Assembly (NCBI GenBank): GCA_008080735.1
Contig: SHMW01000021.1
Location: 1-54,674 of the forward strand
Length of the DNA: 54,674 nt
Origin: Promethearchaeota archaeon
GTDB taxonomy: Archaea; Asgardarchaeota; Lokiarchaeia; Sigyniarchaeales; SOKP01
Reading direction: 5' to 3'
A program made the translations under genes and the position numbers. Shown one piece after another: positions 1 through 54,674 of the stretch. Under the pieces are notes generated by a model. That model had not been told where the DNA came from. It did no database searches and saw only the letters and a list, made by a program, of their open reading frames with translations. The stretch's first letter is position 1; every line of letters begins with the position of its first letter.

Positions 1-1376
1 TAGATTTTGGATTTTAATTCTGATACTCTTTGTTTAATCTTTACAATATCATTTGAAAGATTTATTTTATCCTTAGGTAATGAATTATATATATCTAGGA
101 TGAGTTCATATCGGCCAACTGCTCGCTTTATTTTTCCCAAACCTTCTTCTTTTTCAGCCTTATCTAATAACAATTGCGCTTTCTCGAGTTTCTTTTTTTC
201 ACCTGGAGAAAGTGATCTAATTTGTTCGAGTCTACTTTGTTCTTCTTTTTCTTTTTCCAATTTGACATCTTGGATCCTTTTTTGGAACGCTTCTTGCTGT
301 TTTTTCCTTCTCTCTTCTTCTTCTCGTTGTTTTTTGATATGTCCTAACTTATATTGTTCTAAATTTTTAATTTCATCATATAAATTATCGACTTGAGAAA
401 ACCAACCGAGTTCTCTGAATTTTTTTATTGCTATTCGATATGATTCTTTTGCATTATCAAATTGTTTATTATCAACTTGATTTTTAGCGAGATCTAAGAA
501 CTTTTCAGCTTCTTTTAATAATTTTTCTTCATTTAGTTTCTTTTCTTGCATTTTTTTCCTCGTTTCTAATGCTCTTTGCTTTTTTTCGCTAACAATCTTT
601 TGTCTTTGAGTCATTTTCTGCTCTCTGTTTCTTGCTTCTTCTGCTTGTCTGATTCTTTCTTCAGTTCTTTCTCTAATTTCTTTTCTTCTTTTTTCTTCTG
701 GTGTAAGGGGGCTTGATTCCTCTTTAATAAGGGCTTGCTCATTTATATTTTGTGAAGTCCTCGTAGAGTTTGTGACCCTATATCTGCTTGACGGATATGA
801 TTTAGTTATATGAGTGCTTTTCGTAGGTTTAGAAGCTTTTTTGTATTGCTCAGCATAAACATCAATATTGTCCAATTCCTTTTCCAAAATTTGGATTTGT
901 CGTTCCCAACCCCCTAAATCTTTGAAGATTTCTATAGATTCCTCATAACACCGTTTTGCTGCTATATAATCTCTCTCTTGGATACACTTGTTTCCCCTAT
1001 CCAAAGCGTCTTCAGCGCTTTTTATCAATTCCCTCTCTTTCTGCTTTTCAGGATCAATTGAAGATTCTTTAGAATTTTTTGAATACGTCTTTTGAGCAGG
1101 AGAAGTTGAGCTGGATGTAATTTTCTTTTCATCAATCTGTTGAAATGTCGGTGTGTATTCTGAAGTTGATGATTTTTGATAGTCAATCAAATTTTGCGTT
1201 TGCTGGATTTTTTTTCCAATCATATTCACTTTCCCTTGAAACCCAAGTTTCTGGTTAATGGATTTTGCTTTTTTAAGTAATTCGATGGCATCGGAGTATT
1301 CACCTTGAGATGATTTCATTTTTGCTTCTCGTTCTAAAATATCAGCTTCTTTTTCTAAGTTTGAGTTTGATGACAT
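1..1376 (-). CDS. TPR-like / coiled-coil protein, C-terminus cut by window edge
   Basis: An open frame runs from an ATG at 1376 to the left edge without a stop (458 codons), so the 3' end is missing. The protein is rich in Lys, Glu and Gln. I see four similar helical units of about 45 residues near residues 5-50, 119-169, 287-334 and 399-450. Each has the form xAxxLxxxGNxxxxxxxYxxAxxxYxxAIxxFxxLG, as in tetratricopeptide repeats. The units are separated by a Ser/Thr-rich linker (about 50-110) and a long charged coiled coil (about 215-285 and 335-395). Such repeats normally form protein-binding scaffolds. No catalytic motif is visible. It is divergent from asd, with about 160 bases between the starts. 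The function is unknown and the assignment rests on repeat pattern only. Confidence 0.8.
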   Translation of the reverse strand, partial: MSSNSNLEKEADILEREAKMKSSQGEYSDAIELLKKAKSINQKLGFQGKVNMIGKKIQQTQNLIDYQKSSTSEYTPTFQQIDEKKITSSSTSPAQKTYSKNSKESSIDPEKQKERELIKSAEDALDRGNKCIQERDYIAAKRCYEESIEIFKDLGGWERQIQILEKELDNIDVYAEQYKKASKPTKSTHITKSYPSSRYRVTNSTRTSQNINEQALIKEESSPLTPEEKRRKEIRERTEERIRQAEEARNREQKMTQRQKIVSEKKQRALETRKKMQEKKLNEEKLLKEAEKFLDLAKNQVDNKQFDNAKESYRIAIKKFRELGWFSQVDNLYDEIKNLEQYKLGHIKKQREEEERRKKQQEAFQKRIQDVKLEKEKEEQSRLEQIRSLSPGEKKKLEKAQLLLDKAEKEEGLGKIKRAVGRYELILDIYNSLPKDKINLSNDIVKIKQRVSELKSKI

Positions 1377-1541
1377 ATATAGAAAATAAAAATTGAACTA
1401 TTAAAGAGTTATCAAATCTCAAAGAATATTAGTTTCATTTTTAGAATGCTGTGATAACTTGTTAGAAGCATTGCAAAGAATCAAAAAATTATAAAATTTT
1501 GGAGTATTACCAAACAAAAACTCTAAGAAAAAAAAGTGATA

Positions 1542-2630
1542 ATGGAGAAATTAAAAATTGGCATATTAGGTGCAACCGGTATAGTTGGCCAGAATTATAT
1601 TAAATTACTACAAGGACATCCTTGGTTTGAAGTGGTAGATGTTGCCGCATCACCCCGATCGGCGGGAAAACCATATGAAGAAGCTGCAGGACCAAAATGG
1701 CAAATGCCGATTCCAATTCCAGAGAATATAAAAGGACTCATTGTTCGGGATGTTCAAGATTTTGATTCTATTCCAGAAGATTTAAGTTTTGTATTTTCGG
1801 CGATAAATATGCCCACTAAAGATCAAATAAGGGAAGTAGAATTCAAATACGCGAAAAATAATATTCCAGTAGTGAGCAATAATTCAGCACACCGTTGGAC
1901 GCCAGATGTACCTATGATAATCGGAGAAGTTAATAATGAACATTCAGAAGTCATCCCAATCCAACAGAAGAAAAGGGGTTTTTCCAAGGGATTTGTCGCA
2001 GTAAAACCGAATTGCTCTATTCAAAGCTATGTGACTCCCATATATGCTCTTGAAAAAGCGGGATATAAAGTGGATAAAATAATAACCACCACACTCCAAG
2101 CAGTCTCAGGAGCAGGATACCCAGGAGTCCCCTCTCTCGATATGGTTGATAATATTGTTCCGTATATTGGTGGGGAGGAAGAAAAATCAGAAAAAGAACC
2201 TTTGAAAATTTTCGGTAAGGTAGCGGAAGATGGTATTGTAAATGATGACTCTATTGAGATAAGTGCCACGACCACAAGAGTTCCCGTCACTGACGGCCAT
2301 ACAGCAGTTCTCAACGTTAAATTTAAAGATAGCATTCCTGAAATAAATGAAATAATAGATATATGGACGGAATTCAAATCTGTACCCCAAGAATTGGACC
2401 TTCCGTTTGCTCCAAAACAACCAATAATATATCTTTATGGAGATAACAGACCTCAACCGAGAAAAGATAGGGATAACGATAAAGGAATGGCAGTGACCGT
2501 GGGGAGATTGAGGGAAGACAACGTATTTGATATCAAATTCGTTGGGCTGAGCCATAATACCATTAGAGGAGCCGCAGGTGGCGCAATATTAAACGCAGAA
2601 TTATTGAAAACAAAAGGATTCATAAAATAG
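1542..2630 (+). CDS. asd: Aspartate-semialdehyde dehydrogenase
   Basis: Reduces aspartyl-4-phosphate to aspartate semialdehyde with NADPH in the lysine, threonine and methionine pathway, in the cytoplasm. The N-terminus has the dinucleotide-binding motif GILGATGIVGQ (residues about 6-16). The catalytic Cys lies in VKPNCSIQSY near residue 159, and the C-terminal region has the family motif GLSHNTIRGAAGGAILNAE. The length of 362 residues fits the archaeal/fungal-type enzyme. ATG 1542 is chosen because it puts the Rossmann motif at the usual distance from the N-terminus; a GTG at 1536, two codons upstream, is also possible. There is no clear Shine-Dalgarno sequence. No other lysine or threonine pathway gene is adjacent. 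Confidence 0.95.
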   Translation: MEKLKIGILGATGIVGQNYIKLLQGHPWFEVVDVAASPRSAGKPYEEAAGPKWQMPIPIPENIKGLIVRDVQDFDSIPEDLSFVFSAINMPTKDQIREVEFKYAKNNIPVVSNNSAHRWTPDVPMIIGEVNNEHSEVIPIQQKKRGFSKGFVAVKPNCSIQSYVTPIYALEKAGYKVDKIITTTLQAVSGAGYPGVPSLDMVDNIVPYIGGEEEKSEKEPLKIFGKVAEDGIVNDDSIEISATTTRVPVTDGHTAVLNVKFKDSIPEINEIIDIWTEFKSVPQELDLPFAPKQPIIYLYGDNRPQPRKDRDNDKGMAVTVGRLREDNVFDIKFVGLSHNTIRGAAGGAILNAELLKTKGFIK

Positions 2631-2649
2631 AAAACTACCTTATTTTTTA

Positions 2650-4227
2650 TTAAAATAAATGTCTATCGATGAAAATTGATAGGAATCTCTTAGCTAATGA
2701 AAAAGTCCCAGTATTTTTGATATATTTTATTTCAGGTTTGGTTGGGTATACATCAAAATAGTAATCTTTTTTAAATTTACCCAAAGTCCTAATTTTAGAG
2801 AGAATATTGAAGGAATTAAATTTTATAATATAATTTTCGATTACTTTCCTTAATAAATGGATGTCAATAGAGATCAAAAGATCTATATATCCAAATTGTT
2901 CCATTAGCTTACTTCGAATTCTTTTTAAGTCCAGATTGCTGAATTCCTTTACTTTTTCGGTAATAGAGATAATATTAGTTAATTTTCTATTCTCTGATTC
3001 CAGTAGAACCGCTTCAGTAAAACCTAATTCTATGGGATTGTCAATATCCTTCAAAGAACGTTCTGAATGGTTATGGAGATCTGTAAAGATAATTATAATT
3101 CTATTCTTCAAGCCATTATTTAGATTAAAGGAAGAAAATAAGAATTCTGGGATTTCCCAATGAGATAATTTCTTTAGGTGATATAAAATACCAAAAATTT
3201 CTAAAAACCAACGTATAAGAGGATTATATGACAATGATTTCGGATATTGATTCCAAAGTCGCTCGTATGATCTAAATCCAAAGAGAATTTTCTGCATAAA
3301 CAACTTCAATTTACCAAAATCGATGGGATATTGCAGTTCAAATATATTTCCCAACAGTTTTATGAGAAGTTTTTGTTGAGTAAGAAAAATTGAATCAATG
3401 TCTAATTGAGAATATAATGATTCTAATATTTCTTGGTTATTCATATTCTCGGGATTAATGTCAAATTCTTCAAGCTTAAGGATTTGTATATCTAAGTGGT
3501 TTTCTGAAGGTTTTTCTTTCATATTTTCCAATTTTACAACAAATGATTGTTCTGGCGCTTTAAGCACTAGTCCAACGTTTAACTTTGGAAGAAGGTTTTT
3601 AATAAAACTGAAAAATTTAGACAGAAAGGGTAGATTGTCTGGGACTCGTAAAATTTCTTCAATAAAATTCATTATATTCGGTTTCGGAAATATAAAAAAT
3701 AACTCATCTCTAATTAACTCTTCAACAATATCTAAAAGATTTGTAAAGGAGTTTTCAAAAGATACTTTTTCGATGTCTTCCAAATGGTTATTTAGAATCC
3801 CTAAGGCTTTCTTATTTACAACGCGCATATGAGAAACTCTAATCTCATATTCATCAAAGATTTCAGTTTGAAGTTCATTAAAAAATTCGGCTCGTTCACT
3901 AATGGGATATTTTTTTAACTTTATAATATCCGTGTCTATCTCTTTAAAGGAAGTATGTACGCCGGGTTCTGGGGTTTTATACAATTTAATGCTCACCAGT
4001 TCCTCTTCAGTTTCAGAAATAATAATATCTGCGATGTTTTGTTGATCGTTGATAAAGTGTGGATAAAAAACACTAAATAGGTATGATAATAAATCAGGTC
4101 GAATTCTTATCGGTGTCAATGGGATTCTAACTTTTGCTAATTCCTGCGTAGAAATCTTTTTTTGGATGATTTTTTCATTATATTCAAGAATTTTTTTCCA
4201 ATTATCGCTTAAGTTCTGATGGATCAT
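2650..4227 (-). CDS. Hypothetical protein, 525 aa
   Basis: I do not recognise this family. The protein is mostly soluble-looking, with alternating hydrophobic and charged stretches and no signal peptide. A hydrophobic patch around residues 330-355 (RWFLEIFGILYHL) is short of a clear membrane span. One stretch near residue 380, NRIIIIFTDLHNHSERSL, resembles a buried beta strand followed by Asp and His, but no known metal motif is complete. Its start lies only 4 bases after the stop of the DUF362 gene upstream, so the two are almost certainly co-transcribed and may act together. No homologue-based role can be given. Confidence 0.75.
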   Translation of the reverse strand: MIHQNLSDNWKKILEYNEKIIQKKISTQELAKVRIPLTPIRIRPDLLSYLFSVFYPHFINDQQNIADIIISETEEELVSIKLYKTPEPGVHTSFKEIDTDIIKLKKYPISERAEFFNELQTEIFDEYEIRVSHMRVVNKKALGILNNHLEDIEKVSFENSFTNLLDIVEELIRDELFFIFPKPNIMNFIEEILRVPDNLPFLSKFFSFIKNLLPKLNVGLVLKAPEQSFVVKLENMKEKPSENHLDIQILKLEEFDINPENMNNQEILESLYSQLDIDSIFLTQQKLLIKLLGNIFELQYPIDFGKLKLFMQKILFGFRSYERLWNQYPKSLSYNPLIRWFLEIFGILYHLKKLSHWEIPEFLFSSFNLNNGLKNRIIIIFTDLHNHSERSLKDIDNPIELGFTEAVLLESENRKLTNIISITEKVKEFSNLDLKRIRSKLMEQFGYIDLLISIDIHLLRKVIENYIIKFNSFNILSKIRTLGKFKKDYYFDVYPTKPEIKYIKNTGTFSLAKRFLSIFIDRHLF

Positions 4228-4231
4228 TTTC

Positions 4232-5650
4232 CTACTCTACTCCCTCCCATTTTTTTAAATTTTCTTTTGAGTCTTTAAAGCTTGATTTTTTTATGACTTT
4301 AAAATAATATTGTAAATTTGGCATATTCTTCTTCCCGAAATATTCATAAAGAGCATTGAATGTTTGATCTAAGTTTGGAGGACATCCAGAAATTGATAAG
4401 ATTTTCTTATTCTTAACCGTTTTTTCATTTTTTCGTATTAAAGTCTTTTTCTTAAGTGTGCGAAAATTATAATCCTCTGTGGATTCGATCGCACAGTCAC
4501 CAAATAGAATTATATCATTCTCGGTTGAAAGCTCGGGCGGTTTTAGTCCAACTACTATATTATTATTTCCAATGTATTTTAGATCTTTTATTAAATATGA
4601 TTTTATTATATGTAAAAGGTGATATGCTTTTGAAAAACATCCCGAACACATTTTTCCGCAATGAGTGTGGAGATTTTGAATTTTAATCTTGCTCAAATCT
4701 TTCTCGCACATTTTTATTTCAAATTTATTTTCATCCAGATCCAATCCCACAAGTTCTATATCAGAGAGTAATTTAGGACCAATTTCTCGATTAACTGCCT
4801 CCACGAGTAAAGAGCTTTTAGAAGTTTCAATATTCATCAGCATCAATGTAATTACATCAACTGCAATCGAATCAGTTCCTACAACTAATAGATATGTCTT
4901 TTTTAGGTTCGAATCTTTATATATAAATGGTCCCGCACCTTCTAAAACGTAGAAAAGATCATTAATCGTTAACGTTGGTTTTTTAATGAGATACGTTTCA
5001 AGAATTCTATTTATTTGGTCTTTTAGATATAATTTTTTCTCAATTATCTTGGTTTTTTCTCTTCCAGCACAATCTAAGTTTCTATGATGATAAGGAAGTA
5101 TTGAATATTGGTTTATCAGAGATATTGTGCAAATATTGTTTGGAGCCACATTTACTTGATTAATGTTTATGACTTTATCAGAATCTAATATAATTTTAGG
5201 AATTTCAACAGTCTCATTATCAAATTTAACCTTCTGAAGAGTGTTTTCCTTAATCTTTTTTAATTCCTCAGACTTAACTGAATTAGTACGGTATATATCG
5301 CTATTATCCAAATATATGAATTCTGCCCCCAAATTCCTAAAATATTCTTCTAAATCCATTAAATCATCAAACTTAGCGAGAGTAATACTTCCAGCAGGAA
5401 AAGAACTTACATAAATTTTCTTAGGATTCGCCTGCCCGCATAATTCAATTACTTTTTTGATCAAATCTAAATTTGAGTTAGTAGGAAAACCAAATGGAAG
5501 GCGGAGTGAGATTTTCAAGAATACTATATCTCCCTCTTGAACAAATTCTCTTATACCTCCAAGACTTTCAATACTCTTGGAAAGACATTCTGAAGCAGTA
5601 TCTGCGCGTTCTATTGCCACTCTTGGTTTTGGAATGGTTTCTGAGGTCAT
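4232..5650 (-). CDS. DUF362-family protein
   Basis: Residues about 10-300 match the layout of DUF362 proteins: RVAIERADTASECLSKSIESLGG at the start, then GDIVFLKISLRLPF where the family has its VLIKPN strand, then a PKIILDSDKVININQVN region. DUF362 proteins are often linked to iron-sulfur or redox proteins, but the biochemical role is not settled. A cluster of cysteines near residue 330 (HCGKMCSGC) and another CAIES/SGCPP pair further on could bind an Fe-S cluster or zinc; this is inference. The expected KPN is KISL here, so the family assignment is good but the member is divergent. It is the first gene of a two-gene operon with the unknown gene 4 bases downstream. Confidence 0.7.
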   Translation of the reverse strand: MTSETIPKPRVAIERADTASECLSKSIESLGGIREFVQEGDIVFLKISLRLPFGFPTNSNLDLIKKVIELCGQANPKKIYVSSFPAGSITLAKFDDLMDLEEYFRNLGAEFIYLDNSDIYRTNSVKSEELKKIKENTLQKVKFDNETVEIPKIILDSDKVININQVNVAPNNICTISLINQYSILPYHHRNLDCAGREKTKIIEKKLYLKDQINRILETYLIKKPTLTINDLFYVLEGAGPFIYKDSNLKKTYLLVVGTDSIAVDVITLMLMNIETSKSSLLVEAVNREIGPKLLSDIELVGLDLDENKFEIKMCEKDLSKIKIQNLHTHCGKMCSGCFSKAYHLLHIIKSYLIKDLKYIGNNNIVVGLKPPELSTENDIILFGDCAIESTEDYNFRTLKKKTLIRKNEKTVKNKKILSISGCPPNLDQTFNALYEYFGKKNMPNLQYYFKVIKKSSFKDSKENLKKWEGVE

Positions 5651-5749
5651 CTTGATTACAATAAGTATAAACTGAATTAAATATTTTAATGGATTGAATT
5701 AATAAAATAATGATAGTAAAGAATTTTAATTTAAGCAATATGAAAGCAA

Positions 5750-6826
5750 TTATTCTAAATAATAATTATTATGTCCTATCTCAACAATATTTGAAAATCG
5801 CTTCAAAATTCTAAACATATATTCTATCTCATTTTGATTTTTATCCTCAGGTATAATAATACTAAATGAATGTTCTTCATTGTTATTGATCTTAATCCAG
5901 TGGAGCTTTTCAAAGAATTGTAGTCGTTTCAAATTAAGATCTACAATCGACTTATTTCCCCTTGAAACCAATGCCATTTTTTCTAGTAAACTCTCAAGTT
6001 CGCTAAAATCATTGAAGCTGATCATAATGTCTTTATCAATGGAGAGTTTTGACCAAGTGTAGAATTTTTGATCGGATAAGATTAATTTAAAATTGATTAA
6101 TTTTTTTAGGTTCTGCTCTGCCAATTTCATCCTTTTTATTCTGTAGGATTTGGGATTAAAAAATAGTTCTGTAGTCTTAACTTCCATTCTAATATATGTT
6201 CCATCTTCAGAGAAGCGGGTTTTGTTTAATTTTGCCCCCATAAATCCGAATAAGAGGGCATTAAACTTAGCATTTTCAAATGTAAAATTTTTGAAATAGC
6301 TAGAAAACTCAAATATGCCTTGGAAGTTTTTCTCTCCATCTTGAGTCTTGATAGTGAATTTGAAATTTCTTGTGATGTTTTTCCGAATGAAATATTTTTG
6401 AATTTTCTGAAACATTTTTTTGAGATCATTCAAATCACGGGGATTAAGATCCTTAAGATAGAATTTTCTTACAGATAATAAAAAAAATGAGATGGATTTT
6501 AAATCCAAGCTGGTATATCTATTCGATTCTAAAAAGATCTCATAAGCGGGAGTAAAGCCTTTAAAAGAAAAATTGTCAAAAAAATCTTTCACATTCTTAT
6601 TAGGATATTTATATAAATCCTCTATTTCATTACCGCTTTCTAAAAATTGGAGCATATTTTCCATTATTGAAGTATAAAATGAGGAAATACTCTTATAACT
6701 GTCATCTCCCGGATCCTCCCTCTGCTTTCTCTGACATATTCTCTCAATCCCCGCTTTTAATTCTGGAGAAATCGAGATTGTTTGTTTCGCGGTCTTTTTT
6801 TCTGATAAATATCTTTTTGGAGTCAT
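5750..6826 (-). CDS. Putative ribbon-helix-helix-like DNA-binding protein, paralogue 1
   Basis: 358 residues. The first ~60 residues contain TAKQTISISPELKAGIERICQ followed by a helix with SISSFYTSIMENML. This is the beta-strand, helix, helix order of a CopG/Arc-type ribbon-helix-helix domain, so DNA binding is likely. The remaining ~290 residues are unfamiliar, with many aromatic and Lys residues, and contain TTELFFNPKSYRIKRMKLAEQN, which is shared with the neighbouring paralogue. The gene lies 27 bases downstream of that paralogue on the same strand, so the pair is a tandem duplication and probable operon. The target and ligand are unknown. Confidence 0.7.
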   Translation of the reverse strand: MTPKRYLSEKKTAKQTISISPELKAGIERICQRKQREDPGDDSYKSISSFYTSIMENMLQFLESGNEIEDLYKYPNKNVKDFFDNFSFKGFTPAYEIFLESNRYTSLDLKSISFFLLSVRKFYLKDLNPRDLNDLKKMFQKIQKYFIRKNITRNFKFTIKTQDGEKNFQGIFEFSSYFKNFTFENAKFNALLFGFMGAKLNKTRFSEDGTYIRMEVKTTELFFNPKSYRIKRMKLAEQNLKKLINFKLILSDQKFYTWSKLSIDKDIMISFNDFSELESLLEKMALVSRGNKSIVDLNLKRLQFFEKLHWIKINNNEEHSFSIIIPEDKNQNEIEYMFRILKRFSNIVEIGHNNYYLE

Positions 6827-6853
6827 GATTAAGATACAAAATCCACTAGATTT

Positions 6854-7933
6854 CTATTCGTGTTTTAAATGGATTTTTCCATTAGTTTCAATGATATTTG
6901 TATACTTAGATAAGATTTTTCTTAATGCCTTAATTTCAGCTTTATTATCTTTCTTATCTAGATTATAACAATACTCATATCTTTTTGTATTGCTTGGTTT
7001 TATCCAGTTTAATTTTTGAAAGAACTTCAAAATGAAGAAAGATATTTTTTCTTCTTGGTCATATATACTCAAATCTTCCTCTATTTTGTTTATCCAATTC
7101 TCTAAAACTTTCACATTATTAAATTTTAAATATGAAGTCTCACTCTCTTCAACTTCCATCCAAAAATAATGATCCATATCATCCATAAGTCTATGATAAT
7201 CTTGGAAATAATTGTAATTCCTTTGGATTAATTCGATTCGTTTTATTCGAGATTTTTTATAAGAGAAAAATAACTCTGTGGTTTGAAACTCTAATTGAGC
7301 GAATAAGTCCTTCTCTGAATAAAATAGATCGACCAATTCGACTCCCAAAAAGCCTAGAAGAATCCCTAAAAGTTTCAGATTTTCATATTGAAGATTTCTA
7401 TATCCCCCAACATGCTCTATTGTGAGTATGATTTCCTCTCTTTTTCGAGATTTCGTAAGATAATAACGCAAGTTTTTAGTAATATTATGATGAATGGATA
7501 ATTCTATGCATTGCTCGAAAATTTCTTCAATATCATTTGGATTGTATAAACTTTTTTCTAAAAAGAGTTCATTCTTAACCATAAATAAAACAGGTATCAG
7601 TTTTCTAAAATTTATCTCCCGATATCGATTCATTTCTAACCATTTTTCATGTAGAGATATTATTCCACTAAAGGATATTAAATCAAACAGAGATTTCTCC
7701 TTTTTACCAAATTGGTTGTTGAAATCATCAATATTTTTTCCATCTTCCAAAAAATCTAACGCATTCTCTAAAATATAGTTATAGAATGCTGAGATACTGT
7801 CATAACGCTCATCTTCGGGATGCATATTATGATTTTTCTGAACATATCGTTCGATCCAATCTTTTAAAGCTGGAGAAATAGATATAGTTTGTTTTGCGGT
7901 TCTTTTTTTATTTTGAAAATAGGATGTGGTCAT
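6854..7933 (-). CDS. Putative ribbon-helix-helix-like DNA-binding protein, paralogue 2
   Basis: 359 residues, collinear with the next gene downstream (358 residues). Shared stretches include TAKQTISISP near residue 13, a DSISAFYNYILENALDFLEDG helix near residue 45, a central LLGFLGVEL versus LLFGFMGAKL stretch, and TTELFF followed by SRIKRIEL. The N-terminus again looks like a ribbon-helix-helix domain. The rest of the protein is much more divergent between the two copies, so the duplication is old or under diversifying pressure. It is preceded by a 580-base gap holding a candidate small RNA on the other strand. Confidence 0.7.
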   Translation of the reverse strand: MTTSYFQNKKRTAKQTISISPALKDWIERYVQKNHNMHPEDERYDSISAFYNYILENALDFLEDGKNIDDFNNQFGKKEKSLFDLISFSGIISLHEKWLEMNRYREINFRKLIPVLFMVKNELFLEKSLYNPNDIEEIFEQCIELSIHHNITKNLRYYLTKSRKREEIILTIEHVGGYRNLQYENLKLLGILLGFLGVELVDLFYSEKDLFAQLEFQTTELFFSYKKSRIKRIELIQRNYNYFQDYHRLMDDMDHYFWMEVEESETSYLKFNNVKVLENWINKIEEDLSIYDQEEKISFFILKFFQKLNWIKPSNTKRYEYCYNLDKKDNKAEIKALRKILSKYTNIIETNGKIHLKHE

Positions 7934-8135
7934 TGATAGCTGAAATAATTTTATGATTCTTACATTTAAAAATCTATAATATCTTTACATTTTAATTAGA
8001 TTTAAATTTATTCATTCCATAAGAAAATTCAAGATAACATTTTCTTTTAATATTATGGTCTTCATATATCATCGACATCAGACTGGAGAAAGAAAATCTT
8101 TTCAGAGTTATTCAGAAAAACGAAATAATATGGAT

Positions 8136-8144
8136 CTTTAAATA
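8136..8144 (+). promoter_or_regulatory. TATA-like element
   Basis: CTTTAAATA preceded by GGAT, similar to an archaeal BRE-TATA pair. It sits about 27 bases before the first hairpin of the candidate RNA, the usual TATA-to-start distance in archaea. The genome is AT-rich, so this alone is weak evidence. Confidence 0.3.
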
Positions 8145-8164
8145 TCGAAAATCCTTAGAATTAA

Positions 8165-8263
8165 TGTCCCAAAAGACAAAAAAATGACGAAAAGGGAGAA
8201 GTAGGCGAAGACATTTGTGTCAAACGAGGGGGGTGCGGATTTCCGCATCCTTATTTCTTTTTT
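8165..8263 (+). ncRNA. Candidate small structured RNA
   Basis: About 100 bases with no protein frame. There are three local hairpins: TGTC-CCAAAA-GACA at 8165-8178, GACA-TTTG-TGTC at 8210-8221, and an 8-bp GC-rich hairpin at 8231-8250 followed by a T tract. The first two stems are complementary to each other as well as to themselves, so an alternative fold is possible. The middle part is purine-rich and has ATGACGA, one base off a C box, but I find no D box. The class is not recognised. Confidence 0.35.
8231..8263 (+). terminator. GC-rich hairpin plus T tract
   Basis: An 8-bp stem (GGGTGCGG with CCGCATCC, one G-T pair) and an ATTT loop, followed by TTATTTCTTTTTT. This is a strong factor-independent-looking terminator in very AT-rich surroundings, and the T tract orients it for plus-strand transcription. 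No plus-strand protein gene lies upstream, which is what suggests a small RNA. Confidence 0.6.
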
Positions 8264-8514
8264 AGCATGTATAAAGGTTAATAAGAACATTTGTGTGCCG
8301 CATTTGGAGATTTCTACTCACTGAATCGACTGATTCTCATAGAAACACTATAAATGGGCACATACTAAATAGTTTGTATATGAAAATAAAATTATTCCTT
8401 ATGTTATATCATTTAAGGTATTATGAAAACGACCTAAAGATATTGATTGATAAGAGAAAAAGAAAAAGAGAAATGAAGAATAGGGAATTAGATGAACAAT
8501 ATGAGTGTAGGCTC

Positions 8515-9153
8515 TTATGTACTATTTGAGTGTTGTTTTAAAAGATCCTCGTTGGTTTTACCCAGTTTTATGGCTAACTCCGCGATAATTGCATCTAAAT
8601 ACATAAATGCAGCGGCCTCGAACTGAGTTCCTTCTGGTGTGAGCGCAGCATGATTAGTATCATCTCGCTCTCGTTTAGTTCGCCCCAAAATCTTGATCGT
8701 GACATCACCCACTCGCCCAATCATTGTTTCTGGATGGCTTGTTATACACACAATGGCATGTGGTTTTATGGTGTTTACATAATTTTTTAAAAGACTTACC
8801 ACGATGCTAGTTGTTCCGGATCCTGATAAAACAATTAAGATATCTTTTTTCCTGATTGCGGGGATGCTCGCAAGGTTCGTGACCATATATACTTCCGCAC
8901 CTAAATGCACCAGCCGTGTAGCAAAACACTGTAGGATAAAAGCACTTCGCCCAGACGCGAGAAGAAAGAACCTTCTGCTATTAATTAAGCCATCATGGAC
9001 AATATTCACGAATTTTTGAGTATATTTGAAATTGAGATCCAAATGTTCCATATTTTCTTTCAAGTTCTTCATGATCAAGTCCATAGCTTGAAAAAGGATC
9101 CTTTTTGTCTTTCCATTCACATTTTGAGGTTCAGATTTAGCCTCATCAGCCAT
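8515..9153 (-). CDS. hxlB: 6-phospho-3-hexuloisomerase (SIS domain)
   Basis: SIS-domain sugar-phosphate isomerase that interconverts 3-hexulose 6-phosphate and fructose 6-phosphate. In archaea it serves the ribulose monophosphate pathway, often run in reverse to make ribulose 5-phosphate. The SIS core shows LLASGRSAFILQCFATRLVHLG near residues 65-86 and ILIVLSGSGTTSIVV near 105-120. The C-terminal signature LTPEGTQFEAAAFMYLDAIIAEL, followed by LGKTNEDLLKQHSN, is typical of HxlB/PHI. The 212-residue length is a little longer than usual because of a polar N-terminal tail. No hexulose-phosphate synthase gene is next to it in this window. Other SIS isomerases are the main alternative. Confidence 0.88.
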   Translation of the reverse strand: MADEAKSEPQNVNGKTKRILFQAMDLIMKNLKENMEHLDLNFKYTQKFVNIVHDGLINSRRFFLLASGRSAFILQCFATRLVHLGAEVYMVTNLASIPAIRKKDILIVLSGSGTTSIVVSLLKNYVNTIKPHAIVCITSHPETMIGRVGDVTIKILGRTKRERDDTNHAALTPEGTQFEAAAFMYLDAIIAELAIKLGKTNEDLLKQHSNST

Positions 9154-9369
9154 TTACAACACATTACATATTTTTTGTTTATATTTATTCTTGTGAGACA
9201 AGTAAAAAATAGATTGTGATCAAATTTAAAGTTTTAAGAGAGAACTAATAAAAAGCGTTATTAATCTGCTGTTTAGGAGGGAAAAGAATATAATAATATC
9301 TCAGAGTGGTTATAATTTTAATAAATGTAAATAATGGATATAAAGGGAAGAATAGTCATTTTCCGGATA

Positions 9370-10257
9370 TTAACTATTATTCAATGGCCATTCAAGCAGA
9401 GATCTTATAAGATTCATGATAGATAAATCACCATCCGTGAGTCTTCCAACAGCAGTCTCTCGTTTGAATAATCTCTTCAATACCTTCCGCAAAATTTTTT
9501 CCTCATCATCATACCTGTTAGACTCTTCGTTATAAAATTGATGAACCTTTTTATGAAGGTCTTCAATCTCCTCAAGTTTTTGTTTTATGAATTCCCTCCC
9601 CTCATAGACTCCCGGACCGCTAAGAAAGATCTTGAGATCTTCCATATTTGAGGTATATTTATATAATTTTTTTATGGAGCTATAAATTATTGCCATATCT
9701 TCTTGAATATCACTCGATGCTCCGAAGAGCATTTTATATTTGGGTTGAATGGCATCCGCGGCAAAAACCCATTCTTGACCCTTTTCAATTAGAGCAATTT
9801 GCTCGCTTGCATGTCCAGGCATCGGAAATACTTCAAATTGGTATGTTTCAGAAATGGATGTGATAGTTTCTGGAAGTTCTTGAGCTTGAACGGATCTACG
9901 TTTTTCTCCCCAGGTAATTTGACGATATTGGGGATAAGTATAATCCTCTTTTAACGGTCCGATCGCTCCCTTTGGGGCATAGATGGGAATATTAAATTCT
10001 TGTTTTAACATAAACGCACCCCCACAGTGGTCTTCGTGCGTGTGAGTTATTGCGCATAATTTAATGCGGGTATCTTTTAGTAAAGAACGGATAAATTTTT
10101 TAAAATCATTCACACCAGCTGGCGGGCCTGCGTCAATTAATATACCATCCACAAAAAAAGTGGAAGTAAAAAAGGGACTTGGAATTAATTTGTGGTCTGA
10201 TGCCCATTTCCATTCTAAGATTTTCCCATTTTCGTATGTTAGAGTTTTAGTTACCAT
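9370..10257 (-). CDS. Metallo-beta-lactamase fold hydrolase
   Basis: 295 residues. The metal-binding motif HTHEDHCGG is at about residues 76-84, with the later ligands in GHASEQIAL (about 150) and FAADAIQP (about 170), so a dinuclear zinc hydrolase is likely. The C-terminal ~90 residues are helical, as in the extended LACTB2/glyoxalase II-like group, which suggests a nucleic-acid or thioester substrate, though the substrate cannot be read from the sequence. The gene stands alone between hxlB and the longin-like gene, all on the minus strand. Confidence 0.85.
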   Translation of the reverse strand: MVTKTLTYENGKILEWKWASDHKLIPSPFFTSTFFVDGILIDAGPPAGVNDFKKFIRSLLKDTRIKLCAITHTHEDHCGGAFMLKQEFNIPIYAPKGAIGPLKEDYTYPQYRQITWGEKRRSVQAQELPETITSISETYQFEVFPMPGHASEQIALIEKGQEWVFAADAIQPKYKMLFGASSDIQEDMAIIYSSIKKLYKYTSNMEDLKIFLSGPGVYEGREFIKQKLEEIEDLHKKVHQFYNEESNRYDDEEKILRKVLKRLFKRETAVGRLTDGDLSIMNLIRSLLEWPLNNS

Positions 10258-10332
10258 ATTGAATTGAAAATTATCATATTGAATTATAGTTCTACTTCGG
10301 AATAATAAACAATAATTCTTGGGTTTTTGGAA

Positions 10333-10728
10333 TTATAAATTACTAACTCTAAAATAAAGATCTAATTTTTGTTTAAATTTATCAAAAAAAGAAAGATCAC
10401 CATCCCATCCTTTAATATCTTCGGGATTATACAAGTCTTCAAAAATTTTCTTGAGTATTTTACATATTTTCTCAATTTCTTTATGCTTTGTTTCTTTTGA
10501 AACTTTCAAGACCAAAATTGCAGTATCATTTAGACATTTCGTGCAACTGAATTGAGAATTTCCCGTTTGGAAGGATTTGAGCTCTTTTCCAGAGATAGTA
10601 TTAGCAAAGGTCCGAATCGCCGAGATAGCCGACGACAACAATGACTTATTGATATTAGTATCCCTGCAGAAATCGGCTATAGGGATTCCGTCCTTCGATA
10701 AAATCCATAATGCATCTATTGTTTTCAT
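10333..10728 (-). CDS. Longin/roadblock-like domain protein
   Basis: 131 residues. It opens with a strand and turn, IDALWILSKDGIPIADF, followed by a helix with LLSSAISAIRTFAN and then GKELKSFQTGN. This order (strand, KDG turn, LxSxxISAI helix, then a strand with GNxxF) is characteristic of archaeal longin-like and roadblock-like domains. These pair with small GTPases as regulators in Asgard archaea and eukaryotes. A CTKC pair near residue 65 is unusual. It follows a small membrane protein by 23 bases, and both diverge from a GTPase gene about 200 bases away. A role as GTPase partner is inference from context. Confidence 0.6.
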   Translation of the reverse strand: MKTIDALWILSKDGIPIADFCRDTNINKSLLSSAISAIRTFANTISGKELKSFQTGNSQFSCTKCLNDTAILVLKVSKETKHKEIEKICKILKKIFEDLYNPEDIKGWDGDLSFFDKFKQKLDLYFRVSNL

Positions 10729-10751
10729 TTGCTTTGATATCTCTTATAATG

Positions 10752-11075
10752 CTACTCTGATTCTGTAATAATTAATTTATATGTTTTGTAGCTTAGGTTG
10801 ACCACAAAAAAGACAAATAGGGCACCAAAGATATAAACAATGGCAGTCATAAACGCAACGATTTCAGTCATATCTAGCGCTAAGAAGATAATGTTCGATA
10901 TATATCCAAACAGAAATAAAATTATAAGAATCTGGATAAGAATCCATTTCTTAATGATGTTTGCCCCCGGAAAAAGTTGCTTTATTTTACGGATAATATT
11001 TAGACTTAATATAAAAAACACTATCCCTCCAATCGAGCATATAAGATTGAAATAAAAGTTCCAGTCTAATACCAT
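10752..11075 (-). CDS. Small membrane protein with three predicted spans
   Basis: 107 residues with three hydrophobic segments at about residues 8-27, 43-65 and 72-95. The second is followed by acidic DMTE and the protein ends in a charged tail. No family is recognised. It is the first gene of a probable two-gene unit with the longin-like protein and is divergent from the GTPase gene at 11278. Its place suggests it could anchor the longin/GTPase pair to the membrane, which is inference. Confidence 0.65.
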   Translation of the reverse strand: MVLDWNFYFNLICSIGGIVFFILSLNIIRKIKQLFPGANIIKKWILIQILIILFLFGYISNIIFLALDMTEIVAFMTAIVYIFGALFVFFVVNLSYKTYKLIITESE

Positions 11076-11230
11076 ATTATTTTCCCCTTATTGTTATGAT
11101 AATATATGAATAGCGAATCTATTTTAATATTTACTTTATTTATTAAAAAGACTTTTCTCTAATTCCAAGCTTATTTAGAATAATGCTAATGTCTTAATCA
11201 ACAACATCCATAAGGTTTGGCAATGATTCA

Positions 11231-11240
11231 TATTTTATAA
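11231..11240 (+). promoter_or_regulatory. Candidate TATA box of the GTPase gene
   Basis: TATTTTATAA lies about 47 bases before the ATG at 11278. A start site 26 bases downstream would leave a leader of about 15 bases that contains AAGGTG, a plausible ribosome binding site ending 10 bases before the ATG. Confidence 0.4.
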
Positions 11241-11277
11241 GAAAAAACTTTATTGAATTCTAAGGTGTTAATTTATT

Positions 11278-12276
11278 ATGAAATTGATTTTTTCCCAATT
11301 AGATCCCAAACCAAATAAACCGATAGCTATTCTTTATTCTCTCCCAGACCAAAACATATCCGATGATATTCAACATCAACTTGATGTGATCTATGAAAAG
11401 TATCAGAATGAAAACGCTGATGATGAGCCTATTGCATATCATTCTGGTCCGTATCTCTCCTATATCTTTAAAGCTGAATCTGCATGGGATTCTGGAGTAA
11501 AAGAAACCTTTATGCTTACTTTATATTTTGAAGAGCATGAAAATACCCATTTCTTTAGTTCGGTTGTTCGGAAAACCATTTCAGATTTACAGAGTCTCCC
11601 TAACCTCACTAAAATAATCTCCGTGAATACACCGCATGCCGACAAGGAATCTTATGCTATTTTGGGGAAAGTAATAAAAATTCTCACAGAGGGGTATTTT
11701 GAAGCCTCAAAACTACATGCTACCTATAATTTGGGATTATCAGAAGTGCTTATCTTAGGAGATAAAGGAAGCGGGAAAACGTCAATTGTCGACTATCTTA
11801 TTCATGGAGATTTTATTCCTCAATCAAGTCCAACTCTCACTCCCCAAGTGTATCAACTAGTATATGATCAAGTGGATTTTCGGGTACTTGATATCTGCTG
11901 TGAAGAGCATTTACAAGAGATTTTTGAAGATCATCCAATCGAGAAAGGAAAACTACCTCAAGCAATTGTTTATGTAATAGATGCCTCAAAAAATGTGGAT
12001 GAGCTGGATCAATCAATGGAGGAATTTGATTATTGGATGAAGTTTCTCAGTGAAAAATACTCCAAGTCTTTGTTTCTTACAGTTCCTATACTAATATTAT
12101 TCAATAAAGTTGACCTAAATCCAGCATTCGATCTTGACTCATATAGTTCTCGATTTAGTCCAAATATATCTGGGTTACGCTTAAAATATGCGGCTAGCTC
12201 GGTGAAGAAAGGACTCGGATTGAATGATAATTTTTCATGGGTCATACAACAAGTCAAAGTAACCCAGAAACATTGA
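11278..12276 (+). CDS. Arf/Rab-like small GTPase with N-terminal extension
   Basis: 332 residues in two parts. Residues 1-150 are an unfamiliar alpha/beta region that could be longin-like. Residues 155-330 are a Ras-superfamily G domain: P-loop GDKGSGKTS at 161-169, switch-I threonine within TLTPQ near 186-190, NKVD base-specificity motif at 276-279, and the G5 loop AASSVKKG near 305. The G3 motif, normally DxxG, reads DICC (205-208), so the glycine and the usual following glutamine are absent. This resembles Arf, Rag or SR-beta families, which tolerate G3 changes, and may mean slow or partner-dependent GTP hydrolysis. It is divergent from the longin-like and membrane genes, which may be its partners. 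Confidence 0.85.
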   Translation: MKLIFSQLDPKPNKPIAILYSLPDQNISDDIQHQLDVIYEKYQNENADDEPIAYHSGPYLSYIFKAESAWDSGVKETFMLTLYFEEHENTHFFSSVVRKTISDLQSLPNLTKIISVNTPHADKESYAILGKVIKILTEGYFEASKLHATYNLGLSEVLILGDKGSGKTSIVDYLIHGDFIPQSSPTLTPQVYQLVYDQVDFRVLDICCEEHLQEIFEDHPIEKGKLPQAIVYVIDASKNVDELDQSMEEFDYWMKFLSEKYSKSLFLTVPILILFNKVDLNPAFDLDSYSSRFSPNISGLRLKYAASSVKKGLGLNDNFSWVIQQVKVTQKH

Positions 12277-12385
12277 AAATATAGTCCTTACAGATCTCCT
12301 TTACGTGGGCAATTTGGTTTTGCATCTCTTCTTGGGATATACCTGCCATTTTTTCCATGGTCTCTTCAAATTTTCCCATACACAT
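12254..12385 (-). CDS. Short ORF, possible truncated DUF2769-like protein
   Basis: A 43-residue frame with an AGGTGA ribosome site just before the ATG at 12385. A second ATG at 12379 would give MGKFEETMEKMAGISQEEMQ. This start resembles small cysteine-rich proteins (DUF2769 type) that continue with a CxxCP pattern. Here it has KEICKDY and then ends, so the cysteine-rich half is missing. It overlaps the 3' end of the GTPase gene by 23 bases on the opposite strand. It may be a decayed remnant or a real microprotein. The family resemblance is from memory and tentative. Confidence 0.35.
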   Translation of the reverse strand: MCMGKFEETMEKMAGISQEEMQNQIAHVKEICKDYIFNVSGLL

Positions 12386-12502
12386 TTCACCTCTATTTCT
12401 TAGAAGAGTAAAGTAAGTAATTTCTTATTGTAGTTGTAGAAATCTTTCAATAAGTAAAAAAAAGAAAAAAATATTAAGCCCGATTAATATTCCAATTCAC
12501 GA

Positions 12503-12721
12503 TTAGCGATATTTGATTGCCAATAGAAGATCGTTCTTGGTAATCTTCTTTCGGTTCGCATGCATCGTAAATTGTTTCGCTTGTTCGGTTAAACCTCGAG
12601 CAGTCTTTTCTAAATGATCGATTAATAGATCGACAGCATCTCGAGCGACAATGCTTGCGCCTTGTTGTTTCATTAATCTCCTAATTGGGCTCCACGCAAA
12701 AGTATGTTTTTTTTTAGCCAT
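12503..12721 (-). CDS. Archaeal histone
   Basis: 72 residues, the size of a single histone fold. Visible parts: AWSPIRRLMKQQGA (helix 1), a long central helix with VARDAVDLLIDHLEKTARGLTEQA, and the C-terminal loop and helix HANRKKITKNDLLLAIKY, with the conserved R/K-K-I-T and D of HMf-type histones. No N-terminal tail beyond MAKKKHTF. A strong ribosome site (GTGGAGGA) lies about 10 bases upstream of the ATG. It wraps DNA as a dimer or multimer in chromatin. It is a single gene followed by a long gap upstream. Confidence 0.95.
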   Translation of the reverse strand: MAKKKHTFAWSPIRRLMKQQGASIVARDAVDLLIDHLEKTARGLTEQAKQFTMHANRKKITKNDLLLAIKYR

Positions 12722-13273
12722 TTTTAATTTTCCTCCACTTTGTTATTAGAAATTCTTAAAATTTATAGTTTTAATTTTTTTTTGATTTATATTTTGAAGT
12801 TCTTAGATAATAATATATCTGAAGAGATATTTAAACTTATTGGTAAGTTGGGCAGATAGTGGTAAGGTAGCGAAAAAAAAATTACGACAAAATTTTTTTG
12901 AAAACAACCAAAACAGCAAAATACCAATAGCTATTGTATTGGATCATATTATGGATATGATCTGAATTTTGTATAATTACTAATCTTGATTAGAGATATA
13001 TGAACAAATTTGGTTATGACTTCCCAAAGGAATAATCTGTATAGATTTGGAAAAAATTTTGATAAAAGTATTTAATCTAAATGGAATAGCATGAAAAAAT
13101 GTAGGTGAATATCATTAATTCCTAATCATTTATTTTGCAAGTTACTATTAAGATTAAATTAGCGACTTTGATGAAAATATTGGTTCAATTTTTTCTAATA
13201 TGCGCGATTAGGATTAGATAAGAAAAACAAACTGGATCTAAAAAAATAATATGAAATAATTTTTGTAATTTCA
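12722..13273. other. Intergenic region, 552 bases
   Basis: Very AT-rich. The histone promoter must lie at its left end on the minus strand; a TTTAAATAT element about 110 bases upstream of the histone ATG is the best TATA candidate. I see no gene, repeat or strong hairpin in the rest. Confidence 0.5.
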
Positions 13274-14098
13274 TCAGCTTTCTATCTTTTTATATCTTAT
13301 GACGCAGATTATAAAAATACTTATCCCTAATGTACTCAGAATTATAAAAAGCCCATATCCGGAAATAGCACCATTTTCTTGAGATATATATAAGTCATAA
13401 ACAAGATTCAAGAATATTTTTTTTCCTACTTCTGTCATATGGTTTGGAGATATTTCAAAACCCCAGTAAATATAATCATTCCCTTCTTTTAACACACTGG
13501 AATAAACTGATCCTTGTGAAGATAGAGTCAATATTGTCAGATTGGAAGGGGGAGAATCTATATGGATTCGCTTTTCGACAACCGAACTAATATACACTTG
13601 AATTGTACCATTGCTTATTGCATAAGGTTCATTGAATATTGAAGAAGAGTTATCCGGAATGAAAATACTATCACCACTGGAAGTTAAACCATTAGGATAC
13701 CCTATTGATAATCCTAATTCCCCAAAAAACGCGTATCCTCCGTTTTCACCTATTCCCAATATTGGCTTATTGCTATTATCAATAGAATTCACCGTGTTTG
13801 AATCACCCCAATTTGAACCTTGGTCGCCACTTTCAGGATCGATAATGATGAGCCCGTAGTTTTCAAAATTTGTGGTTGTTATATCTGAAACATTAATTAA
13901 ATCAACAGCATAACTATTATTTTCCAAGAATTCTTGATAGTACAGGGCAGTACCATCATCTTTTGAATTATATATGTAAGCTATATTACTGTTCGAATTG
14001 ATAGACACAGGATTTGCGGTAGATTGATACGATAAATTTACAAAGCATATAACGAATATAATCAATAGAAAAATGCTAGTTTTATTTATGTTTTTCAT
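13274..14098 (-). CDS. Secreted, membrane-anchored protein with a glutamine-amidotransferase-like fold
   Basis: From the ATG at 14098 the protein has 274 residues. It opens with a signal peptide (MKNINKTSIFLLIIFVICFV) and ends with one membrane span (GLFIILSTLGISIFIICVI) and a short basic tail, so most of it lies outside the cell. The body reads NSNIAYIYNSKDDGTALYYQEFLE, then YGLIIIDPESG and KPILGIGENG. This resembles the Rossmann-like GATase1/ThuA type fold, but without visible catalytic residues. A start at 14197 would add 33 residues before the signal peptide and is less likely; the 14098 start has AGAGGT upstream. A similar domain opens the 932-residue protein at 48611-51409. The role is unknown. 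Confidence 0.7.
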   Translation of the reverse strand: MKNINKTSIFLLIIFVICFVNLSYQSTANPVSINSNSNIAYIYNSKDDGTALYYQEFLENNSYAVDLINVSDITTTNFENYGLIIIDPESGDQGSNWGDSNTVNSIDNSNKPILGIGENGGYAFFGELGLSIGYPNGLTSSGDSIFIPDNSSSIFNEPYAISNGTIQVYISSVVEKRIHIDSPPSNLTILTLSSQGSVYSSVLKEGNDYIYWGFEISPNHMTEVGKKIFLNLVYDLYISQENGAISGYGLFIILSTLGISIFIICVIRYKKIES

Positions 14099-14197
14099 AA
14101 TTTTTGGATAAACCTCTTTTAAGAAGTTATAAGCTATATTTCTATGGAGATTATATAAAGATTTTGGGTTTAGATTATCAATAAGATTTATCATCAA

Positions 14198-14797
14198 AAT
14201 ACTGTAAAATTTTATTAGATTTATTTTAATGATTTAAACACCTTAAAATCACCCTAAATTAAATCATTTCTTTTTCATTTTTACAAAATCTCAGAGAATT
14301 AATAATAAATTCCACAAATTATTCAAATCCATAAATAAATATTAAAATTGATTGCTTTTAAAGTAGAAATAGGGAGAATAATATGGTAAAAAGAATATTT
14401 CAGAGAAAAAATATTTTGAGATAACGAAGTTGATTTAAACAAAGTTAATATAGTCTATGAAGTCTCTTGATGAGTTAATCGTACATTGCATATGTTTAGG
14501 TAGATTTTGAGGAAGACTGAATCTTTGGCAATATAGATCCTACTTGTTAAATTTTGAAATATTAAATAATCTTCAAGAAATCCTTTCGAAATGATTATGA
14601 ATCTATGATAAGATTAGATTGAATTTTTAGAGAAAAAGAAATTACGAAAATAGACAAATTATTTCATAAATTTTGAATTATTAAGTAGGAAAAAAATGCG
14701 GTTTTATAAATTAAAAACTTAAAATTTTAATTACACTATGTACTTAAAGAATCATAATTCTAATTTAACGCTAAATTCATAAGAAAGGTAAAGAATA
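14198..14797. other. Intergenic region, about 600 bases
   Basis: AT-rich with no convincing frame; a 13-codon ATG frame near 14382 is the only short ORF with a purine-rich leader. It separates the minus-strand secreted protein from the proteasome-type gene. An AAAGGT ribosome site lies just before 14798. No strong hairpin or repeat is seen. Confidence 0.5.
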
Positions 14798-15415
14798 ATG
14801 TCTCAAGAAATAGTTGTGCCCGGAGCTTGCGGCGTTGCGATTAAATGCAAGGATGGAGTGGTCTTAGGAAACGATAGGCGCGCGATATGGGGATATACCG
14901 TAACTAACAAATCTACGAAGAAAGTCTTTAAACTGACCGAATACATCGGAATGGCAGCTTACGGTCTTATCGGGGATTATCAGATGCTCACAAAAATCCT
15001 TCATGCGCAAGCTAACTTATATAAGTTAGATACGCGTGAACGTATATCAACAAAAAGCCTTGCGAAGCTTCTATCAAATTATCTCTTCTCGCGAAAGATG
15101 GCCCCACTCTATACCAACCTCGTAGTTGCGGGTATGGATAAGGATGGCCCGAAGTTATTCACACTCGATGCCATTGGTTCCTTAATACCTGAAGATTACG
15201 GTACAACAGGAACGGGAATGCTTTTATCAATGGGAATTTTAGAAGCTGAATATAACCCAGATTTAACCGTCGCAGAGGGAGAAAAATTGGTTGAAAAGGT
15301 CATCAGATCTGCGATGAAGCGAGATGCGATGTCTGGCAACGGAATCGACATTCTCACAATAACCGAAGACGGCTCCGAAGAAAAGTTTATTGAAATAGAT
15401 GAATTAGGAGAATAA
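14798..15415 (+). CDS. Proteasome beta-type subunit lacking the catalytic threonine
   Basis: 205 residues with the Ntn-hydrolase proteasome fold. It aligns without gaps to the start of known beta subunits: GVVLGNDRRAIWGY matches the GVVxAADRRAT block, giving Asp17 as D26 and Lys33 as K42, and KRDAMSGNGIDI matches the Asp166/Ser169 block. At the position of the catalytic Thr1 there is Ala10 (PGACGV). Only nine residues precede it, so there is no usual autocleaved propeptide. The subunit should therefore be unable to form the threonine nucleophile, as in eukaryotic beta3. It probably joins a mixed beta ring with an active subunit coded elsewhere. It lies directly before the ubiquitin-like locus. 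It could also belong to a proteasome-like relative. Confidence 0.88.
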   Translation: MSQEIVVPGACGVAIKCKDGVVLGNDRRAIWGYTVTNKSTKKVFKLTEYIGMAAYGLIGDYQMLTKILHAQANLYKLDTRERISTKSLAKLLSNYLFSRKMAPLYTNLVVAGMDKDGPKLFTLDAIGSLIPEDYGTTGTGMLLSMGILEAEYNPDLTVAEGEKLVEKVIRSAMKRDAMSGNGIDILTITEDGSEEKFIEIDELGE

Positions 15416-15689
15416 TTTTTATCATTTCTTTTTCTCATACAGTTCTTTATTAGAAGCCTTATAGTATCAGATCCGTAATTTCTTCAGAATGAGAAATAAC
15501 GCATTTCATTGTTATTTTTTTTGCGGGTATTGTTGAAGTTTGGAATACTGCAAATCATAATGCTTCGAAGCTCCAAAAGGATTTAGAAGTAATTATTAAA
15601 CGGTTTGAAGACATTTAGAAATAAATTTGTTCCATAAAGATTTATTGATTTGTTTCATTTTCGTACTTAAACCGCAATTTCAGTGTGAA

Positions 15690-17753
15690 ATGGATTTGAA
15701 GTTAATAAACAATACGTTTGGCGAAAAAAGACAAGTAGCAGGTTTTTCTAAGGACGAGTTAGTGGAAATAAAAAGAAAGATTTCTGATTTTAAATCGGGC
15801 AAATTAACTCAAACAGAAGTTATGGAGTTACTTCAGAGAAAATTTCCAGAAGATCTATTGGAAGAGCATTCCAAATACATTGAGAATATTGAGAATTTTA
15901 TTAATACATATCTCAAGCAAGTCTCAAAGAGTCAAAATTTAGGTGAATTTAACTTTTTTTATCTTAAAAAAAAACTTTTAGAAGAAATAGATCTTATTTC
16001 TAATAACTTATTAAACCTTAAACTAAACTGCCAAAATTCCAAGAGATTCTTGAAAGACCATCATTATCTCAATGATTATATCTCAAGAATTAATCTGGTA
16101 TTTGAAAAAACGAAAGAATTACAGTCATCTTTACAGCCAATAGGTAGGCCTCCGCTTGATTTTGAAGATTTATCCCGTATTTGGTTTGACATGAATAAAC
16201 TGAAAAATTTTAAATTTAAAATGAAAAAGCCGATCGAGGATCAAATAATTTGGGAAGAAATATCAAATTTATACGATTACTTGACTAATAAAGGTGAAAA
16301 GGAAAAAAAGGGGGGAATTTTCAGCAAGAAAGAGTTAGAAATTATATTTTATTTTAAGATTTTGAATAACTATATTTCTAATTTACCTCAAAAAAATGCG
16401 GATTTTTACCTCGATTTGTTATTCCTCCTACATAAGAGTGACCTACTTAGTGTCCTTGAGGAGCAAGAATTTTCAAACATTCTTGAAAGAAAAGAAGCGA
16501 AAGATGAGATAAGAAGATATCTCCGCTCAATAATTAAGGAGGTAATTAGGGCCAACTTAGAGGAGTTCATTCAAGAGGTCTACAGATATGAGGAAAAGAC
16601 AGATTATGAAGGAGGAGATATTCAAAAAACTATTGAAGATCTCCTAGAGAAAAAAATTAAAATATTACTACCAAAATTCATCGATCTCTATTTTAATGGT
16701 TTAGAAAAACACTATCTATCAATCATTGCAAACTCAGAAGACTTCCACCAATTTGAGACTATTATTAATGAATATTCAAACAACATAGATGGAGTTTATG
16801 AAAGCATTGAAAATATCAAAGTTTATACGAATCATTACAAACCGTACTTAGATCCTTATGAAGAAATGCTTGAGTCTTTACACAAAATTTTTTCGAATCT
16901 ATTAGACAACATATACCGTCGAAAAGAAGAATTTATTTATCACCTTGAGGCAATACAACAGGAACGAATGAAGCAAGAGATAAGAACATATACATCAGAA
17001 AAAATCGAGGAACTAAATTCTCTCATTGAAAATTATCGTGATGAGGTTGCCGTATTATTAAAACAAAAGATGCCCCACCTTGAAAGTATTGAGGGAATTA
17101 TCAATACCTATAAGCATAAAATCAATAAAATAAAAGATGATGTTTACAGCAAGCTAAAAGAACAAGGACAAGAAGACTTGGATCAATATCAAATCATTAA
17201 AAATTGGGAAGAGAATTATAAACGCAGAAAAGAGCAAATTGGATTTTTGCTTTCGCAGTATTTAACAAATTTATATAAAGATTTTGAAGGTTTAATTGAA
17301 AAGGAAGAAGCTCTGTTCAACAGAATCAAAGATATATCTCAATATGGAGATGAACAAGATGAAGTACCATTAAATTATGCATTCTCTAGCTTTTTAGCAA
17401 ACAAGCTCACTGAAGATGAAATGCGGGAGCGTATGGTCGAATTAAAAGCCAAAATTAATAGCCTTAACCATCTGAAAGCTTTATACGAAGATGAATTGTC
17501 TCACCTAGAAGATACATTAAAAACAAAAGTGAAGATAAGAGAAGGGATTGCAACTTCTAATGTCCAGTGTGGAGTATGCAGAAAAGAGATCAATTTTGCT
17601 GATGATAAAATCATTAAATGTCCATTTTGTGATGCCGTGTATCATTATTTGTGTGTGGCCTTTTGGCTGTCAAAATATAATAGTTGTCCTTCGTGTCAGA
17701 ACGCATTTTTGGATCCTAATCAAAGTATTTATGAAACTCAACAAGAAGAATAA
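15690..17753 (+). CDS. Coiled-coil protein with C-terminal RING finger, E3 ligase candidate
   Basis: 687 residues from the ATG at 15690; a TTG start 21 codons earlier would add a hydrophobic stretch and is less likely. Residues 1-620 are nearly all helical and highly charged. The C-terminus, about 627-669, has a RING-type cross-brace: CGVC, 13 residues, CPFC, 4 residues, H, 2 residues, C, 10 residues, CPSC, with a Trp before the last pair. RING domains bind a charged E2 and pass the modifier to a substrate. Known archaeal RING E3 candidates are small, so the long helical part, perhaps for substrate recognition or assembly, is unusual. It lies in the same region as the UBL, E1 and E2 genes. 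Ligase activity is inference. Confidence 0.75.
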   Translation: MDLKLINNTFGEKRQVAGFSKDELVEIKRKISDFKSGKLTQTEVMELLQRKFPEDLLEEHSKYIENIENFINTYLKQVSKSQNLGEFNFFYLKKKLLEEIDLISNNLLNLKLNCQNSKRFLKDHHYLNDYISRINLVFEKTKELQSSLQPIGRPPLDFEDLSRIWFDMNKLKNFKFKMKKPIEDQIIWEEISNLYDYLTNKGEKEKKGGIFSKKELEIIFYFKILNNYISNLPQKNADFYLDLLFLLHKSDLLSVLEEQEFSNILERKEAKDEIRRYLRSIIKEVIRANLEEFIQEVYRYEEKTDYEGGDIQKTIEDLLEKKIKILLPKFIDLYFNGLEKHYLSIIANSEDFHQFETIINEYSNNIDGVYESIENIKVYTNHYKPYLDPYEEMLESLHKIFSNLLDNIYRRKEEFIYHLEAIQQERMKQEIRTYTSEKIEELNSLIENYRDEVAVLLKQKMPHLESIEGIINTYKHKINKIKDDVYSKLKEQGQEDLDQYQIIKNWEENYKRRKEQIGFLLSQYLTNLYKDFEGLIEKEEALFNRIKDISQYGDEQDEVPLNYAFSSFLANKLTEDEMRERMVELKAKINSLNHLKALYEDELSHLEDTLKTKVKIREGIATSNVQCGVCRKEINFADDKIIKCPFCDAVYHYLCVAFWLSKYNSCPSCQNAFLDPNQSIYETQQEE

Positions 17754-17765
17754 GAAAAATAAATT

Positions 17766-18017
17766 TTATTTTCTCTGGATTTTTAAAAATTCAGATACTT
17801 CTTTTCCCCTTACCGAGAAATTTGAATCTATATACATTGTAAGAGCATGAACAGGTGTTCCGTTATGGGAATGGCAAGGTGTATATTTTACTGGCCAATG
17901 ATTGATTTTAGTTATATCGATATTATTAACGTCAATGTCTTTTCCATAAATCGGTTTTTTACAGACGGGACAAATTGCCAATAATTTTTTCATAAGTAGA
18001 GCTCGAGAATCAGACAT
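17766..18017 (-). CDS. Small putative zinc-binding protein
   Basis: 83 residues. One CPVC pair near residue 16 is followed by CHSHNG near residue 49 and HALTMYID, giving enough Cys and His for one zinc site. The C-terminal part, HALTMYIDSNFSVRG, is beta-rich. It is convergent with the RING gene, only 12 bases from its stop. No family is recognised. A second possible start is the internal Met at residue 9. Confidence 0.6.
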   Translation of the reverse strand: MSDSRALLMKKLLAICPVCKKPIYGKDIDVNNIDITKINHWPVKYTPCHSHNGTPVHALTMYIDSNFSVRGKEVSEFLKIQRK

Positions 18018-18109
18018 GGTTATTTAAACTCATAAGCTTTTGAAAAAAGAAAACAATCAAAGTTAAAATAAGATGATAATATTTGGATCATACTTGAAAT
18101 ACGAAATAC

Positions 18110-18964
18110 CTAACCAGGTCTCTTTGATTTAATCCTTGTTTTAGGAATATTCTTAAATTTTTCAATTTTCTTTTCTAATTCCTCTTTTTTCTCATTTAAT
18201 CGTTCTCTATCTTTTTCTAATTTCTCTCGCTCTCGTTTTATGGTGCTCTTTTCATCTTCAATTCTCTGTTTTTCACTCTTCATTCTATCAACATCATTAG
18301 AAAGCTTTTGTCTTTTTTCTTGAATATCACTCGCAATTTTGTCCCTTTTTCTTTCTAATCCACCGACATCATTTTTTAGTCTTTCCTTTTTATTTTCCAA
18401 ATCATCTACATCTCTTTGAAGATAATTCTTCTTATTCTCAAGCTTGGAGATATGATCTTTTAATTTTCTGAGATTTTCCTCCTCCTTTCGCTTTTTCTTT
18501 TCTAAATCACGCTTTTCATCTTCAATGTCATCCCGAATGTCTAATAATTCTTTCTTTTTACGTTTTAGATCATCTATCTCGTCGTTTATTTGATTATCTT
18601 TCCTTCGTAAGTTGTCTTTCGCTTTTTTTAATTTTTGTTTTTCATCTTCGATTTTCCTTTTTTGATTTCTAATATCATCTTCAACTTCTTTGATTCTTTC
18701 CTTTGCCTTTTTCTTCTCTTTCAAAAGGTCTCGAATATCTTTTTCGATAGATTTCCTCTTATCTTCAAGGTCCTCTATTGTTGTATTGTATTTCTGTATT
18801 CTCTTAATCACTTTTTCCCATTTTTTTCGTTCTTTTTTCAATTTTTTTCGTTCTTTTTTTAGCTTTTTTAGAAGTTTTTTACTTGGTCTAGCATCTTGAT
18901 CCTCGAGAGGAGTTTTTTCTCGTATGGTATATTTCGAAGGTTTTTTTTCTCGCATACATATCAC
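18110..18964 (-). CDS. Long Lys/Glu-rich coiled-coil protein
   Basis: 284 residues, almost entirely charged heptads: KKLLKKLKKERKKLKKERKKW, then repeated blocks with DDIEDEKR, DVDDLENKKERL and DRMKSEKQRIEDEKS. No hydrophobic segment, no signal and no catalytic motif. It ends in a basic tail, KTRIKSKRPG. It is probably a structural rod. ATG 18964 has GAGTGA just upstream; the Met at residue 4 is equally possible. It lies between the RING gene and the UBL gene on the opposite strand. Low complexity means similarity searches would give little. Confidence 0.7.
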   Translation of the reverse strand: MICMREKKPSKYTIREKTPLEDQDARPSKKLLKKLKKERKKLKKERKKWEKVIKRIQKYNTTIEDLEDKRKSIEKDIRDLLKEKKKAKERIKEVEDDIRNQKRKIEDEKQKLKKAKDNLRRKDNQINDEIDDLKRKKKELLDIRDDIEDEKRDLEKKKRKEEENLRKLKDHISKLENKKNYLQRDVDDLENKKERLKNDVGGLERKRDKIASDIQEKRQKLSNDVDRMKSEKQRIEDEKSTIKREREKLEKDRERLNEKKEELEKKIEKFKNIPKTRIKSKRPG

Positions 18965-19129
18965 TCTAATATAATAAGACTAAACTCAATTAAATGTGTA
19001 TTTTTTAGTATAAAGGATAATGATAATTAATAGGATTGAGATCATTCATTTAAATAGGCAAATTACTATCTATTTATTATTCTAAATATTTAAAATCTAA
19101 TCTACTAAAAATAAAAGAGGTTAATAAAG

Positions 19130-19492
19130 ATGAGTTTTGATGAGTTTGATGATGAATTTGATGAAGAATTAGAAGAACCAACCGGTAAAACTCCATCTTC
19201 AGATATTAAATCCAAGACTCCGGTTATAAAAGGTCCAGGAGGAGGTAAGAAATTATCACTGTTTTTCACTTCTACAATTGGACCAGGAGAGAAGAAACAA
19301 AAATTAATTGTGGATGATGCGAATAATATAGGAGCGATTAAAGAAACAGTTGGAAATATTTTTGGATTAGACCCTACTGATTTTCACCTATCTTCCGGAG
19401 GAGTGACTATGGACGAGGCAAATCCTCTAAGTGAATACAATGTAGAGGATGGAGACGAAGTGCTTTTGATACCAGCGAGCACTGCTGGATAG
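19130..19492 (+). CDS. Ubiquitin-like modifier with C-terminal Ala-Gly
   Basis: 120 residues. Residues 1-40 are an acidic, probably disordered tail (FDDEFDEELEE, then GPGGGKK). Residues 41-117 form a beta-grasp pattern: strand KKLSLFF, strand KQKLIVDD, helix IGAIKETVGNIFGL, then LSSGG, a SEYNVEDGDE turn and the final strand VLLIP. It ends in STAG, so the last two residues are Ala-Gly rather than Gly-Gly, and no extension follows. Single-Gly ends occur in Atg12 and mature UFM1. A ribosome site, AGAGGT, lies upstream. The E1 gene follows after 97 bases on the same strand. It is the likely conjugated protein of this locus; whether it is joined to proteins or lipids, or carries sulfur, cannot be read. 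Confidence 0.85.
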   Translation: MSFDEFDDEFDEELEEPTGKTPSSDIKSKTPVIKGPGGGKKLSLFFTSTIGPGEKKQKLIVDDANNIGAIKETVGNIFGLDPTDFHLSSGGVTMDEANPLSEYNVEDGDEVLLIPASTAG

Positions 19493-19589
19493 GTTAAAAA
19501 GCGTTTATAGATCAAATATTAGTTAAACATCTATTTTTTTAAATTTTTATTATTATTAATATGAATCAAATACCCTTAAGTGAGATGAT

Positions 19590-20816
19590 GTGAAAGAAGA
19601 TTCAAATTTCTTTAGCGAAGAATTATCGGCAAATGAAAGAGATCTTTATGATAGGCAATTCAGATTAGAGGGGTGGTCTCAGCAGATTGTAAAAAATGCT
19701 ACAGTACTAATTGCGGGTATAGGAGGGCTGGGATGTGAAATTGCGAAGAATCTAGCCATGGTTGGAGTTGGACGGTTAGATTTGGTAGATATGGATATTA
19801 TTGAATATTCTAATTTGAATCGCCAAATATTATTTGTTGACGCTGAGATGGGAGAATCAAAGGCGATTGCCGCTGCCAAAAAGCTTAAAGATATAAATCC
19901 ATTTATCGAGATTAATGGATATAATACATCCCTAGAGCGTTTAGACCCAATTTTATATAAACAGGCGGATGTAATTGTAGGGGGCCTTGACTCGATGAAT
20001 GCTCGGTTAAATCTGAATGCTCAAGCAATTCGATTTGATAAGCCTTTCATTGATGGCGGTGTATCTGGATACCATGGGCATATATATACCATTTTTCCCT
20101 ACGAAAATGCCTGCTATGAATGTAATCCATTACCAACCTCAGAAATTGATGATATGGCAGCCTGTACTGTAGTGGGTATTCCGAGAAAAAGGATTCATTG
20201 TGTTTTTAAAGCAAATATGAGTTTTGAGGAAGAACATGAAAGAGGTCCAAATGTAAAAAATATTAAAGAGATTTCTTATATACAAGAGAAAGCTAATGAA
20301 TTAGCTGAGAAACATAATTTCCTTCCTTTATTTAATAAATCAGAAATCATCAAGATATTAGACCAACATGACCCTGGGATTATTACGATTAATGCGATTA
20401 TTTCCTCACTTCAATCCCATGAAGTTATAAAAGTCCTTCATTGGCTCAAGAATAACACAGCATTAGGAGAACCCGTAAAAAACTATGTGGTGTTTAATGC
20501 TATGACGATGAAGTTTTATCGTATTCAAAAACAGAGAAATTCCAATTGTATTCAATGCGGAAATAATGTGAGAAGGGAAGAAATAACAATAAACCCCACT
20601 GATGAATGTGAAAAAATAATAGATAAATTAAAACAGAAAGGATACCGTTTAGATCCCGATATGGAACCCATTTTAACCTTATTAGATTTTGACGATATTA
20701 AAATTGTTGATCTTGATGAAAGTAGTGAAGAAAATAAATTAAGAGATTTCGAACTCATAACTGCTGCTGGATTTCATAAGGGAGAAGTTTACGTAACTCT
20801 CCGAATTAAGGATTAA
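19590..20816 (+). CDS. E1-like activating enzyme with UFD-like domain
   Basis: 408 residues. It adenylates the modifier's C-terminus with ATP and takes it as a thioester. The adenylation domain has ATP motif GIGGLG at 43-48, D-M-D at 67-69 and SNLNRQ at 74-79. Zinc pairs are C175/C178 and C320/C323. The catalytic Cys is C192 in CTVVGIPRKRIHC, like the CTIASMPRLPEHC block of eukaryotic UBA3. Residues about 332-408 look like a ubiquitin-fold domain that recruits E2. This goes beyond the simpler MoeB/ThiF enzymes and points to a true E1. It starts with GTG at 19590; two ATGs just before it are out of frame. E2 follows after 186 bases. Confidence 0.92.
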   Translation: MKEDSNFFSEELSANERDLYDRQFRLEGWSQQIVKNATVLIAGIGGLGCEIAKNLAMVGVGRLDLVDMDIIEYSNLNRQILFVDAEMGESKAIAAAKKLKDINPFIEINGYNTSLERLDPILYKQADVIVGGLDSMNARLNLNAQAIRFDKPFIDGGVSGYHGHIYTIFPYENACYECNPLPTSEIDDMAACTVVGIPRKRIHCVFKANMSFEEEHERGPNVKNIKEISYIQEKANELAEKHNFLPLFNKSEIIKILDQHDPGIITINAIISSLQSHEVIKVLHWLKNNTALGEPVKNYVVFNAMTMKFYRIQKQRNSNCIQCGNNVRREEITINPTDECEKIIDKLKQKGYRLDPDMEPILTLLDFDDIKIVDLDESSEENKLRDFELITAAGFHKGEVYVTLRIKD

Positions 20817-21002
20817 AATTTTCTAAAAAACAATCTAACAATTAGACTTAAAAAAATCTAAGAAGTATATTATCCAAATTAAAAAATACATAAAATTCCG
20901 ATATGTTTTAAAGAATATCTCAATTTATAAAATAAACAATAAATTTTTAAACCCAATAAATCATTACATTTACAAAAATTAATCTAAGAGGGATTAAGAA
21001 AA

Positions 21003-21530
21003 TTGTCATCAAGGAGTAGAAGAGTTAGCCAAGATTTTGCATTGCTAAAAAAGATGAGAAAGAATGGTGATATTATTCAATTAAAACCATGGGACAAGAA
21101 AAAAAAGAGTATTGATCACCTGAAAATCACTATTCCAGGACCTAACGGGACAGCATATGACGGAGGATATTTCCGTTTGGAAGTAAAATTTCCTAATAAT
21201 TATCCAAAAGTTCCTCCATTCGTACGTATGCATACACCTATCTGGCATCCAAATTTTTGGCCGAAGCCCCACGAATATAAAGGTCAGCGGAATATCTGTT
21301 TAGCATTAATCGATCCAAACTATGTTGGTAAGAAGGGCGGATGGAGCCCATCAAAAACTATTAAAACGGTAATTCAAGCAATCAAGGCGATGCTAAACAC
21401 AAGAGGAAAATATGTCAATCCTACCGATGTTTTCAACAAGAAAGCAGCTATTGAAATGATGGAAAAGCCAAAAAAATTTGAAAAAAAAGTTCGATACCTT
21501 GTTAAAAAATATGCAAATGAAAAATGGTAG
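21003..21530 (+). CDS. E2 conjugating enzyme (UBC fold)
   Basis: 175 residues. Takes the activated modifier from E1 on Cys99 and passes it to a target. The UBC features are in order: YFRLEVKFPNNYPKVPPFVR strands, HPN at 82-84, the catalytic Cys in NICLALI (C99), WSPSKTI after it, and the helical C-terminus. The HPN Asn that stabilises the intermediate is kept. The insert WPKPHEYKGQR between HPN and the Cys is longer than usual, perhaps a specificity loop. It starts with TTG at 21003, with GAGGGAT upstream; the next in-frame Met (residue 18) would cut off part of the first helix. The JAMM gene follows 9 bases after the stop, so they are one operon. Confidence 0.92.
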   Translation: MSSRSRRVSQDFALLKKMRKNGDIIQLKPWDKKKKSIDHLKITIPGPNGTAYDGGYFRLEVKFPNNYPKVPPFVRMHTPIWHPNFWPKPHEYKGQRNICLALIDPNYVGKKGGWSPSKTIKTVIQAIKAMLNTRGKYVNPTDVFNKKAAIEMMEKPKKFEKKVRYLVKKYANEKW

Positions 21531-21539
21531 GTAAATGGG

Positions 21540-22334
21540 ATGGAAAATGAAAATAACAGTCAGAAGGAATCTCTTAAGAATAATTTAAAAAGAGAGATTA
21601 AAGAGACGTTAAAATCAGAAATTATAAACGAGATTGTCTCAGAGCTAAAGGCAGAGGAAAGTACCCTAAAAAAAGAGTTAATAGAAATTTTAAATCAGAA
21701 GATCAACTCCGAAAATATTGAGCAATTCGCGCGAGAAGAGAAACAAAAAAAAAGACTTAAATCGGGAAAAGAGCCCGAGTGTTATATTAGTGTGAAAGCC
21801 ATATTGAAGATTAGCAGCCACGCATTAAAATATGCTAATGAAAATATACCTAAAGAAGAATGGGTAGAGGTAATAGGATTATTAGCGGGTAAAATAAACA
21901 AGAAAAATCAAAAACTATATATCGAAGACGCATATCCCATGGGACACGGTAATGCAGTATTTGCAGAAATTAAGGAATACAAAAACTTTGTAAAAGCATT
22001 CAAGGATATTAAGAGAAATGGTCTTTTTATCTGCGGATGGTATCATTCTCATCCCTCATACGGGGCATTTATGAGTGCAGAGGATTTGGGAACTCAAGCA
22101 CGATATCAAAAATTATGGGATAAATCAGTTGCGCTCGTAATCGATCCTTATCAAATCGATGGAAGCTCTTATGGGTTCAAAATATTCCGCTCTAATTTAC
22201 AGACCCAGAAGTGGTATTCTATTCCTTTTGAGATAACTGAGTCTTTGGGAGTTGGTGCCCTGCCAGAATTGATGGAATTCATTAGGCCTATTATTGATGG
22301 CCAAGCATTATTCTTGGAATATGATGAAGAATAG
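21540..22334 (+). CDS. JAMM/MPN+ metalloprotease, Rpn11-like deconjugase
   Basis: 264 residues. It probably removes the modifier from targets by cutting the isopeptide bond, as proteasomal Rpn11 does. The catalytic set is complete: E110 in EEWVEVIGLLAG, then H169 and H171 in GWYHSHPSYG, S179 and D182 in MSAED. The first ~75 residues are a Lys/Glu helix that is absent from simple archaeal JAMM proteins and may bind E2 or the membrane partner. Since the UBL already ends in a free Gly, its role is more likely recycling than maturation. It lies 9 bases after E2 and 26 bases before the membrane RING-like gene. Confidence 0.93.
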   Translation: MENENNSQKESLKNNLKREIKETLKSEIINEIVSELKAEESTLKKELIEILNQKINSENIEQFAREEKQKKRLKSGKEPECYISVKAILKISSHALKYANENIPKEEWVEVIGLLAGKINKKNQKLYIEDAYPMGHGNAVFAEIKEYKNFVKAFKDIKRNGLFICGWYHSHPSYGAFMSAEDLGTQARYQKLWDKSVALVIDPYQIDGSSYGFKIFRSNLQTQKWYSIPFEITESLGVGALPELMEFIRPIIDGQALFLEYDEE

Positions 22335-22360
22335 TCCTAAAACGTATTAAGTCCAGGTGA

Positions 22361-23485
22361 ATGTTTATTAAAAAAAGATATATTATTCCACCTTCTATTA
22401 GTTTGATATTTGCTCTAATACACGGAATATTTATTGAACCTTCTCTAAATATATTTCTCTCATGGACTTTAGTGGGCCTATGGGTTGATTATGTTATTAA
22501 ATTTTTTGAAAAGATTAAGAACTATAGAGAATTTAATTCTCCTCATAATACTTCTTTTTTTGTAATTAGTGTGATTTTCATAGGACTGTTTTATCTTTAT
22601 TCGGGTTATTATACCCGTCTGTTTAATGAACTTTTAATTGATTTGGATCTGGTCTATGTATTGCTAACTCCTTGGATAACTATTTTTTCCTTTCCCTTCT
22701 TACTCTATGGAATATATTCTCTTTTTGCGTGTATTAGGAAGTATGAGGTAGTATATATCTATAAAGAGCGGTCTGTGAATGCGCGCAAGTTTTCTATTGG
22801 TTTCTCGATATTTATCCTCATTCAAAATATGGTCTTCCTAATTCTAATCTTGGAAGAAGAGCCCATTCTAACATTTAAACCAATTTTCCAATATCCCGAT
22901 TTGATTTTCTTAATTATTACAATTTTTTTGGTAATCCTTCCCATATACGGGGTTTTGAAAAAAGAACCGAGTATTTCAGATATAACACCTGAAGCCATTG
23001 CGAGTAGAAGAGATCAAGTGAGAAGCATTGAATCCGCAGCGTCAAGAAGTTCACAATCTAGACCCTCTCGTCCAACTCAGAGACATATCGAACCAAGAAG
23101 CAACACTACTTCACAAAGGACTAAAAGAAAACCACAAACTAAAAAGAAAACAAAAAGTAAACGGAAGCTGTCAAAAGATGAAATTATCAAGAGAATAAGA
23201 AGTATGAAGCCTAAAGCGGGTATACTTAATCTTGAGGATTTTAAATGCATTTTTTGTTTCAATCTGCCACATTATCCCCAAGATAAAGGAAGGGGTATTG
23301 TTCTCTGTCCGAATTGTAAACATCCCGCTCATGCAGATGAATTTAGAGATTGGCAAAGACATTCTAATCTATGTTCTCGTTGTGATGCGGAAATTCCTTA
23401 CTCCTTTCGAACAAATCCCAAAATTATCCATGTAAAGTCCTATGTAAAAGTAATCGAATATTTTAAGAAAAAGGAAAATCTATAA
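22361..23485 (+). CDS. Multi-pass membrane protein with C-terminal RING-like domain
   Basis: 374 residues. Residues 1-210 contain about five hydrophobic spans (for example near 8-30, 65-85, 95-120, 145-165 and 185-205). A Ser/Arg/Lys-rich linker follows at about 225-275. The C-terminal zinc domain (296-341) reads CIFC, 16 residues, CPNC, 4 residues, H, 2 residues, Glu, 10 residues, CSRC. This matches the RING at 15690-17753 in all later spacings and in the Trp four residues after ligand six, but ligand six is Glu instead of Cys. It is the third gene of the E2-JAMM operon, with 26 bases spacing. A membrane-bound E3 is the best guess; it might also be a metal-poor adaptor. Confidence 0.7.
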   Translation: MFIKKRYIIPPSISLIFALIHGIFIEPSLNIFLSWTLVGLWVDYVIKFFEKIKNYREFNSPHNTSFFVISVIFIGLFYLYSGYYTRLFNELLIDLDLVYVLLTPWITIFSFPFLLYGIYSLFACIRKYEVVYIYKERSVNARKFSIGFSIFILIQNMVFLILILEEEPILTFKPIFQYPDLIFLIITIFLVILPIYGVLKKEPSISDITPEAIASRRDQVRSIESAASRSSQSRPSRPTQRHIEPRSNTTSQRTKRKPQTKKKTKSKRKLSKDEIIKRIRSMKPKAGILNLEDFKCIFCFNLPHYPQDKGRGIVLCPNCKHPAHADEFRDWQRHSNLCSRCDAEIPYSFRTNPKIIHVKSYVKVIEYFKKKENL

Positions 23486-23539
23486 ATCGCACAAGATAAG
23501 ATTAAAACCCTAATTATAACCCACCCATTTTTCTAGCTA

Positions 23540-24217
23540 TTAGAATATATAAAATAAATTAAACTCTGGAAAGAATACTATTTTTAGGGCTAAATAACTT
23601 CCAAAAAAAATCATAAATGCACCGCAGAATAGTAATACTCCACGATATATTTTTGGGTTTAAAGCCTTCCCTCCAAGATACACGAAAATTGAGACTGGCC
23701 AAAACCAAATCAAGTCGCCCATTTCATGCCCTAAAAAAAATAGTAATAAACCTATTGGCTCTTGAAAACTGATTTCTAAACTAACCATTAAACCTAAACC
23801 AATGCCAGCCCACCAGAGAGTCCAAAAAGGATTGGATAAACTCACGATTATTCCTCCTAAAAAGCTATTTCCCGTAAAACCTTTGATGTCTTCTTCTTTT
23901 ATTTCTGCAAGATTAATATCTATGGGTCTATTATAGATATCCTTTATAACTACAGCGCCGAAAAATATAAGTAAAATCCCTCCAACAATGCCAATTATAG
24001 TATATACGATAATATTCTGAAGAAAAAAGGACGCTCCGAGTAATAGAGCGACTATTAGGCCAAACTCCAAAGTGGCATGCCCTAACGTTATAAATAATCC
24101 CGCCAAGTATCCTCGCTCTCCCTTTAGAGATCGATAAATAGTAAACGTCAGAACTGGTCCAGGAGATAAGGCACCAGTTAGTGCTACAAGAAAAGAGACA
24201 AAAAAGATATTAATCAT
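23540..24217 (-). CDS. LysE/RhtB-family amino-acid exporter
   Basis: 225 residues with about six membrane spans. The N-terminal signature GALSPGPVLTFTIYRSLKG is typical of LysE/RhtB exporters (GPxxxxV), and SLSNPFWTLWWAGIG is the second conserved block (NPK/NPF). Such proteins export amino acids by ion exchange. It lies 30 bases downstream of proA on the same strand, so a link to proline or glutamate overflow is possible. The substrate is inferred only from context. Confidence 0.85.
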   Translation of the reverse strand: MINIFFVSFLVALTGALSPGPVLTFTIYRSLKGERGYLAGLFITLGHATLEFGLIVALLLGASFFLQNIIVYTIIGIVGGILLIFFGAVVIKDIYNRPIDINLAEIKEEDIKGFTGNSFLGGIIVSLSNPFWTLWWAGIGLGLMVSLEISFQEPIGLLLFFLGHEMGDLIWFWPVSIFVYLGGKALNPKIYRGVLLFCGAFMIFFGSYLALKIVFFPEFNLFYIF

Positions 24218-24247
24218 GATAAAAATAATGAACTCTAAAATTTGAAA

Positions 24248-25504
24248 TTATTCTCTAATCTGGCCGCTTCCATAAATTATGTATTTCGTGGATGTAAGTT
24301 GGTTAACCCCCATAGGACCACGAGCATGCAGCTTCTGAGTAGAGATACCTATCTCTGCTCCAAGTCCGAATACACCCCCATCGGTTAATCTTGTTGCCGC
24401 ATTAACATATACTGCCGCCGCGTCAACTCGATAAAGAAACTCTCGCGCATCTTGATAATTTTTCGTGATAATGGACTCTGTATGTTTTGAATCATATCTG
24501 GTAATTATTTCGATTGCCTCATCAATGTTTTTAACGACTCTTATGCTAATTTTAAGTGATAAGTATTCTGCTCCCCAATCTACCTCCGTGGCAGGTATTA
24601 TATCGGGCACTAATTCTTGGGTTTTTTGATCTCCTCTAACTTCTACACCGTTTTCTCTCAATGATTTGACGATCCGGGGAATATATTCATCCTTAATACT
24701 CTCATGGATGAGTAATTTATCCAAGGCATTACATACCGCAGGATAAGAGCACTTCGAATTAATGATAATTTTATCAGCCATATCGAAATTCGCATCATAA
24801 TTTACAAATATACTTACGATACCTATCCCCGTTTCAATTGTGGGCACCAAGGAATTTTGGACCACTTTTTGAATTAAAGTTTCACCCCCGCGCGGAATAA
24901 TCACATCTATATATTCCTTTAATTTAAGCATCGCGTCCACATACGCTCTATTCGTCTCCCTAATCACTTGTATACAATTTTTAGGTAATCCTGCTGAGAC
25001 TGCGGCATTATGAAGGATATCCGCAATAGCAATATTGGAATTAATAGCTTCGCTCCCTCCTCGTAAAATTATTGCATTACCCGATTTTATACATAATCCT
25101 GCAGCATCAGCAGTTACATTAGGTCGGGACTCATAGATGATTCCAACTACTCCTAAAGGAACTCGAATTTTCCCGATATCCATACCATTTGGTCTTCTCC
25201 ACATAGATATGATTTCATTGATCGGATCGGGAAATGCAGCCACCTCTCTCAGTCCCTCTGCGATTTTATGAATTTTATCTTTATTTAAAACCAATCTATC
25301 AATTTTGGATTGTTCCAAATTATTTTTTTCAGCGTTTTCAAGATCTAATAAATTCGCTTTGATAATGGAATCTGTGTGTTTCTCGAGATCGTCTGCCATT
25401 CGATTTAGAGCATTATCCTTCATCGTGGTCGATGAATTTTTTAATTCGAACGCCGCGTTCTTTGCATTTTCCCCAATTTCTTTCATTTGATTCTCTATAG
25501 ACAT
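24248..25504 (-). CDS. proA: Gamma-glutamyl phosphate reductase
   Basis: 418 residues from the ATG at 25504. NADPH-dependent reduction of glutamyl-5-phosphate to glutamate semialdehyde, the second step of proline synthesis. Features: GVVGIIYESRPNVTADAAGL, NAIILRGGSEAINSN, the active Cys in CSYPAVCNALDKLLIH, and the end block FGLGAEIGISTQKLHARGPMG. The 418-residue size is that of the family. An upstream ATG at 25666 would add 54 residues of unrelated sequence, so 25504 is chosen. The proB gene is on the same strand but separated by two short plus-strand genes. Confidence 0.96.
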   Translation of the reverse strand: MSIENQMKEIGENAKNAAFELKNSSTTMKDNALNRMADDLEKHTDSIIKANLLDLENAEKNNLEQSKIDRLVLNKDKIHKIAEGLREVAAFPDPINEIISMWRRPNGMDIGKIRVPLGVVGIIYESRPNVTADAAGLCIKSGNAIILRGGSEAINSNIAIADILHNAAVSAGLPKNCIQVIRETNRAYVDAMLKLKEYIDVIIPRGGETLIQKVVQNSLVPTIETGIGIVSIFVNYDANFDMADKIIINSKCSYPAVCNALDKLLIHESIKDEYIPRIVKSLRENGVEVRGDQKTQELVPDIIPATEVDWGAEYLSLKISIRVVKNIDEAIEIITRYDSKHTESIITKNYQDAREFLYRVDAAAVYVNAATRLTDGGVFGLGAEIGISTQKLHARGPMGVNQLTSTKYIIYGSGQIRE

Positions 25505-25819
25505 AATACTCACATAATTTTTGATTGCTCTATAAAAGGTTAAACAACCACAAATTAAGTAATTTTCTGTTTCGAATAATATGAATTTTTTGTAGCCTAT
25601 AGTATGAAAGAGGTATAAAGAATGAAGAAGATGAACTAGATTTAAGATGATATTTATATCTTTCAATTTTACTGAGTTTTCATTGAATTAGATTAGCATT
25701 AAGACTAATATCATCTGAACCTTATAGATTTTAACCTCATTTTTTAAAAAATCTTAAGGATTATGGTAGTTTAAGTATTATCGAAAACCATAACAAATTT
25801 GAAAATTGGGTTAAGAAAA
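25505..25819. other. Divergent intergenic region of proA and the STAS-like pair
   Basis: Holds the proA promoter: CTTTTATAGA (minus strand, about 25538-25529) lies some 30 bases before the proA ATG, so the message would be nearly leaderless. The right end carries the start region of the disrupted STAS-like gene. Nothing else is seen. Confidence 0.4.
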
Positions 25820-26191
25820 ATGCCATTTGATCTGACTTTTAACGAGGATAATGATAGGCTTTATTATGATATCAATTGATATATTTCGAATGAGGAAGTA
25901 GAGGATATTATGGTAGCAATGGATGATTTTCTCAGTGAACGTGATACAAGATTTACCGCAGTCATCGACATGAAAGATTTTCGAGTTTCGGAAGACGTTG
26001 AAGAAGCCGCTAAATCAATTCAGCAAGTTATTAAATCGGGAAAATTATTGGCTGATGCATTTAAAGTTTCTCAATCTTCGATTGGTAAAATGCAGTTTGA
26101 ACAAATTGAAAAAGATGCTGAATCAAAAACTTTAAGAAACGTATTCAATAACCAAGATGATGCGGAACAATGGTTAGATTCCATTGCCTAA
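25820..26191 (+). pseudogene. STAS/SpoIIAA-like protein interrupted by an in-frame TGA
   Basis: Reading from ATG 25820 gives MPFDLTFNEDNDRLYYDIN, then TGA at 25877-25879 (codon 20), then an open frame to 26191. Both parts match the intact paralogue at 26529-26900 residue for residue in position, and both reading regions are exactly 372 bases. The TGA stands where the paralogue has Gly (VDGFV), consistent with a GGA-to-TGA change. The conserved core is FTAVIDMKDFRVSEDVEEA. Unless the TGA is read through or a sequencing error, this copy makes only a 19-residue peptide or a shorter protein from the ATG at 25910. The TGA site does not look like a redox site, so selenocysteine is unlikely. Confidence 0.75.
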
Positions 26192-26516
26192 TCTCTTAAT
26201 ATTAGATAAATCTTTTATCCTCCATAATGTTTCTTTTTTTCTAATTATTTGTTTCCTTTTTCATATTTGTAAAATAAGTAAAATATAAGACGTTAATAGT
26301 TATCTAGCCTAATAAACGGCTTCAAGATACACCTTCTGCGAATTATACAATTATGTATCTCTAAGTTATACACATAAGTCGATTTATTTTAATCTATGCG
26401 TTTTCTGAAAATTCTATGATATTATAACATATATATTTTGAATCGGAATAGTTAAAAAAAACTGCTTTTATTATTAGATTAAATAATTTAACACACACAC
26501 CAATAAAAAGACCAGA
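26192..26516. other. Gap between the two STAS-like copies, 325 bases
   Basis: Very AT-rich. Nothing coding. It should contain the promoter of the intact copy; the nearest TATA-like run is around 26450-26485. No hairpin that would act as a selenocysteine insertion element was recognised here. Confidence 0.45.
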
Positions 26517-26528
26517 GTGAAGAAGAAG

Positions 26529-26900
26529 ATGCCTTTTGACGTGACCTTTAACGAGGATAAGGATAGGCTTTATTATAAGGTCGATGGTTTTGTTTCAAAT
26601 GAAGATGTAGAAGAGATTATGGAAGCTATGGATGAGTTTCTACAAGATCATGAAGGGAAATTTACCGCAGTCATCGACATGAAAGATTTTAAAGTATCAG
26701 AAGATGTTGAAGAAGCAGTAAAATCAATTCAACAAGTAATTAAATCAGGAAAATTACTTGCTGATGCATTTATTGTTGCTCAATCTTCGATTGGAAAAAT
26801 GCAATTCGAACAAATTGAAAAAGACACAGAAGCAAAAACTGAGCGAAGGATCTTTTCCAATCAACCAGATGCCGAAAAATGGCTTGATTCTGTAGCATAA
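26529..26900 (+). CDS. STAS/SpoIIAA-like small protein
   Basis: 123 residues. MPFDVTFNEDKDRLYYKVDGFVSNEDVEEIMEAMDEFL, then KFTAVIDMKDFKVSEDVEEA and a helix KSIQQVIKSG, resembles SpoIIAA-like/STAS proteins in its strand-helix order and in the VIDMKDF strand. The function of these small domains in archaea is unknown; STAS proteins often bind partners or lipids. ATG 26529 is chosen over the GTG at 26517 because the duplicate copy starts at the equivalent Met. It is a tandem duplicate of the interrupted copy 340 bases upstream, and both lie between proA and proB on the other strand. The family call is tentative. Confidence 0.6.
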   Translation: MPFDVTFNEDKDRLYYKVDGFVSNEDVEEIMEAMDEFLQDHEGKFTAVIDMKDFKVSEDVEEAVKSIQQVIKSGKLLADAFIVAQSSIGKMQFEQIEKDTEAKTERRIFSNQPDAEKWLDSVA

Positions 26901-26978
26901 AGCAATTTTGATATGGAAAAAAGCTATTTTTTCAAATTATTTTTTTTTCATTTTTTATGTAATTATTATTTAGAGATT

Positions 26979-27776
26979 CTATTTTTGTGCAATAAAATAA
27001 GTTCCGATTTCTTTTCCCGCTAATATATCTTCTAAGGAAATTCCATCGTAACTAGTAATGATGGCGGGAATTCCAATGTTTATCAATTTTTTGATGGTGT
27101 TTATCTTGCTTTTCATCCCCCCAAATGTGATGCCTCCGTCGATATCTTCTACTATTTTTTCGATTTTATAATTAATTTCTTCCACTGAATAAAGAATTTC
27201 GGCATCCTCATGGATCTTCGGATTCTTATCACACAAACCTTGTACATCTGTTAGCATTATGAGTAAATCGACAAATAATAAGATGGAAACTAACCCAGAT
27301 AGTTTATCATTGTCCCCATAGCTCAGTTCTTCAATGGCAACAGAATCATTTTCATTTATTACGGGTACAATTCCTTTTTCCAATAAAACTTCTAAAGTGT
27401 TCCGTGTGTTTGCCCGTCTGGTTGAATCTTTCATATCATCAGCAGACAATAACACCTGCCCTACATGGAGTCCGTATTTACTAAATTCTTCTTGATATAT
27501 CTTCATTAGATGGATCTGTCCAACCGAGGCTAAAGCTTGGAGTTTTTTATAATCTGTGGGGCGTTTTTTTAGACCTAATTTCGCTAACCCACATCCAATC
27601 GCACCGCTACTCACGATTATAATCTCATATCCTTCTTCTATTAATTCTGCTACTTCCTTTACAAAAGTCTGGATTTTATCGCAATAAATTTCAGCGACTC
27701 CGTCTGTGATCATCTGTGTAGATACTTTCACAACAATTCGCTTGATTTTGGAAGGAAATGTCCTAATTGTTATCAT
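26979..27776 (-). CDS. proB: Glutamate 5-kinase
   Basis: 265 residues. Phosphorylates glutamate with ATP, the first step of proline synthesis. Amino-acid-kinase features: KRIVVKVSTQMI at the start, IIVSSGAIGCGLAKLGL near residue 55, VLLSADDMKDSTRRANTRNTLEVLL, and INENDSVAIEELSYGDNDKLSG. It ends without the C-terminal PUA domain seen in many bacterial enzymes, which fits the short archaeal and plant-type forms. It pairs with proA 1.5 kb away, but the two are separated by the STAS-like duplicates, so they are no longer in one operon. Confidence 0.95.
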   Translation of the reverse strand: MITIRTFPSKIKRIVVKVSTQMITDGVAEIYCDKIQTFVKEVAELIEEGYEIIIVSSGAIGCGLAKLGLKKRPTDYKKLQALASVGQIHLMKIYQEEFSKYGLHVGQVLLSADDMKDSTRRANTRNTLEVLLEKGIVPVINENDSVAIEELSYGDNDKLSGLVSILLFVDLLIMLTDVQGLCDKNPKIHEDAEILYSVEEINYKIEKIVEDIDGGITFGGMKSKINTIKKLINIGIPAIITSYDGISLEDILAGKEIGTYFIAQK

Positions 27777-27898
27777 CCAAAAAGAATTAATTGAAATAGA
27801 TGATTAAAGTAGACCAGCATAAAATTTAGATTTTTAGATTTTTATCACTCTAAAAAATAATAACTAGATAACTTAAATAAGTTCAATATTATGTATTT

Positions 27899-28372
27899 CT
27901 AGGAAATAGCGTTAAAAATCATCGTTATGGCAATTGCAATTACAATTAGGACAATAAGAATTGGAAGCATAAAGAGCAGAAAGTTCCACGAACTTTTAAT
28001 CCAAAATCGATTCCATGATTTAACCCCTTCCTCCCAATCTTTCTTGGTTTTCTCTTGCCAATTCTTAAAATCTGTTTCAATTCTCTTTTTGTTTGCTTCC
28101 CATTGCTCTTTAGATTCAATATGAAGCTTGGTTAGATTGGCATTCCATTCTTGTAATTTGTTATCCCAATTGTGTTTTACATCTAGGAAAAATTTTTCTA
28201 CGTGTTTTTTATTCTCATTCCATTTCTCAATATTCTGCCTAGATTGATCTTCTAACGAGCTTTGAAATGTTTCGAAATTATTTTTCATTGTTTTAACAAA
28301 ATCGTTCCATCCTTTCGCTATTGGACTTTCTCGAGGTGTTTTTTTTTCTTCCTCGTTATTGTTATGACTCAT
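27899..28372 (-). CDS. Tail-anchored helical protein
   Basis: 157 residues. Residues 20-120 are a long amphipathic helix with a Trp about every 11 residues (for example WNENKKHVEKFF, WDNKLQEWNANL, WEANKKRIETDF, WQEKTKKDWEEG), like a lipid-surface helix. The last ~27 residues form one membrane span (FLLFMLPILIVLIVIAIAITMIF), so it is tail-anchored with the helical part in the cytoplasm. No family is recognised. The 11-residue Trp pattern resembles apolipoprotein or synuclein-like surface helices. The gene stands alone upstream of proB. Confidence 0.65.
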   Translation of the reverse strand: MSHNNNEEEKKTPRESPIAKGWNDFVKTMKNNFETFQSSLEDQSRQNIEKWNENKKHVEKFFLDVKHNWDNKLQEWNANLTKLHIESKEQWEANKKRIETDFKNWQEKTKKDWEEGVKSWNRFWIKSSWNFLLFMLPILIVLIVIAIAITMIFNAIS

Positions 28373-28884
28373 CTTATTTAGTTTTAAGTTATTTTTCTAC
28401 GAGTAATATATTAAATTATTATCTTAAATTTTTATATCATTTCTATAAGTATTTAAAATAATGAGCTTTTGGGTAATTTTCGTTGAGTTTTAAATTTTTC
28501 ACGATTATTTTTTTTATTTAATATTTTTAGCGCATGCATCTCTCATCTAATGTGCGCCTCGAGGTTATTAAGTATTTACCCAACAAAATAAATAATTAAC
28601 AAAAATAGATCAAAAAAATCATTATGGCCCTTTATCAATATTTTTTAAAAAGGATTAGAAGTAAAATCCATTATTCATCTAAAAAATAATTGAAATAATG
28701 GGTAATATTTGCTTATTTTGATAGATGATTCTGAACATCTTTCATATGATTAATAAATACTATTGAATGATAATAGTGATTCTTTTAAATCTCCATAACA
28801 GATTAATTACTTCTGAAAATATTAATATAGAATCGTTCAATACAATATTCAAGTTTAACAACAATTTAGAAGTGTGTAAAAATC
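28373..28884. other. Divergent intergenic region, 512 bases
   Basis: Separates the tail-anchored protein gene and the aminotransferase gene. It is AT-rich except around 28530-28557, where GCGCA and TGCGC form a 5-bp stem around a long 18-base loop; this is too weak to call. No gene is seen. Confidence 0.45.
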
Positions 28885-30270
28885 ATGGAATTCACTTTAT
28901 TAGAAAAAACCACGTTATACCAATCATTTTCGGATTTAGGAAAACGTATTTTTCTGCCCGATGGAATCTTTTATTGGTCGGGAAGAGCAAAAAAGGAGGC
29001 TGAACTCATTGGGACAATTGGTTCCGCCTTCTGTTATGATAATGAGATTACTAGTGATGGGGATAATGAATGGGTGCCGTGTTATCTGGAAGAGATAAAA
29101 CAATATGCGAATTTGGGAATAAAAGATATAGTACCGTATGCCTCTATAGGAGGATTAGCTGAATTTCGCTCAATTTGGAAAGATTGGATTCTTAAAAAGT
29201 CTGGTTTTGATGCGGAATCAGAAAAGCAAAAGCTAGACCATCTCAGAACGTATATCTCCAATCCGATCGTCACGGGTGGAGTGACGAATGGAATCTATAT
29301 GGCGTGTTCTATGTTTTTAAATCCCGGGGAGACCATAATTTGTCCAAATAAACGATGGGGCAATTATGACAATATAATTGTAAAAAATATAGGAGCTCAG
29401 ATTAAATCCTTCGACTTTTTTAAAGATCAAAAGATAAATATAGATGGTTTGAAAAAAGCGATAATGCAAGTCAAAGAAAGTCAAGAAAAAATCGTTCTAA
29501 TGCTGAACTTTCCTAATAATCCGACCGGATATGTACCCTCACATGAAGAAGCTCAAAATTTAGTTGAATTACTACGAGAAAGCCAAGCCCAATTGGGCGT
29601 CCCATTTATCGTTATTGTAGATGATGCCTACGAGCCGTATGTATATGAAGAAAAAGGAATGCTGAATACATCATTCTTTTATATGCTCCAAGAACTTCAA
29701 GATCCAATTATTCCAATTAAATTAGATGGGTTAACTAAAGAATTGCTTTTCTATGGGGGTCGAATCGGCTTTGTCACCGTTGGATTAAAACCCAAATGGG
29801 CGAAAAATGATAAAGAGCTTGAACAGCTTAAAGATGAAATTAATAATAAGTTAGAAGGTTTTAATCGAAGCTCTATTTCTAATGCTAACCATTTCTATCA
29901 AAAAGTCGCAATCAAAATGTTCCAAGAGTTTGGAATGGACAAGATTATTCAATCTCGCGATAAAGTGAAAACGGTGCTGAGCGACCGATATAAGAAAATC
30001 AATGCCGAGTTAGCCAAATTAGACTCGCCAGATATTTCAGTCGACCCAAATGCAGGCGGTTTTTTCCTATTCGTGAATTTAAATAAGGATAAAGTAAAAG
30101 CCACAGAATTCGCTGATTACCTTCTCAAAAGATATAAAGTCGGAGTTATTCCGATTGAGAAACCCGCTGAAAATATCAATGGAATCCGAATCGCCTATTG
30201 CTCTATAGATAGTGATAAGATAAATGAATTCATTTCGAGAATTCAGAAAGCCCTTGTTGATGTCTCATAA
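28885..30270 (+). CDS. PLP-dependent aminotransferase, class I/II
   Basis: 461 residues. Class I/II fold: LMLNFPNNPTGYVPS (substrate-binding Asn) near residue 210-225, VDDAYEPY (cofactor Asp and Tyr) near 251, PLP lysine in DGLTKELLFYGGRIGFV near 290, and a C-terminal NGIRIAYCSID block. It transfers an amino group between an amino acid and an oxo acid; the substrate is not clear. The N-terminus, LPDGIFYWSGRAKKEA, and the SIGGLAEFRSIWKDW block are longer than in small archaeal enzymes and recall aspartate/tyrosine aminotransferases. The gene is followed by an inverted repeat and the gelsolin gene. Confidence 0.88.
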   Translation: MEFTLLEKTTLYQSFSDLGKRIFLPDGIFYWSGRAKKEAELIGTIGSAFCYDNEITSDGDNEWVPCYLEEIKQYANLGIKDIVPYASIGGLAEFRSIWKDWILKKSGFDAESEKQKLDHLRTYISNPIVTGGVTNGIYMACSMFLNPGETIICPNKRWGNYDNIIVKNIGAQIKSFDFFKDQKINIDGLKKAIMQVKESQEKIVLMLNFPNNPTGYVPSHEEAQNLVELLRESQAQLGVPFIVIVDDAYEPYVYEEKGMLNTSFFYMLQELQDPIIPIKLDGLTKELLFYGGRIGFVTVGLKPKWAKNDKELEQLKDEINNKLEGFNRSSISNANHFYQKVAIKMFQEFGMDKIIQSRDKVKTVLSDRYKKINAELAKLDSPDISVDPNAGGFFLFVNLNKDKVKATEFADYLLKRYKVGVIPIEKPAENINGIRIAYCSIDSDKINEFISRIQKALVDVS

Positions 30271-30322
30271 TTTAGTTTGATAATGATGTTTTTCACTTAT
30301 TTTTTCTTTTCAAAAACTCTTC

Positions 30323-30345
30323 TATTCAAATGAAAAATTTGAATA
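30323..30345. repeat. Perfect inverted repeat, 9-bp arms
   Basis: TATTCAAAT, then 5 bases, then ATTTGAATA. It lies between the aminotransferase stop and the gelsolin-protein promoter, about 25 bases before a TTATATTTATAA element. It may be an operator, or a weak terminator hairpin for the gene before it. A few such repeats are expected by chance in AT-rich DNA of this length. Confidence 0.35.
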
Positions 30346-30369
30346 ACTCAATATTTTTATAACGGTTTA

Positions 30370-30382
30370 TTTATATTTATAA
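30370..30382 (+). promoter_or_regulatory. Candidate TATA box of the gelsolin-domain gene
   Basis: TTATATTTATAA about 40-50 bases before the ATG at 30420. With a start site 26 bases downstream the leader would include TTGAGGAA, a good ribosome site 8 bases before the ATG. Confidence 0.4.
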
Positions 30383-30419
30383 TAATTATATAAGTAAAAT
30401 TTGTGTTGAGGAATTGAAA

Positions 30420-31448
30420 ATGAAACTCTATTTAGTAGATAAAGGAGAACTAAAAGAAATCAATAAACCAGTGTTTTCAACCGGGGATGTATATCTCTTA
30501 GACAACGACCATACCATATACGTCTGGATTGGCAGTAAATGCAGTGTGGATGAGAAGACCTCGGGAGCGGCTCAAGCTCGCTCACTAGATCAAGAACGGG
30601 GTGGTTCAGCGAAAATTATCACCGTTGATCAAGGACAAGAAGGTGATGAATTTCTCAAATTAATCGCGGAAATGGGGGCGATGAAAATCGTCAATAAAAA
30701 TGTCGCAAAAACGATGTTAAAAGACGTCTATACTGGTGACTATAGTGGATTCACAGAACATAAAAATGTCCTCTATCGTATTAGTTCTGAAGAATTTGAA
30801 GATATAAATACGATGAAAATGGTTCAAGTTCCCTATTCGGAAGATTCACTTGATTCTGAGGATTGTTTTGTCCTCGATTTAGGAACAAAAGTATATATTT
30901 GGCAAGGAAATGCTTGTAATGTAAAAGAAAAAGTCAAATCTGGACAATGGGCCCGAAAGATTGATGCCGATCGTGCAGGGTCGCAAAATGAGGAAATATA
31001 TGAAGAAGGAGACGATGCAAAATTTTTGGAAGCCCTCAGTAAAGGTCCTGACTATAAAGAATCTGATGCAGTACAATTAGAAGCGGAATCGGAACTCGAA
31101 GAAGAAGAACCAGAACAAGAGATCGCTCCCGAATCAAAAGGAATGGTGGGAGAAGCAGAAGAGATCGAAGAGGAAAAGGAAGAAGAAATCTCTATAAAGC
31201 CCGAACAACCAAGGATTAAGGAATCTGTCGCATCGAAAGCGGCTCCAGGAATTCCAGGACGACAAGATGATTCCATCCTCACAATCGAAAAGACAGAAGG
31301 TAGGCGTGTCTGTCCAAATTGCGGTGAAGAAAATAAATCTATGATTCACGAGAGCGTGGACAAAAGTAACATCATTATGGATTACCCAAGGATGTATGGT
31401 AAGAAATATAAGTGCGGTTCTTGTGGAACCGAATGGAGAGAAAAATAA
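30420..31448 (+). CDS. Gelsolin-repeat protein with C-terminal zinc ribbon
   Basis: 342 residues from ATG 30420 (GAGG upstream; a TTG at 30414 is an alternative). Two gelsolin/villin-type repeats: residues about 15-95 with STGDVYLLDNDHTIYVWIGSKC, and about 120-205 with LDSEDCFVLDLGTKVYIWQGNAC. Both have the DxxxIYxWxG strand of the family, and ARSLDQERGG resembles the ARKIDADRAGS that follows repeat 2. An acidic linker (about 210-265) follows. The C-terminus has CPNCGEE, then CGSCGTEW, a zinc ribbon like those of TFIIS/RPA-type proteins. Gelsolins bind, sever or cap actin, often with calcium, and Asgard two-domain gelsolins are known to act on actin. The zinc ribbon adds an unknown partner. 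Confidence 0.85.
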   Translation: MKLYLVDKGELKEINKPVFSTGDVYLLDNDHTIYVWIGSKCSVDEKTSGAAQARSLDQERGGSAKIITVDQGQEGDEFLKLIAEMGAMKIVNKNVAKTMLKDVYTGDYSGFTEHKNVLYRISSEEFEDINTMKMVQVPYSEDSLDSEDCFVLDLGTKVYIWQGNACNVKEKVKSGQWARKIDADRAGSQNEEIYEEGDDAKFLEALSKGPDYKESDAVQLEAESELEEEEPEQEIAPESKGMVGEAEEIEEEKEEEISIKPEQPRIKESVASKAAPGIPGRQDDSILTIEKTEGRRVCPNCGEENKSMIHESVDKSNIIMDYPRMYGKKYKCGSCGTEWREK

Positions 31449-31676
31449 AAATCCCCAAATAAGCTACAATTTTTATTCTTATTTTTTTATGATTCATATC
31501 TTAATAATCTAAATTCAAAAAGGAAGTCAATTTCCTCTTACTCTAGCTATATTGTATAAAAATTTAAAATTCTCTAAATTTCCCTTAATCAGTTTTAGTG
31601 GTAAAATAATTAAAAAGCCAATATTAATATTAGTTCGTTATAAGCTTCTTTTAAAAGAAGGAGAATTTAATTAAGA

Positions 31677-32837
31677 CTATGATTTTATTTTATCCCTTCG
31701 TAGCAACTTAATACGTTTTTTCAGATCTACGATTTCTTGGTCTTTTGCCTCGACTTCCGATTCTAATTTAAGCTTCTCATCCTTGAGAGCTTGTAAATCT
31801 GAGAGAATTTTATCTTCGATTTGCTCAGTTTCTTCCAATTTATTTCGTAGTTCTTTTTGCTCTTCCATTAATTCTTTAATCTTGGAGTCCTTCTCTTGGA
31901 GTCTGTATTGCATATTAGAGTATTCAATTTCAAACTTCCCTGTTAACTCGCCCGATTTTTGCTGCGTTTGTTCTAATTTATCTTCCAGACGATTTATTAT
32001 TTCCTGGTTAGTTAAATTCTTCTGTTTTAGTTTTTCATTTTCCAAAACCAATGTTTCAATACGCTCTTCCTTTTTTTCTAAATCTTTTTTAACCAAGCTA
32101 AATGTTTCGAGCTGTTGTTCTAATTCATTAATTTCTTTTTGAGCATCTGATAGGTCATTCTTAATTTCGAAAATCTCCTTTTCTTTTTGAGTAAGGAGTT
32201 CGTCTTTTTTCTCAACCAAGACCTCTAATTTATCATATTTAGATTTCGGGATGGTGTCCTGTTGGAGATAATTGATTTGTTCATTTAAATCTTTGATTGT
32301 TTCATTTTTCTCCCGAAGTTTTTCGGAAAGGTCGCTTTTTTCCATTTGTCCCGACTTCAATTCGTCTACGGAGTCTTGAAGCTCAGTTATTTCATTTTGA
32401 AGGTTCTGAATTTTAATGGTTTGATCTTGTATGATAGTATCTTTCTGATCTATCCTCTCTTCCAAAGAATTAATTACCTCATCTTTTTCTTTCAGAGTCA
32501 GATTTAATTCCTCTACATCTGCCAGATGAGATTCGTTAACTTGCATATTCTGTTCCAAATCATCCAATTTTTCACGAAGTTCCTCCTTTTGAGTCTTCAA
32601 GGACTCATTTTCCCGTAGTATTGAGTCTTTCTCTTGCCTCATTTCCGCAATTTGTTCGTTAAGTTGTTCATTTTGTTGACGAAACAATGTAATCTGTTCG
32701 ACTAACCCACTCTCTTCGGGCTCTTCTTCAGATTCCTCTTCTTTCTCTTCGACCCATCCCAGAGAGGAGAGTGCATCAACGATAGGTTGATCATCTTCCT
32801 CGGGATTTTCCTTATTTTTATTATTTGGATTATTCAT
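31677..32837 (-). CDS. Long coiled-coil protein
   Basis: 386 residues. After an acidic start (NPEEDDQPIVDALSSLGWVEEKEEE) the protein is one long run of heptads with LREKLDDLEQN, INSLEERIDQKD, IQNLQNEITELQD and KEINELEQQL from about residue 50 to the end. No membrane span, signal peptide or motif. Such rods serve as tethers or cytoskeleton-like structural proteins. It is convergent with the gelsolin gene, 228 bases away. A direct link to actin is possible but not shown. Confidence 0.75.
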   Translation of the reverse strand: MNNPNNKNKENPEEDDQPIVDALSSLGWVEEKEEESEEEPEESGLVEQITLFRQQNEQLNEQIAEMRQEKDSILRENESLKTQKEELREKLDDLEQNMQVNESHLADVEELNLTLKEKDEVINSLEERIDQKDTIIQDQTIKIQNLQNEITELQDSVDELKSGQMEKSDLSEKLREKNETIKDLNEQINYLQQDTIPKSKYDKLEVLVEKKDELLTQKEKEIFEIKNDLSDAQKEINELEQQLETFSLVKKDLEKKEERIETLVLENEKLKQKNLTNQEIINRLEDKLEQTQQKSGELTGKFEIEYSNMQYRLQEKDSKIKELMEEQKELRNKLEETEQIEDKILSDLQALKDEKLKLESEVEAKDQEIVDLKKRIKLLRRDKIKS

Positions 32838-32938
32838 TGCTATACCAATTGGGGATTATTACTATTAAATTCAAGAAATTTTTTCTTGCTCTTAAAGATA
32901 TAGTAACAAGATATTCTAATAATTTTTACTAATAATAT

Positions 32939-33415
32939 TCATTGAATAAAAACGTATTTCCTATCAAGAAAAAATTTCGTCAGATACCCAATAGATAAGG
33001 CAACCGCCATACTGAGTTCTAAAGGAGTGGAGAAAAAGTTAGTAAGCAGAAATTGGATACCAATATTTAAGGCAGTTGTTAGAATTGCAAATCCAAAATA
33101 TTTGAGAAATTCGATTGAAGTTTCCTTCATTTTAAGTTGTTTTTTCTGAAATACAATAAATTTATCTAGGAAATATTTAATAATATAGGTAATTCCCACC
33201 GCTGCAATTGAGCCTACTAATTCTCTCATATTATAAGGAGTTATTGCACAATAAAAGGTATGGAAGAAATCAATTCCGCCAAGGGAGGTACAAATCCAAG
33301 GAGCGATGAGAACTTGATTGAGCTTTTGGATTAAATAATTTAAAATTATCATTAAAAAGGCAAAGAATAGATATAATGTCATTTGCTGTTTAATATTATT
33401 TTCAGAGTTTTCCAT
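32939..33415 (-). CDS. GtrA-family membrane protein
   Basis: 158 residues from ATG 33415, where AGAGGAGC is a strong ribosome site. The longer frame that starts at 33457 would overlap the upstream gene and is rejected. Four spans, with the family block EFLKYFGFAILTTALNIGIQFLLT and SIGYLTKFFLDRKYVF at the end. GtrA proteins help carry lipid-linked sugars across the membrane or form part of surface-glycan systems. It is the last gene after the zinc-ribbon gene (16 bases gap) and EMC3-like genes on the same strand. Confidence 0.85.
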   Translation of the reverse strand: MENSENNIKQQMTLYLFFAFLMIILNYLIQKLNQVLIAPWICTSLGGIDFFHTFYCAITPYNMRELVGSIAAVGITYIIKYFLDKFIVFQKKQLKMKETSIEFLKYFGFAILTTALNIGIQFLLTNFFSTPLELSMAVALSIGYLTKFFLDRKYVFIQ

Positions 33416-33431
33416 TTTTCTCGCTCCTCTG

Positions 33432-33761
33432 TTATAGTTTTGGTAATTTACTCCCACATTTTGTACAATAATTTAAATTGGGCTGGTCTATCAATTCTCC
33501 ACATGTGGGACAATAAAATTTTAACCTGTTCGTTTCTGTTTGGACATCACGAATACTCTCATTCTTTTTTTCTCGTATGCCTTGAGGATAAGTTTCTCCT
33601 TGATCTTCATTTTCTTGAGAGCTTTCATTTCGCCCCCCGCAGGAGAGCGGAAAGACACAAAAAAGAGGAAAGAGGAATATCTCTCCAAATAAAAAGAATA
33701 AAACCACACTCACCAATATAGCGGCAAGAAGGATGATAATATAAACAATATTCCATTTCAT
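33432..33761 (-). CDS. Membrane-anchored zinc-ribbon protein
   Basis: 109 residues. An N-terminal span (NIVYIIILLAAILVSVVLFFLF plus a second short hydrophobic part, IFLFPLFCVF), a polar linker (about 42-80), then a C-terminal zinc ribbon with CPTCGE and CTKCGS at about residues 85-105. The protein is a typical small archaeal membrane zinc-ribbon. Its stop lies 16 bases before the GtrA start, and its start 69 bases after the EMC3-like stop. Confidence 0.7.
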   Translation of the reverse strand: MKWNIVYIIILLAAILVSVVLFFLFGEIFLFPLFCVFPLSCGGRNESSQENEDQGETYPQGIREKKNESIRDVQTETNRLKFYCPTCGELIDQPNLNYCTKCGSKLPKL

Positions 33762-33830
33762 AGTAGTGAATTAGAAAAAATTGCTAAGATTAAAAATATT
33801 GTGCTGAGGTCGTTTTGAAGAAGAAATTGT

Positions 33831-34454
33831 TTATGAATCCAATTTTTCCTTCCAGCTATCTTTCTTTTTAAGGGCATTAGATTCGCCCTCTTGTTCTTTT
33901 CTCTCATCTGGAGAAATAGCTTTGGAATAGTCCATTATTTCGGAGGTTGTGTCTTGGTTTGGAGAGAGCATATTCATCATTTCACCGGTTAAGCCCGGTC
34001 CTTTCGATTCTTTTCCTGTTGCCTTTTGGTACAATTTCTTTCCAACAAAATACGTCAAGGAAATACCTAAAGAGAAGAGTAAATAAATCGCAACCCATCC
34101 AGTTCCGAAAAATAATATCGGGAACGGTAATAACCCTTCATTGTAAGGAGAATAAATTAATCCTAAGACAGCAAAAATACCTAAAAAGAGAATACATCGT
34201 GCGCATAGGGGAATAAATTGTTTTTTCATCATTTCTTTAGTTAATTCCATCGAATCTTGTTGAATTTGTTGCATCATCCGTGCGTCTCCTACAAGCTGAG
34301 CATTTCTCATACGTTCTTGGATATTTTTTGCTTTTTCTTGTATTTTTCGTATTTCTTCTCTATTTAGTCCAAAAATCTTATTGAAGATTAACCCGACCGC
34401 AAACATTCCTAACGTGATAAAAAAGATCTGGAGTATAATTCCGCCGTCTGCCAT
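33831..34454 (-). CDS. EMC3/TMCO1-type (Oxa1 superfamily) membrane insertase
   Basis: 207 residues. One span near residues 7-27, then a cytoplasmic coiled-coil pair (NREEIRKIQEKAKNIQERMRNAQ and MQQIQQDSMELTKEMMKKQF), then two spans near 83-103 and 110-140. This order (span, charged helical hairpin, two spans) is that of the archaeal DUF106/EMC3/TMCO1 branch of the Oxa1/YidC superfamily, which inserts membrane proteins from the ribosome. The C-terminal 40 residues are polar and disordered. It is likely to insert proteins at the cell membrane. Start ATG 34454 fits the topology. Confidence 0.8.
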   Translation of the reverse strand: MADGGIILQIFFITLGMFAVGLIFNKIFGLNREEIRKIQEKAKNIQERMRNAQLVGDARMMQQIQQDSMELTKEMMKKQFIPLCARCILFLGIFAVLGLIYSPYNEGLLPFPILFFGTGWVAIYLLFSLGISLTYFVGKKLYQKATGKESKGPGLTGEMMNMLSPNQDTTSEIMDYSKAISPDERKEQEGESNALKKKDSWKEKLDS

Positions 34455-34557
34455 ATAAGTTCACTATCTAATTAAATTCTGAATTGATAAAAAACCTTGT
34501 TATTATCTTATCTATAGGAAATAATTTAAATCTATGGAGAAATTCCAACAATCACTA

Positions 34558-35637
34558 TTATCGTAAATTCCCTCGAAAAATACTTTTAATGTACTTTTCG
34601 TAAATAGTAGACCATTTTGCGGTCATAGAAGAGGCGACAGCGCATCCAAGCCTACAATGACTACAGAACTCAAAAGAATCATGTTCTTTCATAATTTCAA
34701 TTACTTTTGGGGACTTATAGATAGATGATAAAGGATTTTTTAAGGCATTGAAGCTTAGAATTGGATTTATTTTACAAGGAAAGTCCACAAATCCGTTATG
34801 GCGAATAAAAAGATACGCGCTGGCTACATGACAGCGTAAAAGATCTTGAAATTTAGGATTACCTCCAAATCCTCCTCGCTCTATAGCTTCAATAGTGACT
34901 AAATCTGTGAGCACATTCTTATGGTCTTTATGTAAGCGTTTAATAAATTTTGCCCATAAATGAAGCCTAGGGATCAGTTTTTCTACATTCTTAGCTCTAT
35001 AATGAGTTCCATTATAGGATCTAATGATATCCTCGCAGGGATATAATTCAATGGAACAACCAAGCTTTTCTGCCATTTGACATATTTCTGGTAGATACTT
35101 CAGATTCTTTTTCATCACATTTGTACTGATAATTACATTTATATATTTTTTATGTGCGAGATTTATGGATTTTATAACTTTCTCAAATACATTAATACCT
35201 CTTAGTTTGTTATGAAGCTCATGCGTAGGAAAATCCAATGACAAAAGAATATAATCCAATCCAGACAGAGAATTTTCTCTAAGTAATTGAGGTAAAAAAT
35301 AACCGTTTGTAGCAAGTCCAGTCGTGAGATTATGGGATATACCCGCGTAATTGATCAATTCTGCTAAATCGTGCCGCAAGGTAGGTTCTCCTCCTGTGAA
35401 TGAGAGAGCAACGACTCCAAGATCGGCAACATCAGCAATTATTTTTTTGACTTCTTCCGTATTCATCTCGGGATTTTTTAATGACTTGGGAATGGAGGGG
35501 ATTGAACAAAATTCACATTTTCCCATACATCTTAGAGTCAATTCTATCTGAGCAAAATAAGGATTCTTGATATCTGAAACTTTATTTACACAATAGTTTT
35601 TTAGATATGAGAGTCCCTTAAATTTCCAGAAGTGCAT
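34558..35637 (-). CDS. Radical SAM protein
   Basis: 359 residues. The [4Fe-4S] motif CMGKCEFC (CxxxCxxC) is at about residues 36-43 and the SAM-binding loop is near LSFTGGEPTLR, about residue 80. LLSLDFPTHELHNKLRG is another conserved block. The C-terminal CSHCRLGC near 330 may bind a second cluster, as in SPASM/twitch domains. Such enzymes make peptide modifications or cofactors; the substrate is unknown. Its ATG overlaps the stop of the 86-residue gene upstream by one base, so both are co-translated. The small upstream protein could be its partner or substrate. Confidence 0.82.
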   Translation of the reverse strand: MHFWKFKGLSYLKNYCVNKVSDIKNPYFAQIELTLRCMGKCEFCSIPSIPKSLKNPEMNTEEVKKIIADVADLGVVALSFTGGEPTLRHDLAELINYAGISHNLTTGLATNGYFLPQLLRENSLSGLDYILLSLDFPTHELHNKLRGINVFEKVIKSINLAHKKYINVIISTNVMKKNLKYLPEICQMAEKLGCSIELYPCEDIIRSYNGTHYRAKNVEKLIPRLHLWAKFIKRLHKDHKNVLTDLVTIEAIERGGFGGNPKFQDLLRCHVASAYLFIRHNGFVDFPCKINPILSFNALKNPLSSIYKSPKVIEIMKEHDSFEFCSHCRLGCAVASSMTAKWSTIYEKYIKSIFRGNLR

Positions 35638-35897
35638 TATTGTAAGTAGTTTTGGATTAATTCCTTAGAAATTTCCACTTCGATTAAATAGACTAGATCA
35701 TATTTTGTAGGAAATACTGAGAAATGAAGATGTTCTTTGCCATGTTTTTCTTGCTCTGCAGATGAAGTTAAGAAAAAATACTCGTATGTATCAAGCGCTA
35801 ATTGCTCTTCTAATTGCGGAGGTAAGTCCCATCTCTTTATTGTATCTTTATTATAGAGTTTTCCGTTAAAGTGGTCTAGGATATGGTGCTCATTCAT
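35637..35897 (-). CDS. Hypothetical protein, 86 aa
   Basis: Compact soluble-looking protein with no recognised family: MNEHHILDHFNGKLYNKDTIKRW at the start, an ALDTYEYFFLTSSAEQEKHG middle and a helix EVEISKELIQNYLQ at the end. It lies 38 bases downstream of the metallophosphoesterase gene and its stop overlaps the radical SAM start by one base. This tight link makes it a possible partner or substrate for the radical SAM enzyme; that is inference. Confidence 0.6.
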   Translation of the reverse strand: MNEHHILDHFNGKLYNKDTIKRWDLPPQLEEQLALDTYEYFFLTSSAEQEKHGKEHLHFSVFPTKYDLVYLIEVEISKELIQNYLQ

Positions 35898-35935
35898 AAT
35901 AATATTTATAAATCATTATCTCCTAAAAAATTATT

Positions 35936-36778
35936 TCAAAGTGGTTTTTCTATTGAAAATCGCTCATGATTCACAGTACCTGGGTTAAAGATCACGTAAT
36001 TTAAATACTTTTCATAATGATTTGATTGACCTGGTTGAATACATAAAGTATTTCCAATCTTATTGACCCATTTATCACTCATTTGAGGGGATTCATGAAT
36101 ATGTCCGTGAAGCGTGAATAAAGGTTGATTTTTTTTTATAAAATTAAAAATCGCTATTGACCCTACACGGCGCGCATCGCTACACACATCTAATGAAACA
36201 TTAGCAGGAGGCATATGCATAATGTAGATAGCTTTTCTCATGTTTTCAGGTTTTGCTAAGCCTTTTAGCTCATCTTCTATTGTAGGAAGAGATTTTGCAT
36301 ATGAAAACCAATCATCCAATTCCTTCATTCCTTCTTCTGTGGATATTAATGGCTTTCCAATTTGTCTTGGGAATTTAAATTCTGAGGTGTCCATTCTGGC
36401 TCTGTCCTTAAGACCAAATGGCAAATCTGTGACGAAATTGAACCCAATAAATTCGTATTCATTAATTTTGACTAATTTTTGAGCAGTATAATCGATATAA
36501 TCATATTTGCCCGAAATGCGTTCGAGTAGAGAATCATGAATTTGTAGATCGTCATTTGCGGGCTGGAATAAATAGAAGATTCCCTCTTCCTCGAATTTGG
36601 TGAAATATTTATCAAGATATTCCGTGATAAATGTTTCTTGAATGAAAAAGCTGGGGCGAGTAGGCAAAAGATCTCCACCATTAATGACCATATCCACCCC
36701 ATATTTAAGAGCTTCATTAAATATAGTTTCATATTTCCATTCAACGCCATGAATATCGGTGACATATAAAATCTTCAT
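35936..36778 (-). CDS. Calcineurin-like metallophosphoesterase
   Basis: 280 residues. Metal-binding motifs in order: VTDIHGVEW (D-x-H, residues about 7-12), NGGDLLP (GD, about 33-39), PANDD near 73, HMPP near 190 and HGHIHE (GHxH, about 221-226). The core resembles cytosolic phosphodiesterases of the MJ0936/YfcE or larger Icc type. The natural substrate cannot be read. It is the first of three genes followed by the 86-residue and radical SAM genes. Confidence 0.85.
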   Translation of the reverse strand: MKILYVTDIHGVEWKYETIFNEALKYGVDMVINGGDLLPTRPSFFIQETFITEYLDKYFTKFEEEGIFYLFQPANDDLQIHDSLLERISGKYDYIDYTAQKLVKINEYEFIGFNFVTDLPFGLKDRARMDTSEFKFPRQIGKPLISTEEGMKELDDWFSYAKSLPTIEDELKGLAKPENMRKAIYIMHMPPANVSLDVCSDARRVGSIAIFNFIKKNQPLFTLHGHIHESPQMSDKWVNKIGNTLCIQPGQSNHYEKYLNYVIFNPGTVNHERFSIEKPL

Positions 36779-36871
36779 ACCACAATATTAAACTCCATAT
36801 TAAATAATAGTTTTCGTAAATCATTTACAATTACATAAAAAAATAAAAATAGATTTAGAATTTTGATTTTA

Positions 36872-38206
36872 TTATGGTTTAAGTATATCTGACTTACTCA
36901 TAGCTCTGATTTCTTTATCCAAAGGTTCCGGTACAAAAATCAACGAAATAAACACCCCTATCATTGCTATAAGACTTAAAGTCATCCCAGTTCCAAGTGC
37001 CTGTATAGAAATTACTGGATTAGCTAGCCTCGCTTCTATGGTCGGAAATGGATTTAGTGTATCAGCAATAAGCCCTACAAAAAAGGCCCCGAAACTAAGA
37101 CCTCGAGCGATAGAAAAGATTATTGAATTTGCCGATGCGCGCAATTCCGTATCATACAACTCAGAAGACCACACTCCGAAAATTCCGTGCAGTCCAAAAC
37201 CTAAAGTTATTACTATCGCTGACACTAAGATAATAGGTTGGTTATAAATCAGTAATGTAAAGATCACAAAAAATATACCTCCAATTATTCCGATGATATT
37301 ATCTAAACCAAATGCTTTTTTCCTTCCGATGTAATCGCTTAAAAAGCCAAAAAAGAATAATCCTCCGGCAGCAATCACCATGATTACTAGCATAAAAAGC
37401 AAGGAACTTGTTTTTGGATTGGCTGCTCCGGCAATTGCGAATAAATATTGAAAGAACTCGGGTGCATGATCAACTAAAGCATGATACGCTGTTTCCGCAA
37501 ACCAAAATAGAATAGTTAATAGAATTGTCAATTTAGCCCATTTCTTACTAAATATCTCCCTAATCCTGAGTTTTTGTTTTTCTCCAGATTCTTTTGTGAT
37601 TCTATCATATTCGGACCAAACCGCAGATTCCGGTAGATAAAACCAGAATAATACGAGAAATGGAAACGGAAATAAAGCCGTAATGAAACACCATTGCCAG
37701 CCATAAGGACCTATTAATAAGGAAACCAGTAGAGCGGCAACATAGCCAAAAACAAAAGTAGAATGGACTAATCCTCCAACCGCTCCTCTTCTTTTGGGTT
37801 TAAAATATTCTGAGATCAGAGAAAAAGAAATCCCCCAGCTAACACCCAATCCAGACATTAATCTCAGCACCGCAAAAAGCCAAAACATATTGGCGGGCAC
37901 CAATGCAGTCATTGATGAAAATATGGAATCCCATGCGATTGAGATAAGAAGTGCTTTTTTCCGTCCAAATCTATCTCCGATTTCGCCAAATAATATTGCC
38001 CCTGGAACAGTAAAGACGAATTGTAAAGAAATAACTAAACCAATTTGAGCTGTTGTTACACCAACAAAATATGCTTGTAATTCTGTTGAGAGAGTTGAGA
38101 TTAGAACTAAACTATAGCCATCATGCATCCAAGCGATGCTGGCGGCTAAAATAATAACTAATATGGTAAATTTTGATAATTCTCTTTTTTCAGTCATTCG
38201 AAACAT
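36872..38206 (-). CDS. MFS transporter
   Basis: 444 residues with about 12 spans. MFS signatures: GEIGDRFGRKKALL after span 2 (about residue 75) and GFLSDYIGRKKAFG after span 8, plus the RLMSGLGVSWGISFSLISE block near 115. It belongs to the metabolite/sugar acid:H+ symporter type by the look of these loops; the substrate is not known. A shorter start at the internal Met (MTEKREL) is possible. It is divergent from the FAD-oxidase gene at 38405, so it may import the substrate of the cluster that follows. Confidence 0.9.
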   Translation of the reverse strand: MFRMTEKRELSKFTILVIILAASIAWMHDGYSLVLISTLSTELQAYFVGVTTAQIGLVISLQFVFTVPGAILFGEIGDRFGRKKALLISIAWDSIFSSMTALVPANMFWLFAVLRLMSGLGVSWGISFSLISEYFKPKRRGAVGGLVHSTFVFGYVAALLVSLLIGPYGWQWCFITALFPFPFLVLFWFYLPESAVWSEYDRITKESGEKQKLRIREIFSKKWAKLTILLTILFWFAETAYHALVDHAPEFFQYLFAIAGAANPKTSSLLFMLVIMVIAAGGLFFFGFLSDYIGRKKAFGLDNIIGIIGGIFFVIFTLLIYNQPIILVSAIVITLGFGLHGIFGVWSSELYDTELRASANSIIFSIARGLSFGAFFVGLIADTLNPFPTIEARLANPVISIQALGTGMTLSLIAMIGVFISLIFVPEPLDKEIRAMSKSDILKP

Positions 38207-38404
38207 CCCATTTTTATGTGAAAAGTATATTCAATGCAATAGTATTTCTTCTCCTAGTATATAAATATTGTAAATGTTATTGATTTTGATCACGAAATAA
38301 GGAACAGGTATTTGCATTTAATAGTTCTAAATTTCAAAGATAAGATTAAATTATAAATAGATTCAATCCAATAAGTTAATTATTAAAAGTTAAGAATAGA
38401 AATT

Positions 38405-39964
38405 ATGTCGAATGTGGATAAGGCTTATAAAGAAATCCAAAGAATTGTCGGCAATGATTATATTACAGATAAGGATTTCATGAAAGCCTCATACTCGCGA
38501 AATGTGGATCCAGCATTTCCCGACCGATGGGCGGATATTATAATCAGACCTAATTCAGTAGAAGAGATCTCAGAGATAGTAAAAGTGGCAAACAAGTATA
38601 AAATAAACATTGTCCCTCGAGGTGGAGGTGCGGATTTAGTAGGAGGAGCTACGACAAATAACGGAATATTATTAGATCTGACGAGATTAAATAAAATTAT
38701 AGAAATAAATGAAGATGATTTTTATTGTGTCGTAGAATGTGGAATTACTTGGGGTGAGTTAATCTCGGAATTATATAGACTCAACTTAACAACTGGAGTC
38801 TTAGGTCCAGGAAGCGGATATTCTGCCACAATAGGAGGAGCAATTTCTAATAGTACCGCGGGATTTGGTTCCACCAAGTATGGGTTAGTCCCAGATAATT
38901 GTCTTGGTGTAGAAGTTGTACTTCCAAATCCAGAAGGAACCGTTATCCAGACAGGATCTAAGTCAAATAAATATGCGGAACCGATATGTCGATATGGAGT
39001 GGCACCAGATTTTACGGGTTTATTTATGGGGGATGCGGGTACATTAGGTATAAAGACAAAAGCCTATTTACGTCTTTTTCCAAATTCCCCATTCAAAGTG
39101 CAAAGAAACTATATGCTCAAAAAAAATGATTATAAGACGATTTTTAAATTAATGAATACTCTCCAAACGCACATAAGAGACGGATTACATGATTTATATA
39201 TTAATCCCAAAGTGGTTGTACAGCTTTTAGCGGCACAAGCAGAAAATAAACCACCGAAAAGACTAAGAGTAACTGGTCCGGTATTTATGTTTATTTTAGA
39301 GGCGTTTGATGAAAGAATTTTAGAAATATATGTAGAATCTGTTGATAAAATCATGTTAAATGACGCTAGGTTATTTGAATGGACTGAAATTGATTTGGAT
39401 GAGAAGAATTCAGAAGATTGGGAATTAAATTTGAAATTTCCCTATAGTTATTTTAATAAATTTATCTCTCTTGCTCCTCCTAAAATTTCTTGCACCACCT
39501 GTCATAAACTCCCAATTTCTAAAATCGAAGAGAAAAAGAATTTAAGCACTAAATTTGACAGAGATCATCAGGGAGAATTTCCCGAAGACAGTTTCTCCCT
39601 TTTTGCCCGATCGATTCACCTATTACCAAACGGACATTGCGTATTTGCGGGAGGATTTAATGCTGAAAACATAGATACTCAGAGAGAGATTGCAATGAAA
39701 ATATGGCATAAAAAAGTTAGATCCCAAGTTCGATATGGAGGTGTCCATTATTGGTTAGGAGAGTCCATCTCGCAATCAATAGTAGAAGCTGATGCATATA
39801 CATCTGATTTTATTAAATTTTTTAAACATATTAAGAAAACTGTTGACCCGAATTTCATTCTTAGCCCAAATAAATTTCATTTATATGATTTTGATGATGA
39901 TTATATGAAATATGTTGTAAAAATGGAGGAGGAGGAGAAAATTAATGATTCTGAAGAAAAATAA
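38405..39964 (+). CDS. FAD-linked oxidase (GlcD/D-lactate dehydrogenase-like)
   Basis: 519 residues. FAD_binding_4-type fold: RPNSVEEISEIVKVANKYK, then PRGGGADLVGGATT (FAD-binding), then LGPGSGYSATIGGAISNSTAG. The middle part holds the substrate domain. It probably oxidises a 2-hydroxy acid such as lactate or glycolate and passes electrons to its Fe-S partner. An unusual CTTCHKLP pair near residue 363 is not typical of GlcD. The downstream Fe-S gene overlaps its end by 20 bases, which indicates a translationally coupled pair. Confidence 0.88.
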   Translation: MSNVDKAYKEIQRIVGNDYITDKDFMKASYSRNVDPAFPDRWADIIIRPNSVEEISEIVKVANKYKINIVPRGGGADLVGGATTNNGILLDLTRLNKIIEINEDDFYCVVECGITWGELISELYRLNLTTGVLGPGSGYSATIGGAISNSTAGFGSTKYGLVPDNCLGVEVVLPNPEGTVIQTGSKSNKYAEPICRYGVAPDFTGLFMGDAGTLGIKTKAYLRLFPNSPFKVQRNYMLKKNDYKTIFKLMNTLQTHIRDGLHDLYINPKVVVQLLAAQAENKPPKRLRVTGPVFMFILEAFDERILEIYVESVDKIMLNDARLFEWTEIDLDEKNSEDWELNLKFPYSYFNKFISLAPPKISCTTCHKLPISKIEEKKNLSTKFDRDHQGEFPEDSFSLFARSIHLLPNGHCVFAGGFNAENIDTQREIAMKIWHKKVRSQVRYGGVHYWLGESISQSIVEADAYTSDFIKFFKHIKKTVDPNFILSPNKFHLYDFDDDYMKYVVKMEEEEKINDSEEK

Positions 39965-41147
39965 GAAAGAATATAAATTCCTTGCAGAATATGAAAAAAT
40001 GCTTTTACAATGTATCGCTTGTGGAGATTGTAGAGAAGCGATAGACATTACCTCCAATCCTCCAAAATGGGGTGTTTGCGCTGTTCGGGATCATTCGCCT
40101 GGGTTTGAACCCTTTTTCGGGAGGGGAAAGATGCAAATAATTCGCTCAATTTGGCAAAATAAATTAGAATTAAGTAAAGAGATGGCAGAAGTCATTTATC
40201 AATGCCCTACATGTAACGCATGCGCAGAAACGTGCGTTTATGATTTAGATAATGCTCTAATTTATGAAGCATTACGAGCTGAATTGGTTGAAGAAGGATT
40301 TGAGCTTGAATCTCATAAGGAAATGAACCAGGCAATGGAGAGCCTTTTGAATCCATATAATAGGGAAAATGAAATTAAAAGAGATTGGATAAAGAACCTC
40401 GAATTTAATATCAAAAATGCAAAAGAGGAAAAGGCTGAGGTTCTATATTTTGTAGGTTGCACTGCTGCTTTGACTCCTGAAATTCGTAGCGTCGCTATAA
40501 ATACTGCAAAGGTGTTATATAAATTAGGTTTTGATTTCTCTGCATATGGTGAGGAGGAAATCTGTTGCGGAAGTGTTGCTATGCGGACGGGTAATAGAAA
40601 GGCATTTGATTCGGTAGTTGCCAAAAATTATGAATTGTTTAAAAATTCCGGTGTTAAAAAAATCATAACCAGTTGTGCTGGATGTTATAGAACCCTGAAA
40701 ATAGATTATTCCGATATAATGGAGGAGTTAAATATTGAAGTTTTACATACAATTGAACTTATTAATGATAGGATAAATCAAAAGAATATAGAACTCAAAA
40801 ATTTAGGGATTATTACAACTTATCATGATCCTTGCCATACTGGAAGACATACGGGTCTTTATGAAGAACCAAGAGAGATTTTAAAAAAAATTGCGACTCT
40901 TAATGAAATGAAAACAATAAAGAATAACGCGAAATGCTGTGGAGCAGGAGGAGGTGTGAAGAAAGGGTTTCCAGAATTATCATTAGAGATTGCAAAAGCA
41001 CGGATTAAGGAAGCGGAAGAGACTGGAGCAGATTTTCTAGTAAGTATTTGTCCTTTTTGTTTCAGAAATCTTAGTGATGCAATAAAGGATTTGAATTCCG
41101 ATCTGAAGATGATTGACTTATTGGAATTAGTAAATCAAGCATTATGA
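39945..41147 (+). CDS. Fe-S oxidoreductase subunit (HdrD/GlcF-like, CCG domains)
   Basis: 400 residues. The N-terminus has a modified first cluster motif (CIACGDC with the fourth Cys possibly in WGVCAV) and a full second motif, CPTCNACAETC. Then two CCG domains follow: CCGSVAMRTG near residue 200 with CAGCYRT, and CHTGRHTGLYEEPR with CCGAGGGVKKG. These bind Fe-S clusters and pass electrons, as in heterodisulfide reductase and glycolate oxidase iron-sulfur subunits. The start overlaps the FAD subunit by 20 bases with GGAGGAGGAG just upstream, a very strong ribosome site. Confidence 0.9.
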   Translation: MILKKNKKEYKFLAEYEKMLLQCIACGDCREAIDITSNPPKWGVCAVRDHSPGFEPFFGRGKMQIIRSIWQNKLELSKEMAEVIYQCPTCNACAETCVYDLDNALIYEALRAELVEEGFELESHKEMNQAMESLLNPYNRENEIKRDWIKNLEFNIKNAKEEKAEVLYFVGCTAALTPEIRSVAINTAKVLYKLGFDFSAYGEEEICCGSVAMRTGNRKAFDSVVAKNYELFKNSGVKKIITSCAGCYRTLKIDYSDIMEELNIEVLHTIELINDRINQKNIELKNLGIITTYHDPCHTGRHTGLYEEPREILKKIATLNEMKTIKNNAKCCGAGGGVKKGFPELSLEIAKARIKEAEETGADFLVSICPFCFRNLSDAIKDLNSDLKMIDLLELVNQAL

Positions 41148-41225
41148 ATGAATAAAAGTAATTAAATTTAAAATTTTAAAATTTGAAAGTCAGATTTAAA
41201 TTATAGAAAAATGAGATGAGAAAAA

Positions 41226-42026
41226 ATGAGTTTTAAAAGGTCACTTGAGGATATCAAAAAGAAAAAGGAAGAAATGAGAACAAGCGTTTTTAGCGGTGCC
41301 GAGATGATGTGGGTATTATGGGAAACTAAACAAGAAATTATTGATCGCGTACTCCCACCACCATTAGAACCAATTGAACACCCGATCGCATTAGCATTTG
41401 TGGCAAATTATCCTTCACATTCTTATGGATTACCATATACAGAAGCTGCCTTGATTCTTAGATGCCAATTTAAGGGCGAGTTGGGCAATTATTTTCTCGC
41501 TATGCCTCTCACCGATGATAGAGCTACATTTGCAGGTCGTGAAATTTGGGGGTTTCCAAAAAAAATTGCAAATGTTCATTTTAAAAAAAGGGATAATGAG
41601 ATTTATGGATATTCTGAACGGTTAGGGGTAAAAAATATTGAAATAGAATTAAAGCTAACAGGTAAATTTAATGAAGAAGAAACTCCTGGTATTGTGGCTG
41701 AAATTGATATGATTCCAAAGAGAGGAAAGGGAACTACTAATTATCTCTTCAAGCATTTTGTTCACCCTACAAAAGAAGGATTTGATTATAATCCGTGGTT
41801 GGTAAAGCAAAAAACCACTTCTAAGATCAAATCTATGCAAATGGGAGAAGCAAATATAATATTAAACTCAACTATTCACGATCCATGGGGTGAAATTGAA
41901 ATTGTTAGAACACTCGGGGGAATGTATTTGCAGACGGAAAATGAAATGTATCCCGGGGAGATTGTGGCTGAAGTTGATCCGGACGAATTTTTGCCTTATT
42001 CTTATATAAAATGGGATTGGTATTAA
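41226..42026 (+). CDS. Acetoacetate decarboxylase-family protein
   Basis: 266 residues. The family core block GREIWGFPKKIANVHF holds the catalytic Lys pair at about residue 115-120. The N-terminal part (LAFVANYPSHSYGLPYTEAALILRCQF) also fits, where the active-site Glu lies. Family members decarboxylate beta-keto acids, but divergent ones act as aldolases or dehydratases on other oxo acids, so the substrate is uncertain. The ribosome site GATGAG precedes the ATG. It follows the FAD/Fe-S pair by 78 bases on the same strand. Confidence 0.82.
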   Translation: MSFKRSLEDIKKKKEEMRTSVFSGAEMMWVLWETKQEIIDRVLPPPLEPIEHPIALAFVANYPSHSYGLPYTEAALILRCQFKGELGNYFLAMPLTDDRATFAGREIWGFPKKIANVHFKKRDNEIYGYSERLGVKNIEIELKLTGKFNEEETPGIVAEIDMIPKRGKGTTNYLFKHFVHPTKEGFDYNPWLVKQKTTSKIKSMQMGEANIILNSTIHDPWGEIEIVRTLGGMYLQTENEMYPGEIVAEVDPDEFLPYSYIKWDWY

Positions 42027-42083
42027 TTTGTCAAGCTTAATCTTTAGTCTTTATGTGATGATCTTCCATTTTCCAATAATTTA

Positions 42084-42947
42084 CTAATAACCTTGATATT
42101 TTGGTTCTTTTTTCCGTAAGAATGCTTTAATTCCTTCTTGAACATCTTCAGCAGCAGAATTCACACCAAATCCAAGCTGTTCAAATTGAAGCCCTATTGG
42201 AATAGAAACCTCGGTTCCAAATTTTAGACACTTTTTAATGATTGAGAGCGCGGTCGTAGCAGAATTCCCGAGCATGCATGCCTTGTCATGGAGCATTTTC
42301 TCAAATTCATCTCCCTCTTTTGCTAGAAAACTCACATATCCATTCTTGTACAATTCTTTCGCCGATACTCTTTCCCCAAAATAGAGCATTTTAATGCTTC
42401 TTGAGAATCCTAGATTTCTCACCGCCCTTTGAGTTCCACCCCCAGATGGGAAGATACCTCTCAATATTTCAGCGAAACCAAATATAGAACGTTCACTTGC
42501 GATGAGTATATCACATGCTAACGATAATTCGAATCCACCTCCAAGAGCATATCCATCAACCGCAGCAATCAACGGTTTAGCAAAGCTTTCGATTCTGTCA
42601 AAACAATTATGGAAAAGTGTAATGGCATAAGTCATATGGATAGGTATACTAGGTTTTATACCCGGTTCAAAAGGATTACTTAAATCAGCACCTGTAGAAA
42701 ATGCGGGTTTTTTTGTATAATCTTTAGTACCACGCAACACCACACATCCAATATTGGAATCCAGTTCCATAGATTCTAACGCATCTACTATTTCTCTTAG
42801 TGTTTTCAAGGTTATTGCATTTAATTTTTCTGGTCTGTTTAAGGAGATTACCGCGTAATTAGCATCAATAGATCCTCCACTGCTTTGAGGTAAATCGAGT
42901 TTTACGTGTTCATATTGATTATTTTTTTTCATAAATTTTAGATCCAT
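42084..42947 (-). CDS. Enoyl-CoA hydratase/isomerase-family protein
   Basis: 287 residues. Crotonase fold: LNRPEKLNAIT near residue 35, oxyanion-hole STGADLSNPF near 87, GYALGGGFELSLACD with one catalytic Glu (about 140), and FAEILRGIFPSGGGTQRAV with the second (about 160). Both Glu residues are kept, so it can be a true hydratase. A start at either Met 1 or Met 6 is possible. It is convergent with the decarboxylase-like gene (57 bases between stops). Confidence 0.9.
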   Translation of the reverse strand: MDLKFMKKNNQYEHVKLDLPQSSGGSIDANYAVISLNRPEKLNAITLKTLREIVDALESMELDSNIGCVVLRGTKDYTKKPAFSTGADLSNPFEPGIKPSIPIHMTYAITLFHNCFDRIESFAKPLIAAVDGYALGGGFELSLACDILIASERSIFGFAEILRGIFPSGGGTQRAVRNLGFSRSIKMLYFGERVSAKELYKNGYVSFLAKEGDEFEKMLHDKACMLGNSATTALSIIKKCLKFGTEVSIPIGLQFEQLGFGVNSAAEDVQEGIKAFLRKKEPKYQGY

Positions 42948-43092
42948 ACGGTATTTGTTTTTTTTTCGTAAAACCAGTAATTTTTTATCAGTTTTGCTTA
43001 TCTGGAATTATTAATTGTATATTCAATTTATATAAATATAAACTTTAAATAATTGAATTTTTTATAAAAATAGAGAATATTCTTCAATTAAA

Positions 43093-43112
43093 ATAGGATT
43101 TTCAAATCCTAT
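43093..43112. repeat. 20-base palindrome, operator-like
   Basis: ATAGGATTT, TC, AAATCCTAT: perfect 9-bp arms with a 2-base spacer. It lies 38 bases upstream of the ATG at 43151. With a TATA-like TTTATAAAAATAG near 43060-43073, it would cover the transcription start, the usual place for a repressor operator. One such repeat could arise by chance. Confidence 0.4.
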
Positions 43113-43150
43113 CCAATAATAAAACTACATAATACTAATGAGGATAAAAA

Positions 43151-43504
43151 ATGGAACCAATAGGAATTGTTTTTCTGTTTAGTATGGATGAGGGAAACCC
43201 AAAAGAAGTCTCAGAGGAATTTAGCGAACATTTTCCGAGTGTGACAGAAAACTTAGTAAGAGAAAACTTGCTCGAGTTAGCGCAACTGAAAGAAATTATC
43301 GATAATAAGAAAATATATTGGGGAGGTATCAAGAAAGACTTTGATAAAGTCATCCAAAACACCGACATGATTGGGGACCTCGCGTGGCAAGTATTCAAAA
43401 AACACACTGAGATCGAAGCTTCCGAGGATGTGCGCTGTTTGATTTATGATGGTAAACAAGCACCTTGGGGTTTTACTTTAATGAGCTGTGTGCTATATAA
43501 ATAA
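43151..43504 (+). CDS. Hypothetical protein, 117 aa
   Basis: Soluble-looking, with no recognised family. It begins with a strand (EPIGIVFLFSMD), then an acidic region and helices (REEN LLELAQLKEIIDNKKI), and ends with a strand around APWGFTLMSCVLY. A good ribosome site (TGAGGATAA) lies upstream. It stands alone, with a 20-base palindrome 38 bases before the start, so it may be regulated separately from its neighbours. Confidence 0.65.
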   Translation: MEPIGIVFLFSMDEGNPKEVSEEFSEHFPSVTENLVRENLLELAQLKEIIDNKKIYWGGIKKDFDKVIQNTDMIGDLAWQVFKKHTEIEASEDVRCLIYDGKQAPWGFTLMSCVLYK

Positions 43505-43623
43505 AGGTTAGAACAAATTTCCCATCTTTTTTTAATTTAGGTTATCGCTTTAAGAATTTAGTTTTCTCTTATCAAAGAGATAAAAATTATATAAATGATA
43601 AAAGAAAAAATTTAAAAATTTGA

Positions 43624-44133
43624 TTAATCGTATATTACGGAACCGATAATAGAAAGAATTATTGCGATGACTGCCATAAAAAAACCTATCCATAATCCCC
43701 AGCTCCAAGGATCAGCACTTCCAAAAAATACAACATACTCTTCACCTGTCAAAAAACTAAGACCTGATAGAATTGATTCATAATCCTCTATGCTTCCTAA
43801 ACCTACTAAAAATAGAGCGACGCCACCAATCATAAGAAATGATCCCAAAAACCCATATGCTTTACTATCTTTAAATAAAGGTACTAGAACACATATAGAT
43901 CCCACTATAAAAAGAATTGGTCCAAGTATTCCATAAAATCCAAGAATGGATTCTAAAATATCATCACTAGTGCTATATGTTCCAAAGGCACTCATATGAG
44001 AATTGAAGAATGGGCCATCTACTTGCCACCAGGCACCAAAGGTAGGCTCGATAAAATAGGCAAGGATGCTAAACAGACCTAATAGTCCACCAAGTACTAA
44101 AAGGATTTTGGCAGTTCCACTATTTTTCGCCAT
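43624..44133 (-). CDS. Membrane protein with four predicted spans
   Basis: 169 residues with hydrophobic segments at about residues 8-28, 62-85, 92-115 and 145-165. Between spans 1 and 2 an aromatic, Gly-rich loop (EPTFGAWWQVDGPFFNSHMSAFG) is probably outside the cell. No family is recognised. A single gene between the small protein and the FGGY kinase. Confidence 0.65.
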   Translation of the reverse strand: MAKNSGTAKILLVLGGLLGLFSILAYFIEPTFGAWWQVDGPFFNSHMSAFGTYSTSDDILESILGFYGILGPILFIVGSICVLVPLFKDSKAYGFLGSFLMIGGVALFLVGLGSIEDYESILSGLSFLTGEEYVVFFGSADPWSWGLWIGFFMAVIAIILSIIGSVIYD

Positions 44134-44298
44134 TATTAATCAAAATTTATTTTTATTCAATTGAATTTGATTATTCTATTAAATTCACAATTGATATATT
44201 AAAGTTCTTCTTTTTTTATCTTTTATTGATGATCATTATCGATATTTTTCTTAATCTGTTAGACTATTCCTAATTTGGAAAAAATGAAAATCTTAAGT

Positions 44299-45870
44299 TT
44301 AATAATATCTGTTAAATAATTCCAACCAATTTTGATATCTTTTCTCAAGTTTCTTGAGCATAGATTCTCTTGGGGTGAAATTTTTTACCGAATTTAAATC
44401 TTGATTTCTTTTTTGAAGATCCTCCAGACTTTCAATCCCTCCTGCGGCGATGTCGCATAAGGTTAGCATACCTTGGATTGTAGATTCAAAATTTTTAGAT
44501 GTATTTATTGGGATATTTAAGAGATCTGAAAATCGCTGAACCAGTACTGGATTCCGAGCGGCACCTCCCACGATTGAAATTTGGGGGTTTTTAAGATCTG
44601 CTATTTGTTTGGCGATTTCAATATTTTTTGTTACAGCAAATTGAATATTGTCGAACACTGCAGTAATAAATGAGTTCTTGTGGGTTTTGATTTCTTCCAC
44701 ACCTCCCGGGCTTTGGAATGTAAATATTCCAGGAGCCATCTTCAGCTGAGTATTTGAAAGAGGCGCGGGTCCCAACAAGGAATATACACGACTATTATCT
44801 ATCTCTGAAAGAGTTGCGTGAGCCTCAAATTCATCATATTCTTTATAAGCTTGGTCCAGCAATTTAAAATTCTCGGTTAGAGTATTATTTTCATCAGCAT
44901 AAAATAAATTTGCCGCCCATTTGAGAATTTGGCCTGTCATTCCAGTATTAGTTTCAAGATAATAATTATTGGATAAATTTTTAATCATAAAAAGCCCAGC
45001 CCAAATTTGTTCCTCTTCGGGAATGATAAGTTGTTCTATTATCGTTTGTACAGGAGTTGTGGTACCTAACACAGCGGTTATATTAGTAGGCTCAATATTT
45101 TGACATCCTAATAACGCAGCGTGTGTATCTGGGAAGCCAGATACCAGCTTAGTATCGGGGCTTAACCCTATTTCTTTCTGAGATTTCTCATCAACCATAC
45201 CAATAATCTCACCAGAGAAAACCGGCCAAGGTAGAAAGAACTCTGGTAAATCAAGGATATCTTCCCATGCGGGATGCCAGAATTTAGTGGTGAGATCAAG
45301 AAACCCGGATTCTGCCGCACTTGAAAAGTTAGTGTGAAGCTCTCCCCCAAATTTAACTAAAATCCAACTTTCTAAGGGAAGATATTGTGTTATTTGTTCA
45401 ATTCGATTGTCAGAGTCTTTCTCTTCTTGAAAATATCTATATCGAGCTGGGATAAATAAAAATGAAGGAAAATGACCCGTACTTTCATAAAATGTCTTTC
45501 CTGTCGCCTCATAAAATTCATCCTCAATTTCTTCTGCATAATCAAATCCAAGAAGTTCAAAACTAGCACCAATATAGACCGCATTATTATCCTCATCAGC
45601 AAAGACACAACTGGGCCGAATAGATGATGCGGAAATATATTCAATCTCTTTCGGATTAATTTTTGCCAGCTTTATCGTAGTTTTCGTTAACTCAACTAAT
45701 TTATCCCAATAATTCCCATAATTCCATTCTCTTTGCAGTCCATTTTCACTGCTGAGTACTTCTGGTTCATAAGAATTAATCGCAATTACATTTCCCAGTT
45801 CATCAGCTATAGCACATTTCAACAATTTAGATCCAGAATCATAAACCATTCGATAGCTATTATTATTCAT
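44299..45870 (-). CDS. FGGY-family carbohydrate kinase
   Basis: 523 residues. FGGY kinase: an N-terminal YDSGSKLLKCAIADELGNV in place of the usual DxGTTxxK, SGFPDTHAALLGCQ near 250, LGTTTPVQTII near 265, and the C-terminal block QISIVGGAARNPVLVQRFSDLLN. Phosphorylates a sugar or sugar acid. The N-terminal DSGSK is a variant of DxGT and may affect phosphate binding. It is divergent from the SCP2-like gene, and the aldolase fusion gene follows that. The three may form a sugar-acid pathway, as inferred from context. Confidence 0.88.
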   Translation of the reverse strand: MNNNSYRMVYDSGSKLLKCAIADELGNVIAINSYEPEVLSSENGLQREWNYGNYWDKLVELTKTTIKLAKINPKEIEYISASSIRPSCVFADEDNNAVYIGASFELLGFDYAEEIEDEFYEATGKTFYESTGHFPSFLFIPARYRYFQEEKDSDNRIEQITQYLPLESWILVKFGGELHTNFSSAAESGFLDLTTKFWHPAWEDILDLPEFFLPWPVFSGEIIGMVDEKSQKEIGLSPDTKLVSGFPDTHAALLGCQNIEPTNITAVLGTTTPVQTIIEQLIIPEEEQIWAGLFMIKNLSNNYYLETNTGMTGQILKWAANLFYADENNTLTENFKLLDQAYKEYDEFEAHATLSEIDNSRVYSLLGPAPLSNTQLKMAPGIFTFQSPGGVEEIKTHKNSFITAVFDNIQFAVTKNIEIAKQIADLKNPQISIVGGAARNPVLVQRFSDLLNIPINTSKNFESTIQGMLTLCDIAAGGIESLEDLQKRNQDLNSVKNFTPRESMLKKLEKRYQNWLELFNRYY

Positions 45871-45935
45871 ATAAATATCCTAAAATAAATTCATAAAAAA
45901 TATAATTATAAATTATAGTTATTATTTAATAAATT

Positions 45936-46763
45936 ATGAGTTCTGCTAGTAATCAGAAAAGTATTATCCAAGCTATTAATGCATATATGCTTACAGCTTT
46001 GCTTTCTATATTCGCGGCGGGGATCATTCTAATCCTATTTGTATTCTTATTCGGAATTCAGGTATTTAGCATTAACGAAGGCTCTAATCTGTATATAGGT
46101 TTATTCTTGATTGCAATCGGAGTAATTCAATCAATTCGATTAATGAAAAACATGAAAAAAATATCTGATGTAGTATTATCAAGAAAAGAAATAGCCTTAG
46201 AATCCACAGCTCAACAACCTACTGGAACTGGAAGAGGTTTGAATATAATACGTCCAACTATGAGCGAATCAACACCACGAACTAAACCTCTTCCCACATC
46301 AACTAAAACGCAAAAGCCAATCCAGAAAAAACCCGAGAAGGAAGTGGAACCCATTTCTGCCACTAAAAAGGAAGAATCCGCTAAAGAACCAGAAATATCT
46401 GAAGAAAGTGAATCAAAAGCGGAAGAGGAGCTTGAAATCACTCTGGAGGAAGCACTTCAAAAAATTGTTGATAGATACAACGATCCAAAAGTATCTTCTT
46501 CATTTAGTAAATGGGATGATACCTTAATGATGACCTTTCCCAATATTGATACCTCTTACTTATATAAAATCAATAGAGATCAAGGAATAGAACTGGTGAA
46601 GGGATATGAGGAAGATGCCGCAGTACAAGTTAATATAGATTCAGATGTATTCATTAAGATGATGACAAAACAAATTAACCCGATTAAAGCGTATAGTAGC
46701 GGGAAACTTGAAGTAGTTGGGAAGATGAGATCCTTATTAAAGCTACGCAAATTAATGTTTTAG
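45936..46763 (+). CDS. Membrane protein with C-terminal SCP2-like sterol-carrier domain
   Basis: 275 residues. Two spans near residues 12-40 and 50-70, then a Pro/Ser/Lys-rich disordered linker (about 90-165), then a ~105-residue SCP2-like lipid-binding domain: LEEALQKIVDRYND, VKGYEEDAAVQVNIDSDVFIKMMTKQINPIKAYSSGKLEVVG. The SDVFIKMMTKQINPIKAYSSGKLEVVG block is the best match to the family. It probably binds a lipid or hydrophobic molecule near the membrane. It lies 37 bases before the dehydrogenase-aldolase fusion gene, so they may be one operon. Confidence 0.75.
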   Translation: MSSASNQKSIIQAINAYMLTALLSIFAAGIILILFVFLFGIQVFSINEGSNLYIGLFLIAIGVIQSIRLMKNMKKISDVVLSRKEIALESTAQQPTGTGRGLNIIRPTMSESTPRTKPLPTSTKTQKPIQKKPEKEVEPISATKKEESAKEPEISEESESKAEEELEITLEEALQKIVDRYNDPKVSSSFSKWDDTLMMTFPNIDTSYLYKINRDQGIELVKGYEEDAAVQVNIDSDVFIKMMTKQINPIKAYSSGKLEVVGKMRSLLKLRKLMF

Positions 46764-46800
46764 AAGATTACTTAAATATTTAATAGCGATTCAAAAAATT

Positions 46801-48525
46801 ATGAAAGCATACATAACTGCTCCCTTTTCAGAGGAAGCGATTAGTGAACTAAAAAGAGTATTAGATGATGAAGTAGTCTATGAAAGCTGGTTAGAGACGA
46901 ATAAAGTCTATTTCCAAGCAGATGCTTTAGTTGAGAAAATAAAAGAAATAGGTGCACGAGTATTTATTTGTGAGGGAGATAATGTAAAAAAGGACGTAAT
47001 AGAGAATCTGGACCTAAAGATAATCGGTTCTACTCGCGGGGATCCCAATAATATAGATATTGAAACGGCAACAAAACGAAACATTCCAGTCCTTCACGCT
47101 CCAGGGAGAAATACAATCGCGGTAGCAGAGATGACGATAGCGATGATGCTCGCGTTACTTAGAAAACTTCATAAAGTAGAAAGAACCCTGCATTCAGATG
47201 CATTCCATGTGGAGGATTTTAGCGACTATGTTAAGTATTATAATAGCTTTAAAGGGCATGAATTGGAAGGAAAAACAATTGGAATAGTTGGTTTAGGAAG
47301 GATAGGATTCGAGGTAGCAAAGCGACTCAAACCATTTAATGTGAAATTCTTGGTCTACGATCCCTATGTAGATGATGTAAGATTGAGATTTATCCAAGGA
47401 AAAGCGGTTGATCTAAATACATTAATGAAGGAATCGGATATCATCACTCTTCATTGTCCCCCAACAGATGAAACTGATGGATTGATTGGGGAGGAGCAAA
47501 TAAATCTTATGAAACCAGAGGCATATTTTCTAAATCTCGCTAGAGCATCAATAACCGATGAGTTTGCTCTTCATGATGCTCTTAAAGAAAATAAAATTGC
47601 TGGGGCTGCACTGGATGTGTTCAATATAGAACCGGTTGATGAGGATAATGAATTCTTGGAATTAAATAATGTTATAGTGACTCCACATTTAGGCGGAGAT
47701 ACGTATGAGACCAATCATAAACACGGAATGATGATGGTGGAAGGAATATATAAGATTTTACATGGAGAAATTCCTTTTAATGTTGTCAATCCCCAAGTTA
47801 TTCCTGGATACACTCCAGAAAAACTGCCAAAACCAAGTCCAGGCGATGAAATACCCATAACCCTCTCTCTGTATAAGAAAGAATGTAAAAAAATAATTGA
47901 AATTTGTAAAAAAATGCTGGATAAAGGATTAATTATTGGTACAGCGGGAAATGTTTCAATGAGAGTCAAATTACCCAGCGGAGATGATGGATTTCTTCTT
48001 ACCCCTAGCACTGTTCGATATGAGAATATGACTGAAGAAGATCTAGTGTTAGTAGATGAAAATATTAAAGTACTAGCGGGAACGAGGAATCCCACTTCTG
48101 AAAAACATCTCCATGTATATACAATGCTAGCAAGGCGGGATGTCAATGCGATAATTCATTCACATGCAGAATATTCTACCATTCTTTCAATAGCTCGCAT
48201 GCGGTTAGGGCCAATCGTTGATGAGATCATTCCATTCATAGGAGGATGCGAAATCGCCGAATATGGAATGGCAGGCTCCGAAGATATTGCCAATAAAGCT
48301 ATTCAAGCTTTGGGAAACAATTATGCGGTATTCTTACCTAATCATGGGAATGTATGTTGTGGAACCAACATGAAACATGCATATACAGTCCTACAGCAAG
48401 TCGAATTTGCTGCCAAAGTTCAGTATAAAGCTGCTTTACTGGGTACAATATATGCTCTTCCAGAAGAAGCTGAAGAGGATGAAAAAGAAATGTTCGAAAT
48501 TATGCGAGAAGTTGGAAATCTGTAA
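46801..48525 (+). CDS. Fusion: D-2-hydroxyacid dehydrogenase + class II aldolase/adducin
   Basis: 574 residues in two parts. Residues 1-340 are a NAD-dependent 2-hydroxyacid dehydrogenase: GIVGLGRIGFEVAKRL (NAD, about 160-175), ARASITDEFAL (Arg), FNIEPVDEDN (Glu) and VTPHLGGDTYE (His). Residues 365-574 are a class II aldolase: GTAGNVSMRV, EKHLHVYTML with the catalytic Glu, HSHAEYSTIL with two zinc His, and PNHGNVCCG with the third. Both active sites look complete. The fusion suggests two steps on the same compound, perhaps a sugar acid. The FGGY kinase nearby would provide the phosphorylated substrate. The exact pathway is not known. Confidence 0.9.
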   Translation: MKAYITAPFSEEAISELKRVLDDEVVYESWLETNKVYFQADALVEKIKEIGARVFICEGDNVKKDVIENLDLKIIGSTRGDPNNIDIETATKRNIPVLHAPGRNTIAVAEMTIAMMLALLRKLHKVERTLHSDAFHVEDFSDYVKYYNSFKGHELEGKTIGIVGLGRIGFEVAKRLKPFNVKFLVYDPYVDDVRLRFIQGKAVDLNTLMKESDIITLHCPPTDETDGLIGEEQINLMKPEAYFLNLARASITDEFALHDALKENKIAGAALDVFNIEPVDEDNEFLELNNVIVTPHLGGDTYETNHKHGMMMVEGIYKILHGEIPFNVVNPQVIPGYTPEKLPKPSPGDEIPITLSLYKKECKKIIEICKKMLDKGLIIGTAGNVSMRVKLPSGDDGFLLTPSTVRYENMTEEDLVLVDENIKVLAGTRNPTSEKHLHVYTMLARRDVNAIIHSHAEYSTILSIARMRLGPIVDEIIPFIGGCEIAEYGMAGSEDIANKAIQALGNNYAVFLPNHGNVCCGTNMKHAYTVLQQVEFAAKVQYKAALLGTIYALPEEAEEDEKEMFEIMREVGNL

Positions 48526-48610
48526 TATTTAATATTCTATTCTAAAAAATGTGATTAGAAACTTGAATGAAAAGCTATTTAGCAGATAAATAAAAAAAAA
48601 TGAAATAGAT

Positions 48611-51409
48611 TTATAATTTTAATCTCTTTTTCTCTAAGGTCAATTCGAACGCTTCTTCCATTCCTTTCTCATATACATCTATCGGAAATTTGTTATGTAA
48701 AGGACTCAATCTGGCACCTAATTTTGCTGATTTATAGATACCTCTCGCAAAACCGCCTATCAAAGGAATTTTGACCATTTGTGAGGCCTTTTCAAATTCT
48801 TCAAGGGTGTTATCGTCATAACCGCCCAACAAGCCTTCGATAAAAGCGTAAAAGAAGATAAAGATAAACACGCCAACCAAAAATATTAAAGCTGTATTTA
48901 TTATCTTATCTCCTAGGTCCAAGCCAAACACCAAATTGCCGAAAAACCCTAATATAAAGAAATTGATCACAGCAGCGATGAACGGGGTAATAAATGTCTT
49001 AAATGGATATAATTTAAATTCAGAGACCTTATATCGTACAATAATCCACGCAACCACATCCTTTGTAAACACAGCCGGCCAATATGCAATAATTACCCAT
49101 ATCATATCATTGAAGATCGAAACTAGTAACCACATTATTAATGCCCTGATTGTTTGCTCCAATATCCAGACTGCCGCAGCATAGCCCGTTCTGCCCGTTC
49201 CTTGAAATACTGCATCAACAAGCCATGAATAGATCCCAAATCCGTGGAATACGAGAATCAAGGGTAAATATTCGGAGGCAGGACCACCTATATCTGGACC
49301 CGCAGCACCCACCAAGAATAATCCCCCTACTGCAAATAATACTGAGATAAGGAAGTAACCAAAATAGTTGCCCCAACGGAATCCTTCATAGATATAAAGT
49401 TTGGTCAATTCTTTTTTATCATGTGAATGAGCTTCACTATATGCGCCGAGTAAAGATTGGCCATATAGCACGATTACTTGGATCATCATTCCGACTGTCC
49501 ATGCTAATTGATAGTAGCCTAACTCTTGGGAATAGTTTGCGATAAACGCAGAAGTTAAAAGAATTTGAATAAACCAGCCGACTTGGACGAATGCTTGACC
49601 AAAAGATAATTTTGAGCCATATGACATTGATTCCTTGAATTCTTCTTTAGTAAAATCAATTCTAAAGCATGAGCTGGCGGAATAACCTTGTTTCTTAAAC
49701 AGATACAAACTAAAGAAGAAAGTCAGCCAATAATCAAAATATCGTGCGAGCGCATAACCGACGCCAGCTCCTAAGGCTTCTCCGAATATAGGATTAGCTG
49801 CGCCCCACAACCTTCCGAGATAACAGAAGATAGCTTGACCAATTAATAGCCAAAATATTTCCCATGAAACATAGGTAAGAAGATGAAGATCAGCCCTCTG
49901 AAGCCCTTGAAATGTATACATGAATACCAAAAAGAAACCAGGATATTGAACTAAAGAGAACATTACAAAAATCCATGTCATATGAGCTAAATCGGTAAGC
50001 GGAAAGACAATTGATCCTAAGAATGCAAAGATGCTAATTTGGGCTAAACCAGTAAAGAGTTGCCACCATACAAATATTTGGATGTAATGGATAGCTTTTT
50101 CTGGATTATGGACACGGTATTCTGAGAAGTATTTTGCCAGTGCGAAACTTGTACCGAGATCGAAGAGGAGCCATGCGATTTGGAATAAATTGTATGCATA
50201 ATTATACCAACCCGATGCTTGTGCGTAGGTGTAATCCAAAAGAAGTGGTAGGATATATGAGGTTAAGAGAAGTTGTGGAACAACTAAGAGCAATCCAATG
50301 AAGAATGTAAAAAGGAACCCACCTAATTGTCTATGTATACCAATTATCTCCCAATCATCTTTTAGATCCTCTCTACCTCGCTCCTCAATTTTTTTCTCGA
50401 GTTCTTCCCGTTCCGTTATCTCTTCTTTTAGTTCCTCTTCGGCACGCTTTTTAAGTGCTTCTACTGTCTCTTGATCGATTCTACCTCCAGTTTTCTTTTT
50501 AACAGTGATGAATAAGGCGGCAGCGAGGCATCCCAGAACGACTACAACTAAAAGCAGGATTATTTGTTCGGTAAAATGGGGTACAGGCGAGAACGACCAC
50601 GCCGCATATGTATCAAATTCTGTGCCAGAACTTTCCAACATCATAGCATATATTAGATAATTGAAATAGGGCCAAATACTAAATTCGATGTTTGCACTCG
50701 CATCTTGATCATTTGGATCTCGTTGAAGCCATCCAGTAAAGAGCATAACAGTACCACTACCTTTTATGCTTTTAGTTATGAATGGTGCGGTGAATTGTTC
50801 TCTCTCCAAACTCTCAGAAGCGTTATAGACATCAATAATGCGGTTAACTGAAGAATTTATTTGAGAATCCTTAATAAAACTCATGTTATATGGATTTAAA
50901 TTCGGGGCAGAATTCCATGCTATGTTTTTGCTGATAGGATTAGTGGTGTCGTTCACTAAGGATAACATCGATTCAATATTGGTAGCTAAGCTATCGGGAG
51001 CAGAATTTCTTAAAATATTCATCGTTTTAAGTAATGTTGTATTTTGCTGCAAATTTGGTCCCATAAAGATTACAAGAGACTTTCCTCCGTTAATATAAGT
51101 TTCAAGATTAGATATTTGTTGAGATGTCAAATTTGGGTCAAAAAGTACGACTATATCATAGATGCTTAGCAAGAGAGGGCCGGTTCCAATGGTATTATTT
51201 AGAGTGACATTGAAATTGTTTGAATCAATTCTCAAACGTTCTACAAAGTATTCATCCTTCCCTCCACTTAAAACCAGTACATCTTTTTGGTCTGTTGGTT
51301 GAGCTGTAGTTGGTGTCAAAAAGAGAAAAAAAAACGTTCCTCCAGTTAAAATCAAAGTGATGATACAAATTACAACAAGCGTAGAGGATTTATTTTTTAG
51401 TTTCAACAT
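48611..51409 (-). CDS. Polysaccharide flippase (MOP superfamily) with an extracytoplasmic N-terminal domain
   Basis: 932 residues. N-terminal signal/span (VVICIITLILTGGTFFFLFL), then a ~240-residue extracytoplasmic domain (KDVLVLSGGKDEYFVERL, IYDIVVLFDPNLTSQQIS, GGKSLVIFMGPN), which has a GATase1-like fold. A span near 285-305 follows, then a charged coiled coil (RIDQETVEALKKRAEEELKEE). From about 370 to 880 come about 14 spans of a MOP/PST-type flippase, and a C-terminal cytoplasmic tail. MOP proteins move lipid-linked sugars across the membrane. The joining of the extracytoplasmic domain to the flippase is unusual; a related domain sits in the protein at 13274-14098. Confidence 0.8.
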   Translation of the reverse strand: MLKLKNKSSTLVVICIITLILTGGTFFFLFLTPTTAQPTDQKDVLVLSGGKDEYFVERLRIDSNNFNVTLNNTIGTGPLLLSIYDIVVLFDPNLTSQQISNLETYINGGKSLVIFMGPNLQQNTTLLKTMNILRNSAPDSLATNIESMLSLVNDTTNPISKNIAWNSAPNLNPYNMSFIKDSQINSSVNRIIDVYNASESLEREQFTAPFITKSIKGSGTVMLFTGWLQRDPNDQDASANIEFSIWPYFNYLIYAMMLESSGTEFDTYAAWSFSPVPHFTEQIILLLVVVVLGCLAAALFITVKKKTGGRIDQETVEALKKRAEEELKEEITEREELEKKIEERGREDLKDDWEIIGIHRQLGGFLFTFFIGLLLVVPQLLLTSYILPLLLDYTYAQASGWYNYAYNLFQIAWLLFDLGTSFALAKYFSEYRVHNPEKAIHYIQIFVWWQLFTGLAQISIFAFLGSIVFPLTDLAHMTWIFVMFSLVQYPGFFLVFMYTFQGLQRADLHLLTYVSWEIFWLLIGQAIFCYLGRLWGAANPIFGEALGAGVGYALARYFDYWLTFFFSLYLFKKQGYSASSCFRIDFTKEEFKESMSYGSKLSFGQAFVQVGWFIQILLTSAFIANYSQELGYYQLAWTVGMMIQVIVLYGQSLLGAYSEAHSHDKKELTKLYIYEGFRWGNYFGYFLISVLFAVGGLFLVGAAGPDIGGPASEYLPLILVFHGFGIYSWLVDAVFQGTGRTGYAAAVWILEQTIRALIMWLLVSIFNDMIWVIIAYWPAVFTKDVVAWIIVRYKVSEFKLYPFKTFITPFIAAVINFFILGFFGNLVFGLDLGDKIINTALIFLVGVFIFIFFYAFIEGLLGGYDDNTLEEFEKASQMVKIPLIGGFARGIYKSAKLGARLSPLHNKFPIDVYEKGMEEAFELTLEKKRLKL

Positions 51410-51628
51410 TTTTTTTCCAATTTTATAATTAGATTATTTGTAATGATTAATGATTTTTTATCATTTATTAGCTTTTTTAAAGTTCTTAAAGGATTGAGAA
51501 TCAAATCTGCGAAAAGTAAAGCAGAAGAATTCAAAATAGATTCAAATTAATGAAGGTAACCAAGTATGATTCGTGATTATAAGTATCGCTTTAATATTGA
51601 GTTGAAATTATTTTAAATAAAAGGAGGA

Positions 51629-52264
51629 TTAAGAAGATAATTCTTTTCTGACGACTTCTCCACGGGGCTCTGTCTCTTCAAATAAGATTGCGGAAAATTT
51701 ATAGATATTCGTGTTCTCTTGTTTCCAACAATCTTTTGAGAGCCATGCTTTTTGACAAGTTTGTTCCAAGAAAGTTTGAGCGTCCCAATTTCTGTCGTGT
51801 TCCACTGGTACTTGAGGCAATAACAATCCTCTACGCATTCCTTTTTCCATTATCAATCCATCTTCTCCAATCTTGATTTGATTGATAATTTCTTCGGGAT
51901 TATTTGTTTCAATTAATTTTGGAGGTGTTAATATGGAGATTTCAATAACAATGTTATCCATTTCCTCGAGTTTTACAGAGGGAAATCGTGGATCCTCACA
52001 CGCAGCATTTACAGAAACACGATATAAAACTTCACAGAGCTCATATTCGGGTTCTATATATCCAATACATCCTCGCAACGGGTTTCCGCCTACATTATGT
52101 CGATTAAGGGTTACAAACGCCCCGCATTTCGTGTTAAACTTCGTTTTTAATTCTTCTGGAATTGTTATTCTTTTACCCGTTTCCAAGTAAGATTCAATAT
52201 TTTTTCTTACAAATTGGATCAATTTTTTTCCATCTTCTAAGGTTATATTCATTTCCGTGGACAT
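51629..52264 (-). CDS. AMMECR1-family protein
   Basis: 211 residues. The family block LRGCIGYIEPEYELCEVLYRVSVNAACEDPRFP is complete: the LRGCIGY motif at about residue 77, then DPRFPSV. The rest, LIEISILTPPKLIE and MRRGLLLPQVPVEHDRNW, also fits. The molecular role of AMMECR1 proteins is not established. The size is that of the archaeal proteins. It lies 59 bases downstream of the dihydroorotase gene. Confidence 0.93.
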   Translation of the reverse strand: MSTEMNITLEDGKKLIQFVRKNIESYLETGKRITIPEELKTKFNTKCGAFVTLNRHNVGGNPLRGCIGYIEPEYELCEVLYRVSVNAACEDPRFPSVKLEEMDNIVIEISILTPPKLIETNNPEEIINQIKIGEDGLIMEKGMRRGLLLPQVPVEHDRNWDAQTFLEQTCQKAWLSKDCWKQENTNIYKFSAILFEETEPRGEVVRKELSS

Positions 52265-52323
52265 AGCTAGTTTTAATTGTATGATTGTTCTTTTATAATT
52301 ATTTGTTTGATAAAGTATAATAT

Positions 52324-53712
52324 CTATTGAGGGGTAATAATTTTACCAGAAGGGTTCATACTCTCTGATACTTCTTCTCCTCCTATAAATACTTTCCATA
52401 TTTGGAGATTAGTGTTAAATTTCTCAAATGGTGAAAATTTTGCTTTTGTTTTAAACCTAGCGATGTTAATTGGATGGTCCGCAACCTTATCAACAATGAG
52501 TAAATCTGCATCATATCCTTCTTTAATGAATCCCTTCCCCTTTAGGTTAAACATATCTGCGGGATGTTCACATGCAATTTTTACGAAGTTCTCTAAGGAA
52601 AGCTTATATTTACACACTTTATCCAGAACCACCAGGGGATATGTTTCAAATCCGGGAAATCCAGAAGGGGCCTGAAAAAAATCGTGAGTCTTTTCTTCTA
52701 TGCTGTGTGGAGCATGATCCGTGCCTATGAGCATAATTTCGCCTAATTTGAATTTATTATAAAGGAATTGACTATGGTTTTCATTCCGTAAAGGCGGCAT
52801 TACCTTCGCAAATATGGGATTTTCTATCTCAAGTTGATTTGATAAAAGCAGATGATGTGGTGTAATTTCATAAGTGATCTTATAACGGGGATTCTTTTTT
52901 AGAATAGAGTGAATGAGCAAATAACTCTCTTTACAGCTGATATGGCAGAAATGAATAGAAGGATATTTCTCTTCTTCGAGGTTATTAAAATTAATGAATT
53001 CTTGGTAATTCTCAACAGCATAATCTATAAATTTCTTCTCCGATTTACACGGATGCATCTTATCATGGGTTTTTAAAATGTTAGACTCTCTAAATACATA
53101 TTCTTCGAATATTTCCCGTTTTTCTTGATTCGAGAGGGGCCAATCAGGATGTATAAAAATCCGAATATTATGACGAGAAGATAAATTAAGGAGAAGTTTA
53201 AAATTTCCTTTCACTTTCCAGTCCAAATCGCTTATCGGATGATGTGGATATATTTTAAACCCCATAACGCCGAGTTTTATGATTTTTTTAATTTCCTCTT
53301 CGTTTAACCGGTTAGGCACTCCCGCGATAAACCCTACGTTGACATAGACCTTATTCTTCGCTCTGTTTATCCACTCTTGAATGATTTGTGAATTAATTGC
53401 AAGAGGATCTGTATTTGGCATCGTAAATACCGTTGTAATTCCGGAATGTGCCGCAGCCCGCGTGCCTGATTCAAATGTTTCTTTGTAACTCTGATTCAAA
53501 TCTCTCAAATGAGAATGAATATCTATGATCCCGGGTAAAATCACTTTACTTTTACAATCCAATTCCTTTCCGTCTTTATTTTGGGATTTAAATTCTTCTA
53601 CTTCTTCCGGACTTAGATCATAGCGGATTTTTGAGATAATTCCGTCTTCGATATAAAGAGCCCCCTTTCTTAGAATCCCGTTAGTATAGATTTTAGCGTT
53701 ATAAAGGATCAT
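52324..53712 (-). CDS. pyrC: Dihydroorotase (amidohydrolase, class I)
   Basis: 462 residues. Catalyses the cyclisation of carbamoyl aspartate to dihydroorotate in pyrimidine synthesis. The metal site is complete: DIHSHLRD (about residues 65-72) with two His, the Lys of GFKIYPHHPISD for carbamate bridging (about 155), HFCHIS (about 245), and GTDHAPHS (about 325). The closing block DADLLIVDK is typical of cyclic amidohydrolases. Allantoinase or hydantoinase are alternatives, but the SHLRD motif fits dihydroorotase. It lies 11 bases after the unknown gene upstream. Confidence 0.88.
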   Translation of the reverse strand: MILYNAKIYTNGILRKGALYIEDGIISKIRYDLSPEEVEEFKSQNKDGKELDCKSKVILPGIIDIHSHLRDLNQSYKETFESGTRAAAHSGITTVFTMPNTDPLAINSQIIQEWINRAKNKVYVNVGFIAGVPNRLNEEEIKKIIKLGVMGFKIYPHHPISDLDWKVKGNFKLLLNLSSRHNIRIFIHPDWPLSNQEKREIFEEYVFRESNILKTHDKMHPCKSEKKFIDYAVENYQEFINFNNLEEEKYPSIHFCHISCKESYLLIHSILKKNPRYKITYEITPHHLLLSNQLEIENPIFAKVMPPLRNENHSQFLYNKFKLGEIMLIGTDHAPHSIEEKTHDFFQAPSGFPGFETYPLVVLDKVCKYKLSLENFVKIACEHPADMFNLKGKGFIKEGYDADLLIVDKVADHPINIARFKTKAKFSPFEKFNTNLQIWKVFIGGEEVSESMNPSGKIITPQ

Positions 53713-53723
53713 ATTTTATTCAT

Positions 53724-54374
53724 TTAATTTAATTCCAATGAATCTAAATAGAAATTAATATATAAGATTTTATCTTGAGGTTTGTGTAAATTGGGAAATG
53801 CCAGGAAGGTTAATGGATGTATTATGGAATTTAATTCTCCAATAAACCCAGGATTTTCTTCGGTTATGTTAAAGATGGGGACAAGAAAGAAGAGATTGGG
53901 ATAATCGGACTCGATTAATATGGTTTTTAATGATGAATTTTTAGGTCTTTTATTTGTGTTATTTGAATATTCAATAAAAATAAGAGACGCTTGTTGGGAT
54001 TCAAATATATCTTTTAACATGAATTCATAACTCTTAAAATAGTTCACGAAAATTCCTGGAGTAGAATGCATCCACCTATCCGGTTTTCTCTCCCTAAATT
54101 TATCAATTGCTTTATTGAGCAAGAGTGCTTGAGAGCGCTCATCCGAGCCCAAAAAGCGGAGCTCTGAACCGATCAATTTAATTGCACAATGATCGTCAAA
54201 GAAATATAAATAAAGATTATTGGTTTTTCTAATGGAATATGACAAACAAAAAGTTTCACGTATGATAGAACATAGCGTATAGATTTTTTGAGGAGTTTCT
54301 CCTCGATCTATATCCTTTTTCGTATAATTGATGATGCTTTTTAATAATATGAGAAAATCGACCACAATCATCAA
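53724..54374 (-). CDS. Hypothetical protein, 216 aa
   Basis: Soluble-looking alpha/beta protein with no recognised family. It begins MMIVVDFLILLKSIINYTKK, with later strands YLYFFDDHCAIKLIGSELRFLG and a C-terminal ILYINFYLDSL. There are no clear catalytic residues or spans beyond a mildly hydrophobic N-terminus. It starts 157 bases from the next gene and ends 11 bases before the dihydroorotase gene, so they form one transcript. A role in pyrimidine synthesis cannot be claimed. Confidence 0.65.
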   Translation of the reverse strand: MMIVVDFLILLKSIINYTKKDIDRGETPQKIYTLCSIIRETFCLSYSIRKTNNLYLYFFDDHCAIKLIGSELRFLGSDERSQALLLNKAIDKFRERKPDRWMHSTPGIFVNYFKSYEFMLKDIFESQQASLIFIEYSNNTNKRPKNSSLKTILIESDYPNLFFLVPIFNITEENPGFIGELNSIIHPLTFLAFPNLHKPQDKILYINFYLDSLELN

Positions 54375-54531
54375 TTCTGTTTTTATTTGATTCTATATTG
54401 TTTTTAGATCATCTCAACGTCATTATAAGCGGTTGAGGGATCAAAAGTAAATCTTTGGTGAGTCTCATTTGTGATGTTAAGGATAAAGAATATCTGAAGA
54501 AACATAATTTACCGCATTTTGAAGTAAGATG

Positions 54532-54674
54532 TTATGGGTACCAGTCCGAGTGCCCTTGGCTGTTAAACTCATAGCACTCCTCGCAATACCATTCCTCAAA
54601 CACGGGGTTAAATACGAGGTCGATATCGATCCGACCGCACGTGGAACACCCAAGGGGGGCTCTCCTAAACGCTA
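54532..54674 (-). CDS. Zinc-finger protein, N-terminus cut by window edge
   Basis: The stop TAA is at 54534-54532 and the frame runs open off the right edge (47 codons). The visible end has CSTCG, then 19 residues with FNPVFEEWY, then CEECYEF, a two-pair zinc site, and ends SDWYP. Such short C-terminal zinc motifs with EEWYCEECY occur in small proteins of this group. The rest of the protein is not in the window, so no role can be given. The local GC content is higher than in the surrounding DNA. Confidence 0.7.
   Translation of the reverse strand, partial: AFRRAPLGCSTCGRIDIDLVFNPVFEEWYCEECYEFNSQGHSDWYP

What the first reader, a model, noticed from the sequence alone, without database searches (positions are those of the whole stretch)
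14798..23485. Ubiquitin-like locus with modifier, E1, E2, JAMM and two RING-type candidates
Seen: beta-grasp UBL, E1 with catalytic Cys192, zinc pairs and a UFD-like tail, E2 with HPN and Cys99, JAMM with complete E/H/H/S/D set, and two RING-type domains, beside a proteasome beta-type gene. Known: complete ubiquitin-type systems occur in some Asgard archaea and in Caldiarchaeum. Inference: this is a full cycle of conjugation and removal with both a soluble and a membrane-bound E3. The unusual parts (687-residue coiled-coil RING, membrane RING, Ala-Gly end, JAMM helix, Thr-less proteasome subunit) make it different from the simple archaeal operon.
Basis: partly seen in the sequence, partly recalled or inferred. 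Interest (0 to 1): 0.9.

Follow-up and report, generated by a model that had tools for sequence, protein, structure and literature searches.

The report
Parallel Ala-Gly ubiquitin pathway in Asgard archaea
An Asgard archaeon genome carries a five-gene cluster with a ubiquitin-fold protein ending in Ala-Gly, its own E1, E2 and JAMM genes and a membrane RING-like protein; the cluster recurs in many Asgard genomes and is predicted to tag proteins by a route separate from the Gly-Gly ubiquitin of the same cell, which would mean that parallel ubiquitin-type pathways existed before eukaryotes.

Summary
UBL, E1, E2, JAMM and a membrane protein with a C-terminal RING-like domain lie in order on the + strand (19130-23485); catalytic residues of E1, E2 and JAMM are conserved in 43-45 relatives. 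The UBL model is a ubiquitin fold, nearest Caldiarchaeum ubiquitin. (1) The Ala-Gly end is the rule: 214 of 217 homologues read carry S-x-A-G followed by 0-13 residues, none Gly-Gly. (2) Close orthologues of E1, E2, JAMM and membrane RING occur in the same 29 of 39 relatives; 10 lack the module, one keeping a broken RING remnant. The own genome also encodes a separate Gly-Gly ubiquitin and a second E1/E2; both modifiers coexist in 38 of 195 genomes sampled. (3) The coiled-coil RING and Thr-less proteasome subunit are a separate gene pair, also in genomes without the module. Most likely this is a dedicated, membrane-directed ubiquitin-type pathway parallel to Gly-Gly ubiquitin. Ubiquitin clusters in Lokiarchaeota are published; I found no mention of the Ala-Gly end or the two-pathway split. 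Conjugation is untested.

The parts
19130..19492 (+). UBL modifier, 120 aa: acidic disordered tail (1-40) with a conserved x-K-T-P motif, ubiquitin fold (41-115), end I-P-A-S-T-A-G
   Evidence: PF00240 5.6e-5; model pLDDT about 90 over 41-120; top PDB match Caldiarchaeum ubiquitin 6fno_D, rmsd 1.6, TMt 0.76; A119 and G120 invariant in 35 sequences
19478..19489 (+). codons of the S-T-A-G end (residues 117-120), the predicted mature C-terminus
   Evidence: 214 of 217 homologues read carry S-x-A-G followed by 0-13 residues, none Gly-Gly
19590..20816 (+). E1 (E1a), 408 aa, adenylation plus catalytic Cys192; zinc pairs C175/C178 and C320/C323
   Evidence: ThiF 5.5e-58; profile best PDB match UBA3 (9.2e-53, positions 33-356); Cys192 45/45
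21003..21530 (+). E2 (E2a), 175 aa, HPN at 82-84, Cys99, conserved C-terminal Trp175
   Evidence: UQ_con 3.9e-27; HPN, C99, W175 43/43
21540..22334 (+). JAMM protease, 264 aa, with N-terminal segment of about 80 aa, helical by appearance (not modelled)
   Evidence: JAB 7.3e-14; best PDB match Caldiarchaeum Rpn11 homologue 8e-15; E110, H169, H171, S179, D182 44/44
22361..23485 (+). membrane RING-like protein, 374 aa, helical membrane part (five hydrophobic stretches) plus C-terminal RING-like domain
   Evidence: model mean pLDDT 83; hydropathy count; present in the same 29 of 39 genomes as E1a/E2a/JAMM, plus a stop-broken remnant in one further genome
23219..23479 (+). RING-like domain of the membrane protein (residues 287-373); C296 C299 C316 C319 H324 E327 W331 C338 C341
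18110..18964 (-). divergent coiled-coil protein (284 aa) upstream of UBL; neighbour of unknown role
   Evidence: a similar coiled-coil ORF is hit in 23 of 28 relatives' loci; low-complexity similarity, so orthology is not shown
14798..15415 (+). proteasome beta-type subunit without Thr1; neighbour, not a member of the module
   Evidence: Proteasome 3.4e-50; orthologue in 34 of 39 relatives (one partial) including genomes without the module
15690..17753 (+). 687-aa helical protein with C-terminal RING finger; pairs with the Thr-less beta subunit, not with the module
   Evidence: RING_2 3.2e-5, under cut-off; RNF126 2.3e-6; beside the beta subunit in 21 family genomes, 4 without the module

Best explanation
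Window 19130-23485 holds five co-directed genes, conserved in order in many Asgard genomes, that encode a ubiquitin-fold modifier ending in Ala-Gly with its own E1, E2, JAMM protease and membrane-anchored RING-like protein, and they likely form a protein-tagging pathway that would work at the membrane and in parallel with the separate Gly-Gly ubiquitin of the same genome. Proposed steps. (1) The JAMM would trim any residues behind S-T-A-G (none in this genome, up to 13 in relatives) and remove the modifier from targets. (2) The single-chain E1, probably a homodimer because it keeps an MoeB-like N-terminal Y-x-R-Q motif that the eukaryotic catalytic half takes from a partner chain (motif and its role recalled), would adenylate the Gly end and take the modifier onto Cys192. 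(3) E2 would receive it on Cys99. (4) The membrane RING-like protein would recruit E2 and direct the modifier to membrane or membrane-near targets. (5) The Ala before the last Gly, with a dedicated E1/E2/JAMM, would keep the two pathways apart. The conserved Lys of the disordered x-K-T-P tail is a candidate site for chains, as Lys11 is in SUMO-2/3 (recalled). Shown: genes, UBL fold as a confident model, catalytic residues, end motif, gene order, co-occurrence. Inferred: every catalytic step, membrane targeting, separation of the pathways.
For: Ubiquitin fold. Catalytic residues of E1, E2 and JAMM conserved without exception in 45, 43 and 44 relatives. The five genes are neighbours in the same order in 25 of 28 order relatives' loci and in 12 of 20 loci that I chose from more distant genomes; three more have two blocks, five are partial. 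Close orthologues of E1a, E2a, JAMM and membrane RING are found in the identical set of 29 of 39 genomes; the other 10 have none intact. The end is S-x-A-G in 214 of 217 homologues read. A separate 83-aa ubiquitin ending A-T-Q-A-G-G sits at G000:C37 and a second E1/E2 at G000:C118; E1a and E1b are separated at 100/100 support. Gly-Gly ubiquitin is found without the Ala-Gly gene in 10 of 57 class genomes, six of them 90-100% complete.
Against: No biochemistry. The membrane RING-like domain has no sequence match to solved RINGs, weak Foldseek scores, middling Z, Glu where C6 of a RING would stand, Ser instead of Pro before the last Cys, and no clear linchpin Arg (RING positions recalled). In 8 class genomes the Ala-Gly gene is found without the Gly-Gly gene, and 37 genomes outside the class have it without that ubiquitin type, so in those lineages it may be the only ubiquitin-type pathway; cross-use with the second E1/E2 is not excluded. 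Two sequences have a Gly behind the Ala-Gly (L274 ...S-T-A-G-G-F; fusion L061 ...S-T-A-G-G...), so a Gly-Gly end is possible there. E1 tail not shown to be a UFD. The gaps after UBL and after E1 are 97 and 186 bases, so one transcript is assumed.
Confidence: 0.72

Rival explanations
1. One ubiquitin system with two interchangeable modifiers: both E1/E2 sets charge both the Ala-Gly and the Gly-Gly protein, and the JAMM cuts both.
For: No ubiquitin gene was seen beside the second E1/E2, so its partner is unproven; 8 class genomes show the Ala-Gly gene but no Gly-Gly gene, and all five of those that one search covers still have the second E1.
Against: Close orthologues of E1a, E2a, JAMM and membrane RING come and go together (29 of 39, none intact in the other 10), and the seven of those 10 that were scanned for the Ala-Gly gene lack it too, while six of the seven keep Gly-Gly ubiquitin. 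The end is A-G in one family and G-G in the other.
Confidence: 0.15
2. The Ala-Gly protein is a sulphur carrier like MoaD, ThiS or Urm1, activated as thiocarboxylate rather than conjugated.
For: The E1 adenylation domain is related to MoeB/ThiF; two listed homologues are named 'molybdopterin converting factor small subunit' by a source.
Against: The E1 has a catalytic-Cys region that aligns with UBA3 through position 356, and the cluster has an E2 with HPN and Cys99 in 43 of 43; the genome has a separate MoeB-like gene on C37.
Confidence: 0.06
3. This is simply the ubiquitin locus of Lokiarchaeota already described, with no separate pathway: the Ala-Gly protein is the organism's ubiquitin and the Gly-Gly protein is a non-conjugated ubiquitin-like protein.
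For: A clustered ubiquitin region in Lokiarchaeota is published (PMC9192718, section 6 read). Outside the class the Ala-Gly module occurs without this Gly-Gly type.
Against: The Gly-Gly protein has an invariant A-T-Q-A-G-G end with 0-1 extra residues in 13 aligned genomes and stays, with E1b and E2b, in genomes without the module such as G009, G017, G022 and G030, which fits a working modifier.
Confidence: 0.2

Closest known systems
Caldiarchaeum subterraneum ubiquitin operon (ubiquitin, E1, E2, small RING; Rpn11/JAMM beside it), PMC5654768 (passages) and PMC6043591 (passages and section 6)
   Same: Same component kinds; E1 with catalytic Cys; its JAMM is the nearest in PDB; its ubiquitin is the top structural match; some relatives carry a C-terminal extension, as its pro-ubiquitin does (nine residues in that paper).
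   Different: Its modifier ends in Gly-Gly after cleavage and its E3 is a small RING protein; here Ala-Gly, a membrane RING-like protein, an acidic N-tail, and a second ubiquitin with E1/E2 in the same genome.
Asgard Ub-ESCRT gene clusters (PMC9192718, passages and section 6; PMC10936438, passages)
   Same: Ubiquitin and ubiquitin-modifying genes clustered in Lokiarchaeota; CR_4, a genome used there, carries the Ala-Gly gene (L150) on a contig as long as the one whose stretch L054 holds the module.
   Different: In the parts that I read neither paper mentions an Ala-Gly end, two modifiers in one genome, or the membrane RING protein.
Eukaryotic parallel UBL pathways (NEDD8, SUMO, UFM1, ATG12; recalled)
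   Same: Own modifier, E1, E2 and protease; E1a profile matches UBA3 best; UFM1, ATG8 and ATG12 also lack Gly-Gly ends (recalled).
   Different: Single-chain E1, JAMM as protease, archaeal gene cluster; none of those modifiers ends in Ala-Gly as far as I recall.
HRD1/gp78-type membrane RING ligases (recalled)
   Same: Multi-spanning membrane part plus a RING-type domain at the C-terminal side.
   Different: No detectable sequence relation; one RING ligand position is Glu; likeness found only by motif and fold comparison.

Membership tests
Ubiquitin-type (E1-E2-E3) conjugation system | Modifier with ubiquitin beta-grasp fold | tested here: met
   (model, not a solved structure)
Ubiquitin-type (E1-E2-E3) conjugation system | Modifier ending in a free Gly after an exposed tail | tested here: met
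   G120 is the last residue in the window; S-x-A-G end in 214 of 217
Ubiquitin-type (E1-E2-E3) conjugation system | E1 with adenylation domain and catalytic Cys | tested here: met
Ubiquitin-type (E1-E2-E3) conjugation system | E1 C-terminal ubiquitin-fold domain that binds E2 | tested here: inconclusive
Ubiquitin-type (E1-E2-E3) conjugation system | E2 with UBC fold, HPN and catalytic Cys | tested here: met
   by sequence:
Ubiquitin-type (E1-E2-E3) conjugation system | Covalent transfer to substrate lysines | not testable with these tools
   needs purified proteins or proteomics
Canonical ubiquitin (Gly-Gly) | C-terminal Gly75-Gly76 | tested here: not met
   Ala-Gly in the window; no Gly-Gly among 217 homologues read; one distant orthologue (L274) has a Gly behind Ala-Gly
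RING finger E3 (membrane protein) | Cross-brace of eight Cys/His ligands | tested here: inconclusive
RING finger E3 (membrane protein) | E2-contact positions: hydrophobic residue at C1+2 and Trp between the C6 and C7 positions | tested here: met
   F298 and W331 invariant in 41 sequences; the meaning of the positions is recalled and agrees with I30/W58 of the Caldiarchaeum RING; contact itself not modelled
RING finger E3 (687-aa protein) | RING sequence relation to known E3s | tested here: met
   RNF126 2.3e-6, EL5 7.7e-6
JAMM/MPN+ isopeptidase | E ... H-x-H-x7-S-x2-D | tested here: met
   E110, H169, H171, S179, D182 in 44 of 44
Catalytic proteasome beta subunit | N-terminal Thr1 after processing | tested here: not met
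   P-G-A-C in the window; none of 26 readable orthologue N-termini has Thr after P-G; two other beta genes of this genome keep G-T-T-T

The most novel reading that the evidence does not exclude
Asgard archaea run two separate ubiquitin-type pathways in one cell: soluble Gly-Gly ubiquitin with its own E1/E2, and an Ala-Gly modifier with a dedicated E1, E2, JAMM and membrane RING that marks membrane proteins and is built into Cdc48N-VWA and HerA-ATPase fusion proteins. The split into insulated parallel pathways, thought typical of eukaryotes, would then be archaeal, with the penultimate Ala as the insulator.
Probability: 0.5. Interest if true: 0.88.

Novelty: new variant of a known kind. Interest (0 to 1): 0.7.

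Why it matters
Eukaryotes keep ubiquitin, SUMO, NEDD8 and others apart with matched E1/E2 sets, and it is open when such parallel pathways arose. A module that is dispensable as a block beside a Gly-Gly ubiquitin in the closest archaeal relatives of eukaryotes makes that question testable with a handful of small proteins. It also offers a candidate membrane-anchored ubiquitin-type ligase in an archaeon and a link to membrane protein sorting. In this genome the last Lys or Arg of the modifier is residue 71, so trypsin would leave a 49-residue remnant on targets and standard Gly-Gly-remnant proteomics would miss its conjugates, which may be why such a system could pass unseen (inference).

Tried and rejected
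Rejected: the proteasome subunit and the 687-aa RING as parts of the module. The beta subunit has an orthologue in 34 of 39 relatives, one partial; the RING protein matches in 37 of 39, in some only over the finger; both occur in genomes without the module. In the family they stand on one contig within 1.7 kb in all 21 genomes that have the beta orthologue (one divergent, one with the RING gene split over two contigs); in six of the 21 the module was seen next to them. Rejected as evidence: the 83-aa ORF at 17766-18017 has no family match over a cut-off.

One search kept 80 of 125 relatives. Of 799 homologues the best 120 were listed and read, 98 listed, 97 new. The three of 217 without the motif: P0310 and P0327 end early or differently (both marked partial), P0321 reads S-T-A-D. 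Some loci are the same contigs; identical proteins were counted once. In one search, 30 loci were given, 27 lines printed, one of them not an N-terminus. The 20 distant loci were my choice among the matches.
Full report
What is there. The window is contig C21 of a 4.1-Mb, 140-contig genome. Its nearest named relatives are Lokiarchaeota, so it is an Asgard archaeon of that class. From 19130 to 23485 five genes run on the + strand: UBL (120 aa), E1 (408), E2 (175), JAMM (264) and a membrane protein (374). Upstream, on the other strand, is a coiled-coil protein; beyond it lie a 687-aa protein with a RING finger and a proteasome beta-type gene.

The parts. Pfam gives ThiF 5.5e-58, UQ_con 3.9e-27 and JAB 7.3e-14; ubiquitin comes at 5.6e-5, just below its cut-off, but all 35 aligned homologues match it at E <= 0.01. 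The UBL model has a disordered acidic tail (1-40) and a confident bb-a-bb fold; 626 PDB chains match at E <= 0.001, the best being Caldiarchaeum ubiquitin, with ISG15, NEDD8 and ubiquitin behind. In relatives' loci, E1 Cys192 is conserved in 45 of 45, E2 HPN and Cys99 in 43 of 43, and the five JAMM residues in 44 of 44. The E1 profile matches the NEDD8 E1 catalytic subunit best (9.2e-53, positions 33-356). The UFD-like E1 tail remains open.

The Ala-Gly end. Of the 120 best homologues and the 97 new ones, 214 of 217 carry S-x-A-G (x is T, I, V or Q). The other three are two partial proteins and one that reads S-T-A-D. None of the 217 has Gly-Gly. Behind A-G stand 0 to 13 residues, none in 118 of 214, which marks A-G as a boundary and fits trimming by the JAMM, as shown for the nine-residue extension of Caldiarchaeum ubiquitin (PMC5654768, passages). 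In fetched loci, 115 of 117 distinct standalone UBL ORFs end this way; the other two look cut or unrelated at the end. Outside these sets I saw two cases with a Gly behind A-G: the distant orthologue L274 and the fusion L061. The N-tail keeps an x-K-x-P motif in 113 of 118 and 85 of 91 rows that the script could read.

A module that moves as a block. Among 39 order-level relatives (own genome included), close orthologues of E1, E2, JAMM and membrane RING occur in the identical 29 genomes. The other 10 have none, except a 69-residue, stop-broken RING remnant in the single-contig genome G030. The Ala-Gly gene is in the stretch read for 28 of the 29; in the 29th a ubiquitin-family match lies beside the E1 fragment on another contig. 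Seven of the 10 were scanned with the UBL alignment and lack it. The five genes are neighbours in the same order in 25 of 28 relatives' loci; the others are one with a 5-kb insertion and two cut by contig ends. In one of the 25 (L035) the E2 is broken by a stop. In 20 loci chosen from more distant genomes, 12 keep the five in order, 3 have them in two blocks and 5 are partial.

A second pathway in the same cell. Pfam ubiquitin finds another gene in this genome, at C37, a better match than the window's (5.6e-9 versus 1.5e-4). It is an 83-aa solo ubiquitin ending A-T-Q-A-G-G, with that end invariant in 13 aligned genomes. A second E1 (533 aa) and E2 lie on C118. In a tree of 30 rows the two E1 kinds separate at 100/100, although the root and the long MoeB-like row leave the deeper order unsure. 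In 195 genomes drawn from the phylum, 83 have the Ala-Gly type, 48 this Gly-Gly type and 38 both; within the 57 genomes of the class, 8 have only Ala-Gly, 10 only Gly-Gly and 1 neither; 37 genomes outside the class have Ala-Gly without this Gly-Gly type. Thus the module can be lacking while Gly-Gly ubiquitin stays, which is what two pathways would do; but some of these genomes are incomplete, and outside the class the Ala-Gly modifier may be the only one (a more distant Gly-Gly ubiquitin would have been missed at the threshold used).

What does not belong. The Thr-less beta subunit has an orthologue in 34 of 39 relatives, one partial, and none of 26 readable N-termini has Thr1; this genome has two more beta genes with G-T-T-T and two alpha genes. 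The 687-aa RING protein stands within 1.7 kb of it on the same contig in all 21 family genomes that have the beta orthologue, of which G009, G017, G022 and G024 lack the module; in more distant families the two are not adjacent. In six of the 21 the module was seen beside the pair. Its RING is related by sequence to known ligases. It is more likely an E3 or adaptor linked to the proteasome and, where the module is missing, could serve the Gly-Gly pathway (inference).

Fusions. The Ala-Gly domain is also found at the C-terminus of larger proteins near the module: Cdc48N-VWA-UBL (L058, L061) and HerA-ATPase-UBL (L263, L279), with ends S-T-A-G or, in L263, S-R-A-G. Another 37 distinct proteins have one or two hydrophobic stretches at the N-terminus (32 with two) and a UBL without Ala-Gly. 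The last cannot be conjugated through that end and may be receptors (inference).

Mechanism and judgement. I take it as a complete, reversible ubiquitin-type pathway with a membrane-bound E3-like protein, kept apart from Gly-Gly ubiquitin by matched enzymes and by the Ala before the last Gly. Genes, residues, order, co-occurrence and a confident UBL model are shown; all chemistry is inferred. The kind of system is known from Caldiarchaeum (PMC5654768, PMC6043591) and clustered ubiquitin genes in Lokiarchaeota are in print (PMC9192718). The fixed Ala-Gly end, the block-wise presence beside a second ubiquitin, and the membrane RING-like partner were not found in my searches, which cover open-licence papers only. 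I file it as a new variant of a known kind. On checking, the count of the end motif was mended from 215 to 214 of 217 and the gene gaps to 97 and 186 bases; neither changes the odds.

Noticed in passing
L058:4427-6121, L061:2213-3961: Proteins with a Cdc48 N-domain, a VWA domain and a C-terminal UBL with S-T-A-G near the end, encoded near the module.
   Followed up: partly
L279:1910-3715, L263:10075-11814: HerA-like ATPases with a C-terminal UBL ending S-T-A-G or S-R-A-G, upstream of the module.
   Followed up: partly
for example L047:5746-6537, L043:5747-6532: 37 distinct proteins with one or two N-terminal hydrophobic stretches and a C-terminal UBL lacking Ala-Gly, in the loci read often next to a second copy of the modifier gene.
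   Followed up: partly
14798-17753: Pair of a Thr-less proteasome beta subunit and a 687-aa helical RING protein, adjacent in all 21 family genomes with the beta orthologue; a possible proteasome-linked E3.
   Followed up: partly
L052 (G000:C118): Second E1 (533 aa, with an insert not seen in the module's E1) and E2, no ubiquitin gene seen beside them; a HAD-type phosphatase-like gene lies nearby here and in relatives.
   Followed up: partly
G030:C1:594114-594320: Stop-broken match to the membrane RING domain in a single-contig relative that lacks the module, a sign of loss.
   Followed up: no
21003-21530: The E2 ends in a Trp conserved in 43 of 43 relatives; possible contact with E1, RING or modifier.
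   Followed up: no
L196:9346-9588: A third ubiquitin type (end T-R-T-E-G-G) in genome G035, with E1- and E2-like matches close by on the same contig.
   Followed up: no
25910-26191 and 26517-26900: Two neighbouring ORFs encode very similar 93-aa and 127-aa proteins, an apparent tandem duplication.
   Followed up: no
L035:7243-7796: In genome G007 the module's E2 is interrupted by a stop codon (or a sequencing error), and its membrane RING match falls into several pieces.
   Followed up: no
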